NCBI GenBank assembly: GCA_902793245.1
Contig: CADBCX010000009.1
Span: 1 to 33,235, forward strand
Reading direction: 5' to 3'
Source of the DNA: an uncultured Eubacteriales bacterium
Lineage (GTDB): Bacteria > Bacillota > Clostridia > Christensenellales > Aristaeellaceae
DNA: 33,235 bases
Below the pieces are notes generated by a model. The model was not told the DNA's origin, did not search any database, and saw only the letters and a program-made list of their open reading frames with translations. This document shows positions 1-33,235 of the stretch, piece by piece (position 1 is the first letter of the stretch; each line of letters begins with the position of its first letter). The position numbers and the translations under genes were made by a program.

Positions 1-1
1 G

Positions 2-1600
2 TTTGTTTTCGTAACCGGTGGTGTGGTTTCAGGACTTGGAAAAGGAATCACGGCAGCATCCCTCGGAAGACTTTTAAAGACCCGCGGGTACAAGGTAGCT
101 TCACAGAAGCTCGATCCTTATATGAATGTAGATCCGGGTACCATGAGCCCTTATCAGCATGGTGAGGTGTTTGTCACAGAGGATGGTGCGGAGACAGACC
201 TTGATCTTGGCCATTATGAGCGTTTTATCGATGAGAACCTGAACAAATTCTCAAACCTGACTTCAGGAAAAGTGTACTGGAACGTACTTAACCGTGAGAG
301 ACAGGGCGAGTACTTAGGGCAGACAGTTCAGGTCATCCCTCATATCACAGATGAGATAAAGCACTTTATCTATATGGGAGCTGAGAGCTCAAATGCTGAT
401 GTTCTGATCACAGAGATCGGCGGAACGACAGGAGACATCGAGTCACAGCCTTTCCTTGAGGCCATAAGACAGGTGTCATTAGAGCAGGGACATGAGAATA
501 CGCTTTTCATCCATGTGACCCTGGTTCCATTCCTCGCCGGTTCGAATGAGCACAAGAGTAAGCCCACGCAGCACTCTGTAAAGGAGCTGCGTTCTCTCGG
601 TATCTCACCTGACATCATCGTAGCCCGTGCGAACGAGCCATTAGAGCAGAGCATCAAGGACAAAATAGCCCTTTTCTGTAATGTAAAGAAAGACTGCGTT
701 ATCGAGAATACTACGATGGATTCGCTCTATGAGGCACCTCTGATGCTTCACGATAACGGTCTTGACACAGTAGTCTGCCGCGAGCTTGGCTTAGATAAAA
801 AGAAGCCGGATCTGACTGAGTGGCAGAACTTAGTAAAGAGAATCCATAACCTGAAGAAGAACGTAAAGGTCGGTATCGTAGGAAAGTATGTGGCTTTACA
901 CGATGCCTACCTTTCAGTTCGTGAGTCGCTTTATCACGGCGGATACGAAAATGACGCTTCTGTAGATATAGCCTGGATCGATTCCGAGAAGATCACAAAT
1001 GAGAATGTAGCTGAGACGCTTAAGGGACTTGACGGTATCGTGGTCCCTGGTGGATTCGGTGAAAGAGGGATCGAGGGAATGGTAGCTGCCTGCAGATATG
1101 CCAGAGAAAATGACATTCCTTACTTAGGACTCTGCCTTGGAATGCAGATCTCTGTTATCGAGTTTGCGCGTGATGTGGCTGGCATCGAGGATGCTAACAG
1201 CCGTGAGTTCGATGAGAACGGAAAGCATTTAGTCATCGATCTGATGGAAGAGCAGATGCGCATAGTCCGCAAGGGAGGCACGATGCGTCTTGGCGCATAT
1301 CCTTGCAAGATAGTAAAGGGTACAATGCTCGAGAAGGCTTATGGTCAGCACCAGATCAGCGAGCGTCACAGACACAGATTCGAGTTCAATAACGAGTATA
1401 AAGATGTCCTTTCAAAGGCAGGCCTGAAGATCTCAGGAACTTCTCCTGACGGCTCTATCGTAGAGGCGGTCGAGGAGCCGAAGAACCGCTTCCATGTGGG
1501 CGTTCAGTTCCATCCTGAGTTCAAGAGCCGTCCGAACAAGGCTCACCCGCTCTTCAGAGAATTCATCACCGCCTGTGTTGATAAAGAGGAAAATAAGTAA
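2..1600 (+). CDS. pyrG: CTP synthase (glutamine hydrolysing), 5'-truncated by window edge
   Basis: Makes CTP from UTP, ATP and glutamine, the last step of pyrimidine nucleotide synthesis in the cytosol. The frame is open from base 2 and reads [16 protein letters not shown], the usual N-terminal P-loop region, so only about five residues including the start are missing; the GTG at 23 is an internal Val codon and not the start. The synthetase half is followed by a class I glutamine amidotransferase half with GGFGERG, the nucleophile Cys in LGLCLGMQ, and the His/Glu pair in FHPEF near the C-terminus. About 532 residues are visible, which fits the family. The gene converges on aroE and ends at a shared hairpin. 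Codon use is of the AT-richer left part of the window. Identification is secure. Confidence 0.97.
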
Positions 1601-1617
1601 AGAATTCATAAAAAAAT

Positions 1618-1650
1618 AAAGCCCGTCTTCGTTTCAGAAGACGAGCTTTT
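1618..1650. terminator. Bidirectional hairpin terminator between pyrG and aroE
   Basis: CGTCTTC (1624-1630) pairs with GAAGACG (1637-1643) around a six-base loop, and the stem extends through one mismatch to AAAGC/GCTTT. An A-rich run lies on the left and a T run on the right, so both strands end in a U tract. The stop codon of aroE (complement of 1634-1636) lies in the loop, so the last aroE codons form part of its own terminator. Confidence 0.8.
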
Positions 1651-2497
1651 TTATTGCTTCGACCGGCATATGAAGCCCGGTCCATTCTTTAAATGAGGCA
1701 GCCCCCTGGAACAGGAGCATATCCTCACCGTTTTTATATCTGCAGCCGCATTCCCTTGCGTATGAGAGTAGCGTGGTCTCTGCCGGATGGTAGATAATGT
1801 CTGATACGAACAGGTCAGGCCGTAGGAATTTTTTAGGAACCAGACTTGTCTTGTCATCTTCCATGCCTACGTTCGTCGCGTTAGTAAGCAGATCAGATGA
1901 AGCGATGGAATCCTGCATGGCATCAGAATCATCCATAGGGAAGACTAAGACATCGCAGTCAGTCGATGAGTTTATTCTTTCAGCAAAGGCTTCAGTCTCC
2001 TCGTAGGTCTTATTTTTTCTTTTAAAAATATCAATGCGCTTTACTCCTGAGAGAGCTGCCGAAACAGCGATTGAAGTGGCAGCGCCGCCAGCTCCGAGCA
2101 GAGTCATTTTCTTTCCGTGATAGTCGAAACCGGAATCGAGAAGTGAGTCGAGATAACCTATACCGTCGGTGGTGTCTCCTATCAGGACGCCGTCTTTATT
2201 TATTACTGTATTTACGGCGCCTGAAAGCGCGGAGGCCTTTGTTATCCTGTCCAGATACGGGATCACGGTGCGCTTGAAAGGCATGGTCAGGTTAAATCCA
2301 CCAGCCTGTAAAAGTCGCAGCGCTTCGACCGTGATGCCTATCTCGTTCGGCTCTATGTCGAAGGCGAGGTAGACCATATTTACCCCGAGCAGCTTTGCAG
2401 CTGTCGTGTGCATCCGGGGCGAGATGCTGTGTCTCGCCGGATGTCCGAGGAGACAGTAAAGTGTAGTGTGTCCGTCTATATAAGATGCTTTTTCCAT
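1634..2497 (-). CDS. aroE: Shikimate dehydrogenase (NADP+)
   Basis: Reduces 3-dehydroshikimate to shikimate in aromatic amino acid synthesis. The 287-residue protein has the substrate-domain motif NLTMPFK with the catalytic Lys75, GDTTDG with the paired catalytic Asp111, and a Rossmann NADP-binding loop GAGGAA at 135-140. Length is normal for AroE. The ATG at 2497 lies 1 bp after the stop of the upstream DAHP synthase gene, so the two are co-transcribed and probably translationally coupled. Other shikimate genes sit on the facing strand at 3.6-4.9 kb. The alternative YdiB-type quinate/shikimate dehydrogenase cannot be excluded by motif alone, but the pathway context favours AroE. Confidence 0.95.
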   Translation of the reverse strand: MEKASYIDGHTTLYCLLGHPARHSISPRMHTTAAKLLGVNMVYLAFDIEPNEIGITVEALRLLQAGGFNLTMPFKRTVIPYLDRITKASALSGAVNTVINKDGVLIGDTTDGIGYLDSLLDSGFDYHGKKMTLLGAGGAATSIAVSAALSGVKRIDIFKRKNKTYEETEAFAERINSSTDCDVLVFPMDDSDAMQDSIASSDLLTNATNVGMEDDKTSLVPKKFLRPDLFVSDIIYHPAETTLLSYARECGCRYKNGEDMLLFQGAASFKEWTGLHMPVEAIKKLVF

Positions 2498-2498
2498 T

Positions 2499-3530
2499 TT
2501 ATGCCTGTTCTGCTATCTCATAGAGCAGCTTTTCTGAATCTTCCCAGCCGAGGCAGGCGTCTGTTATAGACTGTCCGTAGGTCTGGTGATCAGAGATCTT
2601 CTGATTTCCTTCGACTAAATAGCTCTCGATCATGACACCCTTTACGAGGTTGTGGATATCGAGAGAGAAACGGCGGTTGTGCATGACTTCGTGAACTATC
2701 CTGATCTGCTGTTTGAACTGCTTTCCGGAGTTCGAATGGTTGGCATCGATTATCGTAGCAGGATTTACGACGTCCATTTTATCGTACATCTCGATAAGGC
2801 GCATCAGATCCTCGTAGTGATAGTTCTGAGTCGTATTGCCGTGTTTGGATACAGCACCGCGCAGGATAGTGTGAGCCAGAGGGTTTCCGGAGGTCTCTAC
2901 TTCATATCCGTTAAAAGTGAAGTGATGCGGATGCTGGGCTGCATATACTGAGTTAAGCATTACCGAAAAATCACCGCTCGTAGGATTTTTCATGCCGCTT
3001 GCCACATCAAATCCGGAGACTGTAAGCCTGTGGTGCTGGTCCTCTACGGAACGGGCTCCGATCGCTACATATGAGAGCAGGTCATCTACATATACCCAGT
3101 TTTCAGGATAGAGCATCTCATCAGCAGCGGAGAGACCGTATTCTTCTATGGCTCTGATGTGCATATGTCTCATGGCTTTAAGACCTGCTATCATATCCGG
3201 TTTTCCCATCGGGTCAGGCTGAGTTGCTATTCCTTTGTATCCTTCTCCGGTAGTACGTGGTTTATTGGTATAGATACGCGGGACTACGAGGACTTTATCC
3301 TTTATCTTCTCGGCTACTTTTGCCAGGCGGCTGATATATTCTAAGACAGAATCCTCGTTATCAGCTGAGCACGGTCCGATGATGGCTAAGAATCTGTCGT
3401 CCTTGCCGGTGATTATATCCGCTATCTCTTTATCTCTTTTTTCTTTTACGGCCTTTCCATTATCTGAAAGAGGTAGCTCTTTCTTTATATCTTCAGGTGA
3501 AGGCATTTTCTGTAAATAGTTGAAGCTCAT
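2499..3530 (-). CDS. aroF: 3-deoxy-7-phosphoheptulonate (DAHP) synthase, class I AroF/G/H type
   Basis: Condenses phosphoenolpyruvate and erythrose 4-phosphate, the committed step of the shikimate pathway. The 343-residue protein matches the E. coli AroF/G/H type: IIGPCSADN for substrate binding, KPRTTGEGYKG, SAADEML, DANHSNSGK and GVMIESYLVEGNQ, the last carrying metal ligands. I place the start at 3530 because an AGGAAA ribosome binding site lies just upstream on the minus strand and the protein then begins MSFNYLQKMPSPE, as expected. A longer open frame to 3695 would run through the promoter and into aroD on the other strand. It leads an aroF-aroE operon divergent from aroD-aroK. Which amino acid inhibits it cannot be told from motifs. 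Confidence 0.95.
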   Translation of the reverse strand: MSFNYLQKMPSPEDIKKELPLSDNGKAVKEKRDKEIADIITGKDDRFLAIIGPCSADNEDSVLEYISRLAKVAEKIKDKVLVVPRIYTNKPRTTGEGYKGIATQPDPMGKPDMIAGLKAMRHMHIRAIEEYGLSAADEMLYPENWVYVDDLLSYVAIGARSVEDQHHRLTVSGFDVASGMKNPTSGDFSVMLNSVYAAQHPHHFTFNGYEVETSGNPLAHTILRGAVSKHGNTTQNYHYEDLMRLIEMYDKMDVVNPATIIDANHSNSGKQFKQQIRIVHEVMHNRRFSLDIHNLVKGVMIESYLVEGNQKISDHQTYGQSITDACLGWEDSEKLLYEIAEQA

Positions 3531-3550
3531 CTTTTTCCTGTTTCCTTTCC

Positions 3551-3579
3551 TTGCTAAATCAACTTTATTATGATAAAGT
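3551..3579 (+). promoter_or_regulatory. Possible promoter for aroD-aroK
   Basis: TTGCTA (3551-3556) and TAAAGT (3574-3579) are spaced by 17 bases and overlap the opposing aroF promoter. The match is weaker than the minus-strand one, so transcription of the two operons may interfere. TATAAC at 3579-3584 is an alternative -10. Confidence 0.4.
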
Positions 3580-3598
3580 ATAACCCGTATTTTGTCAA
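3570..3598 (-). promoter_or_regulatory. Sigma-70-type promoter for aroF-aroE
   Basis: On the minus strand TTGACA (3593-3598) and TATCAT (3570-3575) are separated by exactly 17 bases, about 40 bases upstream of the aroF start. This is a near-consensus housekeeping promoter in the divergent aroF/aroD gap. Confidence 0.75.
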
Positions 3599-3612
3599 TC
3601 GGAGTGAAGTAT

Positions 3613-4365
3613 ATGAAGATCAGGAATCTTGAGATAAATAAAGGAAAACCGGCGGTCTGTGTGCCTGTTACAGAAAAGACAGCTGAAGACATCATTTCTC
3701 ATATAAAAGAGATAGCCGGAGAGGCTGACATTATAGAGTGGAGAATGGATTTTTTTGAGGATATACTCTCAAAGAAAAAATTAAACGAGATGTTTCCTCT
3801 TATCAGGGAGGCGGCAGGAAATACTCCGATTTTATTTACACTGAGGACTGACCATGAAGGCGGGAATTTTCCTATGGAGTCGGGAAAGTACGTTGAGATA
3901 CTGACTGACTGTGCTGCCAGTGGAAGTACCGATCTTCTGGATGTCGAGTACAATGCTATTCCGGATGTGACTACGCTTATAAAGGTACTGAAGACCAGAG
4001 ATATAAAGGTCATTGCATCCCACCATGATTTTAAGCAGACGCCGCAGATAGAGGATATGTATAACTGTCTTATAAAAATGAAAGATTCAGGAGCCGACAT
4101 AGTAAAGCTGGCTGTGATGCCGGAGAGACCGTCAGATGTTATAGACCTGACAGAGGCTACGAATGAGTTTCATGAGAGTTTTCCGGAGACTCCGCTTGTG
4201 ACCATGAGCATGGGAGGACTTGGATCTGTCAGCAGGATCTCAGGAGTTACGTTTGGCTCATGCATTACCTTCGGATCAGACAGAGAGGCCAGTGCTCCTG
4301 GACAACTGGACTTTCGCGAATTAAAAGAGATCATACGCATTCTGGATGAGGCAGGTAAGAACTGA
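3613..4365 (+). CDS. aroD: Type I 3-dehydroquinate dehydratase
   Basis: Dehydrates 3-dehydroquinate to 3-dehydroshikimate through a Schiff base. The 250-residue TIM-barrel protein shows EWRMDFF near residues 42-48, the catalytic His138 in ASHHDF, the Schiff-base Lys165 in VKLAVMP, and the C-terminal MSMGGLGSVSR loop. The chosen ATG at 3613 has GGAG at 3601-3604, eight bases upstream; an upstream in-frame TTG at 3592 lacks a site. The stop overlaps the aroK start by one base (TGATG), a sign of translational coupling. aroB, aroA and aroC are not in this window. Confidence 0.95.
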   Translation: MKIRNLEINKGKPAVCVPVTEKTAEDIISHIKEIAGEADIIEWRMDFFEDILSKKKLNEMFPLIREAAGNTPILFTLRTDHEGGNFPMESGKYVEILTDCAASGSTDLLDVEYNAIPDVTTLIKVLKTRDIKVIASHHDFKQTPQIEDMYNCLIKMKDSGADIVKLAVMPERPSDVIDLTEATNEFHESFPETPLVTMSMGGLGSVSRISGVTFGSCITFGSDREASAPGQLDFRELKEIIRILDEAGKN

Positions 4366-4871
4366 TGCAGATATATCTGATAGGATTTATGGGGACTGGA
4401 AAGACGTCGACCGGAAAAGAACTGGCGAAGCTGATGAAAAGAGAACTTTTAGATTCTGATGATCTGATCGTAAAGCAGGAGGGAATGTCGATTCCTGAGA
4501 TTTTTTACAGGTCAGGGGAGTCAGGATTCAGAGAGATAGAGACAGAAGTCTTCAGAAAACTGTCAGAAGAGAGTGGTGAATACGTCGTATCCTGCGGAGG
4601 CGGAGCTCCGCTTCGAACTGAGAATGTATCTCTTATGAGAAAAAATGGACGGATCATCCGCCTTACCGCTACAGCCAACACAGTGTATAACAGGGTAAAA
4701 GGAGATACAGGCCGGCCGCTGCTTCAGAGTGACGATCCGCTCAGACGTATAAAAGAGCTGATGGCAGAGCGGGAGCAGGCATACACCGCGGCCGCCGATA
4801 TCACTGTAGAGACAGACAAAAAGACACCGGAAGAGGTGGCGGCTCAGATTTTAGAAACCTTGACAAAATAG
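4365..4871 (+). CDS. aroK: Shikimate kinase
   Basis: Phosphorylates shikimate at the 3-OH with ATP. The 168-residue P-loop kinase begins with LIGFMGTGKT, the Walker A at residues 7-14. It has the Mg/shikimate motif LDSDD (30-33), the substrate-binding arginine in SGESGFREIE (Arg57), the GGG motif in SCGGGAP (77-82) and the lid arginine in GRPLL. Length is typical. It is the second gene after aroD, overlapping by one base. Its last codons contain the -35 box of the promoter for the tRNA that follows. Confidence 0.95.
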   Translation: MQIYLIGFMGTGKTSTGKELAKLMKRELLDSDDLIVKQEGMSIPEIFYRSGESGFREIETEVFRKLSEESGEYVVSCGGGAPLRTENVSLMRKNGRIIRLTATANTVYNRVKGDTGRPLLQSDDPLRRIKELMAEREQAYTAAADITVETDKKTPEEVAAQILETLTK

Positions 4872-4888
4872 AATGAGGTTGGTATCAT
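4860..4888 (+). promoter_or_regulatory. Promoter for tRNA-Arg
   Basis: A consensus TTGACA (4860-4865) and TATCAT (4883-4888) are separated by 17 bases. The -35 box lies inside the last codons and stop of aroK, and the tRNA begins 37 bases after the -10. The strength and position suit a stable-RNA promoter. Confidence 0.75.
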
Positions 4889-4925
4889 TATTAGGTACGG
4901 GCATTTTTAACAGATGCTCATTTTT

Positions 4926-4999
4926 GTAGGCGTAGCGCAGCTGGATAGCGCGTCAGACTCCGACTCTGAAGGCCGTGGGTTCGAATCCCATCGTCTACA
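4926..4999 (+). tRNA. tRNA-Arg (anticodon CCG)
   Basis: A 74-base cloverleaf can be folded by hand. The acceptor stem GTAGGCG/CGTCTAC has one G-U pair, the D stem is GCGC/GCGC with a GG-containing loop, and the anticodon stem is TCAGA/TCTGA. The loop CTCCGAC gives anticodon CCG at 4962-4964, which reads CGG. The variable loop has five bases, the T stem is GTGGG/CCCAT with a TTCGAAT loop, and the discriminator is A. The 3' CCA is not encoded. Confidence 0.95.
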
Positions 5000-5099
5000 T
5001 TTAATTATATGTATTCGAGCCACTGTGCTTCAGGCATACAGCTCTGAAGAATACATCGCAGAGGGGAAGCTGCTTTGTTTTTACAGGAGACTGACATAA

Positions 5100-7046
5100 A
5101 TGAAATCTAATAAATACATAGACCAGGTAAAAGACTTTTTTTATAACAAAAGGCATATAGAAGCCATAGTTTTAGCTGTTATCATAGTAATCATCATATC
5201 GGTGGTAGCGGCTAATTCAGGACAGGGAGGCTCAGGGCAGAACAAAGCAACAGCTTCCGGGAACGCGTCATCTACGAAGACGGCAGTTACAGAGAGTACG
5301 GCAGGTACTTCCGATGACAGTTCAGAGAGCACAGACGATACATCAGGCTATAAGAAGGAAGAGAAAGGCTCGGATCTCCACGACCTGCTTACAGAGTATT
5401 ATAAGGACTATGCGGCAGGTGACACCGATGATATAGAGAAAGTCGCTTCTCCTGTATCAGATATGGAAAAGAGCTATATCCGCTTCATGGCAAAGATTCT
5501 CGATTCCTATGATATAAAGGAGATATACACCAAGGACGGAGCGACTGAGGGCTCAAAGCTCGTATCTGTCTATGTGCAGATGCACTTCAAAGGACTGAAA
5601 TCAGCAGCACCAGGACTTGACTTCTTCTATGTGGAGAAGGATTCGTCAGGAAATCTTCATATAAATAATCTCTACAGTTCATTCAACCAGACGAATAGGG
5701 AAAATGACATGGACCCGACCGTGGTCTCAGCCATTGCTTCGTTTGAGGAGCAGAAGGACGTAGTAGATCTCCAGACGAAAGTTCAGAAGGAGTATAACGA
5801 GATCTCACTTTCGGACAAGGACTTCGATGAGTTCATGTCAAAGACATATCCGGCAAAGGTGAAGTCGTGGCAGTCCGAATACAGAAAGAAAGCCAAGGCA
5901 GCCGAGAAGAAGCAGAAGGCTGAGGAGAAAAAGAAGAAGGAAGCCGAAGAGAAGAAAGAGAAGGCAAAGAAGTCTTCGACAAAGAAGAAATCTTCATCGA
6001 AAAAGCCGAAGGAAGGCAAGAAGCTGGGCTATGATCCTAAGGACCTTCTGCGGGATGAGTGGCTTAATGAGGTATGCCTCAGATTTAATATAAACAATTC
6101 CGAGGACCTGTTGGCAGCCATTGGCTATGGTGGTGTTACCGTTAGCGGTGTTATTGCCAAGCTAATCGAGCTGCATAAAAAGCTGGTGAAGGAGCCGCCC
6201 TACCACGCCCCCGAAAAAATAATGGTGGTGCTGACGGCGGTGTTTGTGCCGCTGCAAATGGTGCTGGAATACTGCGGCCATGTGATCGTGGCGGAGCAGA
6301 GCGCCATGTTCCTGTATTACCTGTGCGTGCTGCTGTACACCGTGCTGAACTACGCCACCCTGCTCATCATCGCCCAGCTGGACAGCTTCCGCCACGAAAA
6401 CCGCACCATGCACGATTTTATCAGCAACAAAATGCGGTATTACGAAATGAGCCACGAGGGCATCGTGTCCCTGCAAACCAAGTGCCACGACCTGAAACAC
6501 CAGATCCACGCCATCCGCAGCGAGGCGGGCAAGGCGAAATTCGACGAATACCTGAACGAGCTGGAGGATTCCATCAACGAATATTCCACCGTGATCGAGT
6601 GCGGCCATCCCACGGTGGACATCGTGCTGACGGAAAAAAACATCCTTTGTTATTCCAATCATGTCAAGTTTTCCTACATGATCGACGGCTCCCTGTTCAA
6701 TTTCCTGACGGAGCGGGAGATTTATTCTTTATTCGGCAACGCGCTGGACAACGCGCTGGAAGCCGTGACCAAGATCGAGGACCCCGCCCGCCGCATGATT
6801 ACCCTCAAAAGCAACACCCGGGGCGGCATGGTGGTGCTCCAGGTGGAAAACACCTTTGCCGGGGATATGACCCTCTCCGACGACGCGCTGCCCCACACCA
6901 CCAAGACCGGCTCCGGCCACGGCTTCGGCCTGCGCTCCATTCAGCGCATCGCGGAAAAGCACGGCGGCATGATGAGCCTGCGCACTGAGGACGGGGTGTT
7001 TAAGCTGAGCGTGGTGATGAGAGGGGAAAAAGGCATGAGGGGATGA
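5100..7046 (+). CDS. Composite ORF: Lys-rich membrane protein / RelA-like patch / GHKL sensor kinase C-terminus (probable chimera)
   Basis: Residues 1-305 are a low-complexity membrane-anchored protein: one helix at about 20-40, a Ser/Thr/Gly-rich linker, a globular part at 90-270, then a Lys/Glu-rich coiled coil ending KKSSSKKPKEG. It starts at an ATG with AGGAGA at 5085-5090. Residues about 307-362 resemble the helical region after the TGS domain of long RelA/SpoT enzymes (LNEVCLRFNINN, AAIGYGGVTVSGV). Residues about 363-648 are the end of an Agr-type (HPK10) sensor kinase: two membrane helices, an H-box with His463 in CHDLKHQI, an N-box GNALDNALEAV, and a G-box GHGFGLRSIQRI. Codon style changes at both joins. 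No family with this order is known to me, and I think it is an assembly chimera of three genes. No response regulator is adjacent. Confidence 0.6.
   Translation: MKSNKYIDQVKDFFYNKRHIEAIVLAVIIVIIISVVAANSGQGGSGQNKATASGNASSTKTAVTESTAGTSDDSSESTDDTSGYKKEEKGSDLHDLLTEYYKDYAAGDTDDIEKVASPVSDMEKSYIRFMAKILDSYDIKEIYTKDGATEGSKLVSVYVQMHFKGLKSAAPGLDFFYVEKDSSGNLHINNLYSSFNQTNRENDMDPTVVSAIASFEEQKDVVDLQTKVQKEYNEISLSDKDFDEFMSKTYPAKVKSWQSEYRKKAKAAEKKQKAEEKKKKEAEEKKEKAKKSSTKKKSSSKKPKEGKKLGYDPKDLLRDEWLNEVCLRFNINNSEDLLAAIGYGGVTVSGVIAKLIELHKKLVKEPPYHAPEKIMVVLTAVFVPLQMVLEYCGHVIVAEQSAMFLYYLCVLLYTVLNYATLLIIAQLDSFRHENRTMHDFISNKMRYYEMSHEGIVSLQTKCHDLKHQIHAIRSEAGKAKFDEYLNELEDSINEYSTVIECGHPTVDIVLTEKNILCYSNHVKFSYMIDGSLFNFLTEREIYSLFGNALDNALEAVTKIEDPARRMITLKSNTRGGMVVLQVENTFAGDMTLSDDALPHTTKTGSGHGFGLRSIQRIAEKHGGMMSLRTEDGVFKLSVVMRGEKGMRG
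6009..6200 (+). other. RelA/SpoT-like patch bounded by two apparent sequence joins
   Basis: From about 6018 to 6185 the translated frame matches the post-TGS helical segment of bifunctional (p)ppGpp synthetase/hydrolase, including the GYGGVT signature. The catalytic HD and synthetase parts are absent. Codon use (TTT AAT ATA AAC AAT, GGT GGT GTT) differs from both the left gene and the GC-rich kinase on the right. The joins fall in lysine-coding stretches (near 6009-6033 and 6172-6195), where short matching sequence could link unrelated reads. The exact breakpoints cannot be fixed by eye. Confidence 0.65.
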
Positions 7047-7048
7047 TA

Positions 7049-7234
7049 CCAAAAGCCTTTCCCTCAAGTAAACGCTGAATAAAGTGTTTAGTTCAAACGC
7101 AACGAGAACAGGAGGGGAAAAAGTCAAGGCTTTTCTCCCTTCAAGCACTCAAGCATATACAGATTGGCACTGGCAGAAGCCAAATAGGCATAGTCAGTGT
7201 TTTTCTTTAGCCCTTTGTATCGGGCTTTTTTCCG
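7049..7234 (-). pseudogene. Transposase C-terminal relic with one possible IS end
   Basis: Read on the minus strand, 7234 to 7124 encodes RKKARYKGLKKNTDYAYLAS and continues to a TGA. The KxRYKGLxKN pattern followed by a hydrophobic helix is what DDE transposases of the IS5/IS1182 kind show at their C-terminus. The reading frame upstream is closed by a stop at 7235-7237, so only about 36 codons remain. At 7049-7065 lies a 17-base sequence whose inverted form recurs, with one base missing, at 32565-32580 beside a second copy of the same relic. It may be a terminal inverted repeat. The rest of the 450-bp gap (7235-7446) shows no gene. Confidence 0.55.
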
Positions 7235-7446
7235 TCAGTGACGTATTTTTCTACCTTGCAATATCCAGTATCGCCGTAGGGTAACATCGTTATCCTCCCG
7301 CAGAAGCTTTGGCCCTTCCTTTTATTTATTGTTTTCTCAAGGGGAAGGCATTTGGAACGACAGTTATATCGGCTTACTCATGGGAAAAGCTTTAGATTTG
7401 TCAACGCTTTTTAACATAAACCTGCCCGAATGTCACGATTCATTTC

Positions 7447-7475
7447 TTGTCATCAAAGGATTTCTCTGCTAAGAT
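7447..7475 (+). promoter_or_regulatory. Promoter for the XRE-AbrB / ABC operon
   Basis: TTGTCA (7447-7452) and TAAGAT (7470-7475) with a 17-base spacer lie 22 bases before the start codon. GAGGTGG at 7484-7490 is the ribosome binding site. The promoter probably drives all three genes to 9411. Confidence 0.65.
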
Positions 7476-7497
7476 ATCCCCGTGAGGTGGGAAAAGT

Positions 7498-7920
7498 ATG
7501 ATTGGTGAGAACATTCAGCATTTACGGAAAATGAAGTCCATCACCCAGGAAGCCCTGGCCGAGCAGGTGGGCGTATCCCGCCAGACCATCGCCAAGTGGG
7601 AAAGCGGCGAAAGCGCGCCCGACCTGGACATGGCCGGGAAGCTGGGCCAGGCGCTGGACGTGTCCCTGGACGACCTGGCCAACGCGCCGCTGTACGAAGC
7701 GCCGCCCGAGGCGGGCGACATGAAGGGCAAGCATGTGTTCGGCCTGGTGACGGTGGGGGACAAGGGGCAGATCGTGATTCCCGTGCAGGCCCGCCGGGTG
7801 TTCCACATCCAGCCCGGCGACCAATTGATGGTGCTGGGCGACGAGGATCGGGGCCTGGCCCTGGTGGACGCCAGTTTTTTTCTGAAAGTAGCGGAGGTAA
7901 TGCGCAATGGCGACAAATAA
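7498..7920 (+). CDS. XRE-family regulator with C-terminal AbrB/SpoVT-like domain
   Basis: A 140-residue DNA-binding protein. Residues 3-60 are a Cro/C1-type helix-turn-helix (LAEQVGVSRQTIAKWESG). Residues about 75-120 form an AbrB/MazE-type swapped-hairpin domain (VTVGDKGQIVIPVQARRVF, GDQLMVLGD), which is a second potential DNA-binding module. The stop overlaps the start of the ABC ATPase gene by 14 bases, so this is the first gene of a regulator-ATPase-permease operon. It most likely controls that operon, as linked regulators of small ABC-2 transporters usually do. The ligand or signal is unknown. Confidence 0.88.
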   Translation: MIGENIQHLRKMKSITQEALAEQVGVSRQTIAKWESGESAPDLDMAGKLGQALDVSLDDLANAPLYEAPPEAGDMKGKHVFGLVTVGDKGQIVIPVQARRVFHIQPGDQLMVLGDEDRGLALVDASFFLKVAEVMRNGDK

Positions 7921-8764
7921 CGCGCCCCTGTCGGTACGGGGCCTGACGAAAATTTATCCCGCCTTTGAACTGCGGGACGTATCCTTTGACCTGGTGCCCG
8001 GCACCATCACCGGCTTCATCGGCCGAAACGGCGCGGGCAAGACCACCACGCTGAACTCCCTGCTGGGCTTCATCCGGCCCGATGGTGGCGAGGTGCGCTT
8101 CCACGGCCTGGACATGAAAACCAGCGCGGAGGAAATCAAGCGGCGCATCGGCTTCGTGTCGGCGGGCATGACCTATTATACCCGCAAGAAGCTGAAAACC
8201 ATCACCGACGTGACCCGCTCCTTCTATCCCACCTGGGACAACGGCGCGTACAAAAAGTATATGGCCCAATTCGGCCTGGACGAAAGCAAGACCCCCGCGG
8301 CGCTATCCAACGGCATGAAGATCAAGTACGCTTTGGCCCTGGCCCTGTCCCACGGGGCGGACCTGATGCTGCTGGACGAGCCTACCAGCGGCCTGGATCC
8401 GGTGTCGCGGGAAGAACTGATTGAAATTTTCCTCTCCCTCCGGGACGCGGGCAAGACCGTCCTGTTCTCCACCCATATCACCAGCGACCTGGACAAGTGC
8501 GCCGACCGCATCCTGTTCCTGCAAAAGGGACGGCTCACCGCCGACATGGGGCTGGAGGAATTCCGCAGCGCCTACCTGCTGGCGGAAATCCAGGGCGATC
8601 TGCCGGAAAACATCAAAGCCATTTCCCAGGGCGTGTGCCGGGTGCGGGACGGATTCACCGTGCTGCTGAACGCGGAGGACGCCAAGCGCCTGGACGTTTC
8701 CTGCCGCCCTGCCACGCTGGACGAGATCATGGTGCATCTGGACAAGGAGGAATCGGCGCAATGA
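7907..8764 (+). CDS. ABC transporter ATP-binding protein (ABC-2 exporter type)
   Basis: The cytosolic ATPase of a two-component exporter. The 285-residue protein has Walker A GRNGAGKTTT near 38-47, a signature in the degenerate form LSNGM, Walker B LMLLDEPTSGLD, and the switch His in STHITSD. The C-terminal 70 residues form an extra domain common in ABC-2 and bacitracin-type ATPases. The start overlaps the regulator gene by 14 bases, and the end overlaps the permease by four (ATGA). The substrate is unknown; peptide antibiotics or lipids are the usual cargo of such systems. Confidence 0.92.
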   Translation: MATNNAPLSVRGLTKIYPAFELRDVSFDLVPGTITGFIGRNGAGKTTTLNSLLGFIRPDGGEVRFHGLDMKTSAEEIKRRIGFVSAGMTYYTRKKLKTITDVTRSFYPTWDNGAYKKYMAQFGLDESKTPAALSNGMKIKYALALALSHGADLMLLDEPTSGLDPVSREELIEIFLSLRDAGKTVLFSTHITSDLDKCADRILFLQKGRLTADMGLEEFRSAYLLAEIQGDLPENIKAISQGVCRVRDGFTVLLNAEDAKRLDVSCRPATLDEIMVHLDKEESAQ

Positions 8765-9411
8765 AACTGCTGAAAAAAGAATTCCGGCTCTGCCTGCATC
8801 CCACCGCGCCGCTGTTTCTGGCGCTGGCCGCCATGGTGCTGATTCCCAATTATCCCTATGCCGTCAGCTTTTTCTACCTCACCCTGGGCGTGTTCTTCAT
8901 CTGCCTGACGGGGCGCGAAAACCACGACGCGGCCTTCACCTCCGCCTTGCCCGTGAACCGGAAGCAGATCGTGGAGGGGCGCATGCTGCTGGTCTGCTGC
9001 CTGGAAGCGCTGGATTTACTGGCTGTCGGCCTGATGCTGTGGGTGAAGGGCCTGATCGGGTTCACGCCCAACGAAGCGGGCATGGACGCCAACATTGCGC
9101 TGCTGGGCGAAGGCTTGATCGTGTTCGGCCTGTTCAACCTGGTTTTCTTCCCCCGCTGGTATAAGGACATCAACAAGGTGGGCGTGCCCTTCCTGGTGGG
9201 CAGCGCGGTAGTGTTCGTGTACATCCTGCTGGCGATTATCAGCACCTACGCCGTCCCCTTCGTGCGGGACTGCCTGGACACCCAGGACCCGGCTTTCCTG
9301 AAGGAAAAGCTGCTGTTCGTCGGCGCGGCGCTCCTGTTCTTCGCCGCCGCCACCTGGCTCAGCGCCCGGCTGTCCGTGAAGCGTTTTGAACAGGTGGATT
9401 TGCAGCTGTAA
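8761..9411 (+). CDS. ABC-2 type permease
   Basis: A 216-residue integral membrane protein with about six hydrophobic helices. It begins MKLLKKEFRLCLHPTAPLF, the amphipathic start common in ABC-2 membrane subunits of the PF13346 type, and carries the typical PVNRKQIVEGR loop after the second helix. The ATG at 8761 overlaps the ATPase stop (ATGA); an upstream extension of the frame runs inside the ATPase gene and is rejected. It forms the export channel with the preceding ATPase. A strong terminator follows. Confidence 0.88.
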   Translation: MKLLKKEFRLCLHPTAPLFLALAAMVLIPNYPYAVSFFYLTLGVFFICLTGRENHDAAFTSALPVNRKQIVEGRMLLVCCLEALDLLAVGLMLWVKGLIGFTPNEAGMDANIALLGEGLIVFGLFNLVFFPRWYKDINKVGVPFLVGSAVVFVYILLAIISTYAVPFVRDCLDTQDPAFLKEKLLFVGAALLFFAAATWLSARLSVKRFEQVDLQL

Positions 9412-9419
9412 AAAAGCAT

Positions 9420-9468
9420 AAAAAGCAAAGGAACCGGCGGGCGCTGCCTGCCGGTTTTCCTGCTTTTT
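9420..9468. terminator. Bidirectional terminator
   Basis: AAAAAGCA (9420-9427) pairs with TGCTTTTT (9461-9468), and the stem goes on through GGAA/TTCC and ACCGGC/GCCGGT. Both strands end in a U run, so it can close the XRE-ABC operon on the plus strand and the ABC exporter operon on the minus strand. Confidence 0.85.
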
Positions 9469-9530
9469 ATCAATTTTATTATACTGTATAGCGTCCAGGT
9501 ATTGAATCTTTCTGGGTTGGGCGGGCACAT

Positions 9531-11300
9531 TTACGCCGCGAACTGGCTGTTGTACAGCTTGGCGTAGAAGCCGTCCTTGGCCAGCAGGGCTTCGTGGTTG
9601 CCCTGCTCGATGATGTGGCCGTCCCGCATGACCAGGATCACGTCGGCCTCCCGGATGGTGCTCAGGCGGTGGGCCACGATGAAGGTGGTGCGGCCCTGCA
9701 TCATGGTGGTGAACGCCTTTTGAATCCGGATCTCCGTGCGGGTGTCGATGGAGGAGGTGGCCTCGTCCAGAATCAGCATGGGCGGCAGGCAGAGCATGAT
9801 GCGGGCGATGCACAAAAGCTGCTTCTGGCCCTGGGACAGTTGCCCGCCGTCCTCGCCGATGAACGTGTCGTAGCCGCTCGGCAGGCGCTTGATGAAGCTG
9901 TGGGCGTGGGCGGACTTGCAGGCGGCGACGATTTCTTCCTCCGTTGCGTCGGGCTTGCCTAAAATCAGGTTGTCCCGCACCGTGCCCGCTTTCAGCCAGG
10001 TTTCCTGCAACACCATGCCGTAATTGGCCCGCAGGCTCCGGCGGGTAATACGCCGGATGTCGGTGCCCTCCACGGCAATGGCGCCTTTGTCCACGTCGTA
10101 GAAGCGCATGATCAGGTTAATGAGGGTGGTCTTCCCGCAGCCGGTGGGGCCGACGATGGCGATGCGCTGGCCGGGCTTTACATGCAGGTTCAAGCGCTCA
10201 ATCAGGGGCTTGTCCGGGGTGTAAGCGAAATACACGTCGTCCAGGTCCACCTGGCCCTTAGCTTCGGCCAGCACCCGGGCGTCCTGCACATCGGGGGTTT
10301 GCGCGGGCTCCGCAATCAGCTTGAAAATGCGGGCGGCGCAGGCCAGGGCGTTTTGCAGTTCCGTCACCACGCCGCTGATTTCGTTGAAGGGCTTGGTGTA
10401 CTGGTTGGCGTAGGACAGCAGCGCCGACAGGCTGCCCACGGTGAAGGGAGCCGCCGTGCCCGCGGTGGTCACGCACACCAGCGCGCCGGACAGCGCCACG
10501 GCGGCATAGACCACGTTGTTCACGAACCGGGTGCAAGGGTTGGTCAACGACGAATAGAAAATGGCTTTCAGGGAGCATTTCTCCAGCCGTTCATTGATCC
10601 CGTCAAACTTCTCCACGCTCTTTTCTTCCTGCCCGAAGGCCTTCACCACCTTCTGGTTCCCCAGCATTTCGTCGATGAAGGCGGTCTGCTCGCCCCGGGT
10701 TTCGCTCTGCTGCTTGAAGAAGGAATAGGTGTGGGTGGCGATGAACCGGGCCACCACAAAGCTCAGCGGCGTCAGCAGCACCACCACCGCGGCGATGCCG
10801 GGCCGGATGGACACCATGAAGCCCAGGGTGCCCAGGATGGTGGCCGCGCCGGTGAACAATTGGGTAAAGCCCAGCAGCAGGCCGTCGGCGAACTGATCCA
10901 CGTCGGCAATCACCTGGCTGACCACGCTGCCCACGGGATGGGAATCAATGTAACTGAGGGGCAGAATCTGCAAGCGCCGGAACGCCTGATCCCGCACGTC
11001 CCGCACCACCTGGTAGGTGATCTTGTTGTTGATGCTGTTCACCAGCCATTGCACCGCCGCCGTCGCCGCCACGATCACGCCGATGCGCAGGAGCAGCGGC
11101 AGGATGGCGGCAAAGTCCACCTTTCCGGGGCCGATAATGTGGTCGATGGCCCGGCCGATGAGCACCGGCACGTACAGGGTCAGCGCCACGATCATGGCGG
11201 ACAGCAGGATGGACAGCGCCACCAGCGCCCAGTAGGGCTTCAAATATTTCAGCACCTTTTTCAGGGTGCCTTTTTCGGCTTTCTGAACTTTCTTGCTCAT
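9531..11300 (-). CDS. Heterodimeric ABC exporter half, consensus ATPase site subunit
   Basis: A 589-residue half-transporter. Its N-terminal six-helix type I exporter domain (about 20-320) is followed by a nucleotide-binding domain with Walker A GPTGCGKTT, signature LSQGQ, Walker B MLILDEATSSID with a normal catalytic Glu, and switch His in VAHRLST. The start overlaps the end of the upstream partner gene by four bases. It pairs with the degenerate subunit encoded by 11297-13021 in a TM287/288- or LmrCD-like dimer. Drugs, lipids or peptides are possible cargo; the sequence does not decide. Confidence 0.93.
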   Translation of the reverse strand: MSKKVQKAEKGTLKKVLKYLKPYWALVALSILLSAMIVALTLYVPVLIGRAIDHIIGPGKVDFAAILPLLLRIGVIVAATAAVQWLVNSINNKITYQVVRDVRDQAFRRLQILPLSYIDSHPVGSVVSQVIADVDQFADGLLLGFTQLFTGAATILGTLGFMVSIRPGIAAVVVLLTPLSFVVARFIATHTYSFFKQQSETRGEQTAFIDEMLGNQKVVKAFGQEEKSVEKFDGINERLEKCSLKAIFYSSLTNPCTRFVNNVVYAAVALSGALVCVTTAGTAAPFTVGSLSALLSYANQYTKPFNEISGVVTELQNALACAARIFKLIAEPAQTPDVQDARVLAEAKGQVDLDDVYFAYTPDKPLIERLNLHVKPGQRIAIVGPTGCGKTTLINLIMRFYDVDKGAIAVEGTDIRRITRRSLRANYGMVLQETWLKAGTVRDNLILGKPDATEEEIVAACKSAHAHSFIKRLPSGYDTFIGEDGGQLSQGQKQLLCIARIMLCLPPMLILDEATSSIDTRTEIRIQKAFTTMMQGRTTFIVAHRLSTIREADVILVMRDGHIIEQGNHEALLAKDGFYAKLYNSQFAA

Positions 11301-13021
11301 GCCCGCGCCGCCTCCTTTTTGAACTGGGAATCGTAGATTTCCCGGTACACCGGGCAGGTTTCCAGCAGATCCAGGTGCGTGCCCACGCCCACGGCCCGGC
11401 CGTCGTCCAGCACCACGATCTGGTCGGCGTGCTGGATGGAGGAGGTGCGCTGGGACACGATGAACACCGTGGGCCTGCCGTCCATTTCCCGGAGGGCCTT
11501 GCGCAGCGCTGCGTCGGTGGCGAAGTCCAGGGCGGAGGAGGAGTCGTCCAGAATCAGGATGTCGGGCCTCCGCACCAGCGCCCGGGCGATGGTGAGCCGC
11601 TGCCGCTGCCCCCCGGACAGGTTGCGGCCCGCCTGCTCGATCCTGGCGTCCAGGCCGCCCTTGGACACCACCACGTCCTCCGCCTGGGCGATGCGCACGG
11701 CCTGCATGATCTCCTCGTCGGTGGCGGCTTCATTGCCCCATTGCAGGTTTTCCCGGATGGTGCCCTGGAACAGCACCGCCTTTTGCGGCACGATGCCGAT
11801 GCGGGCGCGGAGGGCTTCCGGCTCCATGGCGCGAACGTCGATGCCGTCCACCAGCACCTGGCCTTCGGTGGCTTCATAAAACCTGGGAATCAGGTTGACG
11901 AAGGTGGACTTGCCGCTGCCCGTGCCGCCGATGACGCCGACAGTCTCGCCGGGCAGGACGGACAGGCTCACATCCGTCAGGGATGCGTCGGCCCCTTCGC
12001 TGTAGCGGATGCCCGCATGGATGAACTGGACGCGGTATTTGCCATCGCCCTTGGGCAAGTCCCGCTTCACCGGCTCCCCGGCGGGCATGTCCAGGACATT
12101 CTGGATACGCTTGGCGCAGGCTACGGATTTCGTAATATTGATAATCAGGTTCGCCAGCTTGATGAGTTCCACCAGAATCTGGCTCATATAGTTATACAAC
12201 GCCACCACCGCCCCCTGGGTGATGATGCCCGCCTCCACCCGGACGGCCCCGGTGTGAATGAGGAACAGAATCGCCAGGTTGATGATCACGTAAGTGACCG
12301 GGTTCATGAGGGCGGAAATGCGGCCCACGTACTTCTGCATGGCGGTCAGCGCTTCGTTCTTTTCCTCGAAAGCGGCGATTTCCGTGTCCTCCTTGCCGAA
12401 GGCCCGCAGCACCCTTGCGCCGGTGAGGTTCTCCCGGGTCGCGCCCAGCACCTTGTCCAGCAGCCCCTGCACCTTCCGGTACAGGGGGATGCTGGCCAGC
12501 ATGATGCCAAACACCACCACGGACAGCGCCGGAATCGCCGCCACGAACCACACGGCGGCTTTCGCGTCGATGGTAAACGCCATGATCATGGCCCCGAACA
12601 CCACGAAGGGCGAGCGCAGCAGCAGCCGCAGCGCCAGGTTCAGCCCCGTCTGCACCTGGTTCATGTCGCTGGTCATGCGGGTGATGAGGGTGGAAATGCC
12701 CACTTTATCCAGCGTCTGGTAGGAAAAGCCCTGGATGCGGCTGTACAGCGCGTGGCGGAGCTTCTTCACGAAGCCCACCGACGCCTTCGCGGCAAAGTAC
12801 TGGGCCGTGACAGAGCACAAAAGGCCCACCAGGCCCAGCGCCACCAGCACCAGGCACATGAGCCAGATATAGTCCCTGTCCTGGTTGCCGATGCCCCGGT
12901 CAATGATGGCAGCCACCACCAGCGGCACGATCAGCTCAAACCCCGCCTCCAGCAGCTTGAACAGCGGGCCCAGGATGCTTTCCTTCCGGTATTCTCGAAG
13001 ATAAACGAACAGTCTTTTCAT
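11297..13021 (-). CDS. Heterodimeric ABC exporter half, degenerate ATPase site subunit
   Basis: A 574-residue half-transporter: six-helix membrane domain (about 15-300), then a nucleotide-binding domain with Walker A GGTGSGKST and a consensus LSGGQ signature. Walker B reads LILDDSSSALD, with Asp for the catalytic Glu, and the switch region is VSQRTSS, with Gln for His. These two changes mark the non-hydrolysing site of heterodimeric exporters. The partner supplies a normal Glu and His but a slightly altered signature LSQGQ, as expected for asymmetry. It is the first gene of the two-gene minus-strand operon. Confidence 0.93.
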   Translation of the reverse strand: MKRLFVYLREYRKESILGPLFKLLEAGFELIVPLVVAAIIDRGIGNQDRDYIWLMCLVLVALGLVGLLCSVTAQYFAAKASVGFVKKLRHALYSRIQGFSYQTLDKVGISTLITRMTSDMNQVQTGLNLALRLLLRSPFVVFGAMIMAFTIDAKAAVWFVAAIPALSVVVFGIMLASIPLYRKVQGLLDKVLGATRENLTGARVLRAFGKEDTEIAAFEEKNEALTAMQKYVGRISALMNPVTYVIINLAILFLIHTGAVRVEAGIITQGAVVALYNYMSQILVELIKLANLIINITKSVACAKRIQNVLDMPAGEPVKRDLPKGDGKYRVQFIHAGIRYSEGADASLTDVSLSVLPGETVGVIGGTGSGKSTFVNLIPRFYEATEGQVLVDGIDVRAMEPEALRARIGIVPQKAVLFQGTIRENLQWGNEAATDEEIMQAVRIAQAEDVVVSKGGLDARIEQAGRNLSGGQRQRLTIARALVRRPDILILDDSSSALDFATDAALRKALREMDGRPTVFIVSQRTSSIQHADQIVVLDDGRAVGVGTHLDLLETCPVYREIYDSQFKKEAARA

Positions 13022-13069
13022 TTTTCCCCCGTTATGTGCTTACAGTTGCTGTTTCATCGTTCTGTTTCT

Positions 13070-13099
13070 ATCATACCACAGAAAACGCCGCGGTGTCCA
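13070..13099 (-). promoter_or_regulatory. Possible promoter for the ABC exporter operon
   Basis: On the minus strand TGGACA (13094-13099) and TATGAT (13070-13075) are 18 bases apart, about 50 bases before the ATG at 13021. The -10 is good and the -35 moderate. Confidence 0.5.
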
Positions 13100-13176
13100 C
13101 AGTGTTTTTCACCGCTCCGAGGCTGTGCCAAACAGCGAAAGATGAAGGAAAACCATTTGAGTGAACCGCCAGTTCA

Positions 13177-13205
13177 TTGTGTATTTGGCAGAAATATGGT
13201 ATACT
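13177..13205 (+). promoter_or_regulatory. Promoter for the macrodomain gene
   Basis: TTGTGT (13177-13182) and TATACT (13200-13205) are separated by 17 bases. AAGGAGG follows at 13241-13247 and the ATG at 13255. Confidence 0.6.
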
Positions 13206-13254
13206 TTTTCCGATCCATTTTCCCATATCATCAAACCGCGAAGGAGGCAGTCAG

Positions 13255-13698
13255 ATGACGTATACTGAAAAACAGCAGGATCTTTTCGCTTGTCCGAACG
13301 AGTATTATCTGGCTCATTGCATCAGTGCGGATTTTAACATGGGCCGCGGCATCGTGACCGAGTTCAACAAACGCTTTTTCCTGGGCAGTAAGCTGCGCAC
13401 CTTCCATCCGGGCTATCTTCGCCAATGGCAGGAAAGCGGCATGGAATACGATTGCCTGATCTGCGGCCGGGTCATCAACCTGATCACCAAAGAAAAATAC
13501 TCCCATAAGCCCACCTACGACTCCCTCCGGGGCGCATTGCAGCGTATGAAGGAAGAATGCCGCCTGAACGGCATCCGGAAGGTTGCCATGCCGCTGATCG
13601 GATGCGGCCTGGATAAGCTGGAATGGGAACAGGTTTCAGCAATCATCCGGGAAGTGTTTGCCGATACGGATATGGATATCCTCGTCTGCATTCGATAA
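13255..13698 (+). CDS. TARG1/OARD1-like macrodomain ADP-ribose hydrolase
   Basis: A 147-residue stand-alone macrodomain. It follows the human TARG1 pattern closely: LFACPNEYYLAHCISADFNMGRG for ADP-ribose binding, INLITKEKYSHKPTYDSLRG, and MPLIGCGLDKLEWEQVS. Lys79 and Asp120 align with the catalytic Lys84 and Asp125 of TARG1 (recalled sequence), which remove ADP-ribose from Glu or Asp side chains and deacylate O-acetyl-ADP-ribose. Length is nearly the same as TARG1. The start is fixed by AAGGAGG seven bases upstream; a longer frame from 13177 overlaps the promoter. It is a single gene with its own promoter, and no DarT-type toxin is next to it. Family call is firm; the physiological substrate is unknown. 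Confidence 0.88.
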   Translation: MTYTEKQQDLFACPNEYYLAHCISADFNMGRGIVTEFNKRFFLGSKLRTFHPGYLRQWQESGMEYDCLICGRVINLITKEKYSHKPTYDSLRGALQRMKEECRLNGIRKVAMPLIGCGLDKLEWEQVSAIIREVFADTDMDILVCIR

Positions 13699-13757
13699 AA
13701 GAATAAGAACAGCCAAAAAGCTTTTCACCGGCAGAAGAGGGCATTTCGGCTGATCTC

Positions 13758-13801
13758 AGCCCGGACATGATAACCGCAACAGGCGGTCGGTTGTCCGGGC
13801 T
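13758..13801 (+). other. Long hairpin after the macrodomain gene
   Basis: AGCCCGGACA (13758-13767) pairs perfectly with TGTCCGGGCT (13792-13801), and the loop holds a smaller ACCGC/GCGGT hairpin. There is no U run after it, so it is either a terminator without a tail or a structured leader for the hexosaminidase gene. The rest of 13699-13915 shows no gene. Confidence 0.5.
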
Positions 13802-13915
13802 TCGTCCCTGAGCCCACATCTGGCGATATTAAACCGTTGTCTCTTGTTTTTTTATCCTTTGCAGCATGACTGGCAGGGCACAGAATCAATCAACGCCAAA
13901 AAGGAGATGGATGGG

Positions 13916-15712
13916 ATGCCGTTTGAAGAAATGGAGATTTCACATATTCGGAACGTGGCGGAGTCCGTGGCCTGGACGCAGCTGCCCTTTCCGGTTCACG
14001 CCGTACACGGCGCCGGCCTGTCGGTGGATTGGGACGGAGCCGATGCGGCTGTGGCGGCGGAAGATAAATGCGCTTTGTGCCGCGGTTTTTTCCTGCTCGC
14101 CCGGGCCGTGAAGGAAGGAAAAACCTCGCTGCATATTTCCGAAAAGCGTCATTTTGCCCACTGCGGGGCCATGCTGGATATGTCCCGCAACCGGGTCATG
14201 ACCGTGAAAGCGGTAAAGCACTGGATTGACAAGCAGGCGGCGCTGGGCCTGAACCTGCTGATGCTGTATACGGAAGATACCTACGAAATCCCCGAGTATC
14301 CTTACTTTGGCTATCTGCGCGGGCGGTACAGCAAAGAGGAACTGAAGGAGATTGACGATTACGCTTTCTCCCTGGACGTGGAGCTGGTGCCCTGCGTGCA
14401 GACCCTGGCCCACCTGAAAAACTTCCTGCAATGGCCCGCCTCCGCCCCCCTGCGGGACCAGCCGGACATCCTGCTGATCGACAGCGAGGAAACCTATGCG
14501 TTCCTGGACGCGGCGATTCGCTCCCTGTCCCAGTGCTTCCGGTCCCGCCGCATCCACATCGGCATGGACGAGGCCCACGGCGTGGGGCTGGGGAACTACC
14601 TGCTCAGGCACGGCTACGTGAACCGCTTTGACCTGCTGAACCGCCACCTGGCCCGGGTGAAAGCGCTGTGCGATCAATACGGCTTCCAGCCCATGATGTG
14701 GAGCGACATGTTCTTCCGCCTGGGCTCGAAGAACAACGCCTACTACGACCCGGACAATCATGTGCCGGACGATGTGATCGCCGCGCTGCCGCAGGTGGAA
14801 ATGGTCTACTGGGACTATTACCATAACGACGAAGCCTTCTATGAACGGATGCTGGAGGAACATCAGCGCATGGGCCGGGGCACCGTGTTTGCGGGCGGCG
14901 TGTGGACCTGGAGCGGCTTTCTGCCCAACCGGGAACGCACAGTACGTTCCATGGAGCCCGCGCTTCGCGTCAGCGCGCGGATGGGCCTGGACACGGTGTT
15001 CGCAACATTCTGGGGCGACGACGGCGCGGAAACGGATTACCTGATGGCCATGGACCGGCTGGCGATGTTCTCCGAAGCCTGCTGGCAGGGAGAAAGCTTT
15101 GACCTGAACGAATGTGAAGCCATGGGGAAGTGCGTGACCGGGCTGCCGGCCGCGCTGCGGAATGCCTACGACGCCTTCTATGCCGACGATGATACCCGCA
15201 GCACCGCCAAAACCCTGATCTGGTGCGACCCGCTGTATCCCTGCGGCGTCAGTGAGGAGCAGATGCAGATCCTGTACGACGCGGCGGAAAAGGCGATTCA
15301 GACGCTGATCCCGGTATCCGCCCGGATGGAGCTCCACTACGCCGCGAAGCTGTTCATTGTCCTGCGGAAGAAGATTGAACTGATTCGCGGCATTCGTTCC
15401 GCTTATGCCAGCAAGGACATGAAAGCCCTGAATCATATCACGGAGCATGAATGTCCCGACACCATGAAAGCATACGATGATTTGATGAACATCCATCGCA
15501 TCATGTGGGAGACCACCAGCAAGCGCCAGGGCTGGGAAGTGCTGGCCCTGCGGTACGGCGCCGCCATCGGCAGGCTGCAGGACGTGAAATGCGAACTGAA
15601 CGACTTCTGCGGCGGCATGCGCAAGAGCATCCCCGAGCTGGATGAGCCCCCGCTGCCGGACGGCAAGGGCTTCACCTATGACCGGACTTCCACCCCTTCG
15701 GCGAAAACCTGA
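13916..15712 (+). CDS. GH20 beta-N-acetylhexosaminidase-like enzyme, cytosolic
   Basis: Releases terminal GlcNAc or GalNAc from glycans by the substrate-assisted GH20 mechanism, by family inference. The 598-residue protein has an N-terminal GH20b-like domain (about 1-80), then the TIM barrel: RHFAHCGAMLDMSRN, LGLNLLMLYTEDTYEIP, and the catalytic pair Asp218-Glu219 in HIGMDEAHG. WDYYHND and GVWTWSGF supply the barrel's later Trp residues. About 200 C-terminal helical residues follow. No signal peptide is present, so it acts on imported oligosaccharides. I chose the ATG at 13916 because AAGGAG lies nine bases upstream; a TTG at 13844 gives 24 more residues without a site. An acetyltransferase gene follows after 12 bases. 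Confidence 0.85.
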   Translation: MPFEEMEISHIRNVAESVAWTQLPFPVHAVHGAGLSVDWDGADAAVAAEDKCALCRGFFLLARAVKEGKTSLHISEKRHFAHCGAMLDMSRNRVMTVKAVKHWIDKQAALGLNLLMLYTEDTYEIPEYPYFGYLRGRYSKEELKEIDDYAFSLDVELVPCVQTLAHLKNFLQWPASAPLRDQPDILLIDSEETYAFLDAAIRSLSQCFRSRRIHIGMDEAHGVGLGNYLLRHGYVNRFDLLNRHLARVKALCDQYGFQPMMWSDMFFRLGSKNNAYYDPDNHVPDDVIAALPQVEMVYWDYYHNDEAFYERMLEEHQRMGRGTVFAGGVWTWSGFLPNRERTVRSMEPALRVSARMGLDTVFATFWGDDGAETDYLMAMDRLAMFSEACWQGESFDLNECEAMGKCVTGLPAALRNAYDAFYADDDTRSTAKTLIWCDPLYPCGVSEEQMQILYDAAEKAIQTLIPVSARMELHYAAKLFIVLRKKIELIRGIRSAYASKDMKALNHITEHECPDTMKAYDDLMNIHRIMWETTSKRQGWEVLALRYGAAIGRLQDVKCELNDFCGGMRKSIPELDEPPLPDGKGFTYDRTSTPSAKT

Positions 15713-15724
15713 CAGGAGAAGCGC

Positions 15725-16726
15725 ATGAACATAGAAACAAAACGGCTGCTGCTTCGGGAAATGACCCCGGCGGATTACGAGGCGCTCTACGCGGTGCTTT
15801 CGGACCCGGACACGATGCGGCATTATCCCTATCCCTTTGACAAAAAGCGCGTGCGCAGCTGGATTGAGCGCAACATGGAGCGGTACAGGATATTCGGCTT
15901 CGGCCTGTGGGCGGTGTGCCTGAAAGACAGCGGCGAAATGATCGGCGACTGCGGCTTGACGATGCAGCTTATCGGCGGCGTCATCCGGCCGGAGATCGGC
16001 TACCACATCCGGAAGGACATGCAGCGGAAGGGCTATGCCACCGAAGCCGCCGCCGCTGTGCGGGACTGGACGTTTGCGCACACAACCTTTCAGGAAATCT
16101 ATTCCTATATGAAGTACACCAACGAGCCCTCCGCCCGGACAGCCATGGCTTACGGCTGCCGCTTCGTGGAAGAATACGCCGATGAAGTGAACGAGCGCAC
16201 GAAGGTGTACGCCATCACCCGCGCGGAATGGGAACGGCGAAAGAGCGAAGAGAGTTCGGGCAGCCACGTGGAAATCCGGCAGATCCCGCTGACCGATGAC
16301 GCCGTTCGCCAGCTGATTGAATTATCTAAAATGTGGGTGGCGGAAGGCTGCTCCAACGGCATGGTGGAAAACACCTGGGAGGACATCCGGAAACCCGTTT
16401 TCGCCGCCCTGGAGGGGGACAGAATCGTAGGGTATGCGTTTGGACACGCTTACACCGCGGACGGGCGCATTTCCCTCATTCCCGCGGGAAGCGCCTGCTT
16501 TGAAGTGGACGAGCTCTACGTGCTGCCCGCTTATCGCTCCCGGGGCATCGGGAAGCGGCTGTTTGACGCCATCGAAGCCTATGCCGGGAAAAGCGCGCAG
16601 TATCTCACCCTGGTCTGCTGCACGAAAGATTATCGCAAAGCGCTCCATTTCTATGCCGTCCTGGGCGGGATGAGCTTTCACAACGCCTTTCTGACAAAAA
16701 AGCTGTCTGTTCAGTCGATCGTTTAA
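15725..16726 (+). CDS. Tandem GNAT acetyltransferase (two domains)
   Basis: A 333-residue protein made of two GNAT acetyltransferase domains. Residues 1-175 are RimJ/RimL-like (TKRLLLREMTPADYEALYAV; acetyl-CoA loop RKDMQRKGYATEAA). Residues about 180-330 are a second GNAT (HVEIRQIPLTDDAVRQLIEL; loop VLPAYRSRGIGKRLF), resembling aminoglycoside 6'-type or YhfO-type enzymes. It starts 12 bases after the GH20 gene with AGGAG at 15714-15718, so it is co-transcribed. The acceptor is unknown; amino sugars released by the hexosaminidase are a possible guess only. Confidence 0.85.
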   Translation: MNIETKRLLLREMTPADYEALYAVLSDPDTMRHYPYPFDKKRVRSWIERNMERYRIFGFGLWAVCLKDSGEMIGDCGLTMQLIGGVIRPEIGYHIRKDMQRKGYATEAAAAVRDWTFAHTTFQEIYSYMKYTNEPSARTAMAYGCRFVEEYADEVNERTKVYAITRAEWERRKSEESSGSHVEIRQIPLTDDAVRQLIELSKMWVAEGCSNGMVENTWEDIRKPVFAALEGDRIVGYAFGHAYTADGRISLIPAGSACFEVDELYVLPAYRSRGIGKRLFDAIEAYAGKSAQYLTLVCCTKDYRKALHFYAVLGGMSFHNAFLTKKLSVQSIV

Positions 16727-16765
16727 AGTGTCCATGTACCAATTGACGAAATTTCCACCATCATG

Positions 16766-16794
16766 TTGACACGAACCGTAAAAAACGGTATAGT
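16766..16794 (+). promoter_or_regulatory. Consensus promoter for the sensory hydrogenase operon
   Basis: A perfect TTGACA (16766-16771) and TATAGT (16789-16794) with a 17-base spacer lie 46 bases before the first gene. ACCGT/ACGGT (16776-16780 and 16785-16789) form a small inverted repeat in the spacer that could be an operator. Confidence 0.75.
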
Positions 16795-16840
16795 TTAATA
16801 CAGAAGTTTTCTTTCTTATTTTTGATTGCGGGGGATGCAT

Positions 16841-17212
16841 ATGACGCTTGGCGACATGGTAGATGTACTGCACGCAAAGGTTTTGGTTGGAGAAGAAAAA
16901 CTGGATACACCCGCGCTGACCGCCTGCTGCTCGGACCTGATGAGCGACGTGCTGGCGTTCGTGAACGAAAAAACCGTGCTGATCACGGGCCTGACGAATC
17001 CCCATGTGCTGCGCACGGCGGACATGCTGGATCTGAAATGCCTGGTGTTCGCCCGGGGCAAGGTGCCCACCGACGATATTTTAGAGGGCGCGGCGGATCA
17101 GGGCCTGGTGGTGATGACCACGAAGGTGACCGCCTTCACCGCCTGCGGCCTGCTGTACGAAGCGGGCCTGCGGGGCGTGCCCATCGAATGGCCGGAAGGG
17201 GAGGAACAATGA
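16841..17212 (+). CDS. DRTGG-domain protein
   Basis: A 123-residue protein that fits the DRTGG fold found next to CBS domains and in phosphotransacetylases (MTLGDMVDVLHAKVLVGEE, then ITGLTNPHVLRTADMLDLKC and VMTTKVTAFTACGLLYEAGL). Small proteins of this kind recur in Clostridia beside RsbW-like ATPases and hydrogenase-like Fe-S proteins, and their job there is not established. I place the start at the ATG at 16841 with GGGGG six bases upstream. The stop overlaps the next start (ATGA). Confidence 0.75.
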   Translation: MTLGDMVDVLHAKVLVGEEKLDTPALTACCSDLMSDVLAFVNEKTVLITGLTNPHVLRTADMLDLKCLVFARGKVPTDDILEGAADQGLVVMTTKVTAFTACGLLYEAGLRGVPIEWPEGEEQ

Positions 17213-17634
17213 GCAGCTTTGTTCATGAGGAATACCCGGTCGCCAAGGGCGATTACACCCGCGCGGGGGAGGCCTCCACGGACATCAAGCGCCGCCTGCG
17301 CCAACTGGGCGTGAGCAGCAATGTGATGCGCCGGGTGGCGGTGGCGTCCTATGAAGTGGAACTGAATTTAGTCATCCACTCCGACGGCGGCAAACTGACC
17401 CTGGACGTGGACACCGACGGGGTGCTGCTGGTCAGCGAGGACGTGGGCCCCGGCATCCCGGACATTTCCATGGCCATGCGGGAGGGCTATTCCACCGCCA
17501 GCGAGGAGGCCCGTTCCCTGGGTTTCGGCGCGGGCATGGGCCTGCCCAACATGAAGCGCAACGCCGACGAGTTCGACATACAAAGTGAAATGGGCAAGGG
17601 AACGCGCATCAGTATGCGCTTCCGGTTAGCCTGA
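17209..17634 (+). CDS. RsbW/SpoIIAB-like GHKL ATP-binding protein
   Basis: A 141-residue stand-alone GHKL ATPase. The N-box is YEVELNLVIH, where VELN replaces the usual E-x-x-x-N pattern, followed by G1 EDVGPGIPD and G2 LGFGAGMGLPNM. Anti-sigma factors and switch kinases of the RsbW/SpoIIAB kind have this size and order, and act by binding or phosphorylating a partner protein. Context in an operon with a DRTGG protein and a sensory hydrogenase-like protein suggests redox or H2 signalling. No cognate sigma factor or anti-sigma antagonist is visible nearby. A longer frame from 16822 is out of frame with the DRTGG gene and is rejected. Confidence 0.85.
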   Translation: MSSFVHEEYPVAKGDYTRAGEASTDIKRRLRQLGVSSNVMRRVAVASYEVELNLVIHSDGGKLTLDVDTDGVLLVSEDVGPGIPDISMAMREGYSTASEEARSLGFGAGMGLPNMKRNADEFDIQSEMGKGTRISMRFRLA

Positions 17635-17647
17635 GAAAGGCTGGATC

Positions 17648-18952
17648 ATGGAACAGACCAACCGCTATCATTCCGTCCGTCTGGACGTAAGCCGCTGCAA
17701 GGGCTGCACCAATTGCTTAAAGCACTGCCCCACCGAGGCCATCCGCGTGCGCGACGGCCGGGCGCATATCATCGACGAAAGGTGCATCGACTGCGGCGAA
17801 TGCATCCGCATTTGCGAATACCATGCCAAGGTAGCCGTGACGGACGATTTGAGCGTGATTCACGGCTTCCCCCACGCCATCGCCCTGCCGGCCCCCAGCC
17901 TGTACGGCCAGTTCAAGGAGATCAAAAGTATCAGCCCCGTGCTGGATGCGCTGAAAGCCATCGGCTTTGAGGAAGTGTTCGAGGTGGCCCGGGGCGCCGA
18001 CGTGGTGAGCCGCGCCATCCATGAAAAGCTGCGGGAGCCCGGATTGCCCCGGCCGCTCATTTCCTCCGCCTGCCCGGCGGTGGTTCGACTGATTCAGGTG
18101 CGCTTCCCCGACCTGATTCCCAATATCGTGGACATCCGCCAGCCCATCGAGGTGGCGGCCATGATCGCCCGGGACGAGTTCTGCCGCAAGCACAATTGCC
18201 CGCCGGAGGATGTGGGCGTGTTCTTCATCACGCCCTGTCCCGCGAAGATGACCGCCATCCGTTCGCCCATCGGCCAGCAGAAATCCGCTGTGGACGGGGC
18301 TATTTCCGTGATGGAGATTTACGGCAAGCTCATGCCCCACATCGGGCGCATCCTCGCCAACCCCACCAAGCCTTCCTCCACCCGCTACGGCGTGCGCTGG
18401 GCGGCCAGCAGCGGCGAGGCCGACGCGGTGTGCCCCGATAATTCCCTGGCCGTGGACGGCATCCAGAACGTCAGCCGGGTGTTGGAAGAAATTGAAAACA
18501 ACATGCTCAGCGACCTGGTGTTCTTCGAGGGCAACGCCTGCACCGGCGGCTGCGTGGGCGGCCCGCTGAACTTTGAAAACAATTATGTGGCGAAGAACGC
18601 CATCCGCAAGCTCAGCCGCGCCTGCCCGCCGACCCATCCCGCCGAGGCCGTGCCCGCCTCCATGATGACCAAGTACCCCTTGTACTTTGACGCCGAGATC
18701 GAGCCAAACCCCGCCATGAAGCTGGACGACAACATGGTGGAGGCGATGAAGAAAATGGCCCGCATGAACGCCATCCTGGAGGGCCTGCCGGGCTATGACT
18801 GCGGCTCCTGCGGTTCGCCCACCTGCCGCACCTTCGCCGAGGACATCGTGCGCGGCAATTGCAGCGAAATGGACTGCATCCATAAGCTGAAAGACCAGCT
18901 CAAGATCATGGCCGAGCGCATGGTGGAGCTGGCGCAGACGAAGAGGGAATAA
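17648..18952 (+). CDS. Sensory-type [FeFe]-hydrogenase-like protein (HydS-like)
   Basis: A 434-residue Fe-S protein. Two [4Fe-4S] ferredoxin motifs use Cys17/20/23/27 and Cys46/49/52/56. The hydrogenase large domain follows with H-cluster cysteines Cys142 (SSACPAVV), Cys197 (TPCPAK), Cys298 and Cys302 (NACTGGCVGG). Residues 385-405 hold a further four-Cys FeS cluster (YDCGSCGSPTC, then Cys405). The residue before Cys142 is Ala141, where catalytic enzymes have the proton-transfer Cys of TSCCP; Ala here is known for sensory HydS and lowers turnover. HydS proteins normally add a PAS domain, which is missing here; the end is a short coiled helix. It follows the ATPase gene by 13 bases. Maturases HydEFG are not in the window. 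Confidence 0.87.
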   Translation: MEQTNRYHSVRLDVSRCKGCTNCLKHCPTEAIRVRDGRAHIIDERCIDCGECIRICEYHAKVAVTDDLSVIHGFPHAIALPAPSLYGQFKEIKSISPVLDALKAIGFEEVFEVARGADVVSRAIHEKLREPGLPRPLISSACPAVVRLIQVRFPDLIPNIVDIRQPIEVAAMIARDEFCRKHNCPPEDVGVFFITPCPAKMTAIRSPIGQQKSAVDGAISVMEIYGKLMPHIGRILANPTKPSSTRYGVRWAASSGEADAVCPDNSLAVDGIQNVSRVLEEIENNMLSDLVFFEGNACTGGCVGGPLNFENNYVAKNAIRKLSRACPPTHPAEAVPASMMTKYPLYFDAEIEPNPAMKLDDNMVEAMKKMARMNAILEGLPGYDCGSCGSPTCRTFAEDIVRGNCSEMDCIHKLKDQLKIMAERMVELAQTKRE

Positions 18953-18986
18953 AAACAAAGAGCGCCTGAAATTAGGCCTTGATTTC

Positions 18987-19088
18987 AGAGTACAGAGTGC
19001 AGAGTACAGAGTTCAGAGGATATAGTGTGCGCGCTTCGGATTCCGAGTTTGTCAACTATATAAATCTGTACTCTGCACTCTGTACTCT
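18987..19088. repeat. Inverted repeat built of AGTACAG-type heptamers
   Basis: The 24-base arm at 18987-19010 is the exact reverse complement of 19065-19088, giving a perfect 24-bp stem with a 54-base loop. Each arm is itself a series of 7-base units (AGTACAG, AGTGCAG, AGTACAG; the left side adds AGTTCAG at 19010-19016). It lies in the gap between the hydrogenase-like gene and the amylase gene, where no gene is seen. No U run follows. Confidence 0.85.
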
Positions 19089-19139
19089 CATATTACCGCT
19101 TTTTCGATTTGCTAAACATATCACGAAAGGGTGAACTTT

Positions 19140-20717
19140 ATGCGGAGGCTGTTTTGCGTTATCGCGGCGCTTTTGCTGCTGTGTTCCTCTTGCCTGGCGG
19201 AAGGAGACAGCGGGAAAGGGGTGGAGGATTTGAACCGGGTGTTTTATGAAATCTTCGTGGGCTCCTTCTCCGACTCCGACGGGGATGGCGTGGGCGACCT
19301 GCGGGGCGTCATCAACCGGATGGACTACCTGAACGACGGCAACCCGGACTCCACCACGAGCTTGGGCGTCGAGGGCCTCTGGCTGACGCCGATTTTTGCG
19401 TCCCCAACTTACCACAAATACGACGTGACGGATTACTATCAGATCGACCCGGCCTTTGGCACCATGGACGACCTGAAAGAGCTGATTGACCTGTGCCATC
19501 AGCGGAACGTGAAGCTGATTCTCGACCTGCCCATCAACCACACGGGGGCGCAGAACCGGTGGTTCAAGAATTTCCTCAACGCCCACATGATGAAGAATCC
19601 AGACAACGAATACTATGATTTTTATGTGTGGCTCCCCGCGGGCGAGAAAGCCCCTGCCGGACGGCGCTTTGTGCAGGCGAAGCAGGCAAAGATCCTGTAT
19701 GAGGGCAACTTTTCCGATTCCATGCCCGAGCTGAATTTCGATTTGCCCGCCGTGCGTCAGGCCGTGCTGGACGTGGCGCTGTACTATCTCGATTTGGGCG
19801 TGGACGGCTTCCGCTTCGACGCGGCGAAATATATCTATCTGGGCGACAACGCCGCCTCCGTGGACTTCTGGAAATGGTACGTGGGCGAGCTGCGCAAGGC
19901 CAAGCCCGACCTGTACACCGTGGCGGAAGTCTGGGACGCGGAGGGCGTGATCGACCAGTACATCCCCGCCACCAACTGTTTCAATTTCTTCGTCAGCCAG
20001 GCGGAGGGCCTGATCGCCGAAACTGCCAAGGCGGGCAACGTGAACCGCTTCACCCAGTACATCCAGCAGTATCAGGAAAAAATCAAAGGCATGAGCCCCT
20101 ACGCCATGAACATGATGTTCGTGTCCAACCACGACATGGACCGGGCGGCGGGCTATTTGCCCGTATCCAACGGCCAGATGAAGATGGCGGCGAACCTGTA
20201 CCTGCTTTCGCCCGGCTCACCGTACCTCTATTACGGCGAGGAAATCGGCCTGAAAGGCTCCCGGGGCGGGGCGAACACCGACGCCAACCGGCGGCTGGCC
20301 ATGCTGTGGGGCGATGGGGACACCGTAAAAGACCCGGCGGGCGCTACCTACGACGCCGGCAAACAGGTATCGTCCACGGTGAAGGAGCAGCTGGAAAAGC
20401 GGGGCAGCCTGTTCCATTATTATCAGAAGCTGCTTTCCATCCGCCGCAGTCATCCCGAAATCGCCAGGGGCGAATACACTGCCCTGGTCATTCCCGACAG
20501 CAAGGCGGGCGGCTTCGTTGCCACCTGGCAGGGCCGGTCCGTGGCCGTGTTCCACAACACCACCACCCGGGATATCGACATCGACCTGGCCGCCTGCACG
20601 GAACTGACATTTGATTCAATGGACGCTTTTATCGGCCTGGGCGAAGCGTACCTGGAAGACGGTGTCCTGACCCTCGAAGGCCAGACCACCGCCGTGCTCC
20701 GCGTGGCGCAGGAGTAA
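19140..20717 (+). CDS. Secreted GH13 alpha-amylase-family glycosidase
   Basis: Cleaves alpha-glucosidic bonds in starch-like or malto-oligosaccharides. The 525-residue protein begins with a signal peptide (MRRLFCVIAALLLLCSSCLA); the CSSC could act as a weak lipobox, otherwise signal peptidase I would cut after CLA. The GH13 regions are all present: DLPINH (region I), GFRFDAAKY with nucleophile Asp227, VAEVWD with acid/base Glu263, and VSNHD with Asp332. A C-terminal beta domain follows. The ATG at 19140 has AAAGG at 19126-19130; a GTG at 19131 is too close to that site. It probably shares a transcript with the hydrolase gene 55 bases downstream. The subfamily cannot be fixed by eye. Confidence 0.9.
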   Translation: MRRLFCVIAALLLLCSSCLAEGDSGKGVEDLNRVFYEIFVGSFSDSDGDGVGDLRGVINRMDYLNDGNPDSTTSLGVEGLWLTPIFASPTYHKYDVTDYYQIDPAFGTMDDLKELIDLCHQRNVKLILDLPINHTGAQNRWFKNFLNAHMMKNPDNEYYDFYVWLPAGEKAPAGRRFVQAKQAKILYEGNFSDSMPELNFDLPAVRQAVLDVALYYLDLGVDGFRFDAAKYIYLGDNAASVDFWKWYVGELRKAKPDLYTVAEVWDAEGVIDQYIPATNCFNFFVSQAEGLIAETAKAGNVNRFTQYIQQYQEKIKGMSPYAMNMMFVSNHDMDRAAGYLPVSNGQMKMAANLYLLSPGSPYLYYGEEIGLKGSRGGANTDANRRLAMLWGDGDTVKDPAGATYDAGKQVSSTVKEQLEKRGSLFHYYQKLLSIRRSHPEIARGEYTALVIPDSKAGGFVATWQGRSVAVFHNTTTRDIDIDLAACTELTFDSMDAFIGLGEAYLEDGVLTLEGQTTAVLRVAQE

Positions 20718-20772
20718 TTGTTTATCCTGTCGGCTATCGAAAAAATCAAGCACTGAAGGAGGATGGTTGAAA

Positions 20773-21921
20773 ATGATGAACCTTGTGCAAAACACGCTCA
20801 GCCGCTTTGTTGCCTCGGGGCAGATTGCCGGATGCGCCGCAAAAATCATGCGGGATGACCAGACCTGCTTTGAAGGCTGCTTTGGTTACGCGGATATCGG
20901 GAACAAGATCAAAATATCGGATCATACCATTTTCCCGATCGCTTCCATGAGCAAAGTCGTCACCGTGGCCGGCATCATGCGGCTGTATGAACAGGGCTTA
21001 TTCAAGCTGTGGGATCCCGTGAGCGAGTTCCTGCCGGGATTCAGGAAACCGACGATTGCGCAGGAAAAGCCGGATGGAACCTATGAGCTCGTTCCCGCCA
21101 AAGGGGAAGTGACCATGCGGCAGCTCTTTACCATGACCAGCGGCGTTCCCTATCCCGGAAACGAAACCGCCGCAGCCAGGATTCGCTTGGAAAAAGAAAA
21201 AGAATACGCGGCGCAGAACAAAACAGAGCCCGACACGATCACCTATTGCAACCTGGTGGGGCAGCTTCCGCTGGCCTTTGAACCGGGCGAAAAATGGATG
21301 TACGGTTTTTCCATCGACGTGCTCGGCGCGGTGATCGAGGTGCTGACCGGGAAAACCCTGGGCAAATACCTGAAGGAAACGATTTTTGATCCGCTCGGAA
21401 TGAAAGACACGGGTTTCTATGTGCCTGCGGAGAAGCAGGACAGGATCGCCACGCTCTATCATATCAACGACGGCATGAAACCGGTAGAACGGAAATATCC
21501 CGCGCAAAAGCCGAACTTTGAAAGCGGCGGCGGCGGGCTGTTCTCCACTGTCGGCGATTATTCCCGCTTTGCCCAGATGCTGCTGCATGGCGGTAAGCTG
21601 GATGGCGAGCACATCCTGGGACGAAAAACCATTGATCTGATCTCCATGGACCATCTGACGCCCCAGCAGCAGGCGACCCATAGCTGGGATACCCAGCGGG
21701 GTTACGGTTACGGCTTGGGCGTGCGCGTGATGACCAATCCGGAAATCGCCGATATCAACGGCTCTGTTGGAGAATGGGGCTGGGACGGCGCTTTCGGCAA
21801 CTGGTTCTGCGTGGATCCGAAGGAACGCCTGACCTGCGTTTATCTGACGACAAACCTGCCGGGCGAACACTACCGCTTTATTCCCAAGCTGATGGCTTCC
21901 ATGTATGCTTCCCTGGAATAA
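20773..21921 (+). CDS. Serine beta-lactamase-like hydrolase (class C/esterase family)
   Basis: A 382-residue member of the PF00144 family (class C beta-lactamases, DD-peptidases, EstB-type esterases). The nucleophile motif SMSK holds Ser58 and Lys61. The second motif appears as YGFS in WMYGFSIDVLGAVIEV, in place of Y-S/A-N, and the third region is GWDGAFG near the C-terminus. No signal peptide is evident, so a cytosolic esterase or peptidase role is more likely than antibiotic resistance. AGGAGG at 20757-20762 fits the ATG at 20773; a TTG at 20767 is possible. It follows the amylase gene in the same direction. Confidence 0.85.
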   Translation: MMNLVQNTLSRFVASGQIAGCAAKIMRDDQTCFEGCFGYADIGNKIKISDHTIFPIASMSKVVTVAGIMRLYEQGLFKLWDPVSEFLPGFRKPTIAQEKPDGTYELVPAKGEVTMRQLFTMTSGVPYPGNETAAARIRLEKEKEYAAQNKTEPDTITYCNLVGQLPLAFEPGEKWMYGFSIDVLGAVIEVLTGKTLGKYLKETIFDPLGMKDTGFYVPAEKQDRIATLYHINDGMKPVERKYPAQKPNFESGGGGLFSTVGDYSRFAQMLLHGGKLDGEHILGRKTIDLISMDHLTPQQQATHSWDTQRGYGYGLGVRVMTNPEIADINGSVGEWGWDGAFGNWFCVDPKERLTCVYLTTNLPGEHYRFIPKLMASMYASLE

Positions 21922-22024
21922 AGCCGGGAAACAAAGAACTTGATGACCGGCCGGGGCGCTGCCTGCCGCGTTCTATCCGGCGATCAGAAACTTGTAAAAA
22001 ACCGCCCGAACACCGGGAAACCAG

Positions 22025-22052
22025 TTGCATTCGCCAAATCCTGTGATATAAT
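22025..22052 (+). promoter_or_regulatory. Promoter for the small XRE gene
   Basis: TTGCAT (22025-22030) and a perfect TATAAT (22047-22052) with a 16-base spacer lie 34 bases before the start codon. GGGAGG at 22073-22078 is the ribosome binding site. Confidence 0.7.
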
Positions 22053-22086
22053 CATGCAGCGAAAAATGAACAGGGAGGCGAGCAAC

Positions 22087-22392
22087 ATGGAACAGTCATT
22101 TCCTGTAATCGACCCCATCGCCACAGGCCGGAATATCCTGCGGCTGCGCAGGGAAAAAGGATTGAGCGTGCGGCAGATGCAGGCCTGGTTCAACTTTGAA
22201 GAGCCGCGCGCCATTTACAAGTGGCAAAGCGGGCAGAGCCTTCCTTCCGTGGATAACCTTTATGCTCTCAGCGTTTTGCTGCAGGTGCCGATGGGGGAAA
22301 TCATCGTTGGCGCCTTGCCTACGAATCAAACGATGAAGCCGCAGGAACAACCTGCGGCTCGTTTTTTTCTATCCTGTTTTCTGCAATATTAA
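22087..22392 (+). CDS. Small XRE-family helix-turn-helix regulator
   Basis: A 101-residue protein with an N-terminal Cro/C1-type helix-turn-helix (ATGRNILRLRREKGLSVRQM and AIYKWQSGQSLPSVDNLYAL), ending its domain at about residue 77 (GEIIVG). The final 20 residues are translated from a Rho-independent terminator, MKPQEQPAARFF, so they are probably not conserved. The true end may have been a lost stop codon near 22335; TGA lies there in another frame. It is a single gene between its own promoter and terminator. Target unknown. Confidence 0.75.
   Translation: MEQSFPVIDPIATGRNILRLRREKGLSVRQMQAWFNFEEPRAIYKWQSGQSLPSVDNLYALSVLLQVPMGEIIVGALPTNQTMKPQEQPAARFFLSCFLQY
22337..22368 (+). terminator. Rho-independent terminator inside the XRE coding end
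   Basis: AGCCGCAGG (22337-22345) pairs with CCTGCGGCT (22351-22359) around a five-base loop and is followed by CG and a run of seven T. The hairpin overlaps the last codons of the small XRE gene. Confidence 0.85.
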
Positions 22393-22436
22393 TAACAGCC
22401 ATATTGTAAAGGACGAAAATCCAACAAGAGGTTACG

Positions 22437-22503
22437 CTGGGGTTTCACCCCAGGCCCCACCAGGGTACTCAGTACCCTGGTGGGGTGCGGGGCAACGCCC
22501 CGC
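22437..22503. repeat. Three consecutive perfect hairpins
   Basis: Hairpin 1 is CTGGGG/CCCCAG (22437-22442, 22448-22453). Hairpin 2 has a 14-bp perfect stem (22455-22468 with 22472-22485) and a three-base loop. Hairpin 3 is GCGGGGC/GCCCCGC (22487-22493, 22497-22503). No U run follows. This looks like a dispersed intergenic repeat of the GC-rich genome; 22393-22583 contains nothing else that I can identify. Confidence 0.8.
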
Positions 22504-22583
22504 CGTTCTCCTTCTTTTTACCCTTCGCAACATAGCTGTTATCAATATAATACTGTATCACGCGGTTTTTGACAATATTTTTC

Positions 22584-22613
22584 TTGATTTACCCATTTGC
22601 CTTGCGATATAAT
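22584..22613 (+). promoter_or_regulatory. Promoter for the Rrf2 gene
   Basis: TTGATT (22584-22589) and a perfect TATAAT (22608-22613) are 18 bases apart. AAAGGAGG follows at 22621-22628 and the ATG at 22638. Rrf2 proteins often repress their own promoter, but I see no clear operator. Confidence 0.6.
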
Positions 22614-22637
22614 AGGCAAAAAAGGAGGCTTGCAAAA

Positions 22638-23039
22638 ATGATCACAACGAAAGGCCGTTACGCGCTTCGGGTCATGATTGATCTGGCCGAAAACGATCAG
22701 GGAAGCTACATCCCCTTAAAGGATATTTCCGCCCGCCAGGAGATATCGAAAAAGTATCTGGAAATCATCATGAAGGATATGGTAGCAGGCGGCCTTGTGG
22801 AGGGCGCCAGCGGGAAAGGCGGAGGATACAGGCTGTGCCGCAGGCCGGAAGAGTACGCGGTCGGCGAAATTCTGGAATGCATGGAGGGCACGCTTTCCCC
22901 CGTCGCGTGCCTGGCGGACAAGGAAAACCGCTGTCCCAGGAAAAGCATTTGCCAGACCCTGCCGCTTTGGACCGAGTATTACGACATGGCGCGCCGCTTC
23001 TTTTACGGCAAAAAACTCAGCGACCTGATTCAATCGTAA
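22638..23039 (+). CDS. Rrf2-family regulator with IscR-like cysteine cluster
   Basis: A 133-residue winged-helix regulator (MITTKGRYALRVMIDLAEND; ISKKYLEIIMKDMVAGGLVE; GKGGGYRL). Three cysteines lie in CLADKENRCPRKSIC, spaced C-x7-C-x5-C, close to the C-x5-C-x5-C that binds a [2Fe-2S] cluster in IscR. It is therefore likely to sense Fe-S, oxygen or nitric oxide rather than act like CymR. No iscS or iscU genes are nearby; the next gene is the TIR protein, which has its own promoter 25 bases after this stop. The start is fixed by AAAGGAGG. Confidence 0.88.
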   Translation: MITTKGRYALRVMIDLAENDQGSYIPLKDISARQEISKKYLEIIMKDMVAGGLVEGASGKGGGYRLCRRPEEYAVGEILECMEGTLSPVACLADKENRCPRKSICQTLPLWTEYYDMARRFFYGKKLSDLIQS

Positions 23040-23063
23040 GTGATCCGGCGGGGAGATTTTTTA

Positions 23064-23092
23064 TTGCGAAGCTGCGGGGTCTGTGGTATCAT
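23064..23092 (+). promoter_or_regulatory. Promoter for the TIR-domain gene
   Basis: TTGCGA (23064-23069) and TATCAT (23087-23092) are 17 bases apart, giving an untranslated leader of about 135 bases. The leader contains small inverted repeats such as ACGGC/GCCGT and TTCGCC/GGCGAA. The start codon at 23237 has GGAGGA six bases upstream. Confidence 0.5.
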
Positions 23093-23236
23093 GTAAACAA
23101 TCCGGGCGACGGCCGAGGGGAAGCCGTTCCGGGAAAAAGCAGCATAAAATCCATGCGGCAGAGCGTTTCAGGACGGCTTTCGCCAGGGCGAAACGCGCTC
23201 CGCGCAGCAGATCATTTACATTCGGGAGGAATACGT

Positions 23237-26200
23237 ATGGAGCCACAATACCAGTATGATGCTTTTATTTCATACCGGCATTTGGAGCCGGATCAGACGG
23301 CGGCGATCAAATTGCAGACGATGCTGGAAAGCTATCGTCCGCCCAAAGGCGTGGCGGCGGGAAAACGCATCCGCCGCATATTCCGGGATTCCTCCGAATT
23401 GCCGACCCAGGGGGCGCTGGACGATGCGCTGACCAAAGCGCTGTCTTCCTCCAGATACCTGATTCTGGTGCTTTCCGAAGCGACCAAGGAATCAAAATGG
23501 TGCATGGCGGAGGTTGACTTTTTCATCAAGCTGCACGGCGGGAAAACCGACCGCATCCTGCCCGTCCTGGTGTCCGGCGAGCCTTCCGATATCCTCCCCG
23601 ACGTGCTGCGCTTTACCGAAACGCGGGAAACGCAGCCGGATGGGACGGAGAAAATCGTCAGAACGGAAAAAGAACCCATCTGCTCCGATTTCCGGGCCGC
23701 TACGCCCAAGGGCATGAACCAGCGGATGAAAACGGAATTTCTCCGCTTGGCCGCTCCGCTGCTGGGGTGCGGATTTGACGACCTGTACCAACGGCATAAA
23801 AAGCGGAAAAGGCGGCGCATCGCCATCATTACGGCCGCCGTGCTGGCTATCGTGCTGGGTTATGCGGGAATCCTTCTGCACAATTATCTCCAGATCCAGC
23901 AGAAAAACCGCGAACTGGCATCCGCCAACAAAACGCTGACGGAACAGAAAACAGAGCTGCAAATCAGGGAATCCGGGCTGTTGACCGCCCAGGCGCAGCT
24001 GCTCATGCAGGCGGATAACGATCTGGAGGCGCTCCGAACCGCCCTGGACGCGCTCCCCGATAACACGGAGAATGGGAACCGCCCGCTGTACAAGCCGGCG
24101 GAAAGCATTCTCTGGCAGATCATGAACAGGGACAGAAACAGATGGTGGCAGTATGACAGCCTCACCTTCAATGCCACGCTGACATCGGAAACAGGAATCT
24201 GGAGGTATTCCCTCTCCTCCGACGCGCGGGAATGCTATATCCTGGATATATATGGCACAGTGAGAAAATACCGCACCTTTTCCAACGCCCTGGAATGGGA
24301 AACGGATCTGCCGATGCAGGCGACTTCTGTCGACATGACGGCCTTTGAATTGCTGTTAAGCGAAAAGCACGGTTGCGTTTTTGTCAATACGGAAGCGAGG
24401 GGTAAAGACGGAAATATCTGCCAGGTCCTTTCCGCGCTTGACTGCGCCGACGGACACCTGCTGTGGCGCATGGACATTCAGGGCTCCTATAAAAAAATCA
24501 TGATGCTGTCTCCCGACGAAAACAGCCTGAGCTTTCTCAGCGTAGCAGATGGAAAATGCTATCTGTTTGATTTGAGAAACGGCGTATCAGACGATCTTCC
24601 TTATCAGGTCTGCGAGATTTCCAGCGGTAACAGCATTTCAGAATACGGTATCTGTTTTTCCCAGGACAGTACGGGAATCCTCGGCGGGGCGTTTTTATCG
24701 AAGGAAGACGGAAAAAAGCTCCGTCTGTTCATGATGGATCCGAACGACCCTGCCGAAAGCAAAATTCTTGATGTCGACGGTCCTGCCGCACGCATCATTT
24801 ACGCCGTCGATTTTTCCAAAGAAGCGAACCAGTTCTTCACAGTGACGGCAAACGAAACAGACAAACCGCACAATGCGGATATTTCCTGTTTTGATCTGCA
24901 AAGCGGTGCGCTGCTCTGGCAGGTTACAACGCCTGATGAAATGTTCAAATGGAGTACGGAATGCAGAACGCTGCCTGATCTGGCAAACGGCGTGTATTTG
25001 CTTTCCGTAGACAGACAGGTGTTCGCGTTTGATACCGCCTCGGGCTCCCTCATAGCCCAAACCCGGTTAGACAACGCCTCGGCCAGAACGATTGATTTAT
25101 ACAGCCCGGAAGACGGCATCTATTGCGGTGTTCTGAGCGATGGAGACTGCTGGGCGGGTTGGTTGGAATCAAAATATGGAGAAAAAAATCTTTTCACCTA
25201 TGATTATTCGCTGTGTTTTCCTGGCGCTGTGCTCAGATCATCGCCGCTTGATCTGCTCGAGCGGGCCGGAGGCATTCGGGACGCGCACTGGAACGAGGAT
25301 CATTCCTTCCCGGTTTTAGACATGGGAAGCGGTTTTTCAGCGTATACGATCGGGAGCCGCGACGTCCGCATCGAATGGCGGCTGGCGTTTGACCAGCTGT
25401 GGCGGCCGTATTTTACGCTCCCCATGAAGCATGGAGAATACATTATCCCGATGATGGACGAGCAATCGGCCCTTGTGCGGGATGGGAAAATCACGTTCGT
25501 GATAAAAAAAGAATACGATGAAGACGGTTTAGCCTTTCCCGATTTCCGCTTGGCAACGCTGGATCTGCAAACCTATGAATTGCGGGAAACCGCTTTCGAC
25601 CTGCCCATCGAGCTTTACCTGTGGGGAAAAAACGGATGCCAGTTTTTGCCTGTCCAGGATTCCGACGACGTCCTGATCGACCTGTATGGCGCTGCGATCA
25701 AGTATTTTGACGCTTCCCAGGGGAAGATGGAAACGCTTTACGCCTTCGGCGGCCAGGATGAAGCCGCCATCATGAAAAACGGCAAAAAAACCGCAAGCAT
25801 TCTCGCGGCGCTGCAAACCCGGGACGGGGCGGCGCTGGCTGCCGCCTGCGACGGCCAGGCGCTCCGCCTGTGGAGAAACGGAACAAGCGCCACGGAAATT
25901 CCTCTTCCCGAGAAAACGGTATGGCAGTACAGCGCGGAAGGTAATGCGAATCATCTGCAGCTCATCGGCTCGAACGGATATTTCCTGCTGGGTGATTTTG
26001 CTTCGCCCGACAGCCCGGCCCTGGCGCGGTTCATGGCGTGCGATACGTCCTCCGGCGTTTGGACCGCCGTTCAGGATGAGGCGCAGGGAGTCGCGGACAG
26101 GGATATCGCCATGGCGCACGCAGCTCCCCTGTTCGCAGTGGCCGATGCGGACAGGATGATCCGGATCTATGATATGAAGCAGGGCGTCTGCGTGCAGCGC

Positions 26201-26644
26201 ATCGCCATCCGGATGCCGGAAACCTCCATAAAAACGGTCGGCTTTTCCAGCGACGACCAATTTATGTTCTGCAGCATGGAGGGAAGGATCCGCATCTACG
26301 AAGTCGCGTCTGGAAAGCTCGTCTGGCAGAGCGAAGAATCCATCAATCAATTGCCGGTCAGCGTGACGGTGGATGCGGACACGCAGCAGATGTATATCTG
26401 TTCCGGCGACGAATACGACATTGGCAGCATCAATGTCATCGTGGATATGGTCACCTGGTCGCAGAAAGCCGTCATCCGGGACGTCCTGGCTTTCGTCCCC
26501 GAGCTTGGCCGCATGGTCATGTATGCCTCCGTTGATTGGGAGATGCAGGTGAGGCTGCTGCCGACGTCCCAGCAGATCATCGACATGGGGCATGAAGCGC
26601 TCCAATGGATTGAAGAGCACGGCGCCGCACCGCGGATCCCGTAA
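23237..26644 (+). CDS. TIR-domain transmembrane protein with C-terminal beta-propeller
   Basis: A 1135-residue protein in three parts. Residues 1-160 are a TIR domain: DAFISYRHLEPDQ, RDSSELP, and LSEATKESKWCMAEV, in which Glu92 of WCxxE is the glutamate used by NAD-cleaving TIR domains. A basic patch HKKRKRRR (187-194) precedes one membrane helix (about 195-215) and a short coiled coil (216-246). The positive-inside rule puts the TIR domain in the cytosol and the rest outside. Residues about 300-1130 are WD40/PQQ-like propeller repeats (MLSPDENSLSF, LFDLRNG, CFDLQSGALLW, IRIYDMKQGVCVQ, IRIYEVASGKLVW). An upstream extension of the frame to 22835 overlaps the Rrf2 gene. Signal, ligand and enzymatic activity are unknown. 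It converges on the GH30 gene. Confidence 0.85.
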   Translation: MEPQYQYDAFISYRHLEPDQTAAIKLQTMLESYRPPKGVAAGKRIRRIFRDSSELPTQGALDDALTKALSSSRYLILVLSEATKESKWCMAEVDFFIKLHGGKTDRILPVLVSGEPSDILPDVLRFTETRETQPDGTEKIVRTEKEPICSDFRAATPKGMNQRMKTEFLRLAAPLLGCGFDDLYQRHKKRKRRRIAIITAAVLAIVLGYAGILLHNYLQIQQKNRELASANKTLTEQKTELQIRESGLLTAQAQLLMQADNDLEALRTALDALPDNTENGNRPLYKPAESILWQIMNRDRNRWWQYDSLTFNATLTSETGIWRYSLSSDARECYILDIYGTVRKYRTFSNALEWETDLPMQATSVDMTAFELLLSEKHGCVFVNTEARGKDGNICQVLSALDCADGHLLWRMDIQGSYKKIMMLSPDENSLSFLSVADGKCYLFDLRNGVSDDLPYQVCEISSGNSISEYGICFSQDSTGILGGAFLSKEDGKKLRLFMMDPNDPAESKILDVDGPAARIIYAVDFSKEANQFFTVTANETDKPHNADISCFDLQSGALLWQVTTPDEMFKWSTECRTLPDLANGVYLLSVDRQVFAFDTASGSLIAQTRLDNASARTIDLYSPEDGIYCGVLSDGDCWAGWLESKYGEKNLFTYDYSLCFPGAVLRSSPLDLLERAGGIRDAHWNEDHSFPVLDMGSGFSAYTIGSRDVRIEWRLAFDQLWRPYFTLPMKHGEYIIPMMDEQSALVRDGKITFVIKKEYDEDGLAFPDFRLATLDLQTYELRETAFDLPIELYLWGKNGCQFLPVQDSDDVLIDLYGAAIKYFDASQGKMETLYAFGGQDEAAIMKNGKKTASILAALQTRDGAALAAACDGQALRLWRNGTSATEIPLPEKTVWQYSAEGNANHLQLIGSNGYFLLGDFASPDSPALARFMACDTSSGVWTAVQDEAQGVADRDIAMAHAAPLFAVADADRMIRIYDMKQGVCVQRIAIRMPETSIKTVGFSSDDQFMFCSMEGRIRIYEVASGKLVWQSEESINQLPVSVTVDADTQQMYICSGDEYDIGSINVIVDMVTWSQKAVIRDVLAFVPELGRMVMYASVDWEMQVRLLPTSQQIIDMGHEALQWIEEHGAAPRIP

Positions 26645-26653
26645 CAGGCGCCG

Positions 26654-28204
26654 CTATTGCCCGCTGCCGTTTCCTTCCACCAGGAAAGTCGTGATGGAAA
26701 AGGGCGGCAGGAGAGCCGTCACGCATCCGCCGCTGACGGTGGATTCCGGCAGTTCCGCCCAATTCTCTCCTTGCGCCATGCTGCCGCTGGTGCGGATGAT
26801 ACGAACGCGGGAACCATCCGGGAAAAGGTTTCCAAAGCGTGAAATATCCAGCTTTACCTCCCATTCCCGTTCTTCCGCATGGATGCACACCACTGTCAGC
26901 GCGTCGCCGTCCCGGTTCAAAGCAGCCACTGCGGAGCCGCTCATTTCGATCAGCCGGCTGCCGGGACGGATATACCGGGTAAACTGGCCCAGGGCATAGT
27001 ATTTCTTGGTCAGAATCAGTTCCTGCCGGTCATGATCCGCCACGGCGGTCCCCCAGAATCCGCCCTTCACGTTCACCATGCCGGTATCCCTGCGGCCCAG
27101 ATAGCCTTCCCGGCAGATATGGCTGTCCACGACCTGCCAGAGAATCCAGGCGGAAGGCGTCAGCCCGTTCAGGTCGTCGGCAATACGCTGGGCCAGCCAG
27201 AGGGCGGCGCCCATTTCCCCGGCGTTCCTTCCCAGCGTTTCCCCTCCGTCCACCTCCGACATCCACAGGTTCTTTCCTTCCGCCAGCGCCAGGTTCCGAA
27301 GCCGGTTCCGCCGGGACCCGCCGTAGGAATGGGTATCCACCCGGCTTATAACTGTCTTGGCTTCCGGGGTCAGGCGGTTCAGCGATTGAATCTGGGTGTC
27401 GATGCTGGTTTCATCCGTGCCGGCGATCAGAATATCGCTGAGCCCTTTTTCCTTCAGATGTTCCGAAAGGGCGACCAAAATGCGGGACTGGGATTCGCCG
27501 GGGTCAAAATGGCAGCCCTCCTGTTTGGGGCTCATCGCGCCCCAGTACGGCGTGTCCGGTTCGTTCATCGGGGACATGCTTTGGAAGCGGATTCCCCATT
27601 CCGACGCAAAATGCTCCGCCACATCCGCAAGGTATCGGGCAAAGGCATCATATGCGTCGGCTTTTAAGTTGTCCCTGGAAGCGTCCACGGCGCCGGAGGA
27701 ACAGCCGGATTCAGTCATAAAATAAGGCGGAGAATTGGAAAAGGCTTCCACGATCATACCCTCTCCATAAACCTCCAGGCATTTTTCCAGCACATTGCGC
27801 TGATTCCTGTCCTGATTCCAGTCATATTCCCAAGCGTATTCTCCCGCCTGTGCCCGGGGGTTTTTCCAGAACCCCGGCATCATGGAATCGGTACGGGTAA
27901 TATGCTGATGCGCCGGGTCGTCCCCGCCGCCGATATTGTAACGGAGAATATTGAGCCCCAGCCCTTTGGACGGGTCGCAGAAAGCTTCCGCGGCCTGCTG
28001 CGTCAGGGTGTCGGAATAGCCGAGACGATTTGCCCACCAGCACAGGGTGGTGCCCCAGCCTTCAAATACGCCGCCGTTGATTTGGGCTTGCTTTCCCGGG
28101 TCAATCACCACGCGGTATTCCGCATTCGCCTGGCCGCCGCAGTGGGCAAGCATCATACCGGCCAGGAGGAGCATGGCGCCGAAACTCTTTTTCTTTCTCA
28201 ACAT
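26654..28204 (-). CDS. Secreted GH30-family glycosidase (endo-beta-1,6-galactanase-like)
   Basis: A 516-residue enzyme with a signal peptide (KKKSFGAMLLLAGMMLAHC, probable cut after ANA28). The barrel starts with GVFEGWGTTLCWWANRLG, the pattern of GH30 endo-beta-1,6-galactanases. The acid/base Glu215 lies in MSPMNEPD and the nucleophile Glu317 in LWMSEVDGG. A C-terminal beta-sandwich domain follows (about 420-510). It would cut beta-1,6-galactan side chains of arabinogalactan or a related polymer; xylanase activity is less likely. It lies 65 bases after the DUF2130 gene on the same strand. The ribosome site is weak (GGGAAA). Confidence 0.88.
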   Translation of the reverse strand: MLRKKKSFGAMLLLAGMMLAHCGGQANAEYRVVIDPGKQAQINGGVFEGWGTTLCWWANRLGYSDTLTQQAAEAFCDPSKGLGLNILRYNIGGGDDPAHQHITRTDSMMPGFWKNPRAQAGEYAWEYDWNQDRNQRNVLEKCLEVYGEGMIVEAFSNSPPYFMTESGCSSGAVDASRDNLKADAYDAFARYLADVAEHFASEWGIRFQSMSPMNEPDTPYWGAMSPKQEGCHFDPGESQSRILVALSEHLKEKGLSDILIAGTDETSIDTQIQSLNRLTPEAKTVISRVDTHSYGGSRRNRLRNLALAEGKNLWMSEVDGGETLGRNAGEMGAALWLAQRIADDLNGLTPSAWILWQVVDSHICREGYLGRRDTGMVNVKGGFWGTAVADHDRQELILTKKYYALGQFTRYIRPGSRLIEMSGSAVAALNRDGDALTVVCIHAEEREWEVKLDISRFGNLFPDGSRVRIIRTSGSMAQGENWAELPESTVSGGCVTALLPPFSITTFLVEGNGSGQ

Positions 28205-28269
28205 GTGTTTTTTCCCGGCCTTTCATTTGACGTTTCATGAATCCTTTTTGCAATCGGCGTCCATTTTCT

Positions 28270-29526
28270 TTATTTCCCGCTGCTGCCCAATTCTTCAAAC
28301 TTCTGCCGCATGGTGGGGTTATGGCGGGTGAGCTTTTTGATGGACAAATCCTCGGCCTTGTCGTTGGCCAGGCGCAGCTGGCGGTCGGAGGCGGTGAGGG
28401 CGTCCTTGATCTTTTGCAAGTGGGCGATGGACTTGTCGATCTCGTCGATGGCCTCCTGGAAGCGCTTGCTGGCCTGCTGGTAGTTGTAGGAAAACTTGGA
28501 CTTGAATTCGTTCACTTCGTTTTCAAAGTTGGTGATGTCAATGTTCTGCTCCCGGATGAGGGCCAGTTCCTGCCTGGCTTTCACCGCGTTCATGGCGGCG
28601 TTGCGAAGCAATGTGATCATGGGGATAAAGAACTGGGGCCGGATGACGTACATCTTTTCGTACTTGTAGCTTACATCCACAATGCCGGTGTTGTACAGCT
28701 CGCTGTCCGCTTCCAGCAGCGTGACCAGCACGGCGTATTCGCAGTTCTTTTCCCGCCGGTCCCTGTCCAGCTCCCGGAAGAAGTCTTCGTTCTTGTGCTT
28801 GGCGACGGTGGTGTCCATCTCGTTTTTCATTTCAAACATGATGGACAGAATTTCCGTGCCGTCCTCCGCGCACTCCCGGAAAATGAAGTCCCCCTTGCTG
28901 CCGGTGCGGGCGTCGTTGTCCTTGTCGAAATAGGCGTTGGGAAAGGCGGTCATGCGGATGCGGTTGAACTCCGTCAGGCAATGCTGCTCCAGGCTTTCGC
29001 CCACCATCTTGGTGGACTGCCGCGCCTTGAAATCCCGGTACTGGGCGATCTGCTCGTCCTTCAAGGCCAGCTCGGTCTTGTGCCGTTCCAGGAGAAAATG
29101 CTCCTGGTTGGCCCGGTCGTCCTTCTCGTGCTGCAAGGCGCTCTTTAATTCCTGGATGGTCATTTGCTGCTCCTGCAAAGCTATCTGGACTGCTACCTGC
29201 GCCCGTTCCTTTTCCGCCTCCAGTTCGCGCCGCAATTGCTGAATCTGCTGCTGCTCCTTCAATTGCTCGATCTCGCGCTGGGCCGCGGCTTGCTGCCGCT
29301 CCGCCTGGCTCTCCTGGCGAAGCTGCTCCAATTGGGCGTGCAGCGCGTTCACTTCCTGGGCCTTTTGCTGTTCCGTTTTGCTCACGGCCAGCTCCACCGC
29401 GGCAGCTTCCCGGCGCTCCACTTCCTGGGCAAATTCCCTGTCCCGCACCTGCTTCACGATGGCGGCGTACCCCGCCTCGTCCACCTGAAACACTTCCCCG
29501 CAATGGGGGCATTTGATTTCCTGCAT
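28270..29526 (-). CDS. DUF2130 coiled-coil protein, putative PD-(D/E)XK nuclease
   Basis: A 418-residue cytosolic protein. It starts with a zinc-ribbon half MQEIKCPHCGEVF (Cys6, Cys9), then a long Gln/Glu-rich coiled coil (about 30-165). The DUF2130 core follows: GSKGDFIF with Asp213 and SIMFEMKNE with Glu232 and Lys234, the D...ExK layout of PD-(D/E)XK nucleases. A second helical stretch lies at about 330-400. The start is decided by AGGAGG just before the ATG at 29526; the frame is open further to 29628 through a perfect hairpin. The function of the family is not known; nuclease is inference from the motif. Confidence 0.82.
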   Translation of the reverse strand: MQEIKCPHCGEVFQVDEAGYAAIVKQVRDREFAQEVERREAAAVELAVSKTEQQKAQEVNALHAQLEQLRQESQAERQQAAAQREIEQLKEQQQIQQLRRELEAEKERAQVAVQIALQEQQMTIQELKSALQHEKDDRANQEHFLLERHKTELALKDEQIAQYRDFKARQSTKMVGESLEQHCLTEFNRIRMTAFPNAYFDKDNDARTGSKGDFIFRECAEDGTEILSIMFEMKNEMDTTVAKHKNEDFFRELDRDRREKNCEYAVLVTLLEADSELYNTGIVDVSYKYEKMYVIRPQFFIPMITLLRNAAMNAVKARQELALIREQNIDITNFENEVNEFKSKFSYNYQQASKRFQEAIDEIDKSIAHLQKIKDALTASDRQLRLANDKAEDLSIKKLTRHNPTMRQKFEELGSSGK

Positions 29527-29546
29527 GGTACCTCCTAATCCGGAAA

Positions 29547-29616
29547 GGCTTTCTGGGGGAAACCATTCTTTGGAGGCCAAAGAATGGTTTCCCCCAGACC
29601 CCCTTCCAAGAAAGCC
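29547..29616. repeat. Perfect 21-bp palindromic hairpin between DUF2130 and GTPase genes
   Basis: The 21 bases at 29553-29573 are the exact reverse complement of 29577-29597, with a three-base loop. An outer pair GGCTTTC/GAAAGCC (29547-29553, 29610-29616) extends it with a bulge. On the minus strand it lies between the end of the GTPase gene and the start of the DUF2130 gene. No U run follows, so it may be a dispersed repeat or a processing site. Confidence 0.85.
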
Positions 29617-29639
29617 AAAAGGGAGCATTATTTTGTAAT

Positions 29640-32297
29640 TTAATCCCCAGCTGTTTCTTCTTGTTTTTTCTGCCGCCAGGCCTGCTTATAAGCGGTTTCC
29701 AGGGCGGGGGTGGCGTGGATGCGGTTGTGGGCTTCCAGGAAGGCGGCAATGCTGCCCTGGACGGCCTCCACCTCGCGCTCAAATTCCCTTGCCGACACCC
29801 GCAAAGCCTGGTTGCCCAGCACGATGGCCTGTTCCGGACCGTCGGAGGTGGCCACCCGGATGCGAGCGCTGCCCTTGGCCTCGTAGGTGGTTTTCTCGAT
29901 GTAGGCGTCGGCGGTCTGGGCTTCCTTCGTGTACACCACAAAAATGTTGGCGTACTTTTCCACGGAGCCTTGACTGCCCTGCACCCGGTAGGCGTCAAAG
30001 ACCAGAATCACGTCCGTGCCCGTCATGCCGCTGTAATTGCACAGGATGTCCATCAGCTGCTGCCGGGCGGCTTCCAGGTTGTCCTTGCTGAGCTTCTTTA
30101 ATTCGTCCCAGGCAAAGATGATGTTGTACCCGTCCACCAGCAGGATTTCCTTCTGGATGAATTCGCCGGGGGCGGCGGGCGCGGAAGAAGCGGCGCGGGC
30201 TTTCACCGTTTGAAACAATTGCCTTGACTTGACCGGGCCGTAGGTGCGCTCGAAAATCGCCATCAGCTCCTCGTCCTCTTTGGCGGTGCCCTGGTAGGCG
30301 GCCCGGACGGGGATTTTCAGCGGCGCGGCGTCAGCCGGGGCTTCCTGCTCCATTCGCTCTTTCAATAAGGGCAGATGGGCATAGCTGTCCACCTGATCCC
30401 AGCGCACGTCGAAGCCCGCGCCATGGGAGCAGAAAATGGAATCCGGGGAGTTGAACAGGTCGGCTTCGGGGTTGTAGGCTTTTTCCGCAATCACCTTTTC
30501 CGCGTCGGCGCAGGGCAGGTAGGCGGCGAACTCCGCGCTCATGTGGCCCCGGCCCTTGGTGTAGACGCTCACCTGCTTGCCGTAGGCGGCGCATTTGGAC
30601 GCCGGGGCCAAGGCGCAAAGCCGCTGCAAGCCGTTGTCTAAGATTTCCGGCGCGTCGAATTCCCCGCCCATGGCGGTCAGGTCGGTCATGGCTCGGCCGA
30701 TGTTTTCCTCGGGCAGCGTCAATTCCAGGTTCAGATACGGTTCCAACAGCTGGCACTGTGCTTTCATCAAGCCCTGGCGGATGGCCCGGTAGGTAGCCTG
30801 GCGGAAGTCGCCGCCCTCGGTGTGTTTTAAATGCGCCTTGCCCGCCACCAGGGTGATTTTCATGTCCGTGATGGGGGAGCCGGTCAGCACACCCACATGG
30901 ACTTTTTCTTTTAAATGCGTCAGAATCAGCCGCTGCCAGTTCACGGCCAGGTCGTCCAGGGACACGGCGGTGCCGAACTGCATCCCGCTGCCCCGCTTGC
31001 CGGGGGTCAGCAGCAAATGCACTTCCGCGTAGTGGCGCAGGGGTTCGTAGTGGCCCACGCCCTCCGCCGGGGCTAAGATCGTTTCCCGGTACAGCACGCT
31101 TTCGTCGGCAAAGCCGATCTCCATGCCGAAGCGGTCTTTGCACTGGCGCTTTAAAACTTCCAGGTACACGTCGCCCATGGACTGGATGAGGATTTCCCGC
31201 TTCTGTTCGATATACTCCACCCGCATGAGGGGTTCTTCTTCTTCCAAGGTGCGCAGGTAGTTCAGCGCGTGGTGAATGTCCGTGCCGTCCTGAATCACCA
31301 GGCGGCAGGAGTAGCAGGGCTGGATCACCGCTTCCTTCCGGGCGGGTTCCGCGCCCAGGCCGTCGCCGGGGGCGGTCTTGCTCAGGCCCACCACGCAGCA
31401 CAGCGTCCCCGCCTCCGCGCTCTGGACAGGCGTATACTTCGCCCCGGAATAAAGCCGGATCTCCGCCGCCTTTTCCGCCCAGAGGGTTTCGCCGCCCTCG
31501 TCCTTGCAGGAGAGCAGGTCGCGCACCTTCAGCTCTCCGCCGGTGATTTTCATGAAAGTCAGCCGTGCGCCTTGGCTGTCCCGGGCAATTTTATACACCC
31601 TGGCCCCGAAGGCGTCGGGGTAGGTTTTCTCCGGGTCGAAGGCGGCGAGAGCGTTCAATAATTCCGTAACGCCCTCGTTTTTCAGCGCGGAACCGAAATA
31701 GCAGGGGAACAGCCGCCGGGAACGGATCAACTGCTGAATCCGGTACTCCGGCACAGCGCCTTCCTTTAAATAGTAATCCAGCGCCGCTTCGTCGCACAGG
31801 GCGATTTTCTCGTCGTCCCGGTGGGTGAAGTCCACGATGTTCTCCGACAGCTCCGCTTGCAGATGTTTCACCAGCGCTGCGGGGTTGCCTTCGTATCGAT
31901 CCATTTTATTGACGAAGAAGAACACGGGCACTTGGAATTGATCCAATAATTTCCAGATCGTGCGGGTGTGGGGCTGCACCCCGTCCGTGGCGCTGATCAC
32001 CAGCACGCACCCGTCCAGCACGCCCATGACCCGCTCGGTTTCGCCGGAAAAATCCGTGTGGCCGGGGGTGTCCATCAGGGTGATGGTCTTGCGCTGATGG
32101 GTCAGGATGGCCTGCTTGGAGAAGATGGTGATGCCCCGTTCCTTCTCCATCCGCTCGGTGTCCAGGAACGCGTCGCCGTGATCCACCCGGCCCTGCTTCC
32201 GCACCGCGCCGGACAGATACAGCATGGATTCCGACAGGGTGGTTTTCCCCGCGTCCACGTGGGCCGCCAGCCCGATGACGCTTCCCTTTCCCGCCAT
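29640..32297 (-). CDS. EF-G/Tet(M)-like translational GTPase fused to a YacP/Rae1 NYN ribonuclease
   Basis: An 885-residue cytosolic protein. Residues 1-650 follow ribosomal-protection GTPases: G1 AAHVDAGKTT (11-20), RGITI (54-58), DTPGH (76-80), NKMD (130-133), then EF-G domains II to V including TKGRGHMSAEF. Residues 717-850 are an NYN/YacP-type domain: VDGYN (Asp722), FDAY (Asp768), TADAYIE (Asp797) and TSDGPEQ (Asp819). In B. subtilis, Rae1 (YacP) cuts mRNA in the ribosomal A site, where EF-G and Tet(M) also bind. I place the start at 32297 because AGGAGG lies eight bases upstream; 12 codons of extension to 32333 are rejected. Tetracycline resistance cannot be inferred from the fold alone. 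Confidence 0.9.
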   Translation of the reverse strand: MAGKGSVIGLAAHVDAGKTTLSESMLYLSGAVRKQGRVDHGDAFLDTERMEKERGITIFSKQAILTHQRKTITLMDTPGHTDFSGETERVMGVLDGCVLVISATDGVQPHTRTIWKLLDQFQVPVFFFVNKMDRYEGNPAALVKHLQAELSENIVDFTHRDDEKIALCDEAALDYYLKEGAVPEYRIQQLIRSRRLFPCYFGSALKNEGVTELLNALAAFDPEKTYPDAFGARVYKIARDSQGARLTFMKITGGELKVRDLLSCKDEGGETLWAEKAAEIRLYSGAKYTPVQSAEAGTLCCVVGLSKTAPGDGLGAEPARKEAVIQPCYSCRLVIQDGTDIHHALNYLRTLEEEEPLMRVEYIEQKREILIQSMGDVYLEVLKRQCKDRFGMEIGFADESVLYRETILAPAEGVGHYEPLRHYAEVHLLLTPGKRGSGMQFGTAVSLDDLAVNWQRLILTHLKEKVHVGVLTGSPITDMKITLVAGKAHLKHTEGGDFRQATYRAIRQGLMKAQCQLLEPYLNLELTLPEENIGRAMTDLTAMGGEFDAPEILDNGLQRLCALAPASKCAAYGKQVSVYTKGRGHMSAEFAAYLPCADAEKVIAEKAYNPEADLFNSPDSIFCSHGAGFDVRWDQVDSYAHLPLLKERMEQEAPADAAPLKIPVRAAYQGTAKEDEELMAIFERTYGPVKSRQLFQTVKARAASSAPAAPGEFIQKEILLVDGYNIIFAWDELKKLSKDNLEAARQQLMDILCNYSGMTGTDVILVFDAYRVQGSQGSVEKYANIFVVYTKEAQTADAYIEKTTYEAKGSARIRVATSDGPEQAIVLGNQALRVSAREFEREVEAVQGSIAAFLEAHNRIHATPALETAYKQAWRQKKQEETAGD

Positions 32298-32333
32298 CCC
32301 CGTGTCCTCCTTTGTTTCAAATGCCTGCTTCAC

Positions 32334-32362
32334 ATTATAACAAAAAAGCCTGGACGCGGCAA
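32334..32362 (-). promoter_or_regulatory. Promoter for the GTPase-NYN gene
   Basis: On the minus strand TTGCCG (32357-32362) and a perfect TATAAT (32334-32339) are 17 bases apart, 36 bases before the start at 32297. Confidence 0.65.
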
Positions 32363-32374
32363 TAGGAGACTTTC

Positions 32375-32617
32375 AGGGATCAGGGATCAGGCATTAGGGA
32401 ATAAAAAACCGGTTGATTTGGGGAAAAGTCAAGGTTTTTTTCATTTTATGGATTATCTGCATTTTTGGGCGCAGCACTTCCTTGAAGCACTCCAGCATAT
32501 ACAGATTGGCACTGGTAAAAGCCAAATAGGCATATCTTCAGGTGAGACTAATCATTGATAACATGAGGGAAGGCTTTTGGCCAGGGTCCAAGCTTCCTAT
32601 TGCCTAATCCCTATTTC
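32375..32617. repeat. Heptamer repeats in inverted order around an IS relic
   Basis: On the left, 32377-32403 is a series of seven-base units (GGGATCA, GGGATCA, GGCATTA, GGGAATA). On the right, 32596-32618 read on the minus strand gives GGAAATA, GGGATTA, GGCAATA. Both are GGNNNTA-type heptamers in opposite orientation, as in the AGTACAG arms at 18987-19088. Between them is the transposase relic. Confidence 0.6.
32394..32580 (-). pseudogene. Second transposase C-terminal relic with IS end
   Basis: On the minus strand 32537-32394 encodes RYAYLAFTSANLYMLECFKE and about 25 more codons to a TAA, closely matching YAYLASASANLYMLECLK of the relic at 7124-7234. The frame is closed by a TGA at 32538-32540. 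At 32565-32580 lies the inverted copy of the 7049-7065 sequence, here on the opposite side, as if each relic kept a different end of one IS. Confidence 0.6.
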
Positions 32618-32618
32618 C

Positions 32619-32660
32619 TCAAGTCCATTCACGCCGTTTTTTTGTCGTGAACGGACTTGA
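32619..32660. repeat. Imperfect hairpin upstream of the GH3 gene
   Basis: The 15 bases at 32619-32633 pair with 32646-32660 with one mismatch, around a loop holding seven T. It lies 24 bases before a terminator-like hairpin and may be part of a leader or an IS-associated palindrome. Confidence 0.6.
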
Positions 32661-32683
32661 ATGTGCTTTACGGTCAATCCAAG

Positions 32684-32709
32684 GGCGTTCATGCCAAACG
32701 CCTTTTTTT
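32684..32709 (+). terminator. Rho-independent terminator before the GH3 gene
   Basis: GGCGTT (32684-32689) and AACGCC (32697-32702) form a six-bp stem followed by seven T. No plus-strand gene precedes it for 6 kb, so it either stops read-through or acts in the leader of the GH3 transcript. Confidence 0.65.
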
Positions 32710-32805
32710 GTACCCTTTTTTGTGCTATCATGTATCCATGAAAGAAGGGCGGCCAGCGCGCGGCGGCCCGGAACGCTCAACCGACGAAGAAAAGGAGAAT
32801 GGATT

Positions 32806-33235
32806 ATGAAGAAAATCATCAGCATCCTTGCCGCTCTGGCGCTCGTGCTGAGCCTGGCCCCGGCCTTTGCCGAGGACAGCTACATTCCCGCTCCCTACGA
32901 CCCCGCCACCGTCGACCCCACCGCCACCTACCTGGAGCCCGTGTTCTATGAGAACGAGAACGGCCCCACCATCGGCGTGACCACCGTGGGCGTGATCGTG
33001 AAGGACGGCCTGTATTTCAAGGACCTGAACAACAACAAGGAACTGGACGTGTGCGAAGACTGGCGGCTGGACGCCAAGACCCGCGCCGCTGACCTGGTGT
33101 CCAAGATGGAACTGGCCGACCAGGCGGGCTTCCTGTTCAACGCCCTGGCCATCACCCCCAACGCGCCCAAGCTGGACATGGTCAAGAATGAAGACGGCAC
33201 CATCAATCCCGCAGCCGTCGTGACCATGATCGCGG
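32806..33235 (+). CDS. Secreted GH3-family beta-glycosidase, 3'-truncated by window edge
   Basis: The frame is open from the ATG at 32806 to the end of the window (143 codons), with AAAGGAG at 32791-32797. It begins with a clear signal peptide (MKKIISILAALALVLSLAPA, cut after AFA). The mature part reads VKDGLYFKDLNNNKELDVCEDWR and RAADLVSKMELADQAGFLF, the N-terminal pattern of GH3 beta-glucosidases and beta-xylosidases (F-x-D-x-N-x-N-x-x-L-D-x-x-E-D-W-R and the following helix). The catalytic Asp lies beyond the window. It adds to the secreted glycan-degrading enzymes of this region. Substrate unknown. Confidence 0.85.
   Translation, partial: MKKIISILAALALVLSLAPAFAEDSYIPAPYDPATVDPTATYLEPVFYENENGPTIGVTTVGVIVKDGLYFKDLNNNKELDVCEDWRLDAKTRAADLVSKMELADQAGFLFNALAITPNAPKLDMVKNEDGTINPAAVVTMIA

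Follow-up and report, generated by a model that had tools for sequence, protein, structure and literature searches.

A predicted membrane TIR receptor with propeller folds and the RyR-domain genes found beside its clostridial relatives

A gene in a window of 33,235 nucleotides (the whole stretch of DNA analysed) from an uncultured Eubacteriales bacterium encodes P0001, a protein of 1,135 aa in which a TIR domain is followed by a single hydrophobic segment and by a long region with predicted propeller folds. The preferred reading, to which a probability of about 0.47 is attached, is that P0001 acts as a membrane receptor, in such a way that an outside signal would lead to cleavage of NAD+ by the TIR domain and to an ADP-ribose-type messenger that, in its relatives, would be read by RyR-domain proteins. 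The features to which the argument refers are as follows.

22638..23039, forward strand: Rrf2-family regulator, the upstream neighbour (Pfam PF02082, 2.8e-31; TIGR00738)
23064..23092, forward strand: promoter-like site TTGCGA-17-TATCAT, with TG preceding the second hexamer (consensus scan only)
23224..23229, forward strand: GGGAGG, a ribosome-binding-type sequence 7 nt before the ATG (read from the sequence)
23237..26644, forward strand: TIR-TM-propeller protein P0001 (translation, Pfam, structure models)
23237..23764, forward strand: TIR domain with its C-terminal extension, aa 1-176
23510..23512, forward strand: codon (GAG) of Glu92 in WCMAE, the catalytic-type TIR glutamate (conservation)
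23792..23818, forward strand: basic juxtamembrane patch RHKKRKRRR, aa 186-194 (translation; family K/R asymmetry)
23819..23884, forward strand: predicted transmembrane helix, aa 195-216 (hydropathy; within the continuous model helix 180-258)
23885..24124, forward strand: predicted helical stalk and small helical region, aa 217-296 (AlphaFold2 model)
24158..25387, forward strand: predicted first beta-propeller, aa 308-717 (AlphaFold2 strands)
25394..26557, forward strand: predicted second beta-propeller, aa about 720-1107 (AlphaFold2 strands; WD40/PQQ-type Pfam matches at aa 930-1088)

The N-terminal part of P0001 was recognised by the Pfam families TIR_2 (41.9 bits, cut-off 28), ThsB_TIR (26.7, cut-off 21.2) and TIR (22.3, cut-off 21.3), and residues 1-176 were predicted by AlphaFold2 to adopt a TIR fold (model pLDDT 94), so that both the fold and Pfam scores exceeding the curated cut-offs place it in the TIR superfamily. 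As the fold search with the full model did not cover the TIR region, this part was modelled separately as aa 1-225; TIR structures were its best fold matches, including those of SPARTA, SARM1, AbTir and RUN1, and the TIRs of MyD88, MAL and TLR were likewise among the matches. The sequence also carries the WCxxE glutamate by which NAD-cleaving TIR enzymes are recognised: Glu92 was invariant in 52/52 aligned rows (alignment A7), W-C/V-x-x-E or YCxxE was present in 129/130 family rows, and the family HMM aligned this glutamate with SxWCxxE of plant TIRs (flax L7, Roq1). Thus, the TIR domain with a WCxxE glutamate claimed in the first-pass annotation was borne out by Pfam, by the model, by the NAD-cleaving TIRs among the fold matches and by conservation, and neither of the outcomes that it had named as contrary to the claim, no TIR fold on modelling or a Glu92 not conserved in close homologues, was encountered. 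The matches to MyD88, MAL and TLR would also suit a TIR domain that only oligomerises and recruits partners, with a glutamate of structural importance, but such a scaffold is very unlikely, as the glutamate is retained at the frequencies given above whereas V can replace the Cys of the same motif, and as the partners described below bear a domain type reported as nucleotide-binding in a preprint (PMC13232231).

The hydropathy profile of P0001 contains a sole 19-residue window averaging at least 1.6 (Kyte-Doolittle), at aa 195, where the mean reaches 2.55, and the count of K and R before the helix exceeded that after it in 127/127 family rows scored. One helix with a positive-inside signal is the signature of a single-pass N-in/C-out protein, and P0001 is predicted to be of this kind, with its propellers facing outside; the earlier proposal of a Toll-like receptor in reversed order, made from the same two properties, is therefore supported at the level of prediction.

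Downstream of the helix, AlphaFold2 returned a strand-rich region at aa 308-1107, and a PQQ_2 match was detected by Pfam (44.8 bits, cut-off 27.6). The propeller foreseen in the first-pass annotation was thus modelled, but as two predicted propellers rather than one. Among the fold matches of the first, cytosolic WD40 proteins were mixed with exported ones (BamB, YxaL), a result compatible with either orientation, and its likeness to cytosolic WD40 proteins was at least as high as that to exported BamB. The many cytosolic WD40 proteins among the fold matches would suit an arrangement in which the helix is a mere anchor, or is not inserted, and the propellers face inside and sense signals in the cytosol, in the manner of STAND-WD40 proteins. 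The Cys content of the C-terminal region of P0001 also leans against export, at 1.96% versus pooled values of 1.05% for exported (n=33) and 1.73% for cytosolic proteins (n=150) of its own genome, although Cys is not strictly excluded from exported proteins and the exported set relied on signal peptides assigned by a simple hydropathy rule. In the family, however, the mean Cys content drops from 1.95% in the TIR part to 1.24% in the C-terminal region (119/120 proteins), which runs parallel to the difference between cytosolic and exported proteins. The K/R asymmetry of every row scored and the presence of one helix only also speak against an inside-facing sensor, which is regarded as unlikely.

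P0001 belongs to a large family, mostly from Clostridia, whose design, as judged from sequence comparison, is a conserved TIR-helix module joined to fast-changing or unrelated C-terminal regions. The identity of P0001 to P0002-P0005 was 54-55% over the TIR-helix part and 25-27% over the C-terminal region, and the C-terminal regions of 130 family proteins formed 12 BLAST groups; such divergence beside a conserved module suggests sensor-like evolution. When the C-terminal region alone was used as query, only itself was returned among 7,993 scored candidates, which does not imply isolation because the method needs shared 5-residue words. A scan of genome contigs returned no relative with P0001 as single query and succeeded with a 22-member alignment. 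A count of 53/150 genomes was discarded because many of the matches were propeller-only.

What is new here is that RyR-domain genes keep company with the membrane TIR genes of the relatives. The gene-neighbourhood survey proposed in the first-pass annotation revealed an RyR-domain gene at most two genes from the TIR gene in 23/80 loci of relatives, the other 57 having none within this distance and none lying beside P0001. With an HMM of our own (E<1e-3), RyR genes were found in the 80 loci at 27/287 positions no more than two genes from the TIR gene, as against 4/549 positions further away. When three loci on contigs supplying HMM seeds were left out, the counts were 24/277 near versus 4/534 far (p 1.5e-8), and when, additionally, one locus was kept per 70%-identity TIR cluster, they were 11/143 versus 4/288 (p 0.0014). 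PF02026 alone misses several partners, those at L026 and L090 giving no match to it up to E 0.01; for this reason, the HMM was built from 21 RyR stretches and complemented by a comparison of the profiles A8 and A6 (94.5% probability, E 8e-8).

The partners near relatives include small RyR proteins, TrkA-like/RyR membrane proteins and RyR-domain K+ channels, and compact clusters of K+ channel(TVGYGD)-RyR, TrkA-RyR and membrane TIR genes were found at L106 and L201-L205. Full-length TrkA-RyR matches (E<1e-100) were present in 13/150 family genomes, with a TIR gene at most two genes away in 12 of the 13 cases; among those absent from model building, this was the case for 6/7. Both TrkA-RyR and membrane TIR were carried by 8/248 genomes of the order, 4 of them newly found, in two other families and with the two genes adjacent. 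RyR genes are also present at a distance from TIR genes, which counts against the preferred reading: of the 22 genomes of the order with a TrkA-RyR-type match, 14 had no membrane TIR match (E 1e-10), and in ten stretches around PF02026 matches, a family TIR gene was found at L194 and L195 only.

According to the preprint, dated 2026, RyR domains bind 2'/3'cADPR. Small RyR proteins whose genes lie close to TIR genes, or in a genome that carries one, were aligned in 11 rows (10 distinct); HxxW and, further on, DR were invariant, and these residues are apparent counterparts of H75, W78 and D117 of the phage protein RyDEP as given there (PMC13232231). RyDEP and the TIR-neighbour proteins have the RyR domain PF02026 in common, but RyDEP is described in that text as a phage anti-defence protein, whereas the RyR domains reported here are bacterial, several of them on channels, and are encoded beside TIR genes.

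P0001 itself has no RyR or DHH gene within two genes. The five neighbours scanned encode Rrf2, HTH, beta-lactamase-fold, GH30 and DUF2130 proteins; the Rrf2 family of the upstream regulator agrees with the earlier annotation, and the claim of an own promoter agrees with the promoter-like site upstream, sites of this type from the consensus scan numbering 5 in 901 bp versus 0.8 expected. A link to the Rrf2 or GH30 neighbours was rejected, as BLAST of both against the neighbour genes of 80 + 30 loci gave no match (E up to 1e-3). A single TrkA-RyR gene was detected in this genome; it adjoins another TIR gene, on contig C42, and that TIR gene thus has an RyR gene within two genes. The statement that the gene stands alone therefore holds for the P0001 copy but not for much of the family, many members of which adjoin RyR-domain or DHH-domain genes.

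The isolation of P0001 would also fit a receptor of the same layout whose triggered TIR domain depletes NAD+ in an abortive, SARM1-like manner, with no messenger and no partner. By motif count, neither RyR nor DHH was present within two genes in 30/80 loci, or 28/80 once two truncated DHH genes detected by BLAST are added, and the TIRs of SARM1 and SPARTA are among the fold matches. Nevertheless, this explanation is regarded as somewhat unlikely, as the strong RyR association in the rest of the family points to the use of a messenger.

Compared with known systems, P0001 would share with the Toll-like receptors of animals the single-pass layout of a cytosolic TIR and an outside sensor. These, however, have a leucine-rich-repeat ectodomain, a transmembrane segment and a C-terminal TIR, whereas in P0001 the TIR is N-terminal, modelled propellers take the place of the repeats and the catalytic-type glutamate is intact. 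Thoeris ThsB is resembled in the TIR domain with a conserved Glu (PF08937, 26.7 bits) and in that relatives adjoin a domain type binding cADPR isomers (PMC13232231), but P0001 is predicted to be a membrane receptor whose sensor comprises 900 aa. P0001 was not assigned to Thoeris in the strict sense, as the PADLOC ThsB match was only 13.9 bits (E 0.0081) and no ThsA-type effector gene was found among the five scanned neighbours. The best PADLOC match was to PDC-S66, a candidate phage-defence family (24.2 bits, E 4.8e-6), limited to aa 5-110 in the TIR part, the model being 282 positions long. In the SARM1, AbTir and SPARTA TIR NADases, control is exerted by partners of the ARM, coiled-coil or Argonaute type, instead of which P0001 has a sensor predicted to span the membrane. 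STAND/NLR proteins with TIR and WD40 have an NTPase domain between effector and propeller; in P0001, no NTPase was found among the 25 Pfam families listed, and the corresponding segment was modelled as a helix. Neither a membrane TIR-propeller receptor nor a TIR-RyR channel operon was found described in the literature of the PMC open subset, in agreement with the earlier remark that no studied system has this design. To our knowledge, bacterial TIR defence proteins sense phage inside the cell, and nucleotide-centred systems with TIR, SLOG and RyR were reportedly treated by Burroughs and colleagues in 2015.

If P0001 is a membrane receptor, as preferred here, its propellers would detect something on the outer side of the cytoplasmic membrane and thereby bring the TIR domains together inside the cell, where these would cleave NAD+ to yield an ADP-ribose-type messenger. 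In relatives, this messenger would be read by the RyR-domain proteins encoded next to them, with the result that ion flux may be changed, possibly by the opening of a channel, or growth halted; for P0001 itself, the reader could be encoded elsewhere and act in trans, TrkA-RyR of C42 being the one candidate found, or the loss of NAD+ could be the output. A wider proposal, offered tentatively, is that Clostridia possess an equivalent of the axis formed in animals by cADPR and the ryanodine receptor, in which outward TIR receptors would produce an ADP-ribose messenger that opens RyR K+ channels, the propellers would be swapped or evolve fast like immune sensors, and P0001 would be a solo receptor.

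If the membrane receptor layout is true, bacteria could, in the manner of Toll-like receptors, respond to signals at their surface. The recurrent pairing of TIR with RyR-domain proteins, of which some are channels, suggests a connection of ADP-ribose signals made by TIR domains with ion flux that can be tested directly. It also touches on a long-standing question, whether the RyR domain mediates the action of cADPR on ryanodine receptors.

The window gene was found to be intact, with an ATG start, a GGGAGG motif upstream and 1,135 codons, and was scored as coding by a codon-usage script, the gene calls of this analysis being approximate.

23237-26644, forward strand: gene for P0001 (TIR, predicted membrane helix, two predicted propellers)

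P0001 matched TIR_2 at residues 10-125 above the Pfam cut-off, ThsB_TIR and TIR likewise exceeded theirs, and PQQ/WD40-type propeller matches were detected in both halves of the protein beyond the TIR part. The coordinates and domain order proposed in the first-pass annotation were correct. The propellers are predicted to lie outside, and cysteine content leans mildly against export; in obligate anaerobes, cysteines tend to be kept out of exported proteins, according to excerpts of PMC12453122. TIRs with STAND, vWA, TPR or membrane-helix partners are described in the available text of PMC8195603, PMC7159879, PMC7075850 and PMC13142454, and the layout of P0001 is absent from the TIR descriptions in that text. 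Upstream of the Rrf2 gene, the window holds a G+C-rich hairpin at 22478-22505 (10 pairs, loop of 8), in a region that, judged by eye, is rich in inverted repeats.

A protein search with P0001, in which 7,987 candidates were scored, yielded 259 significant proteins, 120 of them listed (query included); with 10 proteins from fetched loci, these made up the 130 whose C-terminal regions were grouped by BLAST (E<1e-10, coverage >25%). Twelve groups were obtained (68, 37, 9, 3, 3, 2, 2, 2, 1, 1, 1 and 1 members), a conserved TIR-helix module being joined to differing C-terminal regions across the set. When P0001 was compared with four full-length relatives, the TIR-helix part was 54-55% identical versus 25-27% beyond it. 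A hydrophobic segment was found in 117 of the 120 listed proteins (P0041, P0084 and P0117 fell below threshold), and the K/R count was higher before the helix than after it in all 127 rows scored, three of the 130 being left out as under the hydropathy threshold. The catalytic-type glutamate was kept in 129/130 rows (117 WCxxE, 9 WVxxE, 3 YCxxE), the sole exception being a TIR-like protein of genome G044, and in 52/52 rows of the named-locus alignment, which comprises the window and 51 rows retained when 79 usable loci were made non-redundant at 75%. The precomputed Pfam entry PF17820, a PDZ-type domain, is attached to four relatives in the 120-protein list (P0031, P0041, P0048 and P0090).

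Within the window's genus, 7 of 28 other genomes had a match, that of G027 lying on a short contig that holds the propeller region only. The window's genome carries a second full family member on contig C72 and two further TIR_2 genes, on C42 and C5. By title, most named relatives are Clostridia, with Heliobacterium mobile and a Solobacterium as exceptions; many come from the gut or rumen. In three genomes, TIR genes form tandem pairs (281-307 aa beside 686-687 aa), and the smaller protein of the L035 pair lacks the catalytic-type motif.

L035, 7999-10979: tandem TIR pair
L215, 4055-6954: tandem TIR pair
L216, 2440-5342: tandem TIR pair

Directly after the TIR gene in 11 loci of L110-L189 (L120 and ten others) lies a gene that, from its sequence, we take to be glutaminyl-tRNA-synthetase-like, which suggests a stable chromosomal site and not a mobile defence island.

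Association with RyR genes was assessed in 80 named loci (916 predicted genes), the best of 574 relatives found, with a profile (RyR HMM) built from 21 RyR stretches. RyR genes occupied 27/287 slots within two genes of the TIR gene versus 4/549 beyond; without L110, L140 and L148, whose contigs also supplied HMM seeds, the figures were 24/277 versus 4/534, and with, in addition, one locus per 70%-identity TIR cluster, 11/143 versus 4/288 (p 0.0014). An RyR gene was present somewhere in 26/80 loci and within two genes in 23/80; since 14 of these come from a single TIR cluster with 20 members, largely Ruminococcus, the dereplicated count is the fair figure. Among the five relatives sharing the C-terminal region of P0001 (L110, L118, L140, L148 and L149; E<1e-10), three had RyR genes at most two genes away from the TIR gene (L110 and L140 lie on seed contigs); on the contig of L148 (G008:C20), a small RyR gene occurs about 13 kb further on.

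Other genome sets were also analysed. Besides the window, 26 further loci had a TIR gene by HMM, and in 11 of them (L026, L028, L032, L035, L090-L092, L096, L098, L106 and L108) an RyR gene lay within two genes, most of these RyR genes, those of L032 and L092 excepted, being HMM seeds. Full-length TrkA-RyR matches (E<1e-100) numbered 13 among 150 family genomes, 12 of them no more than two genes from a TIR gene. Six of the 13 had been used to build the model; six of the remaining seven adjoin a TIR gene, and the seventh, on a 5.6-kb contig, does not. Ten family genomes had weaker matches only, and among those inspected the RyR gene adjoins a TIR gene in L098 and L194, with no TIR gene next to it in L197, L200, L209 or L210. 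In 248 genomes of the order, 22 had an RyR-type match, 15 a membrane TIR and 8 both (Fisher p 4.5e-6, uncorrected for kinship), and three of the eight, namely G001, G044 and the window's own genome G000, contributed to a model. Besides G078, whose TIR match is weak (2.1e-4), four new order genomes had TIR and RyR genes side by side (L211-L214), and nine other TIR stretches fetched alongside had no RyR gene.

Three kinds of RyR partner were recognized: small proteins of ~85-110 aa (PF02026 1.8e-25, L114); proteins predicted to have three or four helices, with RyR at the C-terminus (PF02026 1.4e-4, L113), presumably TrkA-like from a glycine-rich motif; and K+ channels carrying RyR and a TVGYGD filter (Ion_trans_2 1.1e-13, RyR 4e-6, L035). 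Six genomes have a compact cluster of co-directional genes encoding a TVGYGD K+ channel-RyR, a TrkA-like RyR protein and a membrane TIR protein of 465-478 aa; the genes share a few bases or almost abut, and a gap of ~140 bp was called once, in L203.

L201, 2872-7699: three-gene cluster
L202, 2642-7468: three-gene cluster
L203, 2701-7521: three-gene cluster
L204, 4609-9387: three-gene cluster
L205, 906-5641: three-gene cluster
L106, 6844-11667: three-gene cluster

At L096 (5953-12188), the neighbours of a membrane TIR gene encode a protein that matches YspA-type SLOG and DUF4231 weakly and one of 678 aa whose C-terminus is RyR-like.

According to excerpts of PMC13232231, a phage RyR-domain protein cleaves 2'/3'cADPR, 6 of 8 homologs tested bind 2'/3'cADPR signals, and H75, W78, H100 and D117 are ligand contacts. 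In 11 aligned small RyR rows (10 distinct), HxxW and a later DR were invariant, apparent counterparts of H75, W78 and D117 as judged from spacing and not structural alignment; the H100 equivalent varies.

A signal outside the cell would cluster the TIR domains, which would then cleave NAD+ to give an ADPR-type messenger that the RyR protein would read. What the data show of this mechanism is limited to its parts and to which genes lie together. Around PF02026 matches, ten stretches were fetched; a family TIR gene was found in L194 and L195 and in none of the other eight, which shows that RyR genes are not confined to the vicinity of these TIR genes. This slightly weakens the messenger mechanism and slightly strengthens the alternative that the TIR protein acts alone, by plain NAD+ loss.

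A second neighbour, a gene of ~510 aa with a DHH-type start motif, was found within two genes of the TIR gene in 27/80 named loci (DHH match 3.7e-14 in L120), mostly just upstream, overlapping or within 50 bp, and in some loci downstream or divergently oriented; two further, truncated DHH genes (L137 and L180) came from BLAST.

L120, 7445-8986: DHH-family gene
L128, 3817-5370: DHH-family gene
25 further loci of L110-L189: DHH-family gene

DHH and RyR genes occurred together within two genes of the TIR gene in none of the 80 named loci, a mutual exclusion to which clade structure adds. As a guess, the messenger or a product derived from it may be broken down by the DHH protein.

No RyR gene adjoins the window copy, and the RyR HMM detected none among 289 genes of 22 stretches of its genome (20 stretches, the window and the C72 locus). 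A single TrkA-RyR gene was recovered from this genome (84% complete); it lies on C42, and the TIR protein encoded beside it has 777 aa and one hydrophobic segment.

L108 (G000:C42), 2815-7429: 777-aa TIR protein beside 749-aa TrkA-RyR-type protein

As the window copy has no adjoining reader and the sole TrkA-RyR gene recovered is on C42, either the C42 protein would serve as its reader or NAD+ loss would itself be the output.
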